Positions 1 through 64,000 of a stretch of 64,000 bases of DNA are shown here, in pieces (position 1 is the stretch's first letter; every line of letters begins with the position of its first letter). Location of the stretch: assembly GCA_021788415.1 (NCBI GenBank), contig JAJYKR010000002.1:62001-126000 (forward strand). Reading direction: 5' to 3'. Made by a program: the position numbers and the translations under genes. The notes under the pieces were generated by a model. The model did not search any database, had not been told where the DNA came from, and saw only the letters and a program-made list of their open reading frames with translations. This DNA comes from an archaeon. Its GTDB lineage: Archaea > Thermoproteota > Nitrososphaeria > Nitrososphaerales > UBA183.

Positions 1-512
1 GCGGGGACGAAGTGGACGTCGGAGATCAGGTACCTAGGTGTCTTCCTGAACACCGCCTTCGCTTTCATGCCGATGTAGATGTCGCTCTCCTTCGCCCCCT
101 TCAGCCTCGTAAGGAGCAGCGTGTCGACCCCTTCGAACTCGATAAGCGCCAGGTTGAACGGCGTCTCCTTCAGAAACTCCTCGCTTCCGAAGTAGCAGGT
201 AGTCCAGGAGTGGACCCTCCCTACCTTGGGGAGGTCGAACCAGCGGGTCTCCTGGCCGCAGTTCATGCAGTGGCTGCGGGGCGTCGCGTACCTGTAGTGG
301 CAGTGCTTGCACTCGCTCCCCAGGAGCTTCCCCTTGGCGAGCCCGAGGAAGAACGGCGAGTCCTCGGCGTAGCTGTGGATGTACTTGACCGAGTACGGCG
401 AAAGGATGACCAGGTCCTCCGTGCCCACGGGGTTCTTGTAGAGGGCGGCACCCTTGCTGTTGACTTCCTTCATCACGTCCCTGAACTTCGCGAACTTCTT
501 TGGACCAGGCAA
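1..512 (-). CDS. DUF35 zinc-ribbon/OB-fold protein, 3' end outside window
   Basis: Reading leftward from a TTG at 512 the frame stays open to the window edge. The translation has the DUF35 layout: an N-terminal helix, a zinc ribbon with two Cys pairs (CKHC and CMNC, roughly residues 75-95) and an OB-fold ending in LISDVHFVP, which is close to the usual C-terminus. DUF35 proteins partner thiolase-fold enzymes and are thought to bind or channel the acyl-CoA. The thiolase-like gene ends 1 nt upstream, so the pair is almost certainly co-transcribed. An in-frame ATG at 473 is an alternative start. Family confidence is high; the substrate is unknown. Confidence 0.88.
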   Translation of the reverse strand, partial: MPGPKKFAKFRDVMKEVNSKGAALYKNPVGTEDLVILSPYSVKYIHSYAEDSPFFLGLAKGKLLGSECKHCHYRYATPRSHCMNCGQETRWFDLPKVGRVHSWTTCYFGSEEFLKETPFNLALIEFEGVDTLLLTRLKGAKESDIYIGMKAKAVFRKTPRYLISDVHFVP

Positions 513-513
513 A

Positions 514-1866
514 CTATGCCCTCTCCATTATCGTCACCGTGACCGAGCTCCCTGTCCCAGCATGGGAGTGGATGAGACCGCGGTTGGCGTCCCGGATCTG
601 GAGGCGGTCGTTCCCGAAGTGCTTCTTGATGGTCCCCTGCAGCTGCCAGAAGGCGAAGACCCCCTGCATGATGCCGGTGGCGCCCACGGGGTGTCCGCAG
701 GCTATGAGGCCCCCGGACGGGTTCACCGGCAGGGTCCCCCTGTTGGGGAGGTCCAGGCCGTAGTCCACCCCTTCGAGGAACGGGTGCCCCTGGTCGACGA
801 AGTCGTACCCTTCGCCGTACCTGCAGAGCCCGATGTCCTCGTAGGTCTGGATCTCAGAGCTCGCGTAGGCGTCGTGGAGCTCCACGAAGTCGAGCTCCTC
901 CTTTGGGTCTCTGATCCCGGCGTTCTTGTAGGCCTCGAGGGCGGCCGTCCTCCCCGCCCTGAAAGAATGGACGCCAGGGTACTTCAGCTTCGAGTAGTAC
1001 TCGTCGGTCTCCCAGGCGAATATGGGCACCCTGCCGTGCGGCCTGTCCGCCAGCCGCATGGTGTCGGTGCCGCAGCCGACCCCTTTGATCAGGACCGGAT
1101 GGTCGGTATACTTGAACGCCGCTTCTTCTGACGCGAGGACGGCCACGGCCGCGCCGTCGCTCATGGTGCAGATCATCGGCCTGTTCAGGGGATACGCCAC
1201 CATCTCCCTCCCTTGTGCTCCCTCCATCGAGAGCTTCTCGGGGTACTGCGAGTAAGGGTTGTTCAGCGCGTTGACGTGGTTCTTGACCGAGACCATGGCC
1301 ATGATCCTCTTCGCTTCTCCGGTCGCCGCGCGCTGGGCCCTCTTCTCGTCTTTGATGTCGGCGAACTTCGTCTTCCTGAGGTACTCGTAGATGTGCCTCT
1401 GGACCATGAGGGCGTAGTAGCCGGTGTAGAACCCGCCGACCGGGTAGTCGAAGTTGGTGTCCGAGGCGAGGGCGATGAACTCGTTCCCCTTCCAGGTCTC
1501 CACGTGGGACATGGTCTCAAAGCCGGCCACAAGGCAGACGTCGTTCCTGCCGCTGGCCACCGTCTCCCACCCCGCCTGGATCGCCTGCCCTCCTGTCGCG
1601 CCCCCCCACTCTATCCTCCTGGAGTCCTTGGGGTTCATCCCGAGGTAGTCCTGGACCATCGAAGCGGCCTTGAGCTGCCTCGCGAAGTGGTCTGAAAAGT
1701 ACGATATCCTGGTGCTCTCTATGTCGTCCGACTTCAGCTTGGGCACGTCCTTCATCGCGTAGTCGAAGGCGCGCTTCACCATCAGCCGGAAGTCCATGTC
1801 GGGGTGGGCCTTCGCGAACTTGGTGACCCCGCCGGAAATCATGTAGACTTTTCTAGAACCCGGCAC
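514..1866 (-). CDS. thiolase-fold protein (SCP2/archaeal acetyl-CoA acetyltransferase type) lacking the usual nucleophilic Cys
   Basis: 450 aa, the usual length for the SCP2-thiolase/archaeal ACAT family. The C-terminal thiolase signature NPSGG...GHPVGATG is present, as is an HDA motif where thiolases have HDC/HDA. In the N-terminal half the motif that normally reads E-x-A-C-A-S-G-G reads EWGGATGG (residues 86-93), so Gly89 sits where the acyl-accepting Cys belongs. With the adjacent DUF35 gene this resembles thiolase-fold/DUF35 pairs such as the Ltp2-ChsH2 aldolase as well as true thiolase complexes. The start is a GTG with a TTAATA box about 22 nt upstream (leaderless). The reaction is therefore uncertain: thiolase, aldolase or non-catalytic. 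Confidence 0.85.
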   Translation of the reverse strand: MPGSRKVYMISGGVTKFAKAHPDMDFRLMVKRAFDYAMKDVPKLKSDDIESTRISYFSDHFARQLKAASMVQDYLGMNPKDSRRIEWGGATGGQAIQAGWETVASGRNDVCLVAGFETMSHVETWKGNEFIALASDTNFDYPVGGFYTGYYALMVQRHIYEYLRKTKFADIKDEKRAQRAATGEAKRIMAMVSVKNHVNALNNPYSQYPEKLSMEGAQGREMVAYPLNRPMICTMSDGAAVAVLASEEAAFKYTDHPVLIKGVGCGTDTMRLADRPHGRVPIFAWETDEYYSKLKYPGVHSFRAGRTAALEAYKNAGIRDPKEELDFVELHDAYASSEIQTYEDIGLCRYGEGYDFVDQGHPFLEGVDYGLDLPNRGTLPVNPSGGLIACGHPVGATGIMQGVFAFWQLQGTIKKHFGNDRLQIRDANRGLIHSHAGTGSSVTVTIMERA

Positions 1867-1926
1867 AGCTGACGCTGCCGCCTGGTGGGTATTAATCTGC
1901 TTCCGAACGCGGGCCTCGCCGCTCCC

Positions 1927-3882
1927 CTAGGCCGCCCTGCGTCCGACCTTCCCCGCGAGGCCAGCATAGAAGTCCATGGAGGCGGGGTCTGCGACCGAGT
2001 CCCTGTTGACGACCTTCGAAGGGTCTTCACCCATGAGTACCCTCTTGGTGGGGACCTCCAGCTTCTTGCCGTTCAGAGTCCTGGGGACCGAGGGCGCTTC
2101 GATGATCTCGTCGGGGACGTACCTCGGCGACAGGTCCGACCGCACCTTCGCCCTGATCTTCGCCTCCAGCTCCTGGTCCAGCTTCTCCCCTTTCGCGAGG
2201 GCGACGAACAGCACCAGCCTGCCGCTGCCCCCTTCTCCGGGGAGGTCGACCGCCAGGGAGTCGCTGACCTCGGGGACGGCCTCCACCGCCCTGTAGATCT
2301 CGCTGGTCCCGATTCTCACCCCCAGTCGCTTGATCGTCGCATCCGACCGTCCGAATATGATGCAGGTGCCGCGCCTAGTGATCTCTATCCAGTCCCCGTG
2401 CCTCCACACTCCAGGATACATGGCGAAGTAGCTCTCCGCGTACCTGCTGCCGTCGCTGTCCCCCCAGAGATAGAGAGGCATGCTGGGGAGCGGCTCGGTG
2501 ACCACAAGCTCCCCGACCTGGCCAACGACCGGGGCGCCGCTCTCGTCGTAGGCCTCCACCTTGGCTCCCAGGCACCTGCACTGGATCTCCCCCGAGTAGA
2601 CAGGGAGCGTCGGAGACCCCCCGACGAAGGCGGTGCACACGTCGGTCCCGCCGCTCATCGAAGCGAGCCACAGGTTCTCCTTGACCCCGGCGTAGGCCCA
2701 CTCGAAGGTCTCGGGGGAGAGGGGCGACCCGGTGGAGCCGATGCCCCTGAGCTTCTTGAGCCCGCGCGAGGACTTCGGCTGCAGGCCCGCCTTGGCACAG
2801 GAAGCGAAGTAGGGTGCGCTCCCTCCCATGTATGCCGTCTCCGTCCTGTCGACAAGGTCCCAGAGGGCGTCGAGGTCAGGGTATGAGGGGCTCCCGTTGT
2901 AGAGCACCAGTGACGCTCCGTGCAGCAGCCCTCCCACCAGATAGTTCCACATCATCCATCCGGTGGTCGTGAACCAAAAGAAGCGGTCCTGCTCCCTGAT
3001 GTCACTGTGGAGGGAGACCGCCTTTGAGAGCTCGACGAGGATGCCACCGTGGCCGTGGACTATGGGCTTCGGCAGCCCAGTGGTCCCTGACGAGTACAGG
3101 ATCCAGAGCGGGTGGTCGAAGGGGAGGGACTCGAATTCGGGTCTTGCTGCGCCGGCGACGGCGTCATCCCAGGAGACCGAGCCGGGGAGGGGGTTGCTGG
3201 TCGACCTCGCGGCCACCCCCACTACCTTCTTCAGCGTAGGGAGGGACCCTGATATGGCTGCGACGGCTTCCGTCCGGTCGAACCACTTCCCCCCGTAGCC
3301 GTAGCCGTCCGTGGCGATGAGGACCTTGGGCTGGATCTGGCTGAACCTGTCGACCACGGCGGGGGCACCGAAGTCTGGAGAGCAGCATGACCAGATGGCG
3401 CCGATGCTGGCGCAGGCGAGCAGGGCGACCACCGCCTCGGGGGCGTTCGGTAGGTAGGCGGCGACCCTGTCTCCCTGGCCCACCCCCATCTCCTTCAGGC
3501 TGGCCGCCAACGCCCCGACCTTCTTCTCGAGCTCCTGCCAAGTCAGGGTCCGCTCGGACCTTTTCTCCGACTTCGCTATGATCGCGACCCCTTCCCTGTG
3601 CTTGTGGAACACCCTCTCGGCGAAGTTGACCTCCGACCCCTCGAACCACCGGGCCCCCGGCATCTTCCGCTCTGCCAGGACCGGATAGTCTGCATCTGCC
3701 AGCTCGAAGTACTTCCAGATGGAGCCCCAGAACCCCTCGAGGTCCTCGACGCTCCACTTCCAGATTTCGTCGTAGCTGTCGAACCCCAGGCCCCGGCTCT
3801 CCAGCCACTTCGCGTATGTGTGCATGTTCGTCCTGCGGACGTAGCCGGATTCGGGTTGCCAGAGCAGCCTTCCCTGGGGCAA
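1927..3882 (-). CDS. acetoacetyl-CoA synthetase-like AMP-forming acyl-CoA ligase
   Basis: 651 aa, full length for the acetoacetyl-CoA synthetase branch of the ANL superfamily. It has the AMP-binding loop YSSGTTGLPKP, the core motif TTGWMMWN and the C-terminal GRSDATIKRLGVRIG hinge region. The expected product is acetoacetyl-CoA (or a related acyl-CoA) from the acid, ATP and CoA. I chose the TTG at 3882 over the ATG at 3825: it retains the family's N-terminal LLWQPES...TNM segment, and a TTATAA box lies 26 nt upstream. An open frame continues to 4638, but it overlaps the CPBP gene in another frame and is not coding. It lies downstream of the thiolase/DUF35 pair's promoter region in the same acyl-CoA block. 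Confidence 0.9.
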   Translation of the reverse strand: MPQGRLLWQPESGYVRRTNMHTYAKWLESRGLGFDSYDEIWKWSVEDLEGFWGSIWKYFELADADYPVLAERKMPGARWFEGSEVNFAERVFHKHREGVAIIAKSEKRSERTLTWQELEKKVGALAASLKEMGVGQGDRVAAYLPNAPEAVVALLACASIGAIWSCCSPDFGAPAVVDRFSQIQPKVLIATDGYGYGGKWFDRTEAVAAISGSLPTLKKVVGVAARSTSNPLPGSVSWDDAVAGAARPEFESLPFDHPLWILYSSGTTGLPKPIVHGHGGILVELSKAVSLHSDIREQDRFFWFTTTGWMMWNYLVGGLLHGASLVLYNGSPSYPDLDALWDLVDRTETAYMGGSAPYFASCAKAGLQPKSSRGLKKLRGIGSTGSPLSPETFEWAYAGVKENLWLASMSGGTDVCTAFVGGSPTLPVYSGEIQCRCLGAKVEAYDESGAPVVGQVGELVVTEPLPSMPLYLWGDSDGSRYAESYFAMYPGVWRHGDWIEITRRGTCIIFGRSDATIKRLGVRIGTSEIYRAVEAVPEVSDSLAVDLPGEGGSGRLVLFVALAKGEKLDQELEAKIRAKVRSDLSPRYVPDEIIEAPSVPRTLNGKKLEVPTKRVLMGEDPSKVVNRDSVADPASMDFYAGLAGKVGRRAA

Positions 3883-3938
3883 GTTGGCCCGAGCCGGCCC
3901 CTGTCCGGTTATAAGCGGAACCCCCCCGGAGGGAGGCT

Positions 3939-4556
3939 TCACATCACGGGTCTGATTATGAATATCGCCAGGTCCCACAGGAAGTGGCTTGCGAAGCTCG
4001 CCTGGGTCCCCCTTCCGTAGTGGTAGGTCAACCCCCACACGAGGTCGGTCACGAAGGTCGCTCCGACCCAGACGGGGTTCAGGGTGACCAGATGCAGTGT
4101 AGCGTCGAACAGCGCGACCGCCGGCGCTGACCCGACCCCCAAGCGGGGCGTCAGCCTCTTCTGCAGGACCCCACGGAAGAATGACTCGTACCCTGCGGAG
4201 TCGAACAGTAGGACCCCCGCCTGCAGGTAGACCGGGTTCGACGGAGAGGAGATCAGCGAATATATCGAGGACTCCGACGCCGACGTGATGCCCAGTGGGT
4301 GGAACAGGTCGATGGCGACCGCCCCCGCATAGAATACCAGATACAGGGCGACTGCGCTCGCGACCCCGACGGCGATGGCGAACGGCTTTGCTCCATGGGG
4401 GACGCGCAGGGCTCCCAGCGCATAGGCCGCCGCGACCATCACCGAGGTCGCGCTGAAGGTGGCGGCGACGAAGTAGCCCGCCGGGACGGCGAACAGTACG
4501 ACCATCGAGGAGACCACGGCGGCGAGGCCCAGGGCGAGCCTGCCGAGCGAGTCCAA
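3939..4556 (-). CDS. CPBP-family intramembrane metalloprotease-like protein
   Basis: 205 aa with about six hydrophobic segments. It carries the CPBP (Rce1/CaaX-protease) motifs: YESFFRG near residue 122, FDATLHL in a later helix and SHFLWD near the C-terminus. In the first motif the family has two adjacent Glu; here the first is Tyr, so proteolytic activity may be impaired. The TTG start at 4556 has a GTTTATCC box about 25 nt upstream, consistent with a leaderless transcript. It diverges from the UbiA gene. Substrate unknown; membrane topology and family are fairly secure. Confidence 0.75.
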   Translation of the reverse strand: MDSLGRLALGLAAVVSSMVVLFAVPAGYFVAATFSATSVMVAAAYALGALRVPHGAKPFAIAVGVASAVALYLVFYAGAVAIDLFHPLGITSASESSIYSLISSPSNPVYLQAGVLLFDSAGYESFFRGVLQKRLTPRLGVGSAPAVALFDATLHLVTLNPVWVGATFVTDLVWGLTYHYGRGTQASFASHFLWDLAIFIIRPVM

Positions 4557-4653
4557 CGGGCCGGGGTGGCGGGGCGCTTCGGATAAACCCGCTTCCGGGC
4601 GCCTTCGGCTCTACTGCTATCGTTAAAGCCGAGCCCATCGATGCCCCACTGTC

Positions 4654-5556
4654 TTGGATTTCAGGACCGCATTCATCTCGACTAGGCCCTGGTCGTTCAC
4701 GATGACATTCTCATCCGTCACCATGGGGACCCTCATGGCAGCGGTCACAGGGGCCTTCAGCCCCCTCCTCTACCTCCTGACGCTCGCAGGGATGGTCGCC
4801 TTTCATGCTGCCACCAACGTCCTGAACGACTTCTTCGACGTGAAACACGGGGTGGACAAGGGAGGAGCGCCAACAACGAAGTACCGCCTCCACCCCGCCG
4901 CCTTCGGCCAGGCGCCGCTGTCCACCATCCTTGGAATCTCTATCTTCCTCTATGCCCTCACCCTCGTGGCAGGTCTCTACCTCGCCCTGGTGAGCAGCGT
5001 CTCAGTGATGTTCGTAATCGCCGTCGGCATAGCCGGGAGCGTCCTCTATACCGCCGACCCAGTCGTCCTGAAGGCCCACGCCCTCGGAGAGGCCACGGTG
5101 TTCGCCATGTGGGGGCTGCTGATCCCTGCGGGAGCCTTCATGGTCCAGACCGGCCAGTTCTCCTGGACCCCCTTGGCGGCAGCGCTCCCCATCGGCCTCT
5201 TCGTAGCCCTGGTCCTCCTGGCCAACAACATCAGGGACATAGCCTACGACGGCTCCGTCAACACTAGGACGCTGGCCGTGGCCCTCGGCGCCGAAAGGTC
5301 AGAGAGGCTGTACGCGGCGCTCCTGGCCGCAGCGTACTCGCTGGTGCTGGTGGGCATCATCGTCAAGCTCCTCCCGGTCTGGTCGGCAGTAGTCCTCGTG
5401 ACAGCTCCGGCCGCCAGGAGCCTCGTCCGGATGTTCAATGGCCAGATACCGGACACCGCCGACCCCAGGACCGCGGCGCTGGCGTTCAAGTTCGCCCTGC
5501 TCTACATGGCATCGCTGGTGCTTTCGCTCTTCCTGCCGCTCTATCTCCCGCTCTAG
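4654..5556 (+). CDS. UbiA-family prenyltransferase (MenA-like)
   Basis: 300 aa, eight or nine predicted transmembrane helices. Both Asp-rich prenyl-diphosphate/Mg2+ motifs of the UbiA family are visible: N55-x3-D59 ... D62 (NVLNDFFD) and NNIRDIAYD near residue 190. The HGVDKGGAPTTKYRLHP stretch resembles MenA-type quinone prenyltransferases more than GGGP prenyltransferases. It should attach a polyprenyl tail to an aromatic quinone precursor in the membrane, which fits the respiratory genes elsewhere in the window. The start is TTG at 4654, with a GTTAAAG box about 30 nt upstream. The exact acceptor is inferred. Confidence 0.85.
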   Translation: MDFRTAFISTRPWSFTMTFSSVTMGTLMAAVTGAFSPLLYLLTLAGMVAFHAATNVLNDFFDVKHGVDKGGAPTTKYRLHPAAFGQAPLSTILGISIFLYALTLVAGLYLALVSSVSVMFVIAVGIAGSVLYTADPVVLKAHALGEATVFAMWGLLIPAGAFMVQTGQFSWTPLAAALPIGLFVALVLLANNIRDIAYDGSVNTRTLAVALGAERSERLYAALLAAAYSLVLVGIIVKLLPVWSAVVLVTAPAARSLVRMFNGQIPDTADPRTAALAFKFALLYMASLVLSLFLPLYLPL

Positions 5557-5561
5557 CTCCG

Positions 5562-6557
5562 CTACGGGCCGACGACCCTCGATAGCTGTTCCATCGTGTA
5601 CTCGACGTTCCCTATCGGCATGGCAATCGGGAGGGTCACCCCCTCCCTTGCGTACTCCTTCAGCCTCTCGGCCGCGTGGTCTCCGGTCCCCGAGACGGTG
5701 AGCACCTCTATCGCCCGGTCGGGGATGAGCCTCTTCGCTTCGGGGACGTCCCCCCTCTTCCAGGCCTCCTTCATCGGCCGGAGCGACTCATCTGTGACCC
5801 CGTAGGGGGCGAGCACCTCAGCCTTGACCACCTCGGAGAGCTGATAGACGAAGAAGTAGTAGTCTCTCACCGCCCCCGCCGCCTTCTCCGGGTCGGGGTC
5901 CAGAGACGTGAGCATGTACGACGCCCGTTCGACCTGGCGCCCTCTCTTCGCCTCTCCCCTTTCGACGTTCTCCACCATTCGCCTCGTCCCCCATGCTGTG
6001 TTGAGCGCAGGAGAGAGGATTACGCCGTCGGCGACCGTCGCAGCGAATGCTTGGGTCTGCGGGGAGAGCGAGGCGATGTAGATCGGTATGTCCGCCTCCG
6101 CCTTGAATCCCATGGTCAGGTTGTGCACGTGGAAGAACTCGCCGTCGAACTCCACCCTGTCTCCTTCCCAGACCATCTTCACCACGTCGACGTACTCCTT
6201 GACCCTGCGCAGGGGCCTGGTCTTCTTCACCGGGAAAATCTGCTCCCCGATGAGCGGGATGGTCGGGAAGCTCCCGACCCCGAGGCCGAGGTTCACCCGG
6301 CCCTCAGACAGCTCGGAGAGGGTCGCGAACGTGGTCGCCGCCGTCACCGGGTGGCGCGTGAACGTATTGATCACCCCCGATCCCAGGCGAATGCGGTGGG
6401 TGGCAGAGGCCATCGCCGAGAGGTAGGTGACCACGTCGCGCTGGAACAGGCTCTCGTGCATCCAGACGGAGTCGAAGCCCAGCTTCTCGGCCCGAGAGGC
6501 TATCTTCGCAGACTCCCTTATCCCCAGGACCGGATTGAAACCCAGGGCGAGCTTCAC
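5562..6557 (-). CDS. luciferase-like (LLM) flavin/F420-dependent oxidoreductase
   Basis: 331 aa TIM-barrel protein of the bacterial-luciferase/F420-dependent reductase family. It opens with VKLALGFNP and contains FDSVWMHES, the IRLGSGV strand, and the RVNLGLGVGSF and ADIPIYIASLSP segments typical of Mer-like (5,10-methylene-tetrahydromethanopterin reductase-like) proteins. Cofactor (F420 or FMN) and substrate cannot be fixed from sequence. The GTG at 6557 is preferred because a CTTAAAG box lies about 23 nt upstream and the family N-terminus begins there; the longer open frame upstream overlaps the MmgE gene. Confidence 0.85.
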   Translation of the reverse strand: MKLALGFNPVLGIRESAKIASRAEKLGFDSVWMHESLFQRDVVTYLSAMASATHRIRLGSGVINTFTRHPVTAATTFATLSELSEGRVNLGLGVGSFPTIPLIGEQIFPVKKTRPLRRVKEYVDVVKMVWEGDRVEFDGEFFHVHNLTMGFKAEADIPIYIASLSPQTQAFAATVADGVILSPALNTAWGTRRMVENVERGEAKRGRQVERASYMLTSLDPDPEKAAGAVRDYYFFVYQLSEVVKAEVLAPYGVTDESLRPMKEAWKRGDVPEAKRLIPDRAIEVLTVSGTGDHAAERLKEYAREGVTLPIAMPIGNVEYTMEQLSRVVGP

Positions 6558-6582
6558 AACCTTTCCCTTCCGCCGTCTCGCT

Positions 6583-7962
6583 TTAAGCCTTGGAGTGCCC
6601 GCCGACCCGCAGCAGTGAAAGCACCCCTCCCAGCTCCCTTTCTTCCTCCAGCTTCCACAGGCGCCCGAGAGCCTCCCTTGCCTCCTGGTCCCTGACCTTG
6701 CCCGATGCAAGCCGTAGGAACTTCGCTTCGATCTCCTCCTTCGACATCGGGTTCCCCGGATGCCCCCTCGGCACGTCGACCTGGGCGCTGGCCCCCCTTC
6801 CACCCTTTACCCTGACCGTTATCCTGTTCGGCATGGCTTTCGGGTAGGCGGCGGTCAGCGCCGGGTCCTCCACGACCCTCACCTTCCTCACGAACGCGAG
6901 GTTGGCAGGGTCATCGAGGCTGGCCGCCCCGTAGGTGGAGTTGTCGACAGTCCCGTGCAGGAGCGCCATCCCGACCATGAAGGGCAGGCTGTGGTCGGCG
7001 GTCTCCTTCGTCCGGGGGGCCCATTTCTCCCTGTCCTTCCCGAGGATCGTGTAGCCTGCTTCGTGGGTCTCCACCAGCACCGACTCGACCCTCTCCATGT
7101 CACTCACCTTCTTGCGGATCTCAAGGGCGGCCCACACGGCTGTCTGTGCGTGGTACTCCGCCGGCCAGTACTTCAGGTAGGTGTCCGCCACTCTGAACTT
7201 GCCCCCCTTCCCTCCGAACCCCCGGGTGTCTAGGTCGAACGGCCCCGAGACCTGGTTGAAGAACCCCATCTCGCCTTCGAAGATCGGCGAGGGGCCAGTC
7301 ATTCCCTCCCTGGCGAGCATGGCTGCGAAGACGGCGTTCCTGGCGGCGTTGGCGAACGAGGCCCCCTTCCACATGGACAGCTCTCCGGCCCTCACCTGCC
7401 TCATCGCTATGTGGCCGTTCAGCGCGATGTTCACCGAGTGGACCGCCTGGGCCAACCCGAGGCCCATGAGCTTCGCCGCTGCCAGCGAAGACGAAACGAG
7501 CCCGTAGTTGACGTGGTCCCACCCCCTGTGCCTGATATCGGCAGCGTCGCAGAGCCTGCACTGGACCTCGTAGGCAACTACAGCGGCAGCCAGGAGCTCC
7601 TTCCCGTCTCTTCCCTCGGCCTGAGATACGGCCAGGCAGGGGGCGAGGTTGTCGCTCGGATGGGCCGGCTCCTTCGAAAGATAGGTGTCGTTGAAGTCGA
7701 AGTACCTGATCATCAGCCCGTTGACGAAAGTCGCGACCGGCGGCGGCGAAGACTTCGAGGTCCCCAGGAGGGTGGACGGCCCGCCTCCGGCGGCCCTGGA
7801 CGCGAACTTCCGGGCAAAGGACACCGGCTCCTCGTCGTAGGCGCCGATGGCGCAGCCCAGGGCGTCCACCGTCCTGGCCTTCATCTCTTTGACCGTCCTC
7901 GCGTCGAGGGTCCGGAACTTCACGGAAAGCGCGTATTCTGCCAGGCGGCCGGCCATGTCCAT
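6583..7962 (-). CDS. MmgE/PrpD family protein (2-methylcitrate dehydratase-like)
   Basis: 459 aa, standard for MmgE/PrpD. Family hallmarks include DALGCAIGAY near residue 35, a YFDFNDTY segment (about 95), HPSDN, and the LKYWPAEYHAQ motif (about 270). Members include 2-methylcitrate dehydratase, cis-aconitate decarboxylase and uncharacterised dicarboxylate or tricarboxylate lyases. The neighbourhood of acyl-CoA genes would suit propionate or branched-acid catabolism, but no methylcitrate synthase or lyase is in the window, so the reaction is open. The start ATG at 7962 has a CTAAAAG box 23 nt upstream. It faces the acyl-CoA dehydrogenase gene divergently. Confidence 0.85.
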   Translation of the reverse strand: MDMAGRLAEYALSVKFRTLDARTVKEMKARTVDALGCAIGAYDEEPVSFARKFASRAAGGGPSTLLGTSKSSPPPVATFVNGLMIRYFDFNDTYLSKEPAHPSDNLAPCLAVSQAEGRDGKELLAAAVVAYEVQCRLCDAADIRHRGWDHVNYGLVSSSLAAAKLMGLGLAQAVHSVNIALNGHIAMRQVRAGELSMWKGASFANAARNAVFAAMLAREGMTGPSPIFEGEMGFFNQVSGPFDLDTRGFGGKGGKFRVADTYLKYWPAEYHAQTAVWAALEIRKKVSDMERVESVLVETHEAGYTILGKDREKWAPRTKETADHSLPFMVGMALLHGTVDNSTYGAASLDDPANLAFVRKVRVVEDPALTAAYPKAMPNRITVRVKGGRGASAQVDVPRGHPGNPMSKEEIEAKFLRLASGKVRDQEAREALGRLWKLEEERELGGVLSLLRVGGHSKA

Positions 7963-8056
7963 GGTGCCGGCGGCCCAAGGTTGCGCTTTTAGGAATTGTT
8001 GTCTCAGCAAAGAACGATTAAATCCACCCGGAATCCGCGCAGGCTTCGCCCCCAAC

Positions 8057-9226
8057 TTGGCGATCTACACCTCCGAGCACAGGCGACTGATGGAGATGCT
8101 CCACCCGGGACGCCACCAGGAGTACTCCGAGGTCCTTTCGTCCCTCGGGGCGTTCATGGAGAAGGAGATCCTTCCACTCTCCCCCAAGCTGGACGCAGGC
8201 GGCGCATCGATCGCCGGGCCGCGGAGGGCCCTTTTCGAGCAGGGGATGACCCTGATCCCGTTCCCGGCAGAGCACGGCGGCCTCGGTCTCCCGTTCTCGG
8301 TATACGCCACTGCCGTGGAGCTCCTCGGCTCCGCCGACGCCTCCGTCGCCCTGAGCGTGGAGATACACAACGCCGTGGCTGAAGGACTCCTGCGGTTCGG
8401 GAACGCAAGCCAGCGGGAAAAGTACCTGAGGAGCGTCATTACAGGCAAGACCCTCGCTTCGTTTGCCCTTACCGAGCCAGCCTCCGGCTCCGACTCCGGC
8501 TCCATGGCCACGACCGCGGAGAGGAAGGGAGGGGAGTTCACGATCAACGGATCGAAGATGTTCATCACAAACGCCGGGGAGGCCGGCCTCTACTTGGTCT
8601 TCGCGAAGACAAAGAAAGGTCCCTCGTGCTTCCTCCTGGAGGCTCCAAGCCCCGGGCTGAAGTTCGGCGGCGACCTGAAGAAGCTCGGGATGAGAGGGTC
8701 GAGGACCTCCGAGGTGGTATTCGAAGGCTGCCGGGTCCCAGAGGAGAACCTGCTGGGGGAGGAGGGGCAGGGGGGCGAGTACGCCAAGGAGATACTCCAC
8801 GGCGCCAGGATAGTCGTCGCCGCGCTCAACGTCGGGATTTCCCAGATTGCTTACAACAAGTCCGTCGCATACGCCCGGTCGAGGAAGGCGTTCGGCAAAA
8901 CTATCTCTGACTTCCAGCTGATCAGGGAGAAGATAGCGGACATGAAGACCGGCATCAGCGCAGGGAGGCTCCTGTACCTCTACGCCGCGAGGGTCAAGGA
9001 GCTCGGAGGCGACTACGCCTCAGAAGCGTCTCAGGCGAAGGTCTTCGCCACCGAGATGTCTCTGAAAGCCTGCGACGAAGCCATCCAGATACACGGCGGC
9101 TACGGCTACACCACCGACGACCTCCACAGGCACTGGAGGGACGCCCGGCTCCTCACAATAGGGGAGGGGACCTCCGAAGTACTGCGCATGCTGATCTCGA
9201 GAAAGGAGTTGGCCAGGGCCCAGTGA
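8057..9226 (+). CDS. acyl-CoA dehydrogenase
   Basis: 389 aa FAD enzyme that oxidises acyl-CoA to enoyl-CoA. The sequence shows FALTEPASGSD (FAD/substrate loop), the MRGSRTSEVVFEGCRVP strand, the RKAFGK motif, IHGGYGYT near the C-terminus, and EGTSEV next to the expected catalytic Glu region. Its stop codon overlaps the etfB start, so its electron acceptor is encoded in the same operon. The TTG at 8057 is the first start after a TTAAAT box at 8018-8023; the ATG at 8090 is an alternative giving 378 aa. Chain-length specificity cannot be read. Confidence 0.88.
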   Translation: MAIYTSEHRRLMEMLHPGRHQEYSEVLSSLGAFMEKEILPLSPKLDAGGASIAGPRRALFEQGMTLIPFPAEHGGLGLPFSVYATAVELLGSADASVALSVEIHNAVAEGLLRFGNASQREKYLRSVITGKTLASFALTEPASGSDSGSMATTAERKGGEFTINGSKMFITNAGEAGLYLVFAKTKKGPSCFLLEAPSPGLKFGGDLKKLGMRGSRTSEVVFEGCRVPEENLLGEEGQGGEYAKEILHGARIVVAALNVGISQIAYNKSVAYARSRKAFGKTISDFQLIREKIADMKTGISAGRLLYLYAARVKELGGDYASEASQAKVFATEMSLKACDEAIQIHGGYGYTTDDLHRHWRDARLLTIGEGTSEVLRMLISRKELARAQ

Positions 9227-9987
9227 AGATAGCGGTCTGCGTCAAGCACGCCGTGGACGAAACAGAGCTCAAGCTCGACGCGAACGGGAGCCCCGTCCTC
9301 GCGGGGGCGCCGGGCAAGATGAGCAGCTTCGACAAGAACGCGGTGGAAGAGGGGCTCAGGCTGAAGGCGAAGCATCAGGGAGAGGTCGTGGTCTTCGTGG
9401 TGGGGACGGCTGACTCGAAGAAGTCCCTGAAGGAAGCCCTGGCCATGGGCGCCGACAGGGGGGTGCTGGTGACTTCGGACCCGTTGTCCCTCGACTCCTT
9501 CCGCGTGGCGAGCATGCTGGCCGCCGCCATCAGGATGTCCGGCCCCTACGACGTAGTGATCTGCTCCGAGGGGTCCTCGGACACCTACACCGGGCAGGTC
9601 CCGCCGATGTTGGCGGAGTTCCTCGGTCTCCCCTATGTGGGCTATGCGAAGAAGATCGGAGTCGAGGGAGGCGCAGCCAAGCTCGAGCGCTCCCTCGAGG
9701 ACAGCGTGGAGTCGGTCGAGGCCCCGGTGCCGTTCGCCGTCTCAGTCGTCAGCGAGATCAACGAGCCGAGGTATCCCACGCTCATCCAGATCATGCAGGC
9801 GGGGAAGAAGCCCATCGAAGAGCTTGTCGGGGACCAGGTCGCCCCGCTTGGGGACTACAGCCAGGTCGGAGTGAAATCGATGTCGTCCCAGCCGTCAGTC
9901 AGGAAGCACGTGATGATAGGGGGGACGCCCGATGAGGCCGCGGCCAAGCTGGTCGAGGCGCTCGTCAAGGAGGGGGTCCTCAAGTGA
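9223..9987 (+). CDS. etfB: electron transfer flavoprotein beta subunit
   Basis: 254 aa, the usual EtfB length. The N-terminus (MKIAVCVKHAVDETELKLD) and the GSSDTYTGQVPPMLAEFLGLP segment around residue 110 are diagnostic of EtfB. It binds the AMP/second flavin site and carries electrons from the acyl-CoA dehydrogenase. The GTG start overlaps the dehydrogenase stop by 4 nt (GTGA) and its own stop overlaps the etfA GTG in the same way, indicating tight translational coupling in a four-gene operon. Confidence 0.95.
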   Translation: MKIAVCVKHAVDETELKLDANGSPVLAGAPGKMSSFDKNAVEEGLRLKAKHQGEVVVFVVGTADSKKSLKEALAMGADRGVLVTSDPLSLDSFRVASMLAAAIRMSGPYDVVICSEGSSDTYTGQVPPMLAEFLGLPYVGYAKKIGVEGGAAKLERSLEDSVESVEAPVPFAVSVVSEINEPRYPTLIQIMQAGKKPIEELVGDQVAPLGDYSQVGVKSMSSQPSVRKHVMIGGTPDEAAAKLVEALVKEGVLK

Positions 9988-10913
9988 AGTCGGTCTGGGT
10001 CTACTCGGAGTCAGAGTCGGTGTCCAACGAGGTCGCTTCTGCTGCCGTCGGGGTGGCCGAGGGGGCCGGCGCCATGGTCCAGGTCGTCGACATAGGGGCC
10101 AGTCGTCCCGGCGCCTTCTCGCCCGGAGGCAAGCTACTTCTAAAGGGGCCCCATCCTGACATCACCCCCGCGCTCGCAGCCGAGGCGCTTGCCAGGGCGG
10201 CCAGGGAGCTGCAGCCGTTGGTCCTGCTCACCGGAGCGACCCGGACAGGGAGGGAGATAGCCGCCCGTTTCGCGGCAAAGATGCGCGTCGGGTGCATGGC
10301 TGAGGTGGCGAATCTCAGCGCCGACGGGGCGTCGTTTTCAGGCGATCGCAACGTGTTCGCGGGGAAGGTCGTCGCCAGGGTGTCGTGCCAGTTTCCGGCG
10401 GCGGCGACAGTGAAAGTCGGCTCCTATCCCAAGATGGCCGCGGGGGAGGGTGTGGTGCAGGAGAAGGAGGTGGGGGAGGTCTCAGACCCCGTGAGGGTTG
10501 TGGGCAGGGAGAAGAAGGCAGCCGGCGCGGTGGACCTGAAGTCGGCCAAGGTGATAGTCTCAGCTGGGAGGGGAGTGAAGAAGAAGGAGGACCTCCCGAT
10601 GCTGGAAGAGCTTGCAAGGGAGATGCACGGCGCCCTCGGCTGCTCGAGGCCGCTCTCTGCCGACCTCGGGTGGCTCCCTGAGGAGCACCACATAGGACTG
10701 ACAGGTGTGACGGTGAAACCAGACCTCTACCTTGCCGTAGGGATCTCAGGTCAGCTGCAGCACGTCGCAGGGATGAAGGACTCGAAGGTGGTCGCTTCGA
10801 TAAACACCGACAAGGACGCGCCGATCTTCCAGGCGTCTGACTACGGAATCGTGGGAGACCTCTACCAGCTGGTGCCTGCGCTGCGGAAGGCCCTCGCCAG
10901 TAGGGCGCGCTAG
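9984..10913 (+). CDS. etfA: electron transfer flavoprotein alpha subunit
   Basis: 309 aa. The C-terminal FAD-binding domain is clear, with VIVSAGRGVKKKEDL (about 192), LSADLGWLPEEHHIGLTGVTVKPDLYLAVGISG in sequence from about 225 to 258 (shown here only as landmarks: SADLGWL, IGLTG, YLAVGISG), and the SINTDKDAPIFQASDYGIVGD loop near residue 277. With EtfB it forms the soluble heterodimer that accepts electrons from the acyl-CoA dehydrogenase. The downstream FeS membrane protein is the likely electron exit to quinone. Confidence 0.95.
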   Translation: MKSVWVYSESESVSNEVASAAVGVAEGAGAMVQVVDIGASRPGAFSPGGKLLLKGPHPDITPALAAEALARAARELQPLVLLTGATRTGREIAARFAAKMRVGCMAEVANLSADGASFSGDRNVFAGKVVARVSCQFPAAATVKVGSYPKMAAGEGVVQEKEVGEVSDPVRVVGREKKAAGAVDLKSAKVIVSAGRGVKKKEDLPMLEELAREMHGALGCSRPLSADLGWLPEEHHIGLTGVTVKPDLYLAVGISGQLQHVAGMKDSKVVASINTDKDAPIFQASDYGIVGDLYQLVPALRKALASRAR

Positions 10914-10961
10914 GCGTATTCGGCGAACATGCTTTAAACTCCCAAGGACCGCCGACGAACC

Positions 10962-12782
10962 ATGGCCGCAGTGGACCCCGTCTTCGCTGCAGCCTACGCG
11001 GTCACGGTAGCATCCGTGGTCCTTGTCTTCTACGCCCTGACCGCCCACGCGAGACGCGGGTCGGTGAGCCTTTCTCCAGGTCGCCTCGTCGGCCTGACCA
11101 GGGACGAAGCGTCCCGGCTCCGGAGCGGCGACGCTGTCTTTCTGATGCACCTGTCGATCGCCCTGGGGGTCGGCCTGTCGATAGCAAACTCCCTGCTGGT
11201 CCCGGTCTTGGGGTATGTCCCCCTGCTCGTCACCCTGATTCTTGTCCTCTCCGTCCCTCTGATCGCCGGCCTCGTCGCCTCGTTCGCCTGGAGGATCGAG
11301 CGCTTCGTGCGGAGCAAGGCGGTGGAGAGGGGGCTGAAAGCTTCGTCGGACTTCACCGCTTCGTCGTCCTACCTTCAGCTGATACTGATGCTGGCCATAG
11401 CGCTCACCACGACCGAACTCGCCGTCCTCTGGTTCCCGTCCCTCGCTCTGGCCGGCTCGGCGGTCGGGGTGGCCAGGAACGTGCTCGTGGCCGCATACTA
11501 CTCCAGGCCGAGCGTGAACCTGATCGGGACCTACGACAAGCCCCTGTCTGGCATGAAGGTCCCCTTCAACCTGGCCGAGGTCATGGCTGGGAAGACCGAC
11601 CCGGAGTCCGTCCGCGTCGGGGTCGGCAAGGTCTCAGAGTTCGACCCGGCTGAACGGCTTTCCTTCGACTCGTGCGTCGAGATAGGGGCCTGCGAAGCCG
11701 CCTGCCCCGCGACAGCCGCCGGGCGCCCGCTTTCGCCCAGGGTGCTGGTGAGGAAGGTCAGCCTCCTCGCGGCTTCGGCCGAGGACGGGAGCGCCGACCC
11801 CTTCGGGTCCGTCGGGGAGGACGAGCTCTGGTCCTGCACCTCTTGCGGCGCCTGCGTTGCCAGCTGCCCTGTGGGGGTGGAGCACCTGGACGTCATCTAC
11901 GACCTGAGGCGGGGGCTCGTCGCCCAGGGGAAGCTGGACAAGAAGAAGTCGGCGATGCTCCAGAACTTGGCCGAGAACCAGAACCCCTACGGCTTCAAGA
12001 ACTCTGCGAGGGCCGCCTGGGCAGAGGGCCTGGGGGTGGACGCCGTCGCCGCAAACCCCGACGCGGAGTACGTCTACTGGGTCGGCTGCGTTTCGTCCTT
12101 CGACCAGAGGGCCCAGAGGATCGCGCGGGCCCTCAGCAAGATACTCAAAGCTGCCGGTGTCTCCTTCGCCATCCTCGGCAGCGAGGAGGCGTGCGTAGGT
12201 GACCCGGCCCGCAGGCTTGGGGAGGAGGGAAGGTACCAGGAGCTCGCCTTCCAGAACATCGAGAAGCTCAACTCGCATGGGGTCCGGAAGATAATCGCCA
12301 CCTGCCCGCACTGCTTTAACGCCCTCAAGAACGAGTACCCCGCATTCGGGGGCAGGTACGAGGTGGTCTATCACACGCAGCTAATCTCCAACCTGATCCG
12401 CGAGGGGAAGATCACGGTCCCCCCCGAGAAGGTCCAGAAGGTCTCGGTGACCCTCCACGACGCCTGCTACGCCTCAAGGTACAACAGCGTCTTCGACGAG
12501 CCGAGGGCCGCCCTCGAAGCGTCCGTGGAGGACGTCAGGGAGATGGGGAGGCGGAAGGAGAAGACCTTCTGCTGCGGCGCAGGGGGTTCCAACTACTGGT
12601 ATGAGGTTCCACAGCAGAGGTCCATAGCCGGGATAAGGACTGAAGAGGCGTCACAGACCGGGGCGAAGACCATAGCCACGGAGTGCCCGTTCTGCCTCTC
12701 CATGCTCGACGACAGCACCAAGGTGACGGGAGCTGGGATGGAGGTCAGAGACGTGGCCGAGATTGTGGCCGACTGCCTCTAG
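10962..12782 (+). CDS. membrane FeS oxidoreductase, HdrD/EtfD-like (putative ETF:quinone oxidoreductase)
   Basis: 606 aa. The N-terminal roughly 210 residues contain about five transmembrane helices (NarI-like layout). A ferredoxin-like domain follows, and then the two CCG-type cysteine-rich repeats of HdrD/GlpC proteins (CPHCF near 447, CCGAGGSNYWYE near 539, CPFC near 572). FeS motif 2 is a complete CTSCGACVASCP (Cys292/295/298/302). Motif 1 reads CVEIGACEAACP, with Ile241 where the second Cys is expected. It follows etfBA and most likely passes ETF electrons to membrane quinone. The ATG start is preceded by a CTTTAAAC box about 23 nt away. Confidence 0.85.
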   Translation: MAAVDPVFAAAYAVTVASVVLVFYALTAHARRGSVSLSPGRLVGLTRDEASRLRSGDAVFLMHLSIALGVGLSIANSLLVPVLGYVPLLVTLILVLSVPLIAGLVASFAWRIERFVRSKAVERGLKASSDFTASSSYLQLILMLAIALTTTELAVLWFPSLALAGSAVGVARNVLVAAYYSRPSVNLIGTYDKPLSGMKVPFNLAEVMAGKTDPESVRVGVGKVSEFDPAERLSFDSCVEIGACEAACPATAAGRPLSPRVLVRKVSLLAASAEDGSADPFGSVGEDELWSCTSCGACVASCPVGVEHLDVIYDLRRGLVAQGKLDKKKSAMLQNLAENQNPYGFKNSARAAWAEGLGVDAVAANPDAEYVYWVGCVSSFDQRAQRIARALSKILKAAGVSFAILGSEEACVGDPARRLGEEGRYQELAFQNIEKLNSHGVRKIIATCPHCFNALKNEYPAFGGRYEVVYHTQLISNLIREGKITVPPEKVQKVSVTLHDACYASRYNSVFDEPRAALEASVEDVREMGRRKEKTFCCGAGGSNYWYEVPQQRSIAGIRTEEASQTGAKTIATECPFCLSMLDDSTKVTGAGMEVRDVAEIVADCL

Positions 12783-12958
12783 CGAAGGGAGTACCTGCAG
12801 GCCGAGCCATGCCGTCTTCCGCCGGGGTCACACGCTGACGCCTTTCTTGGAGAAGAGCTCCCTGTACCTCGGGTCACCGCGCACCTTCGAAATAAAACGA
12901 TTTGGAGGTCCCTCCACGGCCGTCAACTCTCAAATAAGCACCCGACCGACTGGGGGAC
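12783..12958. promoter_or_regulatory. intergenic gap with promoter of the 241-aa zincin-like gene
   Basis: No supported gene. A CAAATAAGC TATA-like element at about 12930-12938 lies 21-25 nt upstream of the ATG at 12959, consistent with a leaderless start. The rest shows no stable hairpin or repeat that I could recognise. Confidence 0.45.
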
Positions 12959-13684
12959 ATGGCAGTGGTAAAGATACAGATCGTGAACGAGTGCACCGTC
13001 CTGAAGGACGTGCAGGTGGCGAGGGCGGCAGCCGCGGTCCGTACTCAGGTGCACAGGGACTTCGCGCCGGCCTGGGGGATCGACGCCGACGTCACCTTCG
13101 TTCCGAAGGGAAAGGAGCCCCACCGCAACGCCTGGCGGGTGGGGGTCTTCGACAACTCGGACAAGGCGGGGGCGCTTGGTTACCACGACCTTACGCCCGA
13201 GGGGCTCCCACTTGGGAAGGTCTTCGCTGAGAGTAACCTACAGTCCGGGAGCTCATGGACCAACGACATCAGTCATGAAGTCCTCGAGATGCTGGGAGAC
13301 CCGGACATCAACCTCGCAGCCTACAGGGAGGAAAAGGGGAGGCTGGTCTTCTATGCCTACGAGGTCTGCGACCCCTGCGAGGATGACCCCGACGGCTATC
13401 TCATTGACGGAGTGCTGGTCTCAGACTTCGTCTTCCCCGCATGGTTCGAAGGGTTCCGGAAGGCGGGGAGCACCCAGTTCGACTTCCGAAGGCACATCGG
13501 CAGGCCCTTCCAGCTCCTCCCAAACGGGTACATCGGGGTCTTCGACCCGGCTTCCCACAGGGGGTGGCACCAGCTGAACGCAGGGCCGAGTCCTAGGTAC
13601 GCCTCCAGGCCGAAGCAGGGCAGCAGGAGGCAACGGCGCACTCTCCCCAGGGACGAGTGGCGGCGGAGCGAAAAGCGAGCCTAG
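12959..13684 (+). CDS. conserved hypothetical protein with HExxE-type putative zinc-protease motif
   Basis: 241 aa, soluble, no signal peptide. I do not recognise a characterised family. A central NDISHEVLEMLGDPD segment (His106, Glu107, Glu110) looks like a zincin-type metal site, followed by YEVCDPCEDD and VSDFVFPAWF motifs that suggest a conserved fold. The C-terminal 35 residues are highly basic (many Arg/Lys), perhaps for nucleic-acid or surface binding. It stands alone with its own promoter and faces rqcH convergently (4 nt between stops). A protease function is a guess from the motif only. Confidence 0.7.
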   Translation: MAVVKIQIVNECTVLKDVQVARAAAAVRTQVHRDFAPAWGIDADVTFVPKGKEPHRNAWRVGVFDNSDKAGALGYHDLTPEGLPLGKVFAESNLQSGSSWTNDISHEVLEMLGDPDINLAAYREEKGRLVFYAYEVCDPCEDDPDGYLIDGVLVSDFVFPAWFEGFRKAGSTQFDFRRHIGRPFQLLPNGYIGVFDPASHRGWHQLNAGPSPRYASRPKQGSRRQRRTLPRDEWRRSEKRA

Positions 13685-13688
13685 GAGG

Positions 13689-15473
13689 TCAGGCCCTGCG
13701 GACGACCTTCCCTCCGCCCGCGGGGAGCGCCCTCTGAATCTCCTCGAGGGTCGGGAGGGGGCTTCCGCTGTCTGAAAGGTCCTTCAATACGCGCCTGGCG
13801 GTCTCCGAGCCCTTCTCGTTGTGAGGCCGCAGGATGACGTAGCGGACGCATGTCCGTTTTATCGCCGCTTCGGGACCCGCCATCGCCCTCCCCTCGCGGT
13901 CGACTCCGACCGCCAGCTCCACCATCATCTTTGAGATGAAGTTCTTCTTGCCACGGATGACGAAGCTCCCCTTCGCCAGGTACTCCCCGCTCGGCGCAGC
14001 CGAGCTGACCTGGTCGGGTCTGACCCAGTAGGCGTCGGCGGAGCCCAGGCCGGTCTTCCACGCGCTGCTGAATGCGACGGTCGCCTGTGCCACCTCTCTG
14101 GCCTCTTCGTCTGTCTGGGCCTCCCCCCCTTTCAGGACGAAGAAGGGCGAGCCGAAGAGGTCGGCGTGGTAGACGGTGTCGTTGGCGTCCATGTGCCTCG
14201 AAAGTATGGCCGAGTTGGTCTGGGCGTCCCGGCCGCCGATGGCGAGGCGGCCTTCGCCCGTCACGAACCACCGAAACTTCTCGAACCACTCCCCCTTCCT
14301 CCTGGCGATGGGCTTGGTCTGCGCCTTCTTCTGCGGCGCCTTCAGCGTTCTCTTCTCCAGCCTTGTAGCGGTCTCGAGGTCGACCGAGGCCCTTGCCTCG
14401 AGTTCCTTTGCCAGGTCGTAGAGGGCCGACGCAGCGCCCTCGGCAGAGGCCGGCTCCTTCGAAGGCTTCGCTCCTGCCGCGTGCATCGTCTTCAGCGCAT
14501 CCTCGAAGGTGGAAGCCCTCGCCTCCTTCGCGGCCTCCCTCGCCTTCGAGGCCCTCGCGCGCAGCGACTCTGACTCGGCCCTGAGTTTGGAGACCGTCGC
14601 CTGCAGTTCCTTGCGCTTTGACTCCTGGGGCGTCTCCTCGACGACCTGTGAGGTTGCCTCAGGGAGGAGGAGGCTGTCGCAGAGTTCTGACATCGCGGCC
14701 GCTTCGGCTTTCGCCTTTAGTTTCAAGGGACGGAACGCGAAGAGCTCGTCCCCGCTGTCTGTCTCGCAGATGCAGGGCGAAGGGGAGCTCCTGGCCCGTT
14801 CGACCATCCCCTTTATGACTTCGGAGACCTCCTCTTCCCTCCCTGCCAATGAAGTGGTGGCGGTACCGTCGTCCACCCCGAGCCTTGCTAGGACGTCGGC
14901 GACGTATTTCCTCGGAAGGGCGACGTGCCTCCCGATCGCCCTGCCCACCGTCTTTTCCTCCCTGAGCACGCCCGCCATGGACTTCGTGTCCACTTCGCTC
15001 GGGCTCAGCCTGCCCTGAGCCGGCGGGAGATAGACGGCGCCTCTGACCAGTCGCCTCGTTCCGCCCCTGATCTCGTTCTGTACCAGCCGGACCCTCCCCT
15101 CCCGGTCGAGCACCGCCAGGTTCCCCGGGGGCATGAGCTCAAGGACCAGGGTCTTCCTTTCGTTCCCCTCGAACTCAAGGAGGAACACCCTGTCTAGGTC
15201 CGCCTGGGCGGCCCCAGAGAATCGCGCCCTCTCAAGCTCGGCCCTCAGCTTCGAGGTGAACTCGCTGGTCTCCCCCCTTTCTGACACCTTCGCAGAGACC
15301 CAGGAGCCCTTCTTGGGCGAGACCACCAGCCAGACGTCCTCGCCTCCGGGCCTCCTGAACCGGATGAGCTGAGAAGCTCCAATCGTGTAAATGTTATTAA
15401 CGTAGGTGCCTCGAAGCGCCAAATCGATTTCCTTGGCGAGCACCAAGATCTCGAAGCCTGATAGTTCGGCCAC
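13689..15473 (-). CDS. rqcH: RqcH/NEMF/FbpA-family ribosome quality-control protein
   Basis: 594 aa. It has an N-terminal NFACT-N domain, helix-hairpin and coiled-coil regions (about residues 300-400, rich in Lys/Glu/Ala), then a C-terminal NFACT-R (DUF814) domain with VTGEGRLAIGGRDAQTNS and HADLFGSPF (usually HADLHGAxS). The family binds stalled 60S/50S-tRNA complexes and can recruit tRNA-Ala for C-terminal tailing. The Phe at the usual His in HADLH is a small divergence. GTG 15473 is chosen because a GCTTATC box lies about 25 nt upstream and the family begins AELSGFEI; the longer frame is rejected. Confidence 0.88.
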   Translation of the reverse strand: MAELSGFEILVLAKEIDLALRGTYVNNIYTIGASQLIRFRRPGGEDVWLVVSPKKGSWVSAKVSERGETSEFTSKLRAELERARFSGAAQADLDRVFLLEFEGNERKTLVLELMPPGNLAVLDREGRVRLVQNEIRGGTRRLVRGAVYLPPAQGRLSPSEVDTKSMAGVLREEKTVGRAIGRHVALPRKYVADVLARLGVDDGTATTSLAGREEEVSEVIKGMVERARSSPSPCICETDSGDELFAFRPLKLKAKAEAAAMSELCDSLLLPEATSQVVEETPQESKRKELQATVSKLRAESESLRARASKAREAAKEARASTFEDALKTMHAAGAKPSKEPASAEGAASALYDLAKELEARASVDLETATRLEKRTLKAPQKKAQTKPIARRKGEWFEKFRWFVTGEGRLAIGGRDAQTNSAILSRHMDANDTVYHADLFGSPFFVLKGGEAQTDEEAREVAQATVAFSSAWKTGLGSADAYWVRPDQVSSAAPSGEYLAKGSFVIRGKKNFISKMMVELAVGVDREGRAMAGPEAAIKRTCVRYVILRPHNEKGSETARRVLKDLSDSGSPLPTLEEIQRALPAGGGKVVRRA

Positions 15474-15531
15474 GAGTCCTCTGCCTCCCGCCGCGTTTGA
15501 TAAGCTATATTGGTTCAGGATTGGGTGCGCG

Positions 15532-15777
15532 GTGATAGCGGGGGTCGCAACCGAGGGGCTCGAGGTGGCCTTCGGGACCGATTGGAGCGTAGGGGTTAGC
15601 ATCGCCATCGGGATGTACCTGGTCACCTACTACGGGGCGCTTTTCACTTGGTACAGAGGGCTCCCCAAGCAGCAGCAGGGGAAGGTCTACACAACCGGAG
15701 TCGGCGGGTTCGCCCTGGTCTTCCTTTTCACTTGGATGCTGCTCTTCACGATGCGGACTGCTGGCCTGCCCCTGTAA
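15532..15777 (+). CDS. small membrane protein (possibly EMC6-like)
   Basis: 81 aa from GTG 15532, with two or three hydrophobic helices (IAGVATEGLEV..., VSIAIGMYLVTYYGALFTWY, FALVFLFTWMLLFTM). The layout is reminiscent of archaeal EMC6-like small membrane proteins, but the match is weak. A CTATATT box at about 15505-15512 is 20-25 nt upstream of this GTG. The upstream in-frame residues FDKLYWFRIG also look membrane-protein-like, so a non-canonical earlier start is possible. The last 32 nt overlap the 3' end of the opposite gene. Confidence 0.6.
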   Translation: MIAGVATEGLEVAFGTDWSVGVSIAIGMYLVTYYGALFTWYRGLPKQQQGKVYTTGVGGFALVFLFTWMLLFTMRTAGLPL

Positions 15778-16063
15778 GCTTGGAGTAGTTCAGCAGCGTG
15801 TCAGCGTAGCCGAAGTCGAATTCGTCGGCCAGCTGGCTTCCACTTACCGACCTCGCCGCCCTCTCGACCCTGGCGCTGTCCCAGCTCTGCATGGTTCCCT
15901 CCTTCCCCTTCAACATGCTCGCGTAAATGCCCATGGCAGCCGTTAGGCTACCCCGTTCCCTCTCCGTCTTCACTTCCGGCGCAAGGGCCTGGATCTTCCT
16001 CTTTGCGTCGTCCAGGTCTGCCCTCTTCAATGAGTCAAGGATCGACGCGATGGATGCCTGCAC
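15746..16063 (-). CDS. conserved hypothetical helical protein
   Basis: 105 aa, all-helical by appearance, with an alternating charged pattern (SLKRADLDDAKRKIQAL, KTERERGSLTAAMGIYASML). No family recognised. It looks like the short conserved archaeal proteins that often sit beside translation genes. GTG 16063 is favoured because the TTAAATA box at about 16093-16099 lies 28-30 nt upstream; GTG 16078 would leave only 15 nt. The 3' end overlaps the convergent membrane-protein gene by 32 nt, which is unusual here. Confidence 0.6.
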   Translation of the reverse strand: MQASIASILDSLKRADLDDAKRKIQALAPEVKTERERGSLTAAMGIYASMLKGKEGTMQSWDSARVERAARSVSGSQLADEFDFGYADTLLNYSKLTGAGQQSAS

Positions 16064-16221
16064 GACTTTCGTGAGCACGGCGTTTGTATGATATTTAACC
16101 TTCCTTACACGTCTGAGGTTGAATACCTTCACCTCGGAATTAACTTGTCTTCACACGGCCAAGGGCCGAACGCTGCTCTGACGCCTGGGACCGTCTCAGC
16201 GCTCTGGGCTTCTCGCCGTTG

Positions 16222-17160
16222 CTAGCCGGCCGTGGGCGGGTTCGAAAAGAGGAACTCCAGGTTATCCCTGCGGAATGCGTGCCACTTCCAGTTCTCGAAG
16301 GGCGCGCCGACCGGACGGGCCAGCGCCTGTTCCAGTCCGCTCCCAGAGCGCCGCGACTCCTCCACTGCCCTCTGAAGCTCTTCCACGTAGCCCCTGTTCT
16401 CGCCCAGGTCCTTCGGAGAGCCAACCGGGCCATGGCCTGGCACGAGGACTTTCGCGTCCAGCGCTTCCACCTTGTCGAGTATCCTGAAGAGCTCCGCCGG
16501 GTTTCCGTCGGCGATGTACGGGTGGCACCCGACGAACAGGAGGTCTCCCATGAACGCCAGTCTCTCTTCCGGAAGATAGAGGAGCGAGTCGCTCACGGTG
16601 TGGCCCCCGCCGTAGGTTATCGCCTCGGCGGTCCTCTTCGAGCCATGAAAGGTCATCCTGTCGTCGAAGGTGACCTCGGGGAGCGTGTATCGCAGGGTCG
16701 GGAGCCCGTCGAGGTGCCCTCGGTCATAGCCCTCGAAGAGCAGGGAGTCGGGGTCTTCCGGGTGGGCGAGCCGGGATTCTAGGTCCTGCTGGACGTCCTT
16801 CCTGACCGACTCGGGGTCGGTGTCGTAGCGCGTCTTCGACTTCGCCATCACTTCGAGGGTCTTGGTGGTGGCTACGATCCGCGCGCCTTCGAAGGCCTGG
16901 TTCCCCTTGACGTGGTCTGAGTGGAAGTGGCTGTTCAGCACGTAACCGACTGGCTTGCGGATGAGCTGGGTGACCATGCTCTTGAACTCCTCCGCGACAT
17001 GCTGGTTGACGAAGGTGTCAAACACCAGCACCTGGTCGCCGAGGTCGACGGCTCCGGCGTTGCAGATGGCCCACCCTCCGTCGCTTGCGATGGCGGCATA
17101 GATCCCGTCGCCCTGCTCATGGAGCGTGAAGTGCCTCGAGGTCAGGGACCCGATGCTCAC
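16222..17160 (-). CDS. metallo-beta-lactamase-fold hydrolase
   Basis: 312 aa. The metal-binding signature NSHFHSDHVKGN (HxHxDH) is at about residue 78, followed by a GGGHTVSD His motif, a metal Asp in FMGDLLF and a C-terminal VPGHGPVG. The order is that of glyoxalase II/QuiP-like and class B enzymes. The 60-residue insert between the HxHxDH motif and the GGGHT strand is charged. Substrate unknown. GTG 17160 has a GATATTA box about 24 nt upstream. The cupin gene diverges from it. Confidence 0.82.
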   Translation of the reverse strand: MSIGSLTSRHFTLHEQGDGIYAAIASDGGWAICNAGAVDLGDQVLVFDTFVNQHVAEEFKSMVTQLIRKPVGYVLNSHFHSDHVKGNQAFEGARIVATTKTLEVMAKSKTRYDTDPESVRKDVQQDLESRLAHPEDPDSLLFEGYDRGHLDGLPTLRYTLPEVTFDDRMTFHGSKRTAEAITYGGGHTVSDSLLYLPEERLAFMGDLLFVGCHPYIADGNPAELFRILDKVEALDAKVLVPGHGPVGSPKDLGENRGYVEELQRAVEESRRSGSGLEQALARPVGAPFENWKWHAFRRDNLEFLFSNPPTAG

Positions 17161-17285
17161 AGGATGCCCACGGGGCTTTGGATGTAATATCGGTATCTGC
17201 CCGGGCTCCACGCGCCGGCGGCCGGCTTTCGGCGCCGCGCCAGCATGGGCGAAGTTCAAATCGGGGGCCGGGACCTGGCGTTGCC

Positions 17286-17648
17286 GTGACCGAGAGCGGA
17301 GAGGGCGAGGCATCACCCCGGAGACGCGGTGGCATGGAGCCAGCCGAGAAGCATCCGCTGGCCGACCTTGTCGCCTACGGGTCCGGGTCCGTTGTGAGCC
17401 GTACACTGATTGACCGCGGAGCAGGGACGGTGACCCTGTTCGCCTTCGACGAAGGAGAGGGGCTGAGCCCCCACACCGCCTCCTACGACGCCTTCCTGTA
17501 CCTCATCGAAGGCGAGGCCCTAGTAGCCATAGCAGGGAGTGAAAGCCGGATGAAGGCAGGCGATGCCATCGTCCTCCCAGCCGGGAAGCCCCATGCCGTG
17601 AGAGCCACCACGCGCTTCAAGATGCTGCTCACAATGATCAGGGAATAG
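17286..17648 (+). CDS. small cupin-domain protein
   Basis: 120 aa single-domain cupin. The two motifs are recognisable as SPHTASYDAFLYLIEGEA and PAGKPHAVRA, giving putative metal-ligand His residues; the second motif is the more canonical one. Function unassigned (sensor, isomerase or dioxygenase-like are all possible). GTG 17286 is chosen over ATG 17334: a TTCAAATC box at about 17254-17261 lies 25 nt upstream, and the added residues are in frame. It diverges from the metallo-beta-lactamase gene. Confidence 0.75.
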   Translation: MTESGEGEASPRRRGGMEPAEKHPLADLVAYGSGSVVSRTLIDRGAGTVTLFAFDEGEGLSPHTASYDAFLYLIEGEALVAIAGSESRMKAGDAIVLPAGKPHAVRATTRFKMLLTMIRE

Positions 17649-17668
17649 CGGTAACGGGGGGCGCCTCG

Positions 17669-18421
17669 TCAGGCGACGCCGGCTCCACTCATCTCGAGCT
17701 GGGCCGACCGTCCCGAGTCGGCCCGGGTCGCCCTCACCTTCTGGCCTTCTCTCTCGAGGATGATCGAAGCGTTCACCATCTGTTCCACGGTCCTCCCTCC
17801 GATGCGCACGTCGTGCGTCGGACCGAAAGTGACCCTGTTTGTCAGGATGTAGGCCCTGCCGTTGATGTAGGCGTCCCTGGCCATCTCGCTCAGGTGCACG
17901 TCGATGGCGCCCTGCCTGCTCGCCATGTTCGAGGCTCCGGGGAGCTCAACTGAGAAGTTCCGTGTCAAAGTGTCGACGACCACCAGCCTGCAGGGCGCGG
18001 TCGCCTCCCTGTCCTGCATCCGCCTGACCGCCTCCATCTGCTCGGCCGCTGTGCTGGACCTCGCGTAGACGACCCTCTCAAGGAGCCCCTTGGTATCCCA
18101 GCCCCGGGCGAAGGCGATCTGCTCCAGCCTCTCGGGCCTGAACGACCCTTCGGTGTCCAGGTAGAGGGTCCGGTGGCCCAACCTCCCCGCCTCCAGCGCA
18201 GCCTGGATGGCCAGCTGGGACTTCCCGGTGTTGCTCCTCCCGAAGATCTCTGTCAGTGTCCCGGCCCTGTACCCTCCTCCGAGCAGCGAGTCCAGCTTCT
18301 CCGACCCCGAGCCGAAGAACGGGAACGACGCGACCCTCCCCAGGGACCCTGCCGCAGTTTCCACCGACCCTGCCGCAGTTTCCACCGACCCTGCCGTTTT
18401 CTCCCCGACCTCCACTTTCAA
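17669..18421 (-). CDS. RadB-like RecA-family ATPase
   Basis: 250 aa RecA/Rad51 paralogue without the N-terminal helix-hairpin-helix domain of RadA. Walker A is GRSNTGKSQ, Walker B LVVVDTLT; a RadA-like TNRVTF segment follows. The family regulates or assists RadA in homologous recombination. The N-terminal 30 residues are low complexity, made by an in-frame 21-bp tandem repeat (ETAAGSV twice). The TTG start at 18421 shares an AT-rich promoter element with the divergent Lsm gene. RadB versus another RadA paralogue (aRadC type) cannot be separated by eye. Confidence 0.85.
   Translation of the reverse strand: MKVEVGEKTAGSVETAAGSVETAAGSLGRVASFPFFGSGSEKLDSLLGGGYRAGTLTEIFGRSNTGKSQLAIQAALEAGRLGHRTLYLDTEGSFRPERLEQIAFARGWDTKGLLERVVYARSSTAAEQMEAVRRMQDREATAPCRLVVVDTLTRNFSVELPGASNMASRQGAIDVHLSEMARDAYINGRAYILTNRVTFGPTHDVRIGGRTVEQMVNASIILEREGQKVRATRADSGRSAQLEMSGAGVA
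18345..18396. repeat. 21-bp in-frame tandem repeat in the RadB-like gene
   Basis: Two complete copies of a 21-bp unit beginning GACCCTGCCGCAG, followed by a 10-bp partial third copy. The repeat length is a multiple of three, so it adds 7-residue blocks to the disordered N-terminus without shifting frame. It is a candidate slippage site and strain marker. Confidence 0.9.
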
Positions 18422-18440
18422 ACTCGTTTCATCACCGATG

Positions 18441-18450
18441 TCTTTTTAAC
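18441..18450. promoter_or_regulatory. shared TATA-like element between radB-like and lsm genes
   Basis: The T5AAC run read on the minus strand is GTTAAAAAGA, centred about 25 nt before the RadB-like TTG. On the plus strand it lies about 36 nt before the lsm GTG. One AT-rich element in an otherwise GC-rich gap probably serves both directions. Confidence 0.5.
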
Positions 18451-18481
18451 TGTGATTCGGGGCCCGGAGAAAAAGTTCGCA

Positions 18482-18742
18482 GTGACTCCCCAGCCGTCTC
18501 AACCTCCCCAACAGACCAAGCGCCCGCTCAACGTCCTCCAAAGGGCGGCGAACAAAGTGGTGTCGGTGAGGCTCAAGAACGAGATAGAATACAGAGGGAA
18601 GATGTCTAACGTCGATCCCTACATGAATGTGATACTTACAGACGCCGAGGAGTCCGAGAACGGAGCCAAGGTCGCCAACTACGGCAAGGTCGTAATCAGG
18701 GGCAACAACGTACTCTACGTCAAGATAGAAGACAGGCTCTAG
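18482..18742 (+). CDS. Sm-like RNA-binding protein (archaeal SmAP/Lsm)
   Basis: 86 aa. Sm1 motif VSVRLKNEIEYRGKMSNVDPYMNVIL and Sm2 motif VVIRGNNVLYVKI are both complete (cited as landmarks: RGKMSNVD, YMNVIL, RGNNVLYV). Archaeal Lsm proteins form heptameric rings that bind U-rich RNA. The N-terminal 18 residues are Pro/Gln rich and probably disordered. GTG 18482 fits the promoter spacing best; GTG 18452 would add ten residues. Confidence 0.93.
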   Translation: MTPQPSQPPQQTKRPLNVLQRAANKVVSVRLKNEIEYRGKMSNVDPYMNVILTDAEESENGAKVANYGKVVIRGNNVLYVKIEDRL

Positions 18743-18780
18743 GGCGAAGAGCCCAGTCGACCGCGCAGAGGAAGCCGATT

Positions 18781-19668
18781 CTACTCCGGCACCGCCGACT
18801 TCCCGCTCACGTAGTCGAAGTCCTTCTGGAAGTCCGACTCGATTCCGTACGCCCTCGCGAAGAACGCCGTGACCGCCCTCACATCGTGCAAGAGCAGGTC
18901 CATGCTGTTGGGGTGGGCCGCTTCGACCGCCTGGGGCCAGTCGATGAGCCAGACCGAAGCCCCGTCTGTGAGTATGTTGTACTCGCTGAGGTCTGCGTTC
19001 ACCAGCCCGCCCTCTATGAACGCGGTCCTCATCGATTCGATGGTCTTCTTCAGGGTCGCCGCCGGGTCGACCAGCTCGGGCCTCTGCGAGAGCCTCACCC
19101 CAGAAAGCTCCTCCAGAAGCACGGTGCTCCTGCTGTATGACACAGCCCTGGGGAAGACAGACGAAAGCCCCTCGAGCTTCTTCAGGGCGTGGTACTCTCT
19201 CCTGGCCGCGTCGTAGTTCGCGGTCATCCAGCTCCTGAACTCAGCCGGCTCACTCGCCCGCTTCTTCCTCACGCTTGTGAAGCTGACCCTTCCGATCTTG
19301 TAGAGCTTGAGGGCGTAGGCCGTCCCCTCCTCCGTCAGCGCTTCGTAGACGTCCGACTCCTTCCCCTTCGCTATTACCGCCCCCAGCGCGAAGATCAGGT
19401 CCTTCTTCACGTAGTCCTTCAGCGCCATGGCCTCCACCCCCTCTATTGTGAGCGCGTACCCCTTCCCCTTCCGCTTCGCGAGCCCCTTCTTCTCGAGGGC
19501 GTCGGTGGCGAACCTGACCCTGTCGGGCGGGAGCCTGCTCATGCGTGCCAGCCTCCCGAGGTCGGAGGTCCCAGACCCCGCGGCCGAGCGTTCGAGCCCC
19601 GCCAGCGTCCTCCACTCCTCGTCCTTGAGGGACTTCAGCGCCCTCGCCGCCCTTTCCGTGCTCGACAC
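18781..19668 (-). CDS. rio2: Rio2 serine kinase
   Basis: 295 aa. It has an N-terminal winged helix (residues about 10-90), then the RIO kinase domain with the flexible nucleotide loop IAKGKESDVYEA (about 105), the ALKLYKIGR Lys strand, the catalytic NADLSEYNIL loop (about 228) and the metal-binding LIDWPQ. Rio2 acts in late small-subunit ribosome maturation. The family is universal in archaea. GTG at 19668 with a CTTTAATC box about 30 nt upstream. It diverges from the nucleoside hydrolase gene. Confidence 0.93.
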   Translation of the reverse strand: MSSTERAARALKSLKDEEWRTLAGLERSAAGSGTSDLGRLARMSRLPPDRVRFATDALEKKGLAKRKGKGYALTIEGVEAMALKDYVKKDLIFALGAVIAKGKESDVYEALTEEGTAYALKLYKIGRVSFTSVRKKRASEPAEFRSWMTANYDAARREYHALKKLEGLSSVFPRAVSYSRSTVLLEELSGVRLSQRPELVDPAATLKKTIESMRTAFIEGGLVNADLSEYNILTDGASVWLIDWPQAVEAAHPNSMDLLLHDVRAVTAFFARAYGIESDFQKDFDYVSGKSAVPE

Positions 19669-19753
19669 TCCGCTTCAGGTCGCCGCGGTGGGTGGCCCGA
19701 TTAAAGTCCTCGCGGCGCAGGTTTCTTATCATCCTGGGAGTGGGACCTCTGCC

Positions 19754-20698
19754 GTGCGGAGGCTCCTGCTGGACACAGACACCGCCGGGGACGACACCAT
19801 AGCCATCCTGATGGCCCTGAGGGCCAGGGACGCGGTGCTCGAGGGCATCACGATCAACTGCGGCAACGTGGACTTCGAGCAGCAGGTGGAGAACGCGCTC
19901 TATACGGTCCAGGTCGCTGGGAGGTCGGGCAAGGTCCCGGTCTATCCGGGTTCAACGCACCCCCTGCTCAAGGAGTGGAGGACCGCGAAGGAAGTCCACG
20001 GCAACGACGGCATGGGGGGCTCCTATTTCCCGAAGGCGAAGCAGAGGCCGGAGACAACCCATGCGGTCGATGCGATAGTCGACACGATCAACAGCAACCC
20101 GGGGGAGATCGACCTCGTCGAGATAGCCCCGATGACCAACCTCGCCATCGCCATCAGGAAGGACCCTGGGATAGTGAAGAAGGTCAGGAGGTTCTACTTC
20201 ATGGGAGGATCGAACCAGTACCTGGGAAACGTTACCCCGGCGGCGGAGTTCAACATCTGGGTCGACCCCGACGCCGCCAGGATCGTGTTCGAATCGGGGC
20301 TCCCGGCGACCATGGTGGGCTGGGAGATCTGCATGAGGCGGGGGTTCCTCGGCGCCCGTGAGCTAGACCGAATCGAAGCGATGGGGACCAGCGAGTCGAA
20401 GTTCTTCCTGGCGGTCAACAGGGAGGTGCGGCGGTTCACGAAGAGGACCTACGGCCTGGACGGGACAGAGTGCACGGACAGCCTTACCATGTCGATGGTG
20501 CTCAACCCCCGGGTGGCCTCGGACGTCAGAAAGAAGTTCGTCGAGGTGGACAGCACCGACGGGCCGTCCCGCGGGGCGACGGTTGTGGACGAGCGCGGGG
20601 TCCTGGGGAAGAAGCCCAACGTGGACGTGGTCTATGAAGCGTCGCAGAAGCTGTTCCGCGAGATGCTCTACAGGACGCTGAGCGGCGGACCCGTCTGA
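19754..20698 (+). CDS. inosine-uridine nucleoside hydrolase-like (IUNH) protein
   Basis: 314 aa. The Ca2+-binding N-terminal motif DTDTAGDD (family DTDxGxDD) is at residue 7, with the ITINCGN strand, EIAPMTNLA and NIWVDPDAARIV typical of the IUNH fold. It should cleave the N-glycosidic bond of a ribonucleoside to release ribose and base. Ribokinase and DeoC are encoded just downstream on the other strand, which supports a nucleoside/pentose catabolic role. GTG 19754 sits 24-26 nt after a TTCTTATC box, so it is probably leaderless. Substrate specificity unknown. Confidence 0.88.
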   Translation: MRRLLLDTDTAGDDTIAILMALRARDAVLEGITINCGNVDFEQQVENALYTVQVAGRSGKVPVYPGSTHPLLKEWRTAKEVHGNDGMGGSYFPKAKQRPETTHAVDAIVDTINSNPGEIDLVEIAPMTNLAIAIRKDPGIVKKVRRFYFMGGSNQYLGNVTPAAEFNIWVDPDAARIVFESGLPATMVGWEICMRRGFLGARELDRIEAMGTSESKFFLAVNREVRRFTKRTYGLDGTECTDSLTMSMVLNPRVASDVRKKFVEVDSTDGPSRGATVVDERGVLGKKPNVDVVYEASQKLFREMLYRTLSGGPV

Positions 20699-21607
20699 CT
20701 ACTCGAGCACGTCGTTTCTGATGAACTCGTCCACCTCGGCCCTCCGAGGGAGCGAGGCGACCACCTCTGGCTTCGACACGCTCAGCGCGCCGGCGCAGTT
20801 GGCGAAACGCACCGCCTGCCGCAGCGGCTCCCCCTCGGAGAGGGCGACAGCCAGGGCCCCGTTGAACGCGTCGCCGGCCCCCGTCGTATCCACGACCCTG
20901 ACGGCCGGCGCAGGGACCGTGTAGGAGTCGCCGGAGGTCACGACTCTGGCTCCGCGGGCGCCAAGCGTTACCACCACCCCCTTGGGCCCCAGCGCAAGGA
21001 GGGCCCTGGCCCCCGAGTCCAAGTCGGCGGTCCCGGTCAGGACGCTGAACTCCTCCTCGTTGGGAGTGATGATGTCCACGTCCTCCAGCCTGAGCTCGTC
21101 CGCTCGCATGCCGGGGGCCGGGTTCAGTATCACCTTGGCCCCGTGCTCCCTGGCTCTCTTGGCCGCAGCCTCCATCGTGAGGTGCGGGATTTCCAGCTGG
21201 AGGAGCACCAGCCCCGACGCCGAAAGCACCGAGTCTGCCCTCCCAAGGTCTTCCGGCCCCACCTCGCCGTTGGCGCCGGGGTCGATGGCAATTGCGTTGG
21301 CCCCGTCACCGTCGACCATCACGAACCCGAGCCCGGTGGGGGTCCTGGACCTGCCCACGAGGTCGGCGTCGACCCCTTCAGCCTTCCACAGCTCGACCGC
21401 CGCATCTCCCCTTTCGTCTTCCCCGATGCGCCCGACGAAGTTCACCCGGGCGCCGAGCCTCCTGGCCGCGATGGCCTGGTTCGACCCCTTCCCCCCGGGG
21501 ACAGCGGCATAGTCGTACCCCACCACGGTCTCCCCTGGCTTGGGGAGCCTTGCGACCCTCATGGTGAGGCCCGTGAGGTAGCTCCCCACCACGGTGATGG
21601 GTTTCAC
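20699..21607 (-). CDS. PfkB-family ribokinase-like sugar kinase
   Basis: 302 aa. It shows the PfkB N-terminal GGKGSNQAIAARRLGA signature and the C-terminal DTTGAGDAFNGALA signature with the catalytic Asp. NPAP and TPNEEEF motifs in the middle match ribokinase. It phosphorylates a sugar, plausibly ribose released by the neighbouring nucleoside hydrolase. The GTG start overlaps the deoC stop by 4 nt, so it is translated after deoC. Its stop abuts the convergent hydrolase stop. Confidence 0.88.
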   Translation of the reverse strand: MKPITVVGSYLTGLTMRVARLPKPGETVVGYDYAAVPGGKGSNQAIAARRLGARVNFVGRIGEDERGDAAVELWKAEGVDADLVGRSRTPTGLGFVMVDGDGANAIAIDPGANGEVGPEDLGRADSVLSASGLVLLQLEIPHLTMEAAAKRAREHGAKVILNPAPGMRADELRLEDVDIITPNEEEFSVLTGTADLDSGARALLALGPKGVVVTLGARGARVVTSGDSYTVPAPAVRVVDTTGAGDAFNGALAVALSEGEPLRQAVRFANCAGALSVSKPEVVASLPRRAEVDEFIRNDVLE

Positions 21608-22293
21608 CCGGCGAGGCGCTCCTTCAGTTCGTCGATTATCGCCACCCCGGCCCGGGTGCCCAGGTAGTCAGCCCCCGCGTCGACCAGGGCCAGCGCCGTG
21701 TCGAGGTTTCTGATCCCCCCAGAAGCCTTCACGTGCACCCTCTTGCTGACCGTCTCTCTGAGGAGCCTGATGTCGTCGACGGTGGCGGGGCCTCCCCTCC
21801 CCCAGCCGCTCGAGTTCTTCACCCCGGCGACCCCTGCCTCTTCGCTGAGCCTAGCCGCCAAGACCTTCTGCTCCCTGTCTAGGATCGCGAACTCCAGCAT
21901 CACCCTGACGGGCCGCCCTCCAGCAGCCCGGACCATGGCTGCGACGTCCTCCCTGAACCGCTCCTGCATCCCGGATTTCAGATATCCGATGTTGGGCATG
22001 ACGTCGAACATATCGGCCCCGAGCCGGGACGATTCCTCGATCTCGAGGATCTTCGCCTTGGTCGACACCCCTCCCATGGGGAACCCAACCCCCACCGACA
22101 GCTGCACCGAGTCGCCAAGGGCCTTCCTGGCTTCGCTGACCCAGCAGCCCTGGACCACCACGGCACCGAACCTGTATGCGACTGCTTCTCTGCAGAATGC
22201 TTCCAGCTCGGCGAGGGTGGCCTCGGGCGCCACGAGAGTGTTGTGGATCCTCTTCGCGAACTCTTCAGGGAGCGGGAGCCCCTGCTTCGGCAT
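21604..22293 (-). CDS. deoC: deoxyribose-phosphate aldolase
   Basis: 229 aa class I aldolase. The SVGVGFPMGG strand, GADMFDVMPNIG, the proton-relay and Schiff-base regions (GVKNSSGW and HVKASGGIR with its Lys) match DeoC. It converts deoxyribose-5-phosphate to glyceraldehyde-3-phosphate and acetaldehyde. The GKS-like start region is short. ATG 22293 lies 20 nt after a TTTAGATT box. It forms an operon with the ribokinase-like gene. Confidence 0.9.
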   Translation of the reverse strand: MPKQGLPLPEEFAKRIHNTLVAPEATLAELEAFCREAVAYRFGAVVVQGCWVSEARKALGDSVQLSVGVGFPMGGVSTKAKILEIEESSRLGADMFDVMPNIGYLKSGMQERFREDVAAMVRAAGGRPVRVMLEFAILDREQKVLAARLSEEAGVAGVKNSSGWGRGGPATVDDIRLLRETVSKRVHVKASGGIRNLDTALALVDAGADYLGTRAGVAIIDELKERLAG

Positions 22294-22339
22294 CGGGGCT
22301 GTGCCCTGAGGGCAATCTAAATGAGCTTTCCGCGCACGC

Positions 22340-23389
22340 TCAGCACAGCCCGTGGCCCGAAGCCCGGTCGTAGGCCGCCCAGAAACCGTCGGGCCCGGCG
22401 ACCTCGAGACGGGTCCTTCCACCCCTCCGTGCGAGCCAGAGCCCTCTCCCGGCCCTGACGTAGCCTACCTCGGTGACCGGGATGGCGGCCCGGGACATCC
22501 GCCTCTCGACCTCCGGAACCCTCTCCCGGGCGCAGGTGAGCAACAGCGCCCCCTCTCCCATGGTTCCCAGCGGGTCGATTCCAAACGCTTCGCAGACAGC
22601 CTTTGCTTCGTCCGTCACCCTGACCTTCTCAGGGTCCACCACGAACGCCTTCGCCGACGCCGTAGCCATCTCCTGCAGCGCCCCCAGGACTCCGCCTTCG
22701 GTCGCGTCATGCATGGACGACACCCCCTCGCCCCCCAGCCCCGCTCCTCTGGCCGTCCGGGCGTCCTCCACGGTCGTGCACAGCCTGGTCATCGAGCTCG
22801 CCCTCCTCACGGCGTCAGTCCCAACCCTCTCGCCCAGGTAGCGAGGGAACGAGCGTGCCAGTGTGGATGTCGCTTCGATGGCGGCATGCTTGGTCATCAG
22901 TATCCTGTCCCCCACTCGCGCCATGGACGGAGTGACATAGCCGTCGCGGGGGGAGGTGCCGAACATGACCCCGGAGCCGATTACCGTGAACCCTCCCCCC
23001 GGATAGCTACCGGTGTGGCCCGCGACGATGGCGACCCCCAGGCGGCTGCACTCCGCCCCCACGGCGCGGACGAAGCCCTCTTTCTGGTCCGGGGTCATGG
23101 ACGGGGGGAAGTTGTATGCAAAGGCCGCGAACTGGGGGTCTGCGCCCGACGCCGTGAAGTCCGAGGCGATGAGGTGGACGCTCATCCACGCCGACAGCCT
23201 CATGCCGAAGGCCGGGACCGCTGAAACCGGGTCCGCGGTGACGATCATGACCCGGCCCCTCCCCAGGGAGACCACCCCGTTGTCGAGTCCGAGCCCGGGT
23301 CCCACTACCACCCTGCCCGACCTCTTGCCCAGGCTGGCGTAGACGACCTTTTCCATGAACGGGATTCTCTCCTTCCCTCCGTGGTGCAT
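22340..23389 (-). CDS. AIR synthase-related (PurM/HypE/ThiL-fold) protein
   Basis: 349 aa with the two-domain PurM-like fold: VVVGPGLGLDNG, TADPVSAVP and AGHTGSYPGGG at the start, GDRILMTKHAAIE in the middle, and HDATEGGVLGALQEMA with EGALLLTC in the C-terminal half. The fold covers PurM, HypE, SelD and ThiL. Its place directly behind a thiamine-type ECF S component, divergent from a ThiR regulator, suggests a vitamin-related role such as a ThiL-like kinase, but no hydrogenase genes are near and nothing proves the substrate. Confidence 0.78.
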   Translation of the reverse strand: MHHGGKERIPFMEKVVYASLGKRSGRVVVGPGLGLDNGVVSLGRGRVMIVTADPVSAVPAFGMRLSAWMSVHLIASDFTASGADPQFAAFAYNFPPSMTPDQKEGFVRAVGAECSRLGVAIVAGHTGSYPGGGFTVIGSGVMFGTSPRDGYVTPSMARVGDRILMTKHAAIEATSTLARSFPRYLGERVGTDAVRRASSMTRLCTTVEDARTARGAGLGGEGVSSMHDATEGGVLGALQEMATASAKAFVVDPEKVRVTDEAKAVCEAFGIDPLGTMGEGALLLTCARERVPEVERRMSRAAIPVTEVGYVRAGRGLWLARRGGRTRLEVAGPDGFWAAYDRASGHGLC

Positions 23390-23400
23390 CGGTCCCGCCC

Positions 23401-23979
23401 CTAGCCGTAGCCCAGTCTCCTGAACGCTGGCCGGGCGACGCGGATCAGGACGAGCGCGACCGGGATGAACGCCAGGTCGAGCATGGTGAGGAGGTCCGTC
23501 GAGGCCAGGGCGAAGCCGCTTGCCCACGACGTGGAGTTGCCGTAGCCGAACAGGCCGTAGGTGTAGAAGAATGCGTCGGGGAAGAAGAACAGGAGGGTCT
23601 CGAACACCGTGGCTCCGACCATCGCCGCGACCATGGCCTTCGTCCCCTTCTTCCTCGCCCACCCTATGATGAGAGCCTCGGGGGCACGGGCCCACACTAT
23701 CCCCGGTGCGTAGATCGCCGGCCAGCCGAGGTAGGCGACGTTAAGCGACTCTCCGACGAACGATCCTATGGCAGTTGCCGTGAACCCGGTCCAGGGGCCG
23801 CCGAGGATGCTCAGCGCCATGTAGACCGGGGGGGCCCAGGTGATCTCTCCGAGCGGCACCGGGAGCTTTATCGAAAGGAAGGTCCCCAGCGCGATGAGCG
23901 CGGAGAAGACTATGACCACGGCAAGGTTGACGGTGGCGCTGACCCGGAAGCCAGCGACGCCCCCTGCCGCATTCCCCAT
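23401..23979 (-). CDS. ECF transporter S component-like membrane protein (probably thiamine or precursor)
   Basis: 192 aa, about six transmembrane helices, with GGPWTGFTATAIGSFVGE resembling the S-component substrate loop. The gene is read divergently from the ThiR-type regulator and shares its promoter region, so a vitamin B1-related substrate is likely. No energising EcfA/T genes are in the window. ATG at 23979, 21 nt after a TTTATAAAG box. Confidence 0.72.
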   Translation of the reverse strand: MGNAAGGVAGFRVSATVNLAVVIVFSALIALGTFLSIKLPVPLGEITWAPPVYMALSILGGPWTGFTATAIGSFVGESLNVAYLGWPAIYAPGIVWARAPEALIIGWARKKGTKAMVAAMVGATVFETLLFFFPDAFFYTYGLFGYGNSTSWASGFALASTDLLTMLDLAFIPVALVLIRVARPAFRRLGYG

Positions 23980-24001
23980 GGTCCCCCGTGTCCAGGTCGC
24001 C

Positions 24002-24030
24002 TTTATAAATCGGTGAATAAACCGCTTATA
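24002..24030. promoter_or_regulatory. divergent promoter plus candidate ThiR operator
   Basis: A palindromic TTTATAAA at 24002-24009 sits 24 nt before the ThiR ATG and about 22 nt before the ECF gene ATG on the other strand, so it can serve both. Next to it (24017-24029) is an inverted repeat ATAA-ACCGC-TTAT, the natural place for ThiR to bind. Operator identity is inferred from symmetry and position. Confidence 0.6.
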
Positions 24031-24032
24031 CC

Positions 24033-24968
24033 ATGCAGCCCCCCGACGAGCTCATGACCCAGGTCTTCCTTCCGTCCATGCGCCAGCTCGTAGCCGCCAG
24101 GCTCCGGTCCCAGGGGCTCTCCCAGAACAGGATCTCGTCTCTCCTCGGGATTACCCAGGCCTCGGTCAGCATTTACCTGTCATCCGACAGGAAGAAGACC
24201 TACGCGGGACTGTCGACCCTGGGCGTGGCCGGCCCTGACGCCGACAGGTACGCTTCTCAGCTCTCCACCGCGCTCGCGAAGGGGCCCACAGACGGAGTGA
24301 GGGCGCTGGCCGGGATATGGACCGGGCTGCTGGGGAACGGCTCCGTCTGCGACGCCCACCGTAGGCTCCACCCGTCTCTCGCAGGGTGCGACTTCTGCAT
24401 CGTCGAGTATGGCCGCCGCGGGGGCGAGAAGGAAGCGGCGGTGGCCGAGGTGGCGGAGGCTGTCAGGGTGCTCGAAGGCTCGAAGTACTTCGCCGAGGTC
24501 ATGCCGGAGGTCTCGGTGAACATCGCCTGCGCGGCGGGAGACGCCGCCACACCGTCAGACGTCGTCGCCGTCCCTGGCAGGATCGTGAAGGTGAAGGGGA
24601 GGGCGAAGGCGATGCTTCCGCCCGAGGCGGGCGCTTCGGTCCACATGGCTAGGATGCTCCTGCTCGCCAGGTCTCGCCAGCCAGAGCTCCGGGCCTGCAT
24701 CAACCTCCGCTTCGACCGCAGGATGGAAGGGGTTCTGCGCAGGGCGGGTCTCAGGACCTTCCCCATATCCGGCGTCCCTCGGAGCGGGGTCGACGACCCC
24801 ACGTTCAGCGCCTTCGAAAGGAAGCTGCGGACGTCCCGGGGCCGCTTTGACGCTGTCATCGACGAAGGCGGAGGCGGGACCGAGCCCAACCTCTACCTCT
24901 TCGCCCGGGGTGCCAGGGACGTGGCGGAGCTCGCGATCAGGCTCGCCGGTGAATACTCAGCGAGCTAG
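24033..24968 (+). CDS. thiR: ThiR-like transcriptional regulator (HTH plus ThiN domain)
   Basis: 311 aa. The N-terminal helix-turn-helix has GLSQNRISSLLGITQASVS (residues about 29-47). A small Cys-containing region follows (CDAHRRLHPSLAGCDFC), then a C-terminal ThiN domain (SKYFAEVMPEVSVNIA, PGRIVKVKGRA, the FDRRMEGVLRRAG stretch and FDAVIDEGG). In archaeal ThiR proteins the ThiN part senses thiamine phosphate and the HTH represses thiamine uptake or synthesis genes. It faces the ECF S-component gene across a shared promoter, so autoregulation is likely. The ATG is leaderless. Confidence 0.85.
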   Translation: MQPPDELMTQVFLPSMRQLVAARLRSQGLSQNRISSLLGITQASVSIYLSSDRKKTYAGLSTLGVAGPDADRYASQLSTALAKGPTDGVRALAGIWTGLLGNGSVCDAHRRLHPSLAGCDFCIVEYGRRGGEKEAAVAEVAEAVRVLEGSKYFAEVMPEVSVNIACAAGDAATPSDVVAVPGRIVKVKGRAKAMLPPEAGASVHMARMLLLARSRQPELRACINLRFDRRMEGVLRRAGLRTFPISGVPRSGVDDPTFSAFERKLRTSRGRFDAVIDEGGGGTEPNLYLFARGARDVAELAIRLAGEYSAS

Positions 24969-24971
24969 GGC

Positions 24972-26597
24972 TCAGGCCTTCGTTGCTTTCCCGGACCGCC
25001 TGGCCCGCCTGACGCATGCCTCGACGAACGACACGTAGATCGGTTCAGGGGCCTCGGGTCTGCTCACATACTCAGGGTGGTACTGCGTCCCCATGTAGAA
25101 TGGATGGCCCTCGAGCTCTAGGATCTCGGCCCTCCTCCCGTTGTCGCTGAACGCCGTGTATCTCATCCCCTTCTCCTCGAACTTCCTGATGTACTTCTGG
25201 TTCAGTTCGAACCTGTGCCTGTGCCTTTCCCTGATTTTGTCGGTCCGGTAGATCTCGAACGCCCTGCTCGGCTTCTTGATGTAGACGTCATGTCCTCCGA
25301 GCCTCATCGTCCCCCCGAGGTCCCTGACCCGCGCCTGCTCCGGGAGGAGGTGTATGACCGGGTGGGGGGTGTCCGGGTCGACCTCTGTGGAGTTCGCTCC
25401 CTTCAGCCCGAGTACGTGCCTCGCGAACGACACGCTGGCCAACTGGAAACCGTAGCAGAGCCCGAGGAACGGCACCTGGGCCACCCGTGCCCTGTTTGCG
25501 GCCGCTATCTTTCCCTCGACTCCCCTGCCCCCGAACCCCTGCGGGAGGACCACGCCGTCGTAGGCATCGATCAGGCCCAGCTTCGACTCGTCCTTCTCTA
25601 TCTCTTCCGACTCTATCCATGATATCCTTGTCCCCGCCCCGTTGACCGCTCCCGCGTGAGAGAGCGCCTGGTTGACGCTTACGTAGCTGTCGGCGAGGTT
25701 CGCGTACTTCCCGACCATCGCTATCCTCACAGTGAGCTGATGGTCGACGAACCTGTCGGCGACAGCGTTCCACCCCCTCATGGCCACCCTCGAGCGGACT
25801 CCAAGCTGCTTGCGGATGGGCTTGAGCAGCCCCTCCTTCTCCAGGAGCCTGGGTACCCGGTAGATTGTCTCGACGTCAGGGTCGGAAATCACGCTCCCGG
25901 CGGGCACGCTGGCGAAGAGAGAGATCTTCTCCTTCGTTTCCATCGGCAGGGGCCTGGTCCCTCTGATCACAATGATGTCGGGCTGGATGCCTATCCTCCT
26001 CATCTCCTGCACGCTGTGCTGAGTGGGCTTCGTCTTCATCTCGCCGACCACCGACAGCTCCGGGGCGAGGCTCACGTGCATGAAGAGGGTCTTCGACGGT
26101 CCCTCCTCCATCCGCATCTGCCTGAACGCCTCCAGGAACGGGAGGCTCTCGATGTCCCCGACGGTCCCCCCGCACTCGACCACCAGGATGTCGACCTCCT
26201 CCTTGGTCGCCAGCTCCCGTATCCTGCGCTTGATCTCGTCGGTCACGTGGGGGATTATCTGGACCGACTTCCCTAGGAACTTCCCCCTTCTTTCGTCGTC
26301 GATGACCTTCTTGTAGATCTGGCCCGTGGTTATGTTGTTGGACTTCGCCAGGTTCCGGTTGAGGAAACGCTCGTAGTTCCCAATGTCCATGTCGGTCTCC
26401 CCTCCGTCGTCGGTCACGAACACTTCGCCGTGAGTGTAGGGGTTCATGGTCCCGGCGTCGAAGTTGAGGTAGGGGTCTATCTTGAGGCAGGTCACCTGAG
26501 CCCCCGAGAGTTGGAGAAGCTTGGCTACAGAAGAAGTGACTACGCCCTTGCCCAGCCCCGACATGACCCCACCGGTTACGAACAGATACTTGGGCAA
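24972..26597 (-). CDS. pyrG: CTP synthase
   Basis: 541 aa, full length. The amidoligase domain starts with [14 protein letters not shown] (P-loop) and continues with [24 protein letters not shown] (landmarks: [14 protein letters not shown]). The C-terminal glutaminase domain has the nucleophile elbow FLGLCYGFQ and GTQYHPEY with the catalytic His. It makes CTP from UTP, glutamine and ATP. TTG 26597 is about 20 nt after a TTAATTAA box. It converges with the ThiR gene, leaving only 3 nt between the stops. Confidence 0.97.
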
Positions 26598-26641
26598 GTC
26601 GGGAGTTGAGGCCCCTCGTTAATTAAGCCTTGCTCGAGTTT

Positions 26642-27631
26642 CTAGGTGACCTGCTGGGTTATCACAGCAAGGTCCGAAACGTCGACAAGGAGCCTGCTGA
26701 CGCGCTCGAGCGACGCGAGGGTCTCGGCGACGTTGGCTCCGTCCCCGTTCGGGACTTTGGCGATGGCCGCAAGCTCGCCGGTCACCTCCTGGGCCAGCCC
26801 GCTCATCTGCTTGCTCACGGTCCTCGGCCTCCCTGCCCTACGCGAAAGGAACCCCTGGGTGGCCAGCTCATTCATCTCCATGAGTTTCATCACGCACTTC
26901 GAATATTCCTTCGCGAACAGCATCCGCCCCGTCCTCCCCTGCAGCTTGCGCGACAGCTCGCTGACTGCGTCACCTGCGCTCTCGAGGAAGGTCGCCAGGA
27001 CCCTGTAGTCGAGCAGGTCCACCGGGGACAGTCCGTATCTCTCGGCGACCTCTGGCCGCACGATCGCCGCCCTGGTGGCCCTCACCAGGAGGAAGTACAG
27101 TCGGTCGACCTCGTCGTCCCTCTCGCTGACGAGCCCCATGAGCTTCGAGTCCCCCTTGGAGAGCGCCTCCGCCGTGTCCTTCAGCATCCCGTCGAGCAGC
27201 CCCGACATCCTGCGGACGATCTTCTCGGGGGTGATTGCGGTGGGCTCCAGAAGGAACTGGAAGGTCAGCCTCTTCGAGTCCTCGTCGAGTGTCTCCAGGC
27301 CGACCAGCCTGGCCATCATCTCCTTGATGCCCCGTCTGTCTTCCCGGGTTATCACCTTGGACCCTACTACTCTGATCAGGTCGTAGCCCAGAAGGTACGC
27401 CCCCGTCACGTCGTTGGTGACCTGGCCCAGGTCCTCGCCGTCGTACTCGATTACTATCTGCTTCTGTTCCTCCTCCCTGTCTCCATAGGGCCTGACCACC
27501 AGCTTCCCGGGGGAGAGCTCTTCCACCGAGATGTCCACCCCCTTCCTGATCCCGTTCTTCTTTACCCACTCCTTGGGCAGGGATACGAGTATGGTCCCCC
27601 GGCCCATCTCGATCGCCTTCCTCGCAGGCAT
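26642..27631 (-). CDS. AbrB-like plus PhoU-like regulator (phosphate uptake regulator type)
   Basis: 329 aa. An N-terminal SpoVT/AbrB DNA-binding domain (GRGTILVSLPKEWVKKNGIRKG, landmarks GTILVSLPKEW and NGIRKG) is followed by about 230 residues of PhoU-like helical bundle with charged patches (GLVSERDDEVDRLYFLL). Archaeal proteins with this layout are annotated as phosphate-uptake regulators. No Pst transporter is in the window, so the target is unknown. ATG at 27631 with a TATATAG box about 22 nt upstream. Confidence 0.85.
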   Translation of the reverse strand: MPARKAIEMGRGTILVSLPKEWVKKNGIRKGVDISVEELSPGKLVVRPYGDREEEQKQIVIEYDGEDLGQVTNDVTGAYLLGYDLIRVVGSKVITREDRRGIKEMMARLVGLETLDEDSKRLTFQFLLEPTAITPEKIVRRMSGLLDGMLKDTAEALSKGDSKLMGLVSERDDEVDRLYFLLVRATRAAIVRPEVAERYGLSPVDLLDYRVLATFLESAGDAVSELSRKLQGRTGRMLFAKEYSKCVMKLMEMNELATQGFLSRRAGRPRTVSKQMSGLAQEVTGELAAIAKVPNGDGANVAETLASLERVSRLLVDVSDLAVITQQVT

Positions 27632-27663
27632 GTCTCTATGACTGCTGCCTCCTCTATATAGAA

Positions 27664-28128
27664 CTAGTCGGAGAGGTCGAACGGGCCGGACCCGACGAGG
27701 CGGATCATGTCTGACGGGTCCATCCTGAAGACCGCGTTGGGGGCGCCCGCCGACGCCCACACCGAACGGAACCTGGTCAACGAGATGTCCGTCAGGACCG
27801 CAACCGAGCTGTCATGAGGGAAGGGGGGCACCCCTCCGATGGGGAAGCCTGTCTTTTCGCGGACCTCGTCGGGCCTCGCGATCCTCGCGTCGCCCACCAT
27901 CCTCGACAGCTTCGGGACGCTGACCCGCCTGTCTCCGGAGGTCACCACGACTGCCGTCCTGTCGCCGACGAACACCACGCTCTTCGCTATCTCGGGGACC
28001 GAGCACCCCAGGGCGCGGGCCGCGAGGGCGGAGTTCTTCGTGCTTTCGTCGAACTCCCTGATCTCGTACTTCACCCCTGACTTGGACAGGTACTCGGCCA
28101 CCCGCTCGCGGCTCCCCAAAGCGCCCAC
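27664..28128 (-). CDS. YbaK/ProX-type aminoacyl-tRNA deacylase-like protein
   Basis: 154 aa single-domain YbaK/ProRS-INS fold. Features include EIAKSVVFVGD, the conserved VSVPKLSRMVG with its Lys, and FPIGGVPPFPH. Members hydrolyse mischarged tRNA (for example Cys- or Ala-tRNAPro). The GTG start overlaps the upstream SufT-like stop by one nt, so the two are co-translated. Confidence 0.85.
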   Translation of the reverse strand: MGALGSRERVAEYLSKSGVKYEIREFDESTKNSALAARALGCSVPEIAKSVVFVGDRTAVVVTSGDRRVSVPKLSRMVGDARIARPDEVREKTGFPIGGVPPFPHDSSVAVLTDISLTRFRSVWASAGAPNAVFRMDPSDMIRLVGSGPFDLSD

Positions 28129-28433
28129 TACGCTGGTCGCGCGGGCTTGTTGACCTGTTTGTTCACCGCTTCGGCAAGGTAGTGCCCTCGGAGCGTCACC
28201 TTGGCCTCAGTCACCCCGGGCACTGAAAGCAGGCCGGCCTTGATGTCGGCCGCGATCTTCAGGGCGAAGACGGGCGGGCAGAACGGGGCGGTCAGGTGAA
28301 ACTCCAGCTCGACCGAGCCGCCGTTGATGACCGTCTTGTCGATCAGCTTGAGGTCCGTTATCGGCTTGCCCAGCTCGGGGTCCATGATCTTGGACATGGC
28401 TGAGTCGACGGCGGTCTGCTCCACCTGAGACAA
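28128..28433 (-). CDS. MIP18/DUF59 family protein (SufT/PaaD-like)
   Basis: 101 aa. The DUF59 signature MDPELGKPITDLKLI and the TAPFCPP motif with its conserved Cys are present. DUF59 proteins assist Fe-S cluster assembly or transfer. The abundance of Fe-S proteins in this window makes that plausible here. TTG 28433 lies 21 nt after an ATAAATAAATC box; a GGAG just before the start is too close to be a normal Shine-Dalgarno. Confidence 0.88.
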   Translation of the reverse strand: MSQVEQTAVDSAMSKIMDPELGKPITDLKLIDKTVINGGSVELEFHLTAPFCPPVFALKIAADIKAGLLSVPGVTEAKVTLRGHYLAEAVNKQVNKPARPA

Positions 28434-28491
28434 GCTCCTTCGAAACCCTTCTACGATTTATTTATCCGTTTGGAGGCCACCGTGGGAACGG

Positions 28492-29112
28492 ATGTCGCTG
28501 CTCTCTTCGTTCTTCGCCTTCGACATCGTCCTGTTCACTGAGGCTTTCGTCCTCCTCTTCGCGGTGATCGACGCAGTCGGCACCGTGCCCATATTCATCG
28601 GGCTGACAACGGGCTTCGCCGAGCACAGGAAGAGGATAGTGAGGCAGGCGGTTGTGATATCGACCGCAATCCTGGTGGTATTCGCCCTCTTCGGCTGGCT
28701 CATCTTCCAAGCCTTCGGGATCACCATCAACGACTTCAGAATAGCCGGCGGGATCATCCTCTTCATGGTCGCCGTAGACCACCTGAGGGACAGCGACAGC
28801 AGGTCCAAGGGGCTGGAGCCTTCCGACATAGCGGCCTTTCCGCTGGCGACCCCCCTGCTCGCCGGCCCCGGTGCTATATCGACCGTGATAATAATCTCCG
28901 CGAGCCCGTACAGTCCCTTCCTCGCCCTGCTAGTAATCGCATGCAACGCCCTCCTCGCTTTCGTCATCCTGTCAGGGTCGGACTGGGTCAGCCGATTCTT
29001 CGGGCCCAACGGCACGAACGCCCTTTCGAGGATCACGGCCCTGCTCATAGCCGCGCTCGCAGTATCGTTCGTGGTCACGGGGATCACGAACATCGTCCAG
29101 TCGGTGGCGTGA
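28492..29112 (+). CDS. MarC-family integral membrane protein
   Basis: 206 aa, six transmembrane helices. The family motifs AVIDAVGTVPIFIGLT near the start and AFPLATPLLAGPGAIS in the middle are clear. The function of MarC proteins is not settled despite the name. The ATG is about 24 nt after a TTTATTTATC box that overlaps the promoter of the divergent SufT-like gene. It probably forms an operon with the acylphosphatase gene. Confidence 0.9.
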   Translation: MSLLSSFFAFDIVLFTEAFVLLFAVIDAVGTVPIFIGLTTGFAEHRKRIVRQAVVISTAILVVFALFGWLIFQAFGITINDFRIAGGIILFMVAVDHLRDSDSRSKGLEPSDIAAFPLATPLLAGPGAISTVIIISASPYSPFLALLVIACNALLAFVILSGSDWVSRFFGPNGTNALSRITALLIAALAVSFVVTGITNIVQSVA

Positions 29113-29113
29113 C

Positions 29114-29389
29114 GTGGTGGGCACCGCCGTCAGGTTAAGGGTCAGGGGCTACGTGCACGGCGTGTCCTTCAGGGCCACCATGGCGAGAATAGCGACGGAC
29201 GCCGGGGTCAGGGGGTGGGTCCGCAACCTCCCCGACGGGTCAGTCGAGGCGTTCTTGGAGGGGGACGAGAGGAGGGTGAGGAGGGTGGTCGAATGGGCGA
29301 AGTCCGGCCCTCCGAGGGCGCGGGTCGACAGCGTGGATGTGCAGCCCGCCTCGCTCCGGAACCACAAGGACTTTCGGATCTACGGGTGA
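29114..29389 (+). CDS. acylphosphatase
   Basis: 91 aa. The catalytic loop reads GYVHGVSFR (family GxVQGVGFR; the Arg is kept), and GWVRNLPDGSVEA carries the catalytic Asn. It hydrolyses carboxyl-phosphate bonds of acyl phosphates. Start is a double GTG one nt after the MarC stop, so translation is probably coupled. Confidence 0.93.
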   Translation: MVGTAVRLRVRGYVHGVSFRATMARIATDAGVRGWVRNLPDGSVEAFLEGDERRVRRVVEWAKSGPPRARVDSVDVQPASLRNHKDFRIYG

Positions 29390-29396
29390 AGCAGCT

Positions 29397-30596
29397 TCAG
29401 GCCTTCTGGAACGAGGCCCACTTCGCGTCCAGACCGGGGTCCCTGAGGGTCGCGATTACGTAGTCCCCGAACCGCGCGGCGGTCGCGCCGTCGGGCCTCC
29501 CGGTTATCTTCGCCTTCTGGTCGTAGACGCCGCAGACGTCCAGAGCCTTCGACAGCATGGCGCTCTTCTCCTTCATCCCGACGTGCTCCAGCATCATCAC
29601 CGCAGCCCTCATCAGGCTCAGCGGGTCGGCGTACTGACCTCTCCCCTCTGAAATCATCCTTGGTGCAGAGCCGTGGATGGCTTCGAACATCCCGAACCTC
29701 GCACCTATATTCGCGCTCCCTGCCGTCCCCACCCCGCCCTGGAGCTCGGCCGCTTCGTCTGTGACGATGTCGCCGTAGAGGTTCGGGAGTACCACCACCT
29801 GGAAGTCCCGGCGCCTCTTCTCGTCGATGAGCTTGGCGGTGAAGACGTCAATGTACCACCCGTCCCAGCTGATCTCCGGAAACTCCTTCGCCACCCCCTT
29901 CGCGACCTCGAGGAAGAGGCCGTCCGTGGTCTTGATCACGTTCGCCTTGGTGACCACCGTGACCCTCTTTCGCCCCGTCTTCCTTGCGTGCTCGAACGCC
30001 ATCCGGATTATCCGCTCCGCCCCCGGCCTCGTCGTCACCTTGAAGTCCACCGCCATGTCGGGGGTCACCAGCACCCCCTTGCTCCCAAGGACGTACTCGC
30101 CTTCTGTGTTCTCACGGAAGAAGACCCAGTCGATGCCCTGGGAAGGGATCCTGACGGGCCTGACGTTTGCGAAGAGGTCGAACGCCCTCCTGATCGCGAT
30201 GTTGGCGCTTTCGATGTTCGGGACCCCGCTCCCCTCCTCGGGGGTGGTGGTGGGGCCCTTGAGCAGCACGTGGCACTTCTTGATCTCGGCGAGCACTTCC
30301 TCCGGGAGTGGCTTCAGCTCCCTGATCCGGTTCTCAATGGTCAGCCCTTCGATCTGCCTTATCTCCACCCTCCCCGACTTCAACTCATCCCTGAGGAGCT
30401 CTTCCATGACGCGCCTCGCCTCACCTGCGATGATGGGCCCGATGCCGTCTCCGCCTATCACCCCGACGACGAGCCTGTCCAGCTTGCTGTAGTCCAGCCA
30501 CTCTACTGGCCTGCTGATCCTTTCGACTCGCTGGTACTGCTCTTCAAGGATCGTCCGGAAGCGGCCCACTGCATTCTCGAAGGAAGGGTGCGACAC
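29397..30596 (-). CDS. isocitrate/isopropylmalate dehydrogenase-family enzyme (probably isocitrate dehydrogenase)
   Basis: 399 aa beta-decarboxylating dehydrogenase. Landmarks are GVIGGDGIGP, KGPTTTPEEGSG, ESANIAIRRAFDLFANVRPV (substrate Ser and Arg residues), ENTEGEY, TKANVIK and the metal loop NLYGDIVTDEAA. The Ser-containing SANIAIRR segment is more isocitrate- than isopropylmalate-like. A 45-residue N-terminal extension precedes the Rossmann-type start. It would supply 2-oxoglutarate and NAD(P)H in the TCA cycle. GTG start with an ATTTTAATGG box about 21 nt upstream. Confidence 0.83.
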   Translation of the reverse strand: MSHPSFENAVGRFRTILEEQYQRVERISRPVEWLDYSKLDRLVVGVIGGDGIGPIIAGEARRVMEELLRDELKSGRVEIRQIEGLTIENRIRELKPLPEEVLAEIKKCHVLLKGPTTTPEEGSGVPNIESANIAIRRAFDLFANVRPVRIPSQGIDWVFFRENTEGEYVLGSKGVLVTPDMAVDFKVTTRPGAERIIRMAFEHARKTGRKRVTVVTKANVIKTTDGLFLEVAKGVAKEFPEISWDGWYIDVFTAKLIDEKRRRDFQVVVLPNLYGDIVTDEAAELQGGVGTAGSANIGARFGMFEAIHGSAPRMISEGRGQYADPLSLMRAAVMMLEHVGMKEKSAMLSKALDVCGVYDQKAKITGRPDGATAARFGDYVIATLRDPGLDAKWASFQKA

Positions 30597-30653
30597 AGAT
30601 CCGAGCCCCTTCCCACTCCATTAAAATCTGCTCCCAAATCGCGTCCCCCGCAT

Positions 30654-31382
30654 TCACCCCGCAGCGTGGGGGTGCTCCCTCTTCCAGAGGGCGCGGAGGA
30701 CAGGGAGCGAGATCGCCGAGCCCACCGCAGTGAAGAGGGTCCGCTCAATCGGATAGAGCGGGAAGAAGAGGGGGACCAGCCCCCGCCACGCCTGGAGCGA
30801 GAGGGTCTGGTACACCCTCACCGTGAGTTCCTGGCCCACAAGGGTGCCGGTGAGCTGGCCGCAGAGCAGGGCCGCGAAGGTGACGCTTGCGACGAAGGCC
30901 GGGTTGAGCTTCGATAGCCTTCCCGACCTCTGGAGGATCAGGGCTGCGGAGAACGGGATGAGCGACAGGATGTGTAGCCAGGTGAAGGGGACCGGCCCCA
31001 CGAAGAGCACCGAGATGGGGTCCGCCCAGTAGAGTACGAGCACCGCCGCGGGGACCGCGAGCGCGGCCTTCCACCTCCCCGTGTAGGCAAGCCCTGCGGT
31101 CGCCGCTGCGGCGAGGTCCGCCGCCAGGATGGCGACGCCGGTGCTTCCGAACGCGATGTATCCCGCATAGGCGTCGAGCAGGTCCCCGGCCAGCACCGCG
31201 AACCCACCCACGACCGGCCCGAAGACCATCCCTGCCAGCGGGGTCAGGAAGTTGCTCGCCGTGAGGAAGTTGCCTGAACCGAGGAGCAGCTTCGACACGG
31301 GGATCGCACCCAGTATGGCGTAGAGCGCCGCGAAGAGGGAGCCGGCCGCGACCACGGCGGTCCGACGCTTCAACCTCAGCAA
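30654..31382 (-). CDS. polytopic membrane protein, ECF S-component-like
   Basis: 242 aa with about six or seven hydrophobic helices, Ala/Leu/Val rich. The N-terminal SLFAALYAILGAIPVSKLLLG and FGPVVGGFAVLAGDLLDAY segments (landmarks AALYAILGAIP, AVLAGDLLDAY) resemble the substrate-binding subunit of ECF-type vitamin transporters, but no substrate can be named. TTG 31382 lies 22 nt after a TGTTAAGACC box. Monocistronic. Confidence 0.65.
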   Translation of the reverse strand: MLRLKRRTAVVAAGSLFAALYAILGAIPVSKLLLGSGNFLTASNFLTPLAGMVFGPVVGGFAVLAGDLLDAYAGYIAFGSTGVAILAADLAAAATAGLAYTGRWKAALAVPAAVLVLYWADPISVLFVGPVPFTWLHILSLIPFSAALILQRSGRLSKLNPAFVASVTFAALLCGQLTGTLVGQELTVRVYQTLSLQAWRGLVPLFFPLYPIERTLFTAVGSAISLPVLRALWKREHPHAAG

Positions 31383-31486
31383 TGGAGGCGCGTGGGGAGG
31401 TCCGGTCTTAACACTTTCACTCCCCCTCTCGTCCGGGGGCTGCAGCCGACTAACGTTTTTAGCGAGTCCTCCTTGGGACCCGCTCG

Positions 31487-32014
31487 ATGGCGTCCTCGGA
31501 GAACGACGTGAAGAAGGCGGCCGAGCTCAAGCTCTGGCTCGAAGGGAGGATAGCCCAGCTGCAGGAGGAGTTGGCCAGGCTGAACGAGACCCTGGGATAC
31601 GTCGATTCCAACCTCAGGGCCTCCACCTTCCGGCCAGCCATCGAGATGATGGCCGAACCGAAGGAGGCGGCCGAGGTCAGGGAGCTGAAGAGGGACAAGG
31701 GGGGCCAGGTCATCGCCACGGCGTCCATCACTCCTGACACTGTGACCATAGAGCCGACGGGGGTCACCCTGGCGTCGTCTACCCCGCCCTTCAAGTCGTT
31801 CCTCCTCGGCAAGATACTTCAGGGGATGAAGGCCAGCGACGAGGCGCTGGTGAAGTCGGGCAAGCTCGCCAAGGGGGCGGAGCTCAGGTTCGACGTCGAA
31901 GAAGCGGACGGTTCGATTTCCAGGGTCATCATCGAGAACTACAGGGAGAAGGCGAGGCTCAACGAAGTGATCAACACGGTCGCATGGACTTTCTCTCGGA
32001 TGCTGGAGAAGTAG
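31487..32014 (+). CDS. conserved hypothetical protein with N-terminal coiled coil
   Basis: 175 aa. Residues 8-40 form a heptad-rich helix (AELKLWLEGRIAQLQEELARL in part), followed by a compact beta-rich domain (ITPDTVTIEPTGVTL, ELRFDVEEADGSISRVIIENY in part) and a C-terminal helix. It resembles short conserved archaeal proteins of unknown function. ATG 31487 is about 25 nt after a GTTTTTAGC box. Confidence 0.75.
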   Translation: MASSENDVKKAAELKLWLEGRIAQLQEELARLNETLGYVDSNLRASTFRPAIEMMAEPKEAAEVRELKRDKGGQVIATASITPDTVTIEPTGVTLASSTPPFKSFLLGKILQGMKASDEALVKSGKLAKGAELRFDVEEADGSISRVIIENYREKARLNEVINTVAWTFSRMLEK

Positions 32015-32015
32015 C

Positions 32016-32972
32016 CTAGGCCCTCTGCACCTGCTCGAGGGTCGGAGGCACCGGCTCTTTGCTCTTCAGATAGAGCCTCGCTGCTTTGTTGGCGAACCTC
32101 AGCCTGGTGACCTCGTCCATCCCCTTCAGCCTGCCGTAGATCGCCCCGGCGTTCCAGACGTCGCCTGCGCCCGTGAGCCTCTTCGCGTCCACTTCGGCCG
32201 AAGCGGCTGAGGCGACCTCGGTCCCTTCACTCGAATAGGACCCTTTCACCGCGTGGAGGTCGAACACCACCTTCAGCCTCCGGGCGAGCCCCCTGCAGAC
32301 GTCGCCGAGCTCTGTGCCCTGGACCCCCAGCACCCTCGCCGCCTCTTTCGCTTCTCCCTCGTTCATGCTTATCCAGTCCACCAGGCCGTCCTTCGAAATC
32401 TTCAGGAGCAGCTCCCTGAACTGCGGCACCCTGTCCCTGAAGTCTGCGGGGTCCAAGAAGATGGGCTTCTCCCTCCCGAGCCTCTTCCTCAGCGCCGCAA
32501 CCAGGTCGGTCCCGCGGCCGTTGGCAGCCCAATTCACCGAGCAGACGACCCTGGACCTCTCCAGCGCGGACCAGTCCGCGGGGTCTAGCAGCTCAGGGCC
32601 GAAGTCGGCAGCGCCTCCCCCGTCTCCCAACATGACGTTCACTTCCTCTTCAAACGCCACGGTGAGTCCTGCAGGGGCGGGCTTGACCCGAAGGTCGGCA
32701 TCCATCCCTTCGAATGTGCCCCTCAGTAACTCCTGGTGGTCTCGGTCGCTGTGCGTGATGAGCAGCGTCCTTAGCCCGAGCCTCGCCAGGGCGTGAGCCA
32801 GGTTCACCGCGTTCCCTCCCCTGATGTCCTCCTGCTTGACCCCGTGAATCCCCCCTCCGCCGTCCCTCGCCTTCCGAGAGACCCCGCCCAGGAGCTCCGG
32901 GAGCGATGCGGTGTGCACGAGCCTGTCCACGAAGAAGTCGTGCATCACGGCTACGTCGAACTTTCTCGCCAT
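32016..32972 (-). CDS. PfkB-family carbohydrate kinase
   Basis: 318 aa. The N-terminal GGNAVNLAHALARLG motif and the C-terminal LTGAGDVWNAGAIYG with the catalytic Asp place it in the ribokinase/PfkB superfamily. It differs from the ribokinase-like gene at 20699 in its long VMHDFFVDRLVHTASLPELLGG lead (landmarks DFFVDRLVH, PELLGG), as in archaeal ADP- or sugar-kinase-like proteins. The sugar is unknown. ATG 32972 is one nt past the stop of the ACT-domain gene, so they are co-transcribed. Confidence 0.83.
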   Translation of the reverse strand: MARKFDVAVMHDFFVDRLVHTASLPELLGGVSRKARDGGGGIHGVKQEDIRGGNAVNLAHALARLGLRTLLITHSDRDHQELLRGTFEGMDADLRVKPAPAGLTVAFEEEVNVMLGDGGGAADFGPELLDPADWSALERSRVVCSVNWAANGRGTDLVAALRKRLGREKPIFLDPADFRDRVPQFRELLLKISKDGLVDWISMNEGEAKEAARVLGVQGTELGDVCRGLARRLKVVFDLHAVKGSYSSEGTEVASAASAEVDAKRLTGAGDVWNAGAIYGRLKGMDEVTRLRFANKAARLYLKSKEPVPPTLEQVQRA

Positions 32973-32973
32973 G

Positions 32974-33480
32974 CTACTTCAGTATCTTTATGCTCCGCAC
33001 CATTTTCAGCCCGTGGAGCTCCTCCATGGCCCGGCCGGTCAGCTGGCCCGCGACCACGAGGGTCATCTTCGCGTCCGGGACCATCTCCGGGTCCTCTGCG
33101 ACAGCCTGCCTCACCACCATCCCGTGCCTTGAGAGTATCTCTGCGACCTCCGCCATCACTCCGGAAGAGGTCGGGTCGGCCTCGACGACTATCGCGGTGT
33201 ACCCGAGCTGGGAGACGACGTCCACCAGGCTGGTCCCCAGGGGCTTCGTCTTCGAGAACAGGGAGAAGAGGTACCTGTTCCTCCTGATCTGCTGCGCGGT
33301 CTGCTTGACGACGCGCCTGTCGACGTCCAGGGCCCTGGCGACGGCCGTGTAGTCGACCTCCACGTCGCCGACGAATATCTTCTCGTCTTCGGAGACCCTC
33401 ATCCCGCACTCTATCATCTTCCTTACAATTTCTGGCCTCACCACCTGGCGCTCAAACTGCTTCCGGACGTTCGCCCACAT
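32974..33480 (-). CDS. ACT-domain protein, likely regulator of amino-acid metabolism
   Basis: 168 aa. The N-terminal half looks like a DNA-binding or helical domain (VDYTAVARALDVDRRVVKQTA); the C-terminal half is an ACT fold (IVVEADPTSSGVMAEVAEILS in part, VVAGQLTGRAMEEL). Archaeal proteins with this layout are predicted to sense amino acids. It diverges from trpB2, so tryptophan sensing is a reasonable but untested idea. Confidence 0.8.
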   Translation of the reverse strand: MWANVRKQFERQVVRPEIVRKMIECGMRVSEDEKIFVGDVEVDYTAVARALDVDRRVVKQTAQQIRRNRYLFSLFSKTKPLGTSLVDVVSQLGYTAIVVEADPTSSGVMAEVAEILSRHGMVVRQAVAEDPEMVPDAKMTLVVAGQLTGRAMEELHGLKMVRSIKILK

Positions 33481-33603
33481 GACACTTCTGCGCTATGTGC
33501 ACGGAAATGAGCATTTATGACGTTTTTGTTCCAATCCTGCTTCACATCTCATGCACAGAAACCTTCACGATATGATTTATCCCCCGCGGGGGCCGGTTGG
33601 CCC

Positions 33604-34971
33604 ATGAGCAAGACTCAGCTTAGAGCCCTCCTTACAGAGGACAGGCTGCCGCGAGAATATTACAACATCCAGCACGACCTCCCCGAGCCGCTTCCGCCCC
33701 CCCTCGACCCAAGGACGCTGCAGCCCATGTCCCCCGAGCCCATGATGCGGCTCTTCGCAAAGGAGTGCCTCATGCAGGAGATGTCCACGCAGGAGTTCAT
33801 ACCCATACCGGAAGAAGTCAGAGAGGCATACCTCAGGCTGGGGCGCCCTACCCCGCTCTACAGGGCCACGAGGCTCGAAGCCAAGCTGCGGACCCCTGCC
33901 AGGATCTTCTTCAAGCGCGAAGACCTCAACCCCGCCGGGAGCCACAAGCCCAACACCGCCATCGCCCAGGCCTACTATCACAAGAAGGAGGGCACCGAGC
34001 GCCTTGCGACCGAGACAGGCGCAGGGCAGTGGGGGAGCGCCCTCGCCCTGGCGACGGCACTCTTCGACATCGACCTGACCGTCTATATGACGAGGAGCAG
34101 CTTCGAACAGAAGCCCTACAGGCGGACCCTCATGGAAGTCTATGGCGCCCAGGTCCACTCCTCCCCTAGCTCCAAGACGGCCGCGGGGAGGAAGTACCTC
34201 GAGCAGGACCCCAACCATCCCGGGAGCCTTGGCATAGCGATCAGCGAAGCCGTCGAGGACTGCGTGACCCACGACAACACGAAGTACGCCCTGGGGAGCG
34301 TCCTCAACCACGTCCTGCTCCACCAGTCGGTTATCGGCCAGGAGGCTAAGATGCAGATGGAAGACTTCGACGCAGACCCCGACTACATCGTGGGGTGCAT
34401 CGGAGGAGGGAGCAACTTCGCCGGGCTCGCCTACCCCTTCATGCGCGACAAGCTCCACGGCAGGTCCGACGCTGAGTTCGTCGCCTCCGAACCGAAGGCC
34501 GTCCCGTCCACGACCCGGGGCGCATACCGATACGACTTCGCCGACGCCGGAGGGACCACCCCGCTCATCAAGATGCACACCGTCGGCCACGACTACCAGT
34601 GCCCGCCCATCCACGCAGGGGGGCTGAGGTACCACGGCAAGGCGCCCTCCATGTGCATGCTGATAGACAGAGGGTTCATGCGGAGCGTGGCCTACACCCA
34701 GAACGAGGTGATGGAGGCGGGCATGCTCCTCGCCCAGACCGAGGGGATAGTAGCCGCCCCAGAGTCGAACCACGCCGTGAAGGCAGCCATCGACATCGCC
34801 CTGGAGTGCAAGCGTAAGAACGAGCCCAAGACCATCCTCTTCAACCTGAGCGGCCACGGCCTCCTCGACCTGAAGGCATACGAAGACAAGCTGGCCAACA
34901 GGTTGGTGGACTTCGAGCCTGACGCAGCCACCCTAGACCGCGCGCTCGCAGGCGTTCCGACGGTCCCCTAG
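33604..34971 (+). CDS. trpB2: tryptophan synthase beta chain-like protein (TrpB2)
   Basis: 455 aa, the longer TrpB2 form. The PLP Lys is in [11 protein letters not shown] (Lys115), the [12 protein letters not shown] and [11 protein letters not shown] phosphate-cup motifs are intact, and the N-terminus has the TrpB2-specific [21 protein letters not shown] region (landmarks [11 protein letters not shown]). It makes tryptophan from indole and serine. No trpA or other trp genes are in the window. ATG 33604 is about 24 nt after a GATTTATCC box; the upstream in-frame ATG at 33517 is ignored. Confidence 0.93.
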
Positions 34972-34977
34972 GCGGCG

Positions 34978-36309
34978 CTACCCGTAGGCTCTCGTAATCG
35001 AAACGCCGTCCACCAGGACCCAGGGGCAGAGGGTGGGCGTTTCGACCTCCCACCACTGGATCCACTCCCGCTCCTTGGAGAGGAGCCTGACGGACGAGAA
35101 CAGCCTCTCGAGGGCGTCGCCTGCCCTCATCCCCTTCAGGGACTTCGAAATCCTCCCGTTTTCGACCAAATAGGCGCCGTCCCGGGGGACCGTCGAGAAC
35201 TCGCCGGTCCTGTAGTTCTTGAACCGCGTGTACCAGTTGCTCGTCAGCACGATCCCCCTCTTCATCTCCTTGACCATCTCGTCATAGGTCGCGTCCCCCT
35301 TCCCCACCTCTAGGTTCCAGGGGTGGGGGGAAACGAACCCGGCGCTGCCTGTGCTCTTCGACTTCCACTTCTTCGCAGTGGTGAGGTTGTGGAGGTAGCC
35401 GCGCAGCACTCCCCCTTCTATGATCCTGTTCGTCCCGGTGGAGGTCCCTTCGTCGTCGAAGGCCCTCCCGCCGAGGCCCCCCTTGACCGCTCCGTGGTCG
35501 GTGAGGTTGAACGAGGGCGAGGCGACCTTCTTCCCGAGCTTCTCTGCCAGGTAGGATGTCCCCGCGTCCACGGAGAAGGCCGAAGCCGCTCCAGCTACCG
35601 ACTCGACAAGGTTCGACGCCACCGTGGGGCTGAGCAGCACCTCGTACCTCCCTGCCTCGGGCTCCGAGGCCTGCTCCATCCCCCTCGCGCCTTCGCCCGC
35701 CCTCCTTCCCGCAGTCACCGGGTCGAAGCCGCTGAGAGTGGAAGAGCAGGAGAGCCCGTGGCCGCTGGCCTCGTTCTCCCCGAATGACCTGATGTTCAAC
35801 GTGATGGCGGTCCTCGAGTCAGAGCCCCTGGTCCCGGTGGTGGTCAGGATCGAGACGTCGACCTTCCCAGCGCTGATGACCCCCGCCGACCTCTTCCCTC
35901 CTGCTGTCCGGGCTGAGTCGATCGCCGCCCCCGCCAGCCCGGGGAGTTCTTCGTCCAGGTCCTCGAGCTTCCTGTCGTGCCAGGCTCCTCTCGGCGAGTA
36001 CTTCGCCGCTTTTTCCGGGAGGGGGACGTACTCGGACTGGGGGAGCCCCTTCATGGAGGAGAAGAGGTCCCTGACGAACTTCTTCACCGCCGACGGGGAC
36101 AGGTTGGAGGTGGACGCGATCGCCCTGCGCCTGTCCTTCGCGAGGTAGACGGAGAGCTCGGCCTCTTCGACCCTGCTCACCAGCGTCACGGAGTCGTTCG
36201 CGAACCTGATCATGCTGTCGGCGCTTCGGGCGCCGAGGGCCACCGCGTCGTCTACCCTGAGCGCCTCGGCTGCCGCTATCGCCTGCTGGGTCAGCCCGTC
36301 CAGGTCCAT
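34978..36309 (-). CDS. tldE: TldE/PmbA-family protein
   Basis: 443 aa, the non-catalytic partner of TldD. It lacks the HExxxH motif and shows the TldE-like core (SSTLSGFDPVTAGR, LSPTVASNLVESV, LTDHGAVKGGLGGRAFDDEGTSTG in part, NLEVGKGD). TldD and TldE form a heterodimeric metalloprotease that cleaves unfolded or modified peptides. ATG 36309 is three nt past the tldD stop. Confidence 0.92.
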   Translation of the reverse strand: MDLDGLTQQAIAAAEALRVDDAVALGARSADSMIRFANDSVTLVSRVEEAELSVYLAKDRRRAIASTSNLSPSAVKKFVRDLFSSMKGLPQSEYVPLPEKAAKYSPRGAWHDRKLEDLDEELPGLAGAAIDSARTAGGKRSAGVISAGKVDVSILTTTGTRGSDSRTAITLNIRSFGENEASGHGLSCSSTLSGFDPVTAGRRAGEGARGMEQASEPEAGRYEVLLSPTVASNLVESVAGAASAFSVDAGTSYLAEKLGKKVASPSFNLTDHGAVKGGLGGRAFDDEGTSTGTNRIIEGGVLRGYLHNLTTAKKWKSKSTGSAGFVSPHPWNLEVGKGDATYDEMVKEMKRGIVLTSNWYTRFKNYRTGEFSTVPRDGAYLVENGRISKSLKGMRAGDALERLFSSVRLLSKEREWIQWWEVETPTLCPWVLVDGVSITRAYG

Positions 36310-36312
36310 GGC

Positions 36313-37752
36313 CTACCTCGCCCCCAGCCTGATGCCGCCGAGCAGCGTCTCGGGGCCCCCGGTCCACACGGGGGCGCCCTGCATGGGGTCCCCTTTGCCG
36401 CAGGTCGCCGCCTCGAACTCCATGTGCTTGCTCCTGGCCTTCACGCTCCCCCACAGCTTGGGGGTGGTGATCTCAAGGACCGGGGCCTTCACCAGCCCTC
36501 TCAGCTCCCCCTGCTCGATCAGGTACGCCTCCAGGGCTACGTATCTCTGGTTCAGCCTCTTGTCGTCGATGTTCCACTCCGTGAACGTCTTGAACAGCAC
36601 GCCATGCCTGACCTCTCTGATGAGCTCCGCGGTGGAGTAGTCGCCGGGCTCCACGAATGTGTTGGACATCCTGATTATCGGCTCCCTGTCGAAGGAGACA
36701 GCCCTCGACGCTCCGTTGCTCTCCCTGCCGAACCGCTCTGCGGTCGCCCTGTCCTGCAGGAACTCGTTGATCACCCCGTCCTTGATGAGAAAGCGTTTCC
36801 TCGCTTTCACCCCTTCGTCGTCCACAGGGACGAACCCGTTGGAGTGCAGCAGAGTCGGGTCGTCGCTCACGTTCGCCTCGTCGCTTCCTATCTTCGTCCC
36901 GATGCTGTCTTCCTTCAGGTATGACTCGCCAGCCTGTGCGCCTTCCCTGCCGAGCACCCTGTCGGCCTCCTGGGGGTGGCCCACTGACTCGTGCGCCGCG
37001 ATCCCAGACAGCTCGGGGCCGAGGACGACGTCTATGACGCCGGTGGGGGGCTTGGCCGATGTCTTCAGGACCTTCCCCATGACCTTGGCTTCGCCCTCGA
37101 CCTTTTCCGCAAGCCCTATCCTCCTGGCCACCTCCAACCCTCCGGTTTCCCCCTGCTGGATGAACCTCTGGGCCGACTCCCCGCCTTCGACGGCGGTGAG
37201 GGACCCTCCGAAGCTCACCCGGGGAACGCGTCCGACGACCCTGGCCCCGTCGCTGTTGACGTAGTATCTCTCCTGCAGCTCGGCAGAGATGTAGAGGAGC
37301 CTCCCCGGGAGCTTGACTCCGGCTCTGCCGTTGGCTATCCTGCTTTCGATCTCCACTAGGACGCCGCGGAGCCACGCCGAGTCCGCGTTCTCGATCTTCC
37401 TCTGTTCCGGGGCGGACCACTTCGCCCTGGCCGCTTTGGACGAGTCGAAGACAACCGGGTGCCTAAGGACAGCGGACGATGCCTTTGCCAGCCTCACCGC
37501 CTTGAGGGCCACTTCGTTCACCGAGCTCGGGCTCATGTCGTTGGTGGCGGCGAAGCCCAGAGCGCCCCTGGCGATGACCCTGACGCCGATGCCGAACCCC
37601 TCAGCGAAGAAAGACGGCTGGGGCTCGCCGTTCTTCAGGCCGAACTCCCTCTCCCAGGTGCTCTGCACCCGCGCTTCGGCATAGGTGGCCCCTGCGTTCC
37701 GGGCCCTGACGACGGCGCCCTCCGCGAGGTCCCTTGCCTGCTGGGTCCCCAT
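36313..37752 (-). CDS. tldD: TldD-family metalloprotease
   Basis: 479 aa. The zinc motif HESVGH (HExxxH) lies near residue 254 within GIAAHESVGHPQEAD, with the downstream NTFVEPGDYS and CGKGDPMQG motifs. In bacteria TldD/TldE processes RiPP leader peptides and CcdA; no RiPP genes are visible here, and the archaeal substrate is unknown. ATG start with a TTTAGAAAC box about 25 nt upstream. First gene of the tldDE operon. Confidence 0.93.
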   Translation of the reverse strand: MGTQQARDLAEGAVVRARNAGATYAEARVQSTWEREFGLKNGEPQPSFFAEGFGIGVRVIARGALGFAATNDMSPSSVNEVALKAVRLAKASSAVLRHPVVFDSSKAARAKWSAPEQRKIENADSAWLRGVLVEIESRIANGRAGVKLPGRLLYISAELQERYYVNSDGARVVGRVPRVSFGGSLTAVEGGESAQRFIQQGETGGLEVARRIGLAEKVEGEAKVMGKVLKTSAKPPTGVIDVVLGPELSGIAAHESVGHPQEADRVLGREGAQAGESYLKEDSIGTKIGSDEANVSDDPTLLHSNGFVPVDDEGVKARKRFLIKDGVINEFLQDRATAERFGRESNGASRAVSFDREPIIRMSNTFVEPGDYSTAELIREVRHGVLFKTFTEWNIDDKRLNQRYVALEAYLIEQGELRGLVKAPVLEITTPKLWGSVKARSKHMEFEAATCGKGDPMQGAPVWTGGPETLLGGIRLGAR

Positions 37753-37807
37753 GGTCAGCCGGAGCCGGGGGACGGGAGTTTCTAAACCTGATTGCGCGTC
37801 GGGTCCG

Positions 37808-39175
37808 CTACCGCGAGAAGGCGATGGGGACCCCCTTTCTGGGGACTTCCAGCCGCCACTCCTTCCCCTTCCTGAATGACTTGAACCTCAGGGGGTGCTC
37901 TGTGTGGACGGGGACCACCTTCTTCGCTCCCACCCTTTCCACCAGAGAACCGACCTCCCGCGAGGGCGCGTGCCCCGAGGCGTGGAGCTGGGCGTAGCTG
38001 AACCCCACGTGCAGGACCCAGTTCTTGATCACCGCCTCCTCCTTCTCACCCTCCTCGTTGAAGGCCTCCGTCGCCGAGTGGATGTACGTCCCCCCACTGT
38101 CCGGCTTGATGTCGATGAGCTCTGGGAAGTCCCATGCCTCCAGGTGCAGGAAGACCTCCTTCTGGCGTTTCCTGACGTCGTGGGCGCTCACCCCGTGGTC
38201 CAGGTAAGGCCTCTCCCACTGGTAGTAGTCCGAGTCGTCGAGGCTCCCCGTCCTCTTCCTTTTGACGTAGACTCCAAAGTCCTTCCCGATCCTCGGCACC
38301 TTCAGGCGCCTGTCAGCCTTCAGCTTCTCGAGGATGATGGCCATCTTCATCGATATCACGAGCCTCCTCCCGGAGTTTTCACATGTGTCGAAAAACGTGT
38401 TGATCCTGTCCACGTCGTTTCCCCGGAATGACGAAAAGACCAGCCCCTTCGTGCCCTTCACCACCCTCCGCGCTTCGTCAAGCACCGCTTTTTCGCTCAT
38501 GTTCGCCCCCGCGACTCCGTGCCCCACCCTGGTCCCCTCGGTCAGGAGCATGTCCGGCTTCGCCTTCTTCGCGGCCTCGACGAAGTCGTCTGTCATGGAC
38601 CCCGCCGGCCCGTGGAATCTGAAGTCCCCGGTGTAGGCCATGGCGCCTTCGCTGGTGTGTATCACGAACCCGTAGGCCCCGGGGATGGAGTGGTCGACGT
38701 GGACCGGGACGAACTCCATGGACCCCACCCTGAACCTGTCCCCCGTCCTGAACTTCCTGATGGGGTGCCCGTCGAGGGGGGACGACCTGGAGTCGCTGTA
38801 CGCTTCATGTATCAGCGACGTCGTCTCGCCGCAGTACACCGGTATCTTGGGGTCGGTGTATCCTATCCTCCCAGTGTGGTCGGAGTGGTAGTGGCTCAGC
38901 ACGATCGCGTCTATCTCAGGGTCCGCATACCTCAGCCGCGTGTTCTGGAGCGCCTTCTCGGAGTAGAGACCCCCTATCTCCGGGAGGAGCCCGAACTCGA
39001 ACAGGTCGCCGGCGCCGTTGACCGTCCTCGGCTGGATCCCGGAGTCGAAATACATCGAGCCGTCCGAGAACCCGGTGCCGAAGTCGAGGAGCACCTTCGT
39101 CCCCCTGTCCTGCAGGAGGAACTTGTTCCCTCCTATCTCGCCCACCCCGCCGAAGCAGCGCACGTTCGGGGGCAA
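37808..39175 (-). CDS. rnj: RNase J-family beta-CASP metallo-beta-lactamase ribonuclease
   Basis: 455 aa. GGVGEIGGNKFLL at the N-terminus, SHYHSDHTGRIG (HxHxDH, about 103), a MAYTGDFRFHGP metal-Asp strand, the beta-CASP domain, and the C-terminal HASGHAPSREV and VPVHTEHP motifs define archaeal RNase J, a 5'-3' exoribonuclease. TTG 39175 lies 21 nt after a TTAATTAGC box, and the family N-terminus starts there; ATG 39208 is an alternative. Confidence 0.9.
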   Translation of the reverse strand: MPPNVRCFGGVGEIGGNKFLLQDRGTKVLLDFGTGFSDGSMYFDSGIQPRTVNGAGDLFEFGLLPEIGGLYSEKALQNTRLRYADPEIDAIVLSHYHSDHTGRIGYTDPKIPVYCGETTSLIHEAYSDSRSSPLDGHPIRKFRTGDRFRVGSMEFVPVHVDHSIPGAYGFVIHTSEGAMAYTGDFRFHGPAGSMTDDFVEAAKKAKPDMLLTEGTRVGHGVAGANMSEKAVLDEARRVVKGTKGLVFSSFRGNDVDRINTFFDTCENSGRRLVISMKMAIILEKLKADRRLKVPRIGKDFGVYVKRKRTGSLDDSDYYQWERPYLDHGVSAHDVRKRQKEVFLHLEAWDFPELIDIKPDSGGTYIHSATEAFNEEGEKEEAVIKNWVLHVGFSYAQLHASGHAPSREVGSLVERVGAKKVVPVHTEHPLRFKSFRKGKEWRLEVPRKGVPIAFSR

Positions 39176-39251
39176 CGCAGAGACCGGGGCCCCTGAGCTA
39201 ATTAACATTCCAAAGAACGAATAAATACGAAGGCGGGCAAACTCGTGAAGG

Positions 39252-39380
39252 TTGCTCTTCTCGCTGCCTTTCCTACAGGCTGACCCTTCCGACACTTTCA
39301 CAGCCATCGCCATCCTCGTCGTGGCGATAGGGCTGGTCGGGCTGGCGATACTGATACTGTTCTCTAAGAAGAAGATCTAG
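39252..39380 (+). CDS. small single-pass membrane protein (42 aa)
   Basis: A TTG at 39252 opens a 42-residue frame: a short polar N-terminus (QADPSDT), one strong transmembrane helix (AIAILVVAIGLVGLAILILF) and a basic KKKI tail. A GAATAAATAC box at about 39218-39227 is 25 nt upstream, and the stop is 6 nt before the HAD-phosphatase ATG. The spacing and typical membrane-anchor architecture support it, but nothing is recognised. Confidence 0.4.
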   Translation: MLFSLPFLQADPSDTFTAIAILVVAIGLVGLAILILFSKKKI

Positions 39381-39386
39381 GCGGCA

Positions 39387-40046
39387 ATGGTCGTCGGAGT
39401 CGTCTTCGACATAGACGGGACCCTGGTCACGTTCCGCTTCGACGTCCGCGGCGCACGGAAGGCCCTCATCGATGAGCTGAGGCGCCAGGGGTACGACACC
39501 GGCGGCCTCGACCTCGGCTCCCCGACGCAGCGCATACTCGACTCGGCGCGGGAGCAGTCCGCGGCCGGGAGGGGCACAGGCTATGACGCCCTCCGCAAGG
39601 CTGTGTTCGCCATCCTCGACGCGTTCGAGGTCGAGAGCTCGGCGACCACCACCATACTGCCGGGGGTCCGCCAGGTTCTCGACTCGCTCCGGTCCCGGGG
39701 GGTGAGGCTCGGCGTGCTCTCGAACAGCGGGAGGAGGTCCGCCCTGGCGGCCCTCGGCAAGGCAGGCCTGTTGGACTGCTTCGAGTTCGTCCTCACCAGG
39801 GACGACACCGAGCTCATGAAGCCTAGGCCCGAGGGGCTGGAGATGGCAGCAGCGAAATTCGGGCTCCCCAAGGGCTCCGTCTTCTACGTTGGGGACAGCG
39901 CCTTCGACGTCCACGCCGCGAAAGCCGCGGGGATCAGGGTCGTCTCTGTCGCCACGGGGAACTACACGGCGGAGAGGCTGAAGTCTGAAGGGGCCGACTA
40001 CACGATCTCGGCCCTCTCGGAGCTCGGCGCGGTCCTGGGCGTCTAA
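39387..40046 (+). CDS. HAD-superfamily phosphatase
   Basis: 219 aa. Motif I is FDIDGTLV, motif II VLSNSG, motif III Lys in MKPRPEG, motif IV YVGDSAFDVHAAK. A helical cap domain of about 60 residues follows motif I, as in phosphoglycolate phosphatase-like enzymes. Substrate unknown. Probably co-transcribed with the preceding 42-aa gene and the GMC gene downstream (18 nt gap). Confidence 0.9.
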   Translation: MVVGVVFDIDGTLVTFRFDVRGARKALIDELRRQGYDTGGLDLGSPTQRILDSAREQSAAGRGTGYDALRKAVFAILDAFEVESSATTTILPGVRQVLDSLRSRGVRLGVLSNSGRRSALAALGKAGLLDCFEFVLTRDDTELMKPRPEGLEMAAAKFGLPKGSVFYVGDSAFDVHAAKAAGIRVVSVATGNYTAERLKSEGADYTISALSELGAVLGV

Positions 40047-40064
40047 TCAAATACCGGGCCGCAG

Positions 40065-42089
40065 ATGCTGATGACGTTGGAGCTAAGCGGGAGCGAACGC
40101 CGGGCGATGGCCGCCCTCTGCGACACCCTGTTCCCCGGCGCTTCCGACGGGTCGGACTTCAACAGGAGGAGCGCCCACGACCTGGGGGTCGACTCCCTGC
40201 TCGCCGAGGCGGTTGAGCACTCGCTCCAGCCGGGCAACGCCAGGGACTTTCGGAGGGTACTATCTGCGGTGGAGAGCCCCCTCTACAACCTCATCCTCAC
40301 GGGACGCCCCGTCAGGTTCACTTCGCTCGGCACGGAGGCTCGGGAGAAGTACCTCGAAGCCTGGCGGGACAGCCCCATCGCGCTCAAGCGTTCCGCATTC
40401 CAGGCCCTCAAGCGCCTCGCGCTCTTCCTCGCCTATGCCTCCATGGGCCCCAACGGGTCCAACCCCAACTGGGACGCCATAGGCTACCCGGGCGCGTCTC
40501 ACGACCGGCCCGTCCCGGTCCCCGAGGAGCTCAGGCTCATCCCCATGGCCGTGGACTCCGATGCGACGGTGAACACCGATGTCGTCATCGTAGGCTCAGG
40601 GGCCGGGGGGAGCGTCATAGCCGACTCGCTCGCGGCTTCGGGCTACGACGTCCTCGTGCTCGAGCAGGGGCCCTACGAGACCGCAGAGACGTTCCAGCAG
40701 AACGAGATGCGGATGATGCAGAAACTTTTCCAGCAGAGCGGTACAGCGGCCACCAGCGACCTCTCCTTCGTCCTGCTGGCGGGAAGGGGGGCGGGAGGCG
40801 GGACCACAGTCAACTGGAACACCTGCCTGAAGCCGCCCACCAGGGTGCTCGCCGAGTGGGAGTCCGAGTTCGGCATCGAGGGGGTCGCGGGCCCCCAGTT
40901 CTCCGCGTTCTTGGACGAAGCGTGGAACGCCATCGGGGTCAACGACGCCGAAAGCCAGCGCAACGCCAACAACGAGGTCCTCTGGGACGGCTGCAAAGCC
41001 CTCGGGTTCAACGAGGGGACGGACTTCCACACCATCTCGCGCAACGCAGTCGGCTGCAGGGAGAGGTGCGATTTCTGCACCTACGGGTGCATCTACTCCG
41101 CGAAGCAGTCTACCGCCCTGACTTACCTCCCCCGGGCGCAGAGGAGGGGAGCGAGGTTCGTCTTCGACGCCAGGGCAGAGCAGGTGGTCATCGAAGGAGG
41201 GGCCGCGAAGGGTGTCGTCGCCACTGTCGGCTCCGAGGGGAGGAGCCACAGGCTGGAAGTGAAAGCCAGGGCTGTGGTGGCCGCCTGCGGCGCCATAGAG
41301 ACCCCGGCGCTGCTGCTCAGGTCAGGAGTGAAGGACAGGAACGTCGGCGCGAATCTCCGTCTCGACCCGACGGTGGCGGTGGGCGGGGTCTTCGACAGGC
41401 CTATCGACCCCTGGAAGGGGCCGCCCCAGACCGTCGCCGTGTGGAAGTTCATCGACCTGGACGGGACGTACCACGGGTTCTGGGTCGAGGCGGCGCCTGC
41501 CCACCCGGGGCTCTTCGCCCTGTCGATCCCGTGGGTCAACGGCAAGCAGCACAAGGACTTCATGCTCCGATACTACAGTCGCTCCTCCGCCTCGATAGTC
41601 CTCCTCCGGGAGAGGAGCTCGGGGAGGGTGACCCTGGACAAAGACGGGTTCGCCAGGGTGTCATACGACCTTGAGCGGGCAGACAGGGAGACCCTCGTAC
41701 GGGGGATGGAGGAGACGGCCAGGATCCTTGCGGCTGCGGGCGCGAGGGGGGTCTGGACGACCCACAACTCTCAGGTGTTCGCCGGGGACGGGGAGAAGCC
41801 GCTCACGGCCGGAGACCTCGATTCCTTCAGCGCTGCCCTCAGGAGGGAGGGGGTGAGGTACAACAGGATGATGCTGTACAGCGCCCATCTCATGGGCTCG
41901 TGCAGGATGAGTGCCGACCCGTCGAAGGGGCCCACTTCGCCCACAGGGGAGCTCCACACCGTCAGGAACCTCTTCGTCGGCGACGCCTGCGTGTTCCCGA
42001 CCACCCCCGCAGTCAACCCGATGATCTCCATAATGGCGATGTCGCGCCGGACCGCAGAGTCCATAAAGCTCTCACTTGGCGGTCGGTGA
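40065..42089 (+). CDS. GMC-family FAD oxidoreductase with N-terminal extra domain
   Basis: 674 aa. A helical N-terminal domain of about 160 residues (gluconate-dehydrogenase-subunit-3-like in look) precedes the FAD-binding GSGAGGSVIADSLAASG motif (about 175). GGGTTVNW, a Cys-rich CRERCDFCTYGCIYSAK segment, and a C-terminal GDACVFPTTPAVNPM segment follow, with a catalytic-His candidate in SAHLMGSCR. The arrangement resembles long-chain alcohol oxidases/dehydrogenases. The likely role is oxidation of an alcohol; the electron acceptor is unknown. Confidence 0.85.
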   Translation: MLMTLELSGSERRAMAALCDTLFPGASDGSDFNRRSAHDLGVDSLLAEAVEHSLQPGNARDFRRVLSAVESPLYNLILTGRPVRFTSLGTEAREKYLEAWRDSPIALKRSAFQALKRLALFLAYASMGPNGSNPNWDAIGYPGASHDRPVPVPEELRLIPMAVDSDATVNTDVVIVGSGAGGSVIADSLAASGYDVLVLEQGPYETAETFQQNEMRMMQKLFQQSGTAATSDLSFVLLAGRGAGGGTTVNWNTCLKPPTRVLAEWESEFGIEGVAGPQFSAFLDEAWNAIGVNDAESQRNANNEVLWDGCKALGFNEGTDFHTISRNAVGCRERCDFCTYGCIYSAKQSTALTYLPRAQRRGARFVFDARAEQVVIEGGAAKGVVATVGSEGRSHRLEVKARAVVAACGAIETPALLLRSGVKDRNVGANLRLDPTVAVGGVFDRPIDPWKGPPQTVAVWKFIDLDGTYHGFWVEAAPAHPGLFALSIPWVNGKQHKDFMLRYYSRSSASIVLLRERSSGRVTLDKDGFARVSYDLERADRETLVRGMEETARILAAAGARGVWTTHNSQVFAGDGEKPLTAGDLDSFSAALRREGVRYNRMMLYSAHLMGSCRMSADPSKGPTSPTGELHTVRNLFVGDACVFPTTPAVNPMISIMAMSRRTAESIKLSLGGR

Positions 42090-42093
42090 CGAG

Positions 42094-42444
42094 ATGGCCA
42101 AGCAAGCCCCGTACTATATCGTAGGCCTGCCCGAGGAGCCGATGGAGGCGACCACGGCGAGGGCGAAGTTCGAGAGGCTCTCCGAGGAGCTGTGCAAGGT
42201 GTACCCCTTCATCGAGGAGATCAGGGCGGTGGTGAAGTCGAAGAAGGCGTCCAAGACCCACGCCAGGTACGAGGTGTCGGTGGAGGTCTACACCCCCCGC
42301 GACAGGCACTCGTTCACAGAGACCGGATACAACATCGCCAAGGTGTTCGACGTGATGGGCCCGAAGATGAAACGGCTCCTCTCTTCGAAGCAGGGACGGG
42401 TCACCTCGACCCACGGGGACAGCCCCCGCAAGGGCTCATCCTAG
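42094..42444 (+). CDS. HPF/S30AE-like ribosome-associated protein
   Basis: 116 aa. A beta-alpha-beta-beta-beta-alpha pattern (YIVGLP, FERLSEELCKVYPFIEEI in part, ARYEVSVEVYTPRDRHSFTETGYNI in part) and a basic C-terminus resemble the ribosome hibernation promoting factor/YfiA fold, though the match is distant. ATG 42094 lies four nt past the GMC stop. It overlaps the 3' end of the M1 peptidase gene by four nt. Confidence 0.55.
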   Translation: MAKQAPYYIVGLPEEPMEATTARAKFERLSEELCKVYPFIEEIRAVVKSKKASKTHARYEVSVEVYTPRDRHSFTETGYNIAKVFDVMGPKMKRLLSSKQGRVTSTHGDSPRKGSS

Positions 42445-44930
42445 GCGCCCTGGGGAGGGCGCTTCCCCTCCACTTTCAGCTGCTCCACTTCTGCCCTGAG
42501 CCTGGCCAGGGACTCGTTCGTCTCCCGGATGGACTCCAGCTGATGATAGAGGTGGAGTGATTTCCTCCTGACAGAGAGCTGGGGGTCGGAGTGCGATGCT
42601 TCCTTCAGGGCGCCCAGCAGCCGCATGTCCTGCAGGGTGCGGATCACGACGTCGACGAGAAACATCCTCACCCTGAACTCCTTGTCGTGCAGCAGCAGCT
42701 CCTTCAGCACCTGGACCTCCTCGTCAAGTATCGTCCCTCTCTCCTTGATCGCCTTCAGCGCCCCGATGCGCTCCCTAGTCGGCCTTCCGTAGCGCAGGGA
42801 CGTCGCGACGATCTCGCTGACCTCGCCGTCCTTCAGCTTCCCCATTGCCGCGAGGCAGGCCTCAGCGAGGGTCTCGTTGACGGTGTGCACCTTCATCGCC
42901 TCCTTCAGATGAGGGAGCGCCCCCTCCGGCCACGCCTTCGACAGGCTGAGGGCGGCTTCGCACCTGACGAAGGGGCTTTCGTCCTCTTGGAGGAGCTTCA
43001 GGAGGGCTTCCACCGCCCGCTTGTCCTTGAAGTGCCCGAGCCCGGCAGCCATCCCCCTCCTCGCCCGCCTGTCCTTCGGCACGCCCGCGCCAAGGAGCGC
43101 TGCGAGCGCCGCCTCGGTCCCTATCTCTCCCAGCGCCTTTGAAGCGCACGCCCTTACGTGCCAGTACTGCTCCTTGGCAGCAGCGTCGGCCAGCCCCCGG
43201 ACAGCCGCCTCCGCCTTCAGCCTCCCAAGTTCCCTGGCTGCCTCGGCCCTGCTGTAGGCGCTCTCACTCCCTGCGAGCTGGCTGAGCAGCAGCGACACGC
43301 TCTTCTCGAACTTCGTCTTCCTCAGGAGCCATCTGTTGGGGTCGAACTCGACTATCGTCGGCTTCTTCGGGAACGAAAATGAAAACGCCTGGTCTGCGCC
43401 TTCTATCGAGACCCTCCTGCTGACCTTCTCTCCACCGAAGTAGAACGTCACCTCGCAGGGGAGTTTGTAGACCGGCGTGCCGTCCTCCGTCCCCTGAGTC
43501 TGCCTGACTCTGATATTCGCTGTCCCCTGCGTGTCGTTCCACTCGTAACTGACTTCGAACTCGGGGTGTCCCGGCTTGTAGAACGACTGTTCGAAGAACT
43601 CCTCCAGCTGCATCCCGCTCGCGGCCTCCATGGCCTTGCGGAAGTCATGGGTGTCGGCGACGGAGAGCGCGTACGCCTTGAGGTATCGCGAAATTCCAGC
43701 GAAGAATGCCTCGTCTCCCACCATGAACCTGAGCTGGTGGAGCATCGAGGCCCCCTTCGGGTACAGATGGCTGTCGAAGAGGTCGTCCGGCCATACGTAG
43801 CACCTCTCCACGATCGGTCTCCGGTACTCCTTCTCCGCCTCTTCGAAGTAGTCTTCGACGCGCAGGTCCAGGTGCCAGACCATCTCGTCGACCCCCCTCG
43901 TCTTTTCGAGATAGAGCTCCTGGAAGTAGGAAGCGAACCCCTCGTTCAGCCAGGCGTGAGGCCAGTCCGCGCAGGTCACGTAGTCACCGAACCACTGGTG
44001 GGCGAGCTCATGCGACACGAGGTCCATCGGCCTCTGGCCGGGGAGGGAGTAGCTGGTCGCGAAGTCTTCCTCTGACGCCGCATCGGGGTAGTAGTTCATC
44101 GCCAGAGTCGTCGCGTTGAGGTTCTCCTCGGCGCCGGCGACGAAGTCCTCCACGGTGGTCTGGTCGTACTTGAGGTACGGGTACTTCACCCCCACCAGGT
44201 CCTCGAAGACCTCGATCATCTTGGGGGTCTCGCCGAAGTATCTGAGGACGTCTTCCCTTTTCGACTCCGGGAAGTTGTAGTTCAGCTTCACGCCGCGGGA
44301 CTCCTGAGTGACGACCCCGAACCTTCCGGCGACGAACGAAGTGAGGTAGCAGGAGTGGGGGATGTCCTCCTTCCAGTGGAAGGTAGCCCTGTCACCGTCG
44401 ACCTTGGTCGAAAACAGCTTCCCGTTCGATATCACCCTGAACTCCTTGGGCACGGTGATAATCAGCTCGCTGGTTGACTTGTCGGCCGGATGGTCGTGGC
44501 AGGGGAACCAGTGCTTGGACTCTTCGGCTTCGGTGTGGGTCCAGGCCTGCGTCTCCTTCTCGGGGTGCTCGGCGTCCGGACCTGGGAAGTATAGTCCCAT
44601 CTTGGGAGAAGCGCTGTACTCGACCCTGACCGAGCGCCTCCCTCCGCCCGGGCCGAGCTTGACCGCGAGCTGGTCGCCGTCGTAGTCGTACTCCGCGGGG
44701 GAGCCGTCCACTCTCACCCCTGCGATGTCGAGCCCAACGGCGTCCAGGCGGGCGACGTCCAATTCCCTCCTGACCGGCTCTATGTCGAGGGTGCACGCTC
44801 CGGCGATCCTCTTCCGTCCGAAGTCTACATCCAGCTCGATCTTCGTGTGGCGGGTGTGAAACTCGAGGGGGGGAGCGTAGTGAGGCCTTGACTCGGGAAG
44901 GCGGAATGACAGGTGGCTCCCAGCCGCCAT
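42441..44930 (-). CDS. M1-family aminopeptidase with C-terminal HEAT-like repeats
   Basis: 829 aa. The zinc site is HELAH (His307, Glu308, His311) with Glu330 in WLNEGFASYF. The usual GAMEN exopeptidase motif reads GAEEN (266-270). After the catalytic part, residues about 560-790 form repeated helical pairs of HEAT type, and the end is a coiled coil (QLESIRETNESLARLRAEVEQL in part). It trims N-terminal residues from peptides. ATG 44930 has a CATTTATG box about 27 nt upstream and also an AGGAGG 10 nt upstream, one of the few Shine-Dalgarno-like sites here. Confidence 0.9.
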   Translation of the reverse strand: MAAGSHLSFRLPESRPHYAPPLEFHTRHTKIELDVDFGRKRIAGACTLDIEPVRRELDVARLDAVGLDIAGVRVDGSPAEYDYDGDQLAVKLGPGGGRRSVRVEYSASPKMGLYFPGPDAEHPEKETQAWTHTEAEESKHWFPCHDHPADKSTSELIITVPKEFRVISNGKLFSTKVDGDRATFHWKEDIPHSCYLTSFVAGRFGVVTQESRGVKLNYNFPESKREDVLRYFGETPKMIEVFEDLVGVKYPYLKYDQTTVEDFVAGAEENLNATTLAMNYYPDAASEEDFATSYSLPGQRPMDLVSHELAHQWFGDYVTCADWPHAWLNEGFASYFQELYLEKTRGVDEMVWHLDLRVEDYFEEAEKEYRRPIVERCYVWPDDLFDSHLYPKGASMLHQLRFMVGDEAFFAGISRYLKAYALSVADTHDFRKAMEAASGMQLEEFFEQSFYKPGHPEFEVSYEWNDTQGTANIRVRQTQGTEDGTPVYKLPCEVTFYFGGEKVSRRVSIEGADQAFSFSFPKKPTIVEFDPNRWLLRKTKFEKSVSLLLSQLAGSESAYSRAEAARELGRLKAEAAVRGLADAAAKEQYWHVRACASKALGEIGTEAALAALLGAGVPKDRRARRGMAAGLGHFKDKRAVEALLKLLQEDESPFVRCEAALSLSKAWPEGALPHLKEAMKVHTVNETLAEACLAAMGKLKDGEVSEIVATSLRYGRPTRERIGALKAIKERGTILDEEVQVLKELLLHDKEFRVRMFLVDVVIRTLQDMRLLGALKEASHSDPQLSVRRKSLHLYHQLESIRETNESLARLRAEVEQLKVEGKRPPQGA

Positions 44931-45009
44931 CGGAACGGTTCCTCCTGCAGGTCATAAATGCTTTCTGACAGTGCAGTGTTGAAATATCCGGCCCCGTCTG
45001 CCGTCGGTC

Positions 45010-45402
45010 GTGAGCGCGCTCACCAGAGCGATCCAGGGGGTCATCCTCTTCTGCACCCTGTTCGGGGTCGCCTTCCTGTACGAGGTCCAGCCGATCCTCC
45101 CGTCCTCCGTCTTCTACACCGTGGCATTCGGGTGGGTCCTGTTCGTGGTTGACAGCGCCCTCACGTTCGTCAGGCCAAGGGTCTCCTACTACCTGGGCCT
45201 GGTCCTCGCAGTCCTGGCACTGGGGGCGACGGTGTCTCAGCCTGCGCACTACTCCCTCATCGCAAGCGGGGACGTCACCGCGACCCTCACGATAGTCATC
45301 GGCTCGGTCTCTGAGGTGGCTCTTATCGTCCTCGTGCTTGCCCACCTCATCTCCGGGCGAAGGACCGACCCCTGGTCGGTGTCAGCGAAGCCCGAAGGCT
45401 AG
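45010..45402 (+). CDS. small polytopic membrane protein
   Basis: 130 aa, four hydrophobic helices (ILFCTLFGVAFLYEV, SVFYTVAFGWVLFVVDSALTF in part, LGLVLAVLALGATV, VSEVALIVLVLAHLI). No family recognised. GTG 45010 follows a GAAATATCC box by about 22 nt. Its 3' end overlaps the stop of the opposite-strand PurD-like gene by four nt. Confidence 0.65.
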   Translation: MSALTRAIQGVILFCTLFGVAFLYEVQPILPSSVFYTVAFGWVLFVVDSALTFVRPRVSYYLGLVLAVLALGATVSQPAHYSLIASGDVTATLTIVIGSVSEVALIVLVLAHLISGRRTDPWSVSAKPEG

Positions 45403-47726
45403 ATGTAGCCCCAACTGATCAGCATGTCGCTGTCGTGGGTCCACCGCTGACCGATGTCGCTGCGGTAGAACATGTTCGGTATCATCACGTTCTTCACGTT
45501 CTGGTAGGCCCTTTCGATGGCATCGGACATCGTGGCGCCCGAACCGGTGACGACGAGGGCGTAGCCCGAGTTCCCCGCGATGTGCCAGTCGCCGTCCTCC
45601 TGCTTCACCTCGCCGATGTGTATCCCGTCCAGTGCCTGGCGCCGGAAGAGGATGGTGGCGCCCTCCGAGTACCGCTTGAACGCCTTTTCGTCCTCGAAGG
45701 GCCAGGGTGGGATGGCGACGACAACTCCGATCTGATACCCCTTCTTCGTCTTCAGCAGCGTGTCGCCCCCATGCGCAATGTCCGACAGGAACTGACCCCA
45801 TTCGCTCGTGATGCCCTCCATCTGAATGCTTATCGTCGGATATCCGGGACGCGCCGTGAACTCGAGGGGCCAGATGCCTTTGCTGTTCGCTATGCAGTTG
45901 ATGTCTATGTAGCCGACGTACTTGCTCGCTGCGAGCCTGTCCTTCATCTTGGACAGCGTCCGGTCGAAGACCGGGCTGCTCCTAGTCCAATACATGGACG
46001 TGTTTCCGCACCAGTAGGGTTTGCCGTTCCTGCGGACATACATCAGGTGGTTCTTCACCGTGGCGCAGTAGACCGTTCCGCCGTAACTGATCGCCTTCAC
46101 CTTTCTCCTGTCGATCAAGGAGTCCAGCCTCCTTACCTGCTCGTGCACTTCGAACAGGCTCCCTGAACCATCCGCCCGATGGTCGGCCGCCCGCGCTTCG
46201 CCTCGCCCTCTCCCATGCGTGATCGTACCTACCCTGCCGACCTTGAGCAGCAGTTCCTGAATGTCATCAGCCAGCGTCCGGGATGCGGTGTGGAAGACTC
46301 GGTGGCTGTCCTTCGTCGTCGCGGCGCCCCCCTTCGAGAACCAGTCGAGGAAGATGTTGATCTGCCTCGGGCCGAGTTCCTTGACGTACCGCGGAACGTG
46401 CTTCTCTCTCGCCTCTCCGAATTCCCTGAGGTAGGTGCAGAGCCGTTGGTCATCGGAAACGAACCGGTGGCCGTCTTCGTGAAACTCGAAGGGTAGGGCC
46501 TGCAGGAGCTCCTTTGCCTTATCCGTCGGACCTCCCACGTCCCGAGCCACGGCGGCCCGGCACCCCTGACCTTCCTGCGCCCATCCGCCGCCCGACAGCC
46601 AGATCCCCATGAAGGCGACCCAGGCGTCCATGGGGACCTCCGTCTCGCCGGACTTCGTGCGAGCGACCAGGCCCGTCCGGCCTACAACCTGCCCCATCTC
46701 CACAGACGGGAGGGTGAAGCGCTCGGCTTCCTTCCCCGCCCAGATCCCGGTCCTCTTGACGACTGATTGGGCCCCGAGGTCCCTGGCCTTGATGAAACTG
46801 AACTTGTTCCTCCGCTTGCGGGCGTCTCCCCGCGACTGGACGTACATGTTATGGTCTGGGGTGACGACTATGTCGAGCGCCTTGGTCTGAATGGAAAGCA
46901 GCTTCTTGTGGTGGGTGAAGGCGACGAGTGCCTCGGGGCGCTGGTACTCCACTTCGTCTGTAGTTGGGTTCAGCGTGCAGATTTCATCGTGGTACCCCAG
47001 GGCGCCGAAGCGCTTCCATCCGGCCCTGGTCAGGACTTCGGTCTGTTCGTCGTAGCACCCCATCTCGCCCGTACTTGGCCCTAGTTCCCCGGGGAAGAGC
47101 CGCTTGTGCTCGAAGTTGACGCAGAAGGGATACACGAAGTCTTTCCCGTTGAAGAATGCTCCCGCCGCCACTTCCACCCCTTCGGCAAACTTCTGCATCT
47201 GGAACTCTTTGATCTTCCTCGACCAGTTCACCTTGTAGTGCTCGAGTATCTGCAGGATGTCCTTCCCGTCCGCTTCCTGGCCGACGAACAGCAGCTCCTT
47301 TTCATTCTGCGCCTTCCCGCTCGGCTTCAGCACGTACCTGTCAGGGTTCTTCCTGACGAAGTCGATGGCTTCGTCGAAGGAGGTGAAGTTCCAGCTGGGC
47401 AGCACGTCGACCCCGACCGCCTTCAGCTCCGACTGCCCGAACTCCCTGTCGAGCTCGAGCTTGTCCGTGTAGGGGCTTCCACCAACAACGAACTTCCCCT
47501 CCCCCCGGAGCTGGTCCGCCTTGTTTCCGAATCCGATGTCGTCGAAGACTATCACGTCGGCCCAGTCCTTGAGCGACTCCCACTCCTCCACCTTTTCGAA
47601 GAACCCCAGGCCGACGTCCTTCTCCCCCTGACCGTGGCAGTACATCTTTACCTCGTGACCTTCCTTCTTGAGCTGCCAGGCCAAATCCGCAGACAAGCTT
47701 TCGTAGGTGACGAAGAGAAACTTCAT
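45399..47726 (-). CDS. PurD-like ATP-grasp ligase interrupted by an intein
   Basis: 775-aa precursor. The two exteins (residues 1-223 and 576-775) join into about 423 residues, the expected length for a phosphoribosylamine-glycine ligase-like ATP-grasp protein. Extein landmarks: VLKPSGKAQNEKELLFVG (ATP-grasp), GAFFNGKDFVYP, and GPSTGEMG-TSMYW, matching the PurD NTGGMG loop. The N-terminus lacks the classic VLVIGxGGREHA start, so an unusual PurD or a paralogue with another substrate is possible. An in-frame intein splits the GEMG motif. ATG at 47726 with a GATATTAAC box about 24 nt upstream. Confidence 0.85.
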   Translation of the reverse strand: MKFLFVTYESLSADLAWQLKKEGHEVKMYCHGQGEKDVGLGFFEKVEEWESLKDWADVIVFDDIGFGNKADQLRGEGKFVVGGSPYTDKLELDREFGQSELKAVGVDVLPSWNFTSFDEAIDFVRKNPDRYVLKPSGKAQNEKELLFVGQEADGKDILQILEHYKVNWSRKIKEFQMQKFAEGVEVAAGAFFNGKDFVYPFCVNFEHKRLFPGELGPSTGEMGCYDEQTEVLTRAGWKRFGALGYHDEICTLNPTTDEVEYQRPEALVAFTHHKKLLSIQTKALDIVVTPDHNMYVQSRGDARKRRNKFSFIKARDLGAQSVVKRTGIWAGKEAERFTLPSVEMGQVVGRTGLVARTKSGETEVPMDAWVAFMGIWLSGGGWAQEGQGCRAAVARDVGGPTDKAKELLQALPFEFHEDGHRFVSDDQRLCTYLREFGEAREKHVPRYVKELGPRQINIFLDWFSKGGAATTKDSHRVFHTASRTLADDIQELLLKVGRVGTITHGRGRGEARAADHRADGSGSLFEVHEQVRRLDSLIDRRKVKAISYGGTVYCATVKNHLMYVRRNGKPYWCGNTSMYWTRSSPVFDRTLSKMKDRLAASKYVGYIDINCIANSKGIWPLEFTARPGYPTISIQMEGITSEWGQFLSDIAHGGDTLLKTKKGYQIGVVVAIPPWPFEDEKAFKRYSEGATILFRRQALDGIHIGEVKQEDGDWHIAGNSGYALVVTGSGATMSDAIERAYQNVKNVMIPNMFYRSDIGQRWTHDSDMLISWGYI
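46002..47057 (-). mobile_element. intein with degenerate LAGLIDADG homing endonuclease
   Basis: Precursor residues 224-575 (352 aa). It begins with Cys224 and block A-like CYDEQTEVLTRAGW. Block B is VTPDHNMYV (Thr289, His292). It ends with block F VKNHLMYVRRNGKPYWCGN, terminal Asn575, followed by Thr576 as the +1 nucleophile. The usual penultimate His is Gly574. The two endonuclease motifs are recognisable but read FMGIWLSGGGW and FLDWFSKGGAA, with Gly at both catalytic Asp positions, so homing activity is probably lost while splicing residues remain. Confidence 0.88.
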
Positions 47727-47896
47727 CAGATGTCCTCAGAGATTCCCGCTCGTTAATATCTGTTAGTGAAATCCGCCATCGCCCCGGCGGCGCCCGTCAA
47801 CGGACCTTCGCAGCGACTGGACGGTCTCGGGTCGACTCTTGTCACGGTCCCAGGAGCTCCCGGAGCATTGGCGGCGCGCTGCATTGTCCGCCCCCA

Positions 47897-49066
47897 ATGG
47901 ATATACGCCGCCCCACGCCCTTCGCGGCGGCCATGGCCGAGCAGGAAGACCAACGCGGCGGCGACGGTGGCCCGATTAACCTGTGGGTGGCCGACCCCGG
48001 CTTCGAGACAGACCCGAGGATTGTCGAAGCCTTCGACTACGCCGTACGCAGGGGGTGCACCCACTATTTCCCCGCAGCCGGCTTCGACGAGTTCGCACTG
48101 CCCAAGGCGGTGGCGAAGTACTACCTTGACGGGTTCGGGGCGAACCTCGACCCCCTGGGTGAGGTATCCGCTACCCACGGGGCGCAGGAGGCCCTTTCGC
48201 TGTCGATCCAGGCGTGCACACGCCCCGGCGACGAGATCATCGTCCCGGAGCCCACCTACAGCGTCCTGATCGAGAAGCTCGAGATCTTCGGGGTGAAGCC
48301 GGTCTTCGTCTCGCTGATGGAGGAGGACAGCTGGCGGCTGGACCCTGAAGCCATAGCTTCGGCGGTCACCGACAAGACCAGGATGATATTCGTCTGCAAC
48401 CCCAACAACCCGACGGGGACCGTGTGCAGCCGCGAAGACATGGACGCGCTTGCAGCCATCCTGAGAGCGAACAGGGGCGTGTCGATGCTCCTTGACGAGT
48501 GCTACGCGAGGATACTGTATGACGGCGGGGCCCACCGCACCCTCCTCGGGGAGAGGGAGCTCATGGACCAGCTCTTCGTCGTAGGCAGCTTCTCCAAGGC
48601 CTACGCCATGACCGGGTGGCGGCTGGGCTACGTCGTCGCGGGGAAGAAGAACACCGAGAGGATCAAAAGGCTCTCCTTCGAGTACAACGGGGGCGTCAGC
48701 TACGCCGTGCAGTACGCGGGGGCGGTCGCCCTGGGCGAGTGTTCTGACTTCGTCGAGCGGATGGTCGGAGAGCTGACGAGGCGGAGGCGTGCGATGCTTG
48801 CCGGGCTCTCGGAGCTCAGGGACGTGCCCTGCGTGGTCCCCCAGGCGGGGTTCGAAGTGTTCCCCGACTTCTCGGCATACTCGCGCAACTCGAAAGCCCT
48901 GGTGGCAGCCCTGGAGAAGGAGGCCCGGGTGAAGACGATGCCCGGGGTGGAGTACGGGCCGAGCGGAGAGGGGCACATCCGCCTGGTGTTCTGCTCAGAG
49001 GACTCAGAGAGGATAAGCGAAGGGATCTCCAGGATTGGCAGGTGCCTTCCGCCGCGGCGGAGCTGA
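47897..49066 (+). CDS. class I/II aminotransferase
   Basis: 389 aa fold-type I PLP enzyme. CNPNNPTGTV, LDECYARILYDGG and the PLP Lys motif SFSKAYAMTGWRLGY (about residue 230-244) are all present, with the C-terminal HIRLVFC Arg that binds the substrate carboxylate. Its amino donor is unknown. ATG 47897 is used; there is no clear TATA box at the right spacing, and the 170 nt before it also holds the promoter of the divergent PurD-like gene. Confidence 0.88.
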   Translation: MDIRRPTPFAAAMAEQEDQRGGDGGPINLWVADPGFETDPRIVEAFDYAVRRGCTHYFPAAGFDEFALPKAVAKYYLDGFGANLDPLGEVSATHGAQEALSLSIQACTRPGDEIIVPEPTYSVLIEKLEIFGVKPVFVSLMEEDSWRLDPEAIASAVTDKTRMIFVCNPNNPTGTVCSREDMDALAAILRANRGVSMLLDECYARILYDGGAHRTLLGERELMDQLFVVGSFSKAYAMTGWRLGYVVAGKKNTERIKRLSFEYNGGVSYAVQYAGAVALGECSDFVERMVGELTRRRRAMLAGLSELRDVPCVVPQAGFEVFPDFSAYSRNSKALVAALEKEARVKTMPGVEYGPSGEGHIRLVFCSEDSERISEGISRIGRCLPPRRS

Positions 49067-49151
49067 GGTAGTCGGGCCTCTCCGACTCGTTATCATTTCT
49101 GAGAATCGTCGGGGTGGCTTATAACATCTCTAACTCACCGCGTTTAGGCGT

Positions 49152-49826
49152 TTGAGTTCGAGGACTTCCCTAACGAGCGGCTTCGTGATAGCCGTTCTAG
49201 CCGTGGCGCTTATTCTCGCCGGCTATGGTGGCGCCGTCGCCATAGGTGGGGTCGGGGGCAAGACGATTACCACGACGATCACCTCCACAAACTCGACGTC
49301 GCCCTATGTGGTCAACCTGGTGATAGCGACCAATAGCATCTTCAACTCGACCGTCGGAGACCAGCCGGGGTACTTCGTCCTCGGACCCAGCGGCCTGGGG
49401 TCCACGGAAAACCTCTCGCTTCCCGCCAACCGCCTGATCGAGCTTGTGATAACGAACTACGACGACGGAGCCGCCTCCCTCGTAGTCCCCAATGACAACG
49501 TGGTCTCAGGGACCACAGGAGGCACCGTCTTCGTCGCCTCGAACGACAACATAAACGCCAGCCAGGGCGCGGCCGGCATCGTCCTGCAGGGCGGCGAGGC
49601 TGTCAGTTCAGTCCCGATGGACAACCTCTCTCACACCTTCACCATCCCGGCGCTGAACCTTAACATCCCTGTCCCGCAGTCTTCTACTGTGGTGGCGTAC
49701 TTCACGATCACAAAGGCAGGGACCTTCATCTGGTTCTGTGAAACGACCTGTGGGTCCGGTGCCGACGGCACCGAAGGCGCCATGTCCACCGCTGGCTGGA
49801 TGACCGGCAACGTGGTGGCGAGCTGA
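49152..49826 (+). CDS. membrane-anchored cupredoxin-like protein
   Basis: 224 aa. Residues 9-33 are a signal anchor; a Thr/Ser-rich linker follows, then a cupredoxin-like beta domain. Candidate copper ligands are His in LSHTFTIPALNL and the C-terminal WFCETTCG...GAM segment. It looks like a cytochrome-oxidase subunit II CuA loop (C-x3-C ... M), but the usual His after the second Cys is missing. It immediately precedes the Rieske and cytochrome b genes, so it could be a periplasmic electron carrier. TTG 49152 is 28 nt after a CTTATAAC box. Confidence 0.72.
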   Translation: MSSRTSLTSGFVIAVLAVALILAGYGGAVAIGGVGGKTITTTITSTNSTSPYVVNLVIATNSIFNSTVGDQPGYFVLGPSGLGSTENLSLPANRLIELVITNYDDGAASLVVPNDNVVSGTTGGTVFVASNDNINASQGAAGIVLQGGEAVSSVPMDNLSHTFTIPALNLNIPVPQSSTVVAYFTITKAGTFIWFCETTCGSGADGTEGAMSTAGWMTGNVVAS

Positions 49827-49865
49827 TAAACTGGCGCGCCTATCCCTGATAGCGGGGGTCGGTGC

Positions 49866-50498
49866 TTGACGTCTGACCAGAGCGACCACGGGGGAAACGG
49901 CGAGAAGGACGGGTCCCGCCGAGAGTTCCTGAAGGCAGCGGCCGCCGTCTCCGGCGTCCTGGCGGTGGCAGGGATCGCTTCAGTGATGAAGTCCGTGGTG
50001 ATACCTTCGGTCCCCGCTCCGTCTCCCTCGAGCTTCCCTCGGGTGAAGGTCTCCAGCCTGAGCGAGCTTTCAGCCGGGAAGGCGGTGAACTTCAACTATC
50101 CGCTGGACAACGAGCCCAATCTCCTTGTGAAGCTGGGGCAGAAGGCGGAGGGCGGTGTCGGACCCGAAGGCGACATCGTGGCCTTCAGCCAGATTTGCCA
50201 GCACCTGGGATGCATCTGGGACTACGTCCCCCAGGGAGGGTCCCCCGAAGTCAACCACTCATACGTCGCCTCTCAGCCTGTGGGTTATTGCCCCTGCCAC
50301 GGCAGCGTCTACGCTCTGACCCAGGGGGCGAAGGTCATCGGCGGGCCGTCGCCGAGGCCCCAGCCTCAGGTCCAGCTCGAGGTCGACGGGTCGGGAGACA
50401 TCTACGCGGTCGGGATGGGCCCTCCAGCAGTATTCAGCCATCACACTGGTTCGAACGACGTGACCTACGACCTCCAGGGCGGGACCGAGGTCACATAA
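49866..50498 (+). CDS. Rieske [2Fe-2S] protein with Tat signal
   Basis: 210 aa. The twin-arginine signal SRREFLKAAAAVSG is at residues 17-30 and is followed by a hydrophobic anchor. The cluster motifs are CQHLGC and CPCHGS (CxHx2C and Cx2H). It would be the Rieske subunit of a bc-type quinol-oxidising complex, exported folded by Tat. TTG 49866; stop 16 nt before cytochrome b. Confidence 0.95.
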   Translation: MTSDQSDHGGNGEKDGSRREFLKAAAAVSGVLAVAGIASVMKSVVIPSVPAPSPSSFPRVKVSSLSELSAGKAVNFNYPLDNEPNLLVKLGQKAEGGVGPEGDIVAFSQICQHLGCIWDYVPQGGSPEVNHSYVASQPVGYCPCHGSVYALTQGAKVIGGPSPRPQPQVQLEVDGSGDIYAVGMGPPAVFSHHTGSNDVTYDLQGGTEVT

Positions 50499-50514
50499 GC
50501 ATAGAGGGATTCTG

Positions 50515-51999
50515 ATGCCAGAGAAACAGGGAGCACTGCAGCGCCTCGCAGAGTGGTTCGACTCCAGGCTGGGTCTGAGCTACCCCATGCTCCGCCCCGT
50601 TCCCCAGTACGCGCTGAACCCGTTCTACTGGCTGGGCGCACTGGCGGTGGTCGCCTTCGTGATCCAGGGCGTCACGGGGATGATAATGATGCTGTACTAC
50701 ATCCCCAGCCCCACCCAGGCCTACTCTTCGACCCTCTACATCTTCCAGAACGTCTACAACGGCCGGTTCCTCGAGACAATTCATCTCTACACCGCCTACG
50801 CCATGATAATGCTCGCGTTCATGCACATGATGAGGGGTTACTTCGTCTCTGTGCACAAGAGGCCCCGGGAAGTGATGTGGATCGTCGGGATGCTGATGGG
50901 GTTCGTCACGCTTGGATTCGGCTTCACAGGCTATCTCCTCCCTTGGACCGTCGTCTCGAAGTCGGCGACGGACGTCGGGGTGGGGATGGTCAGCGCCCTC
51001 CCGCAGCCGATCTCGTCGCTGCTTACGTTCCTGATACAGGGGAGCGGTGGAGACTCGGCCGAGGTCCTCCGGTTCTTCGACCTCCACGTGGTCGTACTTC
51101 CGGCGGTCCTGCTGATCCTCCTGGTGGTGAAGATGTACATGCTCGAGTCCCACGGCGTCGCCGACCCGACGGAAGGACCGCCATCAGCCAAGCCCAAGAC
51201 GTCTCCGATCTTCCCGGACGTGACCATGTACCTCCTCGAGCTCTCCCTGCTCTTCGGCGCCGGGATGCTGCTGATCTCAGCCGTCTTCCCCATCACGCTT
51301 CCCCCCGAGTACTCCGTCGCCGCTGCTTCGAACTACACCCCCCAGCCGGACTGGTACTTCCTCTGGGTCTATCAGGTACTCAAGCTGTCTGTCTTTGAGG
51401 CGAACGGTCCTCTCGGACAGTACGGGCTGCCCACGGCGCTTGCGATTGTAACCGTCGTGTTCGCCGCGCTGGTCCTGCTCCCATTCATCGACAGAGGGAG
51501 GGAGAGGCGTCTTTCCCGAAGGCCGGTGTACACGACGCTGGGGCTGGTGTTCGTCGGCGAGGTTTTGGCGCTCTCCTACTGGGGGCTGATCACACCAGGG
51601 GAGACGATACCCTTCGAGCAGACCGCGCTGGTGATAGGCGGGATCGCGCTGCTGATCGTCGCGGGCTCTCTGGTGACCTACAAGGCGCTGTATCGGGGCG
51701 CAAAGGGGAAGCTCGCCACGACGTCCCCCAACTCTATCCCCCATTCCGAGCTCCGCAGCGGCCTTGCCTTCACAGTGCTGGTTGCCCTGGGCGCCTTCTC
51801 AATCGGATTGCTCGTGAACGGGGCCGTCGGGGTCGCACTGGGCGACCTGTCACTCGGCTCGCTCGCCACCGTGGCCGTCTCGTCGGGGCTCCTGGCGCTC
51901 GACCTCGTGGCGAGCGTGTTCCTCATCTACAGGCTCGACCTGAGGACCGGCACCATCAAGCGGCGGGTGAAGGCCCTGGAGCTAGGTTGGAGGGAGTGA
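50515..51999 (+). CDS. cytochrome b of a Rieske/cytochrome b complex
   Basis: 494 aa with about eleven transmembrane helices. The N-terminal half has the four-helix haem bundle (H90-x13-H104 in helix B; H191 in helix D). The TPQPDWYF quinol-site motif lies at about 278. The C-terminal half has extra helices beyond the usual subunit IV. In helix D the residue at the position of the second haem-ligand His is Lys206. It transfers electrons across the membrane from quinol to Rieske. ATG not canonical? The frame opens at ATG 50515 right after the Rieske stop. Confidence 0.92.
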   Translation: MPEKQGALQRLAEWFDSRLGLSYPMLRPVPQYALNPFYWLGALAVVAFVIQGVTGMIMMLYYIPSPTQAYSSTLYIFQNVYNGRFLETIHLYTAYAMIMLAFMHMMRGYFVSVHKRPREVMWIVGMLMGFVTLGFGFTGYLLPWTVVSKSATDVGVGMVSALPQPISSLLTFLIQGSGGDSAEVLRFFDLHVVVLPAVLLILLVVKMYMLESHGVADPTEGPPSAKPKTSPIFPDVTMYLLELSLLFGAGMLLISAVFPITLPPEYSVAAASNYTPQPDWYFLWVYQVLKLSVFEANGPLGQYGLPTALAIVTVVFAALVLLPFIDRGRERRLSRRPVYTTLGLVFVGEVLALSYWGLITPGETIPFEQTALVIGGIALLIVAGSLVTYKALYRGAKGKLATTSPNSIPHSELRSGLAFTVLVALGAFSIGLLVNGAVGVALGDLSLGSLATVAVSSGLLALDLVASVFLIYRLDLRTGTIKRRVKALELGWRE

Positions 52000-52000
52000 G

Positions 52001-52270
52001 ATGCGCCCGGCCCTGATCTCGTTCCAGGTGATCTTCCTGGTGGCCCTGCAGGTCACGACCCTGGTGGTCATATGGCTCCTCAACCCGCTGACCCAGATAC
52101 AGACTGACACCTTCGCGCTCTACCTCAGCCTCGACCTCCTGGCCTTCGCGATGATCTCCTACATCTACAGGTCGAGGCGCGAGTCGAGGGAGCCGAGCGA
52201 CGCCTGGCTGGCGGTGGGCTACCTTGCCCTGATGGTCCTGCTGGTGTCCAACCTCATCATCACAGCGTGA
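52001..52270 (+). CDS. small membrane protein of the Rieske/cytochrome b operon
   Basis: 89 aa, three hydrophobic helices (ISFQVIFLVALQVTTLVVIWLL in part, TFALYLSLDLLAFAMISYIY in part, AVGYLALMVLLVSNLIITA). It begins at an ATG overlapping the cytochrome b stop region, so it is probably an accessory subunit of the complex. No homologue recognised. Confidence 0.75.
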   Translation: MRPALISFQVIFLVALQVTTLVVIWLLNPLTQIQTDTFALYLSLDLLAFAMISYIYRSRRESREPSDAWLAVGYLALMVLLVSNLIITA

Positions 52271-52399
52271 ATGTCCGGCTCCCAGCTCTGGAAGGGCGCA
52301 AACCGAGTGGCTGCAGGTCGGGCTAGACAGGCTGGCCCGGCAGCGGCTGACGCAGGCCCGGGCCGGGGCCCAGAGGAACAACGCCCCATATTCTCCTGA
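52271..52399 (+). CDS. possible small ORF after the cytochrome b operon
   Basis: An ATG placed directly after the preceding TGA opens a 42-aa frame ending in TGA at 52397-52399. The peptide is Gly/Ala/Arg rich with no membrane helix or known motif. Direct adjacency is suggestive of coupling, but high GC makes chance ORFs common. Confidence 0.22.
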   Translation: MSGSQLWKGANRVAAGRARQAGPAAADAGPGRGPEEQRPIFS

Positions 52400-52467
52400 T
52401 GGGCGAAACGGCCGTTCGCGGATTTAAGAAGCCGTAGAACGGTGCGCCACTGTCAAAGGAAACCGGA

Positions 52468-54222
52468 TTGTTCGAGAAGTACCTGAGGCTGCTGGCGGCC
52501 GTTAGGAGGCACTGGGCGATCGCGGCGGTGATGCTGGCCAGCGTGACCGCCCTGACAGCATTCAGGGTCCTCGTCCCGTTCCTCACCGGGGAGGCCGTGA
52601 ACGACATCGTGGCGAAATCGCCCGCGTCCGACGTGCTCTATCTCTCACTGGAGATAGTGGCGGTCAGCGCCGTGTCGGCGGCCTTCAGCTTCGGTCTGAG
52701 CTACGGCGGGCAAGCGCTTGGCCAGAAGATGATCTATGATATGCGCAACACCATCTTCACCTCCATCCAGTCCCAGTCCTTCTCCTTCCACGACAGAAAC
52801 GAGACAGGGCAGCTGATGTCGAGGGCGACTGGAGACGTCGAAGCCGTCCGGAGGTTCGTCAGCTTCGGATGGGGCCAGCTGCTCTCTAACACCTTCCTCG
52901 TGGGCGGGGTCATAGTGTCGCTCTTCTATCTCAACCTCTACCTCGCCGCCGTAGTCTCGGTCGTCTTTCCGTTGATCATTGCGGTGAGCTGGAAGTTCAG
53001 CCAGACGCAGGGGCCGTTCTGGCGGCTCACCAGGAAGAACTACGGCACCATGAACTCGGTCCTTCAGCAGAACGTTGCGGGCGCCCGCATCGTCAGATCG
53101 TTCACCGCAGAGGACGGGGAGGCCTCGCGTTTCGCCGCTGCCAACCAGGCATACAGAGACGGCATCGTCGGTTCCTCCGCCGTCAGGGCGGTCTACGTCC
53201 CGCTCCTCAGCCTAATCATCAGCCTGGATCTCGCCGCGCTCTACTTCCTGGGCGGCGGCCCTGTGATAGCCGGGACCATCACCCTGGGGGAGCTCGTCGC
53301 CGCGGCGAACCTTCTGGCGCTGCTCGCAGGACCGAGCAGGTTCCTTGGGCAACTGATCCTGATCGCGCAGAACGGCATGGCCGGGTTCGACAGGATACTG
53401 GAGGTTGTGGACGCCGAGGCTGAAGTGAAGGACAGGCCGGGGGCCAAGCCTCTCGGCGAAGTGAAGGGCTCGATCCGCTTCGACGGGGTCAGGTTCGGGT
53501 ACGGTAGGGGAAGGGATGTCCTCAAGGGGGTCGACCTGGACATACCCCCCGGCGAGGTTGTGGCCTTCGTTGGGCTTTCGGGGTCGGGGAAGACCACCAC
53601 GGCCAACCTCATCCCGCGTTTCTACGACGTGTCCGCCGGTTCGGTGAAGATCGACGGCATCGACGTCAGGGACCTGACGCTGAAGTCTCTCAGGGCGTCC
53701 GTGGGGCTCGTCAGCCAGGACATCTTCCTCTTCTCGGCCACCATTAGGGAGAACGTCTGCTACGGGAAGACAGAAGCCAGCCAGGAGGAAGTGAAGAGGG
53801 TCTGCAGGCTCGCCCACGCAGACGAGTTCATCGACCGGTTCCCCGAGGGGTACGAGACCCGGGTCGGTGAGAGGGGGGTCACCCTCTCAGGGGGCCAGAA
53901 GCAGAGGATCGCGATCGCCAGGACGCTCCTGACTGACCCCCGGGTTCTGATCCTTGACGACTCCCTTTCGAGCGTCGATGCCGGAACCGAGTTCGCCATC
54001 GCAGACGCGCTGAAGGAGGTCATCAAGAACAGGACGACGATAATCATAACGCAGCGGCTGTCCACGCTGAGGCTGGCCCAGAGGATAGTGGTCTTCGAGG
54101 GAGGGAGGGTCGTCGAGCAGGGGGTCCACGAGGCGCTCCTTGAGAATGATGGGGCCTACGCGAGGCTGTACCGGTCGCAGTACGCTCCTCAGGCGGTCCT
54201 CGGGACGGAGGGGGGTCCCTAG
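52468..54222 (+). CDS. ABC exporter half-transporter, degenerate-site subunit
   Basis: 584 aa: six transmembrane helices followed by an ATPase. Walker A GLSGSGKTT, signature LSGGQKQR and Walker B LILDDSLSSVD. The Glu after Walker B is Asp, so this subunit has the non-catalytic or slow site typical of heterodimeric exporters (TM287/288, TmrAB). TTG 52468; it has a GGATTTAAG box about 45 nt upstream and an AAAGGA before the start. The downstream partner overlaps by one nt. Confidence 0.92.
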   Translation: MFEKYLRLLAAVRRHWAIAAVMLASVTALTAFRVLVPFLTGEAVNDIVAKSPASDVLYLSLEIVAVSAVSAAFSFGLSYGGQALGQKMIYDMRNTIFTSIQSQSFSFHDRNETGQLMSRATGDVEAVRRFVSFGWGQLLSNTFLVGGVIVSLFYLNLYLAAVVSVVFPLIIAVSWKFSQTQGPFWRLTRKNYGTMNSVLQQNVAGARIVRSFTAEDGEASRFAAANQAYRDGIVGSSAVRAVYVPLLSLIISLDLAALYFLGGGPVIAGTITLGELVAAANLLALLAGPSRFLGQLILIAQNGMAGFDRILEVVDAEAEVKDRPGAKPLGEVKGSIRFDGVRFGYGRGRDVLKGVDLDIPPGEVVAFVGLSGSGKTTTANLIPRFYDVSAGSVKIDGIDVRDLTLKSLRASVGLVSQDIFLFSATIRENVCYGKTEASQEEVKRVCRLAHADEFIDRFPEGYETRVGERGVTLSGGQKQRIAIARTLLTDPRVLILDDSLSSVDAGTEFAIADALKEVIKNRTTIIITQRLSTLRLAQRIVVFEGGRVVEQGVHEALLENDGAYARLYRSQYAPQAVLGTEGGP

Positions 54223-56018
54223 TGGGGCTCAGGGGGATGTACGTCGCCGACGACGACCCAGAGTCGAGGAAGGACAGGAAGTACAGCGACGCTTACCTGG
54301 TCCGGCGGCTCGTGGGCTACGTCCTTGGGTATCGCCGCGACCTGGCCATCACCCTCGGCGGGCTCATCTTCACCTCCGCCGCCGGGATAGTGGGCCCCGT
54401 CCTTCTCGGCTTCGCAGTGAACGACATGCTCACCGCAGACTTCAGCGGTGTCGCCCTCCTGACCGGTTCCTACGCCTTGCTGTACCTGGCAAACTACGTT
54501 GCTGACAACAGGAGGACATACTCGATGCAGCTCGTGGGCCAGAACTCCCTGAGGGACATCAGGCGGGACGCCTTCGACCACCTCCAGCGCCTCTCCCCCT
54601 CCTACTTCTCGTCCCGGGAGACTGGGAGAATAATGTCCTACATCATGAACGACGTGGATGCTGTGGAGGACTTCGTGACGTTCCAGCTCCCCCAGGTCCT
54701 CTCGGGGTTCCTTACCATCGTCTCGATAGTCATCATAATGCTCATCTTCAACGTCGAACTCAGCCTCGTGTCGTTCGTGGTGATACCGGCGCTGGTGGTC
54801 ACGACCCTCGTTTTCCAGGGGCGGATATCTAGGAACTTCGTGGAGACTAGGAAGAAGATCGCCGCTGTCACCGCCAAGCTCCAGGAGGGGATAAGCGGGG
54901 TCCGGGTCACCCAGGCATTCGTCAGCGAAGACAGGATCTCGCAGAACTTCGACGTGGTGAACAACGAGAACATGACGGCAAACCTGAGGGCGAACAAGTA
55001 CACGTCTGCCTTCAATTCCATCGTCCAGGTGATCGAGTCGTTGGGCCTTGCCCTAGTCCTGTGGTACGGCGCTACGGAGATACTAGGAGGGCGACTCCTG
55101 GTCGGGACTCTGGTGACGTTCATGCTCTACGTGAACGCCTTCTTCAACCCGATAATCCAGCTCACCACATTCTACAACTCCTTCCAGTCGGCGGTGACCG
55201 GGCTGGACCGGGTGACCCAGCTGGTGAACACCGACATCGAAGTCAAGGAGCCTGCAGCCCCGGAGAGCATCGACCCAGGGAAGGATTGGGGGGTGGCGCT
55301 CGAGGGCGTGACGTTCGGGTACTCGGAAGGGGACCCAGTCCTCAGGGACGTCAGTCTCGAAGTCGCCCCCGGCGAAGTGGTCGCCATAGTGGGGCCCACC
55401 GGGGCCGGGAAGTCGAGCATAGTGGGCCTGGTGCAGAGGTTCTACGACCCGCAGAAGGGCGCCGTCGTGCTGGGAGGGGTTGACCTCAGGAGACTCAGGT
55501 TCAGGGACTTCCGGGTGCGGATGAGCGTCGTGCCTCAGGACCCGGTCCTCTTCGCGGCCACCATAGCCGACAACATCAGGTACGGGAAGCCCGGCGCCAC
55601 CGCGGACGAGGTGAAGGCGGTGTCCAAGGCCCTCGGCGTCGACGAGTTCGTCTCCGCCCTTCCGGACGGATACGACACCATGGTCGCCGAAGGGGCAACG
55701 AACCTCTCCATGGGGCAGAAGCAGCTGATCTGCTTCGCCAGGGCGCTTCTGAGGGACCCGAAGGTGCTCATCCTTGACGAGGCGACATCCGGGCTCGACC
55801 CGTTCACCGAGCTCAGGGTGCAGCGTTCGCTGGCGGCCATGATCAAGGGGAGGACGACCATCATGGTGGCCCACAGGCTCTCGACCATCAGACTTGCCAA
55901 CAGGGTGGTGGTCCTAGAGGCGGGCAGGATCGTCGAGGAAGGGACCTTCGAGCGCCTGATGTCCCTGCCCGACGGCGAGTTCGCCAAGATGTACGCCCTG
56001 CAGTCTAAACACGACTGA
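54222..56018 (+). CDS. ABC exporter half-transporter, canonical-site subunit
   Basis: 598 aa with the same layout: membrane domain, Walker A GPTGAGKSS, signature LSMGQKQL, Walker B LILDEATSGLD with the catalytic Glu. Together with the preceding subunit it should form one canonical and one degenerate ATP site. It exports lipids, peptides or drugs; the substrate is unknown. The GTG start overlaps the stop of the first subunit (TAGTG). Confidence 0.92.
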   Translation: MGLRGMYVADDDPESRKDRKYSDAYLVRRLVGYVLGYRRDLAITLGGLIFTSAAGIVGPVLLGFAVNDMLTADFSGVALLTGSYALLYLANYVADNRRTYSMQLVGQNSLRDIRRDAFDHLQRLSPSYFSSRETGRIMSYIMNDVDAVEDFVTFQLPQVLSGFLTIVSIVIIMLIFNVELSLVSFVVIPALVVTTLVFQGRISRNFVETRKKIAAVTAKLQEGISGVRVTQAFVSEDRISQNFDVVNNENMTANLRANKYTSAFNSIVQVIESLGLALVLWYGATEILGGRLLVGTLVTFMLYVNAFFNPIIQLTTFYNSFQSAVTGLDRVTQLVNTDIEVKEPAAPESIDPGKDWGVALEGVTFGYSEGDPVLRDVSLEVAPGEVVAIVGPTGAGKSSIVGLVQRFYDPQKGAVVLGGVDLRRLRFRDFRVRMSVVPQDPVLFAATIADNIRYGKPGATADEVKAVSKALGVDEFVSALPDGYDTMVAEGATNLSMGQKQLICFARALLRDPKVLILDEATSGLDPFTELRVQRSLAAMIKGRTTIMVAHRLSTIRLANRVVVLEAGRIVEEGTFERLMSLPDGEFAKMYALQSKHD

Positions 56019-56083
56019 TCGGGCCATCATCCACGCAAGCCGTTGGGCCTCTCTTGGGCTGGAGAGACCCTATAGGCCGAGAC

Positions 56084-57028
56084 TCAACCGGTTTCCGTGG
56101 GGCCTGCGGAGCCCCCGGGCCAATCTTGGGCGCTCCTCTCGGCAAACACAGCCGCGCACTGCGATTTCGGCATCAGCGCATACAGGCGTTGCCTCTTCAC
56201 GTCGAAGGTGAGGGTGTGAGCACCCTCTTCGGTGGGCAACTTCTCCAAGGGGACGAGTCTCCGAGTGTCTATGACATCGATGACGCCTGGCTCTCCTATC
56301 GCGCAGTAGATCCGACCCTTCGCCGGGTTGAGCCAGAGGACATCAGGCTCCCCGGAAAGAGGAACCGAGCCCAGCTCCTTTCCGTTCGCGAAGTCCACCT
56401 CTACCAGAGACTTGCCGTCACAGGCCACGAACCCCCTTCCAGCCCCCGGAACGGCCTCGAGTCCATGGGGCCCCTTAACTGAGATCGGAACGAACTTCTT
56501 CACTGCGAACGAATCAGGTGATATGAGCGCCACTCCGGGAGGGTCCCTGATGTTCAGCAGGAACAGGTCCAGGCTCTGCTCGTACAGTGACCACCGCGGC
56601 CTTCCTTCGAGGGCCAGCTCAGCCAGAGCCCTCCCAGACTGGGGGTCGAGCAGCCTCGCCTTGTTGTCACCGACGTCGGCCACCAGCAGGTGCCCCCTGT
56701 GCGGGTCCCATGCGAGTCCGTTGGGCTTCTTCCCCGCTCGGACTTCGCTGACCTTCTTGTCTGACCCGGCGTCAATCACGAGCACCTTGCCCTCTCCTCG
56801 AGAAGCGGCAAACACCAGCCCCTCCTCCTGGGCGCATAGAACGCCGCTCGCTTCGGTGCAGCCGGAGATCGTCGCGATGTGCTCCAGCCTCACCCCGTCG
56901 ACGACCTCTACGCTGTCGTTGGCAGTGTGGGCGATGTAGACCTTCCCGCTCCTTTGATGAACATCCGCGTGGTCGTAGCCATCGGTCCGGCGCGAAGGGA
57001 GTGCGACCGACCCTATTCGTTCCAGCAT
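56084..57028 (-). CDS. YVTN/YncE-like beta-propeller protein
   Basis: 314 aa of repeated 40-residue blades (VDGVRLEHIATIS, VIDAGSDKKVSEVRAGKKPNG in part, LDPQSGRALAELALEG, VDFANGKELGSVPLSG). It has no signal peptide, so it probably acts in the cytoplasm. It lies 49 nt behind the ChrB-like gene in the same direction and is presumably co-expressed. The C-terminal 20 residues look like readthrough-type low-complexity. Confidence 0.82.
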   Translation of the reverse strand: MLERIGSVALPSRRTDGYDHADVHQRSGKVYIAHTANDSVEVVDGVRLEHIATISGCTEASGVLCAQEEGLVFAASRGEGKVLVIDAGSDKKVSEVRAGKKPNGLAWDPHRGHLLVADVGDNKARLLDPQSGRALAELALEGRPRWSLYEQSLDLFLLNIRDPPGVALISPDSFAVKKFVPISVKGPHGLEAVPGAGRGFVACDGKSLVEVDFANGKELGSVPLSGEPDVLWLNPAKGRIYCAIGEPGVIDVIDTRRLVPLEKLPTEEGAHTLTFDVKRQRLYALMPKSQCAAVFAERSAQDWPGGSAGPTETG

Positions 57029-57077
57029 GTTACGCTAACACCCACTGATCGACCCGGGCTGGTCGCGCCGGGTGACG

Positions 57078-57524
57078 CTACGCCTTCTTCTGGACCGCGA
57101 GCTTGCAGAACGCGTAGAGCGCATCATAGGTCGGGAACTGCCTTGAAATGTTGTCATGGTCGTCCTTGGCTATCGCCTGGAAACCCTCCGCGACGGCCTT
57201 GAGACCAGCCGACTCTTGAGGAGCCTCGGCGATCTTCGCGTCCGCTCCCCTCACTATCTCAGCCACCTTGAGTAGCGCTGGGTCCTTGAGGCCGTACTTC
57301 TTGATGATTGCGTCGAAACTGACCCGCTCGTGGCCGTCCTCCTCGTAGTGCGTCAGCTCGATGCCCGGGGCGTCGAAGGGGATGGCACCCTCCGATTTCG
57401 CGACCTCCTTGACCATCGAAGCCGGCACGAAGAGGAACTCCGCTTGTGAGTCGACGAATTTCCTGATCAGCCAGGGGCAGGCTATCCTGTCCACATGTGC
57501 GTTTGACCGCGTTACCCACTTCAT
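57078..57524 (-). CDS. ChrB-like protein (chromate-resistance ChrB C-terminal domain)
   Basis: 148 aa. The CPWLIRKFVD motif with its conserved Cys, AEFLFVPAS, FDAPGIELTHYEEDGHERVSFD (landmarks FDAPGIEL, HYEEDG) and a C-terminal helix match the ChrB C-terminal family, which is often fused to or found near chromate transporters. None is visible here, so the inducing condition is unknown. ATG 57524 lies just outside a 29-bp dyad that overlaps its promoter; the divergent PadR regulator probably controls it. Confidence 0.82.
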   Translation of the reverse strand: MKWVTRSNAHVDRIACPWLIRKFVDSQAEFLFVPASMVKEVAKSEGAIPFDAPGIELTHYEEDGHERVSFDAIIKKYGLKDPALLKVAEIVRGADAKIAEAPQESAGLKAVAEGFQAIAKDDHDNISRQFPTYDALYAFCKLAVQKKA

Positions 57525-57525
57525 A

Positions 57526-57564
57526 GTAGCTCTACTACCTAGTAGATGGGCTACTTATATAAAG
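57526..57564. promoter_or_regulatory. divergent promoter with PadR operator-like dyad
   Basis: 57526-57554 has dyad symmetry GTAGC-N4-CTAC-N3-GTAG-N4-GCTAC, centred at 57540. Next to it (57554-57564) is CTTATATAAAG, a TATA element usable in both directions: 25 nt before the PadR GTG and about 35 nt before the ChrB-like ATG. The dyad covers the predicted transcription start of the ChrB-like gene, so a bound repressor would block it. Confidence 0.65.
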
Positions 57565-57583
57565 CTTGGCGGGTGCCACGGCC

Positions 57584-58174
57584 GTGTCCCAGGTGGTACC
57601 GCGCGGAATGAAGCTGGAGACCGTGTCGCTCTGGGTCCTACTCCTGCTTTCGGAGAAACCGATGTATGGTTACGAGATCATCAGGGAACTGGAGAAACGT
57701 TTCTCGGGGTTCTGGAAGCCGAAGACAGGCACGATTTACCCGGCCCTGGAAAGGCTGGAAAGGGGGAAGTTGGTGACGAGCCGCATCGAGTTCATGGAGG
57801 AAGTTCCAGACCGCAAGCACTACGCGCTTACCGAGGAAGGAAGGGCACAGTTGTTGCAGTCCATGGCCCACTGGACGAAGATGACCGAACTCCTGGAGAA
57901 CTACCGGGAAGCGCACGAGTCGATAAGCAGGTTCAAGGCCGAGACGAACAGGAGAGAGGTGTCGAGGATACTGACAGAACTGGGCTCGGCGATCGACAGA
58001 GGGGTCATCGTGACTTCGGACCTGTTCTCTGCAGACAAGGCGGTGAAGATTACCCCGACCGACCCAATGAAGTTCAAGTTCCTCTACGCGAAAGAAAACC
58101 ATAAGCTCGAAGTTCACATGGAGATAGGGTGGGTCCCCGACGGTTCTTCGAAGCGAGCCAGCTCCCATCAGTAA
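57584..58174 (+). CDS. PadR-family transcriptional regulator
   Basis: 196 aa. The winged-helix domain has LLSEKPMYGYEIIRELEKRF in part (landmark MYGYEII), TGTIYPALERLERGKL and DRKHYALTEEGR, followed by a C-terminal dimerisation helix (MTELLENYREAHESISRFKAE in part) and a further beta segment. PadR proteins repress neighbouring genes until an inducer binds. GTG 57584 is 22-25 nt after the TATA element; ATG 57608 is the alternative. The dyad immediately upstream suggests control of the ChrB-like/propeller operon. Confidence 0.9.
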   Translation: MSQVVPRGMKLETVSLWVLLLLSEKPMYGYEIIRELEKRFSGFWKPKTGTIYPALERLERGKLVTSRIEFMEEVPDRKHYALTEEGRAQLLQSMAHWTKMTELLENYREAHESISRFKAETNRREVSRILTELGSAIDRGVIVTSDLFSADKAVKITPTDPMKFKFLYAKENHKLEVHMEIGWVPDGSSKRASSHQ

Positions 58175-58786
58175 CCTGCCCCTTTCGAGGGCCCGGAATG
58201 CCCAGCCCTGGTCTCCAGCGCGTGCGGCCGGAAGGCGACCCATTTCTGCTGGACGCGCGAAGTGCCAAAGTGGGCTGGCGAGGGAAGCCTGCGGATTCGA
58301 CCGGCCGGTGCTCGGTCAGCCTGCGTTTTTGCGTCTCTAACGGTGCACCGACACCAGGGGTAGCCGGGATGGAGCGGTTACGCCGCCCCTGCCACGTTCT
58401 TGACGAGGTTCCCGTCGGGGTCGCGCAGGCGAGCTGCTCGGTTGTGCTCGCCTGAAGGAGGCGGCGGCTGGACGGCGGGAGCACCAGCGGACCTGAGTTG
58501 ACCTAAGGATTTGTCCGCGTCTTCGGTCCATCTGTCGAGGGCCATGGCGGGGCCGCCTGGGCTACATCGACCCCGTCCCTCCCTGACGGTCGGCAGGGGG
58601 AGGCTCGACAGCGCCATCCGTGACGGTTTAACCAAAGCGGGGCACGTTCCAGACGGCTCCGATTGTCATTTGCCAACAGAACCCCCCTTCCCAAGTCTAT
58701 TTCAGGCGGGCAAAGCCCGCGAACCATCGCGTGTCCTAGGACGCAGATTTATGTTAAAATAGTGTCGTCGAGACGGGCATGGTTGT
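58175..58786. other. gene-poor stretch with a VOC-like protein fragment
   Basis: No intact gene seen. On the minus strand around 58378-58440 the peptide AARLRDPDGNLVKNV looks like the C-terminal strand of a glyoxalase/VOC domain with no start or upstream domain, so it is a likely remnant. A perfect 6-bp hairpin (GCGGGC-AAA-GCCCGC, 58706-58720) precedes the promoter of the next small gene. The rest has nothing that I can assign. Confidence 0.4.
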
Positions 58787-58957
58787 ATGTCAGGTGTTAA
58801 CGTCGAAACCCTCAGGCACAAGAAGAAAGAATCCACCCTCAAGTGGTTCATCATCGGACTGATACCGATCCTGGACCTCTGGTTCTACTGGAGGTTGAGC
58901 GAAATAGTCGCCGCCCACGAGAAAGTCTCGGTACCAGAAAACAGCGTTCCTCAGTGA
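58787..58957 (+). CDS. small membrane protein (56 aa)
   Basis: 56 aa, with a basic cytoplasmic start (RHKKKES), one membrane helix (WFIIGLIPILDLWFYWRLSE) and a charged tail ending EKVSVPENSVPQ. The pattern resembles small DUF4234-like membrane proteins, but that is only an impression. A TTATGTTAAAATAG box at about 58748-58761 is 26 nt before the ATG, which strongly supports leaderless expression. Confidence 0.6.
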   Translation: MSGVNVETLRHKKKESTLKWFIIGLIPILDLWFYWRLSEIVAAHEKVSVPENSVPQ

Positions 58958-58989
58958 CCTGATAGGGTCGCGTCGCTCCGCTTGAATGG

Positions 58990-59064
58990 AGGCTTAGTCA
59001 TAGCGGAGGCTCCGCCCGATGTTCGGCTGCGCACGCGACTCGGGTTCGATCCCCGTCGGGCCTG
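58990..59064 (+). pseudogene. degenerate tRNA-like sequence (possible attachment-site remnant)
   Basis: The 3' part (59041-59055) is a TPsiC-arm look-alike with a B-box match GTTCGATCC and a 4-bp stem CGGG/CCCG. The TTAGTCATAGCGG stretch near 58995 looks like a D arm. No anticodon arm of normal geometry and no continuous 7-bp acceptor stem could be built over the full 75 nt, so it is probably a decayed tRNA rather than a functional gene. Confidence 0.3.
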
Positions 59065-59085
59065 CACTCACCCGAGGTCGAGAAC

Positions 59086-59259
59086 CTGATCAGGTTAGCA
59101 TCCGACAGGAGCGAGCATACATGCGAGCTGTGCGGCAGAGAGGGAAAGATGCGCGAGTCCGACGATTGGCCCTCGGTCAGGTGCGATCGCTGCTGGGAGG
59201 AGGAACGACGGCACCGGAGAGGCTCAAGAAAGGACGGCGGTCCTTCTGACGGCGTCTAG
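59086..59259 (+). pseudogene. 5'-truncated zinc-ribbon ORF adjoining the tRNA-like remnant
   Basis: An open frame with no ATG/GTG/TTG start carries a zinc-ribbon pattern CELC-x17-CDRC and an Arg/Lys-rich tail (EEERRHRRGSRKDG). It resembles the C-terminal end of a larger phage- or plasmid-type protein. It begins immediately after the tRNA-like sequence, as expected for a scar of an integration or excision event. Confidence 0.35.
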
Positions 59260-59768
59260 CTCCTCACCGATATCGCTTCACCGAATATCTTGCCTACATC
59301 TTCGTCGACCGATCTTAGGGCGAGAATGATGTTCCTCGACTGGTCAGGAGGGCGGTCGGTCAGCTTCCTTGACATCATCATTACAAACCTGTCCAGCCGC
59401 TTCACTTGCGTCTCCGACGAGCCGCGGAGGGCTTCATTGACGCCTCTGAGTCTCTCGATCGCGCGCCGCGGGTCCAACGGCGCTTCTAATTCAAGTCCAT
59501 CCAGCATGACCCAGATGCACATCCTGAGATATTGGAGCGAGGCGATGGTGGTCAGGTTCAGGTGCTTCAGCTTCCTCAGCCTTCCAAGCTCCTTCAGGTC
59601 CCGGGAATCTGCTTCCCCGAAGTCCTCCGCCCTGTCTAGCAGCGCCGTGAACATCTTGTCGTAGTCGTCGCCCAGCTTCTCATCAAGGGACATCAGGGCC
59701 TGAATGTGTCTTTCGATCCTCGACATCGCACGGTCGACTTCACGGTAGAACGGCATGGCTTGTCTCAA
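59256..59768 (-). CDS. hypothetical helical protein
   Basis: 170 aa, nearly all alpha-helical with charged heptads (EVDRAMSRIERHIQALMSLDE in part, LRKLKHLNLTTIASLQYLRMCIWVML in part). No family recognised. It starts seven nt after the stop of a zinc-finger-like gene and is probably co-expressed with it. Its 3' end overlaps the truncated zinc-ribbon ORF by four nt. Confidence 0.55.
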   Translation of the reverse strand: MRQAMPFYREVDRAMSRIERHIQALMSLDEKLGDDYDKMFTALLDRAEDFGEADSRDLKELGRLRKLKHLNLTTIASLQYLRMCIWVMLDGLELEAPLDPRRAIERLRGVNEALRGSSETQVKRLDRFVMMMSRKLTDRPPDQSRNIILALRSVDEDVGKIFGEAISVRS

Positions 59769-59775
59769 CCGGGTT

Positions 59776-60105
59776 TCATGGCGTGCCCTTGTTCGGAACG
59801 GCCTTCACCCTCAGGTCGACCACCCTCCTGGCGATCTCGCTCAAGCGAGAGTTGTCGGCGCACTCAGGGCAGATGCATGCCATGAAGCTCGTCGGGACCT
59901 GCATGAGCAGGCTCTCGAAGAGGTCTTGCGCAGGCGTTCTTTCCCTTTGCTCAGGCGCTCCGCAGTCGAAACTGATCGTTATCTGGTGGCGCCCGCACAG
60001 GAGCGAGCCGCAGAGCTTGCACCTCGAATGCGCCTTGGCACGCTCGTTCAATTCCTGGCAGAAGTCGCAGTACGACACGAGGACGCTTTCGGCTATCTTG
60101 GGCAA
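59776..60105 (-). CDS. zinc-finger-like protein (109 aa)
   Basis: 109 aa with Cys clusters CDFC, CKLCGSLLCGRH and CICPEC, giving at least two possible zinc sites. No DNA-binding motif is obvious. TTG 60105 is 22 nt after a palindromic CATTAATG box. The 170-aa gene follows in the same direction. Function unknown. Confidence 0.65.
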   Translation of the reverse strand: MPKIAESVLVSYCDFCQELNERAKAHSRCKLCGSLLCGRHQITISFDCGAPEQRERTPAQDLFESLLMQVPTSFMACICPECADNSRLSEIARRVVDLRVKAVPNKGTP

Positions 60106-60467
60106 GGCCCACCCGCGTCCGTGGCCTCGCCATTAATGGCCCAGAGTCGGAGGAAGTTATCCCGAAGTCGACGAGAGTTGAGCGGATATCACGTTCCCGG
60201 GGTGCGGTTCGCTCGCTATCAGCGCCCGTGCACGGACCGGAAGGGAGGGACGAGGGTCTTATCTAAGAAGAGGTGGTACGGAAGTCGCACCCCCACCGCA
60301 GGGACGCGGCGACCAATCCAGCCAAGCTATTGACTATACCCCAGCGCAATGGATGAGGTATTCCCTGCGTAGGCGCAATTGGCCTCACGAAGGGCGACAA
60401 CATCCAGAAGGCTCCAGCAGGTCTACCCCCAAACGCTTCTTATCGGCGGCTGAGCCAAGAGCGACGC
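60106..60467. other. intergenic region, no gene seen
   Basis: Holds the CATTAATG promoter of the minus-strand zinc-finger-like gene and a TTCTTATCG box (60433-60441) for the HAD gene. The intervening 300 nt show no ORF with a protein-like pattern, tRNA or strong hairpin. Confidence 0.5.
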
Positions 60468-61217
60468 TTGATCAGGGCGGCAGTCTTCGACTACGGCGAC
60501 ACCCTTGTCCACCACCGCATCCCCTTCGCGGCGATCCTGCCAGGGGCGGTGCGCGCAGCGTATCTCGTCTTCGCGGAGGCTGGCTTCGAGTCAACTTTCG
60601 AGGAGTTCCGGAGTGTCAACGATTCCGTCTTCGCGGGGTTCGCGGAGGCCGAAGCGAGGGAGGACCGTGACATACCCGACACAACGAAGTACAACGAGCT
60701 CGCCAGGAGGCTCTTCCCCGCGAAACCTGTGGCATGGCGCCGTATGATAGCCAACTCGGCGAACCGGGAGTTCCACGATTTCGGAGCAAAGTACCGATTG
60801 GTGGGTAGGGGGGCCAGGTCCAGCCTCGAAGAGCTGAAGTCGATGGGGTTGAAGATGGCGGTCCTCTCGAACCACAGCGACCAGGGGGCACTGGAGCGGG
60901 GCCTGAAGCAGTTCGAGCTCGACTCCTACTTCTTCCGCGTCTTCAGCTCTTCGGAGCTTGGAGTGAGGAAGCCAGACCCGAGGGCGTTCGCAAAGTGCAT
61001 TGCATCCCTGAGGGTGCGAGCCGACAAGACAGTCTTCGTCGGAGACTCGCTCAAGAACGACATCGCGGGCGCGAAGGCGTGCGGAATGACCGCCGTCTTT
61101 GTGGACCATGAAACGAACCAGGATGTTCCGAGCGGAGCGCCAACGCCCGACTTCAGCGTGACCACCCTGTCGGGGATTCCCGGAATCATCAGGCGGCTGA
61201 ACAGCGCCCGGGGTTAG
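60468..61217 (+). CDS. HAD-superfamily hydrolase
   Basis: 249 aa. Motifs are FDYGDTLV, VLSNHSDQ, Lys in RKPDPRAF, and VGDSLKNDIAGAK. A helical cap domain of about 70 residues sits after motif I. In motif I the second Asp is Gly-flanked (DYGDT), usual for this subfamily. Substrate unknown. TTG 60468 is 27 nt after its TATA box. Confidence 0.9.
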   Translation: MIRAAVFDYGDTLVHHRIPFAAILPGAVRAAYLVFAEAGFESTFEEFRSVNDSVFAGFAEAEAREDRDIPDTTKYNELARRLFPAKPVAWRRMIANSANREFHDFGAKYRLVGRGARSSLEELKSMGLKMAVLSNHSDQGALERGLKQFELDSYFFRVFSSSELGVRKPDPRAFAKCIASLRVRADKTVFVGDSLKNDIAGAKACGMTAVFVDHETNQDVPSGAPTPDFSVTTLSGIPGIIRRLNSARG

Positions 61218-61291
61218 GGCAGGTCATCCCCAGCCGAGGCGCAATGAACCCTATGCGCGGCTATCAACGCCCGGAGTGACTGCGCTAACGG

Positions 61292-61540
61292 TTGGCAAGA
61301 CAACTGCGCTTTCCTGTCAAGACCCTAGAGCAGGTCAGACGGCACTCATGGAGGGCCGGATACAAGGAACTGCTGTATGGCGCGCTGAGACTCGAACCCA
61401 ATCACCCGGTAGTAGACGTCGGATGCGGGACGGGCCGACCAGTGTACAGGACGACCGGCCGGGGATACACCTGGAATCCCCTCCCCGGCTCATCGCTCAA
61501 CGCATCGGCTCGGCAGGGAACCGGTCCAAGGCCTTCATGA
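61292..61540 (+). pseudogene. truncated SAM-methyltransferase fragment
   Basis: One frame shows GALRLEPNHPVVDVGCGTGRPVY, the SAM-binding motif I of a class I methyltransferase (landmark VVDVGCGTG), then turns into low-complexity sequence without motifs II-IV. Intact class I enzymes are usually over 200 aa, so this is a remnant or frameshifted gene. Confidence 0.4.
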
Positions 61541-61658
61541 CGGTGCGGAAAATGCCTAAACCAGTACCAGGGACCAAACTAGGACCAAATTCGGCACTCA
61601 ACGTGCCAATTTAGCTGAAGGACTCCCGAATATTAGTACTGCCCCCTCCTGTCGTCAT

Positions 61659-61790
61659 ATGGAGTGGTCCGAAGACCCGGTCTCAAAGCCGCTGTCCTCC
61701 TTGCCGGCCTTGAGAACCGCGGACCCCGTCCTGGACAGGCTCGCCGCCCTCGCAGCCATAGCCGATAGCAGGCGCTTCGTGATTTCCTAG
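61659..61790 (+). CDS. possible small ORF (43 aa)
   Basis: A 43-aa frame starting at ATG 61659, 22 nt after an AATATTAG box at about 61629-61636. The peptide is soluble, Leu/Ala/Arg rich, with no motif. Promoter spacing is the only support. Its 3' end overlaps the last codons of the convergent DsrH-like gene by four nt. Confidence 0.32.
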   Translation: MEWSEDPVSKPLSSLPALRTADPVLDRLAALAAIADSRRFVIS

Positions 61791-62110
61791 AAGGAACCGG
61801 CGATCGAGATTCCATCCGCCATCATCAGGTCGACGGCCTGATCGTAATTCAGAACTTTGAAAGGCTCCACGAGGGAGTCCTGCCCGAAACCCCGCTTCGC
61901 AAGGTGGTCGGCGAGCACATAAGCCTCGGACACGCCGCCGAAAGCGTCGCTCGCGCCTGACCGAGATTTCAGCGCAAGCAGCACCGCATCCTGCGTCAGT
62001 AGTACCATCACGTGCTTCCTTCCCGAGAGATTGTGCAAGAGCTCCAAGCCGGCGATTGTATGGTCAGAGTTCCTCCCTGACGAGAAGATCACCAGCAACG
62101 GATTAGTCAA
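61787..62110 (-). CDS. DsrH/TusB-like protein
   Basis: 107 aa from TTG 62110 (a GTG at 62137 is the alternative). It has the DsrE/F/H fold pattern: SSGRNSDHTIAGLELLHNL, HVMVLLTQDAVLLA, and a C-terminal YDQAVDLMMADGI. No Cys is present, so it would be a structural rather than sulfur-carrying subunit. Third in the DsrE-F-H-type trio. Confidence 0.7.
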   Translation of the reverse strand: MTNPLLVIFSSGRNSDHTIAGLELLHNLSGRKHVMVLLTQDAVLLALKSRSGASDAFGGVSEAYVLADHLAKRGFGQDSLVEPFKVLNYDQAVDLMMADGISIAGSF

Positions 62111-62121
62111 TCCAAGGCACC

Positions 62122-62481
62122 TCAGAAGACGACGCACCTGTCAGCGTCTGCCATGGCCAAGGAGATGCTCCGTCCCTCCGACACCGCCGCGCCCGCCACC
62201 AGGTCCTCGGCACGGACGCCTCTCTCAACAGCAGAGCCGCTGTCAACGAGTACCTTGGCGCGACCGCTCGAGACCAACTTTTCCAGCAGGGGGGAGAGTG
62301 AGGTCCAACCAGCTTCTTCAGCTTTCTGTCCCGTCTTCGCCATGTAGATCCCGTCGCCTATGAGAACGATCGTCACTTCGTGCCCGTATGAAATCGCTCC
62401 GTTTGCCAGCCTGATCGCCTCGGCTGCATGTATCGTGCCGAAGGGAGCCTTGGTTATCGCGATCGCCAGGGATTTGGCCAA
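62122..62481 (-). CDS. DsrE/F-like protein (middle member)
   Basis: 119 aa with the DsrE-like beta-alpha pattern: AITKAPFGTIHAAEAIRLAN, EVTIVLIGDGIYMAK and the sequence VLVDSGSAVERGV where active homologues have a Cys. The Cys is replaced by Asp/Ser, so it probably does not carry persulfide. Overlaps in expression with the DsrE-like and DsrH-like genes. Confidence 0.75.
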   Translation of the reverse strand: MAKSLAIAITKAPFGTIHAAEAIRLANGAISYGHEVTIVLIGDGIYMAKTGQKAEEAGWTSLSPLLEKLVSSGRAKVLVDSGSAVERGVRAEDLVAGAAVSEGRSISLAMADADRCVVF

Positions 62482-62499
62482 CTCTATTGATGCACTCCC

Positions 62500-62868
62500 C
62501 TATGTGAAGGAGACGAACCTGTCCGCATCGTCAATAAGCTTGCACAGGTTGCGCATGCTGCTCGGCTCCGTCCCTTCCATGATCGATTCGTTGCCTATGC
62601 CCCTGAAGGCGAGACAGGTGCCACACAGCTGCACCTTCAAACCCTCGCCGATCAGAGTCCGGAAATCGGACTCGGCGTTGGTGATTCCCGTAGCCTTCTG
62701 CCCCTTCGTGAAGTTGTGAACGCTGTCGCCGTAAGCGAAGATTGTTACGCGGTGCCCCTTCCTCAAAGCTGCCCCCGCCAGCTTGATCGCGGCCGAGGTG
62801 CTCTCCGAGCTGTATGGCGTGGTGAAGAGAAGCATGCCGAGGTGCTTCGACTTTGCGCTCTCACTCAT
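62500..62868 (-). CDS. DsrE/TusD-like sulfur-carrier protein
   Basis: 122 aa. TTPYSSESTSAAIKLAGAAL and RVTIFAYGDSVHN match DsrE, and the active-site region is LCGTCLAFRG (Cys82, Cys85), retaining the conserved Cys. It could accept persulfide sulfur from the adjacent sulfide-oxidising flavoprotein, although this transfer is inferred. ATG 62868, 15 nt downstream of that gene's stop. Confidence 0.85.
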   Translation of the reverse strand: MSESAKSKHLGMLLFTTPYSSESTSAAIKLAGAALRKGHRVTIFAYGDSVHNFTKGQKATGITNAESDFRTLIGEGLKVQLCGTCLAFRGIGNESIMEGTEPSSMRNLCKLIDDADRFVSFT

Positions 62869-62883
62869 CTCTACGTTCGCTCC

Positions 62884-64000
62884 TCAGAACCAGTGTCTCA
62901 TCCAGTACTTCTCGAATATGACCTTCTGGGCGTGCCAGACCCGCCCGGGCATGTGAAATTCGATTTCTGGCCTGGGCTCTGAAAGGAAGTTGCCCTTCAC
63001 GAAGGCGCTCTGGCCTCCACCAACTTCGAGGAAGCAGGAGCCCTTCCCGTCCCACGTCGTCGCCTTGCCCCTCCCCGTGATCTTTGTTGCTATGTTCCTT
63101 GCCGCGACCTCCGCCTGGCCGTGAGCAAAGACTCCCGCCTTTGGCAGGAAGGGCACATACCCTGACGGAGTGGGAATCGAAGTCACGTCGCCCACCGCGT
63201 ATACCCCCTCATGGCTGGTCTCCATCGTTCTTGGGTTGACCGGAATCCATCCGGTTTCGTTGGTCAGCCCTGCCTTCACCACAGGTGGAGGAGCTACATG
63301 AGGAGGGACGCAGAAGAGGAGGTCAAAACGCATCGTTTCCCCACCCTCGAAGCTCAAATCGTTCTGCCTAATCTCCTTCAGTCTCAGCTTGGGATGGTAA
63401 TTTATCCCTCTGGATCTGAGCACCTCGAGCACCTTGTTCCCGATATCAGGTCCGACGGCCGGGACCGGACCAGGCTCGGGAGTGAAGAACTCGAACTTCA
63501 ACTTGTCTCGCAACCCTTTCTTCGTGTAGTAGTCTTCAAGGAGGAGCGCGACCTCGTAAGGAGCGGCGGGGCACTTGAAGGGAGTGCGCGAGATGCCGAT
63601 TGCGATCGTCCCGCCCCTGAACTTCTCCACCGCATCCTTGAAGCGCGTCGCAGACTCCAGGTCGTAGATGTGATGCGCGTGTTCCAGGAGCCCCGGTATC
63701 GTATGTGGGGCGTACTCCGCTCCAAGGGATACGACCAGGTAGTCGTAGGAGAATTCGCCGCTCTTCGTCCCCACCGAACGCTTTCCAACATCAATTGAGA
63801 CGATCTCTTCGTTCGCCACCCTGATTCCCTTCCTCCTGAGCACGCTCAGGTCCCTCTGGACCTGTTCAGGCCCCCTCATGCCCAGCATGAGCCAGGGATA
63901 CGACGGCGGGAACTGGAACTTGTCCTTCCTCTCCACGAGCGTCACCTTCGCCCTGTCTCCCAACCTTTCCGCAAGCACGTTCGATGCGACAAGGCCGCCG
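62884..64000 (-). CDS. sulfide:quinone reductase-like FAD protein, 5' end outside window
   Basis: The frame runs off the right edge; about 371 codons are visible, lacking the first few tens of residues. The remaining part shows the FAD-binding end (GGLVASN), a second Rossmann region, FKCPAAPYE (Cys near the expected sulfide-oxidising position), CVPPHVAPPPV, and a C-terminal GVYAVGDVTSIPT FAD motif with GQAEVAARNI. It resembles SQR/flavocytochrome c sulfide dehydrogenase and should reduce quinone with electrons from sulfide. The DsrE-like genes downstream support a sulfur role. Confidence 0.85.
   Translation of the reverse strand, partial: GGLVASNVLAERLGDRAKVTLVERKDKFQFPPSYPWLMLGMRGPEQVQRDLSVLRRKGIRVANEEIVSIDVGKRSVGTKSGEFSYDYLVVSLGAEYAPHTIPGLLEHAHHIYDLESATRFKDAVEKFRGGTIAIGISRTPFKCPAAPYEVALLLEDYYTKKGLRDKLKFEFFTPEPGPVPAVGPDIGNKVLEVLRSRGINYHPKLRLKEIRQNDLSFEGGETMRFDLLFCVPPHVAPPPVVKAGLTNETGWIPVNPRTMETSHEGVYAVGDVTSIPTPSGYVPFLPKAGVFAHGQAEVAARNIATKITGRGKATTWDGKGSCFLEVGGGQSAFVKGNFLSEPRPEIEFHMPGRVWHAQKVIFEKYWMRHWF

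Follow-up and report, generated by a model that had tools for sequence, protein, structure and literature searches.

A putatively splicing-competent intein with a probably dead LAGLIDADG endonuclease in a PurD-like ATP-grasp gene of a Nitrososphaerales archaeon

The window analyzed here, i.e., the whole 64,000-nucleotide stretch of DNA from a soil archaeon, contains a PurD-like ATP-grasp gene interrupted by an in-frame insert. This insert is very probably a splicing-competent class 1 intein now at the degenerating stage of the homing cycle, one that arrived horizontally by homing, still splices and no longer cleaves DNA because its nuclease is dead. The reading is based on the anatomy of the insert, the precise empty sites of homologues, the predicted fold, the loss of both nuclease acids, a long branch of the whole intein and, in one sister case at a second insertion site (site b), relaxed constraint in the LAGLIDADG endonuclease domain (HEN).

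It is proposed that the intein would have reached the conserved loop of the PurD-like gene (site a) by homing, and that it would splice by the usual route: a thioester at Cys1, attack by Thr+1, cyclization of Asn352 and ligation of GEMG to TSMYW. The endonuclease would later have lost both metal-binding acids, and because these are gone, empty alleles could presumably no longer be cut. The intein would persist because the host needs the spliced enzyme, with the nuclease domain free to decay in the meantime. The homing cycle predicts that inteins with degenerate nucleases should occur. The features are as follows.

45399..47726, minus strand: precursor gene of 775 codons; the encoded PurD-like ATP-grasp protein contains the in-frame intein (open reading frame, HMM matches)
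47058..47726, minus strand: N-extein, residues 1-223, last residues GPSTGEMG
46002..47057, minus strand: intein, 352 aa, residues 224-575, Hint splicing domain with nested LAGLIDADG domain
47055..47057, minus strand: intein Cys1, first nucleophile, invariant in 27/27 aligned inteins
46851..46862, minus strand: block B TPDH, intein residues 66-69, with T66 and H69 invariant in the 27 aligned inteins
46590..46631, minus strand: first LAGLIDADG helix (block C), ending in GIWLSG; helix 143-156 in the model
46590-46592, minus strand: Gly156 (block C), at the position where relatives carry Asp/Glu (column states)
46326..46370, minus strand: second LAGLIDADG helix (block E) and following turn, FLDWFSKGG; helix 230-242 in the model
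46326-46328, minus strand: Gly244 (block E), at the position where relatives carry Asp (column states)
46002..46088, minus strand: blocks F and G, VYCATVKNH...RRNGKPYWCGN, C-terminal Asn352
45399..46001, minus strand: C-extein, residues 576-775 and stop; first residue Thr, the +1 nucleophile (45999-46001)
45852..45857, minus strand: empty site b of the window gene, between Thr624 and Ala625; +1 is Ala, no splicing nucleophile

The initial annotation had placed an in-frame intein in a PurD-like ATP-grasp gene at 46002..47057, and its coordinates, frame and motifs proved exact, including the Cys224 start, the TPDH block B and the terminal Gly-Asn followed by Thr. The intein begins with CYDEQTEVLT and ends with VYCATVKNHLMYVRRNGKPYWCGN, followed by Thr. 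As had been described, 352 residues are inserted in the GEMG-T loop (the hyphen marks the insertion point), and without them the protein counts 423 residues, as do most intein-free homologues among the matches listed. Comparison of the exteins with intein-free homologues, recommended as a check, yielded exact empty sites, the junction being GEMG-T in 169 of the 179 distinct empty alleles parsed, with Asn at +1 in nine and Ser in one. The same insert is present in genome G001, which is 99.77% identical to the window over 64 kb. Since this second assembly bears the insert, an assembly artefact is unlikely, and assembly error was dismissed as its source.

By HMM search, GARS_A and GARS_C of PurD matched parts of precursor residues 1-227 and 686-761. 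An intein-free homologue aligned with solved PurD structures (2yrw, E 2.2e-19), in which the equivalents of the two sites are GPNTGGMG-A (site a) and EFN-ARFGDPE (site b), loops that we take to be active-site loops. The host was named PurD-like because its scores against TIGR00877 (PurD, GAR synthetase), 95.9 bits for the precursor and 93.4 for the intein-free homologue, fall below the curated cut-off of 288. Ten genomes were searched for further homologues: a separate, longer PurD homologue (150–181 bits, also below the cut-off) was found in six and was absent from G001 and G017, and two genomes, both of other families, carried a PurD homologue above the cut-off. By match coordinates, G009 holds two intein-free copies of the PurD-like gene, on contigs 6 and 22.

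Class 1 inteins are recognized by Cys or Ser at position 1 (here Cys1), TxxH in block B (here TPDH), a typical block F, and a C-terminal Asn followed by Cys, Ser or Thr (here Asn352 and Thr), in a Hint-fold insert that is in frame and missing from homologous alleles. The insert is indeed in frame and missing from such alleles, and the Hint fold was found in the predicted model only. Block F of the window intein reads VYC...H, with His337 invariant in 27 inteins and positions F:4 and F:13 placed by eye; according to the available part of PMC4031507, F:4 is commonly Asp, Cys or Trp and F:13 commonly His. All 123 distinct occupied site-a alleles parsed read CYD...CGN-T, with a parser that neither required CYD nor assumed the junction residues.

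The penultimate His is missing from the window intein. In class 1 inteins this residue is usual, not obligatory. Splicing without it is known, as judged from the title of reference 74 in PMC4031507, so class 1 membership is unaffected by the Gly found here. Penultimate Gly had been called atypical; it is in fact the rule of the family, occurring in every parsed site-a relative (123/123; 119/119 in a separate count), and was rejected as a mark of unusual chemistry. All splicing residues checked are present in the window intein, which would thus be expected to splice.

The HMM check recommended earlier gave a divided answer. The window insert alone reached no curated Pfam or NCBIfam cut-off, LAGLIDADG_3 included, whereas 23 of the 27 aligned inteins, four of the 27 being from site b, matched LAGLIDADG_3. 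Because the insert passes no curated cut-off, support for an intein was taken from relatives and structure prediction. The predicted fold of the insert matches full inteins (Hint and LAGLIDADG) and contains a two-lobed LAGLIDADG fold. The closest solved structures were TliVMA of Thermococcus litoralis (7qsu/7qss) and intein homing endonuclease II (2cw7), with identity of only 12–18% in structural alignments. The nuclease of TliVMA is active according to the available part of PMC8966425, in contrast to the window intein, which lacks both acids. The absence of a match above curated cut-offs might also be seen with a normal host domain or some unrelated insertion, but the predicted fold, the motifs, the patchy presence and the exact empty sites make this reading practically negligible, and the ordinary host domain was rejected on the empty alleles and the predicted fold.

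An active LAGLIDADG nuclease is expected to carry catalytic Asp or Glu in both motifs, and the window intein has Gly156 and Gly244 at these positions, as the initial annotation had noticed. Both acid columns hold D/E in 128 of the 137 distinct site-a inteins, Glu being counted as possibly catalytic by assumption. The nine exceptions are the window and P0001 of the same species (G/G), the only two with Gly at both positions, L006 (R/R), L068 (N/N), P0016 (D/G), P0056 and P0038 (N/D), P0069 (A/D), and P0042 (Q/D). Asp or Glu can become Gly by the change of only one base. No preference for Gly as the replacement is claimed, since R, N, A, Q, L, and T are likewise found where acids were lost. Gene conversion between inteins of the two sites was considered as the cause of a common Gly/Gly state and rejected, one site-b intein being about 28% identical to that of the window.

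Among positions conserved at 90% or more in competent inteins, the window intein is changed at 6 of 65 in Hint, none of them a splicing residue, and at 7 of 45 in HEN, including D244, K280, and R282. As a control, as many Hint changes were found in 5 of 128 competent inteins and as many HEN changes in 4 of 128. The earlier suggestion that splicing is kept and homing dead has support from the homologues, the predicted fold, and the conserved motifs.

Inteins of the same kind were also found in other genes, namely helicase, AAA ATPase, epimerase-like, Top6B-like, PolB, and others, all named by eye. This set comprised 31 loci, three of them unreadable, including the degenerate-looking L042. The block C Glu was kept in 27 of the 28 readable loci, several of which are near-copies, so acid loss is not general in the intein family. 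In genome G037, L042 and L047 comprise several intein-like stretches in genes that look PolB-like and ferredoxin-like by eye, and in some of these stretches a Gly lies close to the position of the block C acid.

The initial annotation knew of no inteins at the GEMG site of this family, which turned out to be occupied in many Nitrososphaerales and DPANN sequences. A search with the insert region gave 302 proteins at E ≤ 1e-3 among 7995 candidates scored, the best 120 of which were examined. A scan of genome contigs gave 22 loci; the archaeal records were labeled Thaumarchaeota, Nitrososphaerales, Nitrososphaera, Candidatus Gagatemarchaeum stordalenia, Aenigmatarchaeota, Nanoarchaeota, Diapherotrites, Candidatus ainarchaeum, Micrarchaeota, Woesearchaeota, and uncultured archaeon, and one locus lay in a bacterial MAG labeled Nealsonbacteria. 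Site a has been invaded in several DPANN lineages and in Gagatemarchaeaceae, the family to which the window presumably belongs. By match coordinates, 46 genomes of the window's family, many of them incomplete, comprised nine with a site-a intein, eight with a site-b intein, none with both, 16 with an intein-free gene, and 13 without a clear copy.

Relative to the nearest intein-bearing alleles of other species among the matches listed, the window extein was 82–91% identical and the intein 47–61%. The extein neighbors are L018 (empty) and P0101, with modest support near the window (84–92), and the intein neighbors by path are P0016, P0014, and P0015. Both horizontal acquisition and fast evolution would fit this history.

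In the site-a tree, the window stem measured 0.445, compared with 1.22 for L006, 0.78 for L068, and a median end branch of 0.14; P0057, which keeps E/D, also has a long branch (0.72). The window groups with P0016 and L006 in a clade (SH-aLRT 97), which is to be read with a warning of long-branch joins. On a fixed tree, the window stem was 0.470 for Hint and 0.542 for HEN, lengths reached by 2 of 128 and 1 of 128 competent end branches, respectively, in a comparison of stem with end branches that favors a long stem. Acceleration of HEN only was not found on the window branch (ratio 1.15 versus a summed background of 1.05). The whole window intein is fast, Hint about as much as HEN.

Pairwise dN/dS values were determined by the Nei-Gojobori method. 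The window species (L001) compared with L002 yielded 0.086, 0.250, and 0.371 for extein, Hint, and HEN, respectively. For L001 and L006, both acid-less, the HEN value (0.213) was not above that of Hint (0.242), i.e., nuclease-specific relaxation was not detected in this pair, with synonymous sites near saturation. The competent pair L002–L003 yielded 0.099 for Hint and 0.252 for HEN, again saturated, and two other competent site-a pairs yielded HEN values of 0.179 and 0.061 versus Hint values of 0.108 and 0.049; the remaining pairs gave no estimable Hint ratio. Since Hint is accelerated too and HEN is not above Hint in L001–L006, confinement of decay to the nuclease is not evident from the site-a data.

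Between the window and G001, the PurD-like gene differs at three bases (46420, 46655, 46685), all nonsynonymous. They affect intein residues 125, 135, and 213, none in the extein or Hint core; only residue 213 lies inside the HEN lobe proper, 125 and 135 being in the preceding stretch. Across 46 long, little-overlapping ORFs, of which some are probably spurious, 59 synonymous and 40 nonsynonymous differences were counted. The three changes would be at most a faint sign of relaxed constraint on the intein.

With Hint accelerated, splicing of the window intein might have been weakened. A stronger version, in which splicing has become inefficient and the gene is heading for loss, is very unlikely: although the host is a PurD paralogue of unproven necessity, with 13 of the 46 family genomes, many incomplete, showing no clear copy, every checked splicing residue is present, the frame is open in both the window and G001 with identical exteins and Hint core, and the extein has kept the high identity to other species given above.

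Site b lies 49 codons beyond site a in the same gene. The acid pair is still E/D or E/E in 52 of the 62 distinct site-b inteins, and the other 10 are impaired; the tree requires five changes of acid state, at least four of them forced by starred branches. Repeated acid loss was seen in rows L009, L012, L015, L049, L082, P0121–P0123, P0130, P0144, P0147, P0157, P0159, and P0162. Long branches also occur in competent site-b inteins (P0180, 1.19; P0177, 0.88). All 69 site-b inteins parsed end in Asn, and the penultimate residue varies among G, L, S, C, E, M, and A (e.g., P0003–P0005, P0158, P0159, P0161). Two-intein precursors made up 6 of 228 alleles parsed, duplicates included, all metagenome proteins (P0002–P0007, inteins 49 host codons apart).

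In the impaired site-b pair L049 (G/G) and L082 (G/E), dN/dS rises from 0.012 in the extein to 0.104 in Hint and 0.497 in HEN. The more distant impaired pair L049–L015 yielded 0.035, 0.117, and 0.324, respectively, its synonymous sites being close to saturated. Relaxation of the nuclease alone was therefore found in one good pair at site b and not at site a.

These data bear on whether the LAGLIDADG domain is kept for another role, as a folding scaffold or as a DNA-binding or regulatory part aiding Hint, for which the acids are dispensable. Such a role would agree with the length retained after loss of both acids at site a (window 352, L006 344, L068 363 aa), with the 351–356 aa of nine of the ten lost-acid site-b inteins, with six lost-acid site-b rows forming one diversified clade, and with the HEN value of L001–L006; mutualism between HEN and Hint is discussed in the available part of PMC8966425. 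However, the HEN value of about 0.50 in L049–L082 indicates relaxed constraint, P0162 (330 aa) has lost its block E residues, and the window intein differs at conserved HEN positions, K280 and R282 among them, so another role is considered unlikely, and degeneration of a dead nuclease in a splicing intein is preferred.

Residues at +1 were counted on distinct sequences with junction residues not assumed; 49 (site a) and 28 (site b) of 351 were unparsed, and P0023 was left out of the site-b counts as a false cut. At site a, +1 is Thr in all 123 occupied alleles, the empty ones being as given above. At site b, it is Cys in 69 of 69 occupied alleles, and the 253 empty alleles carry Ser (172), Ala (32), Thr (23), Cys (11), Pro (9), or Gly (6).

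The nine alleles with Pro at site b are the same nine that have Asn at site a. Neither residue can serve as a splicing nucleophile. With identical copies counted, they amount to 11 rows on one side of a branch (SH-aLRT 97), seven of them genomes of the window's genus; as one lineage, they count as one event. The intein-free clade comprises L014, L017, L019–L023, and P0197–P0200. It possibly represents a doubly intein-resistant allele, and functional divergence of its enzyme would explain the residues equally well. An arms race within this one ATP-grasp gene, with nuclease-dead, splicing-only inteins persisting and diversifying at two active-site-loop sites and a clade immune through Asn (site a) and Pro (site b) at +1, is a tentative and rather doubtful extension.

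In the haloarchaeal mcm gene, according to the available part of PMC10643990, the MCM-a and MCM-d sites are likewise neighbors, most empty MCM-d sites have Pro at +1, and this Pro is held to resist invasion. In contrast, the host in the window is an ATP-grasp enzyme, and non-nucleophiles occupy both sites in one clade. A direct precedent for the nuclease is the Pyrococcus horikoshii VMA intein (PhoVMA, PDB 7qst), described in the available part of PMC8966425 as an archaeal intein without both catalytic aspartates, with the nuclease fold kept and reported inactive. PhoVMA differs in host gene and site, and has a block E deletion, whereas the window intein has Gly at both positions and helices predicted intact.

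No report of an intein in a purD or phosphoribosylamine gene was found in a literature search with most subscription journals outside its coverage; a search on inteins and purine biosynthesis, judged from its listing, gave nothing on a PurD-like host, and the main text of PMC10640624 does not mention "intein". Relatives are often labeled phosphoribosylamine-glycine ligase, the intein going unmentioned, and the JGI source name of P0006 is "phosphoribosylamine-glycine ligase/intein/homing endonuclease". The window case illustrates how a degenerate intein escapes standard HMM cut-offs. A single protein thereby provides alleles that are empty or carry one or two inteins, with competent or dead nucleases, at two sites, together with a possible resistant allele, a good part of this variety lying within one archaeal family. 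Because all allele states occur in one gene family, the order of events (acid loss, relaxation, deletion, immunity) is testable by comparison.

Elsewhere in the window, four inteins used as queries gave no other clear match, no tRNA was found, and Rfam gave no match at gathering score. At 49152-51999, Rieske and cytochrome b genes follow an ORF judged cupredoxin-like by eye; together they may form a bc1-like respiratory cluster.
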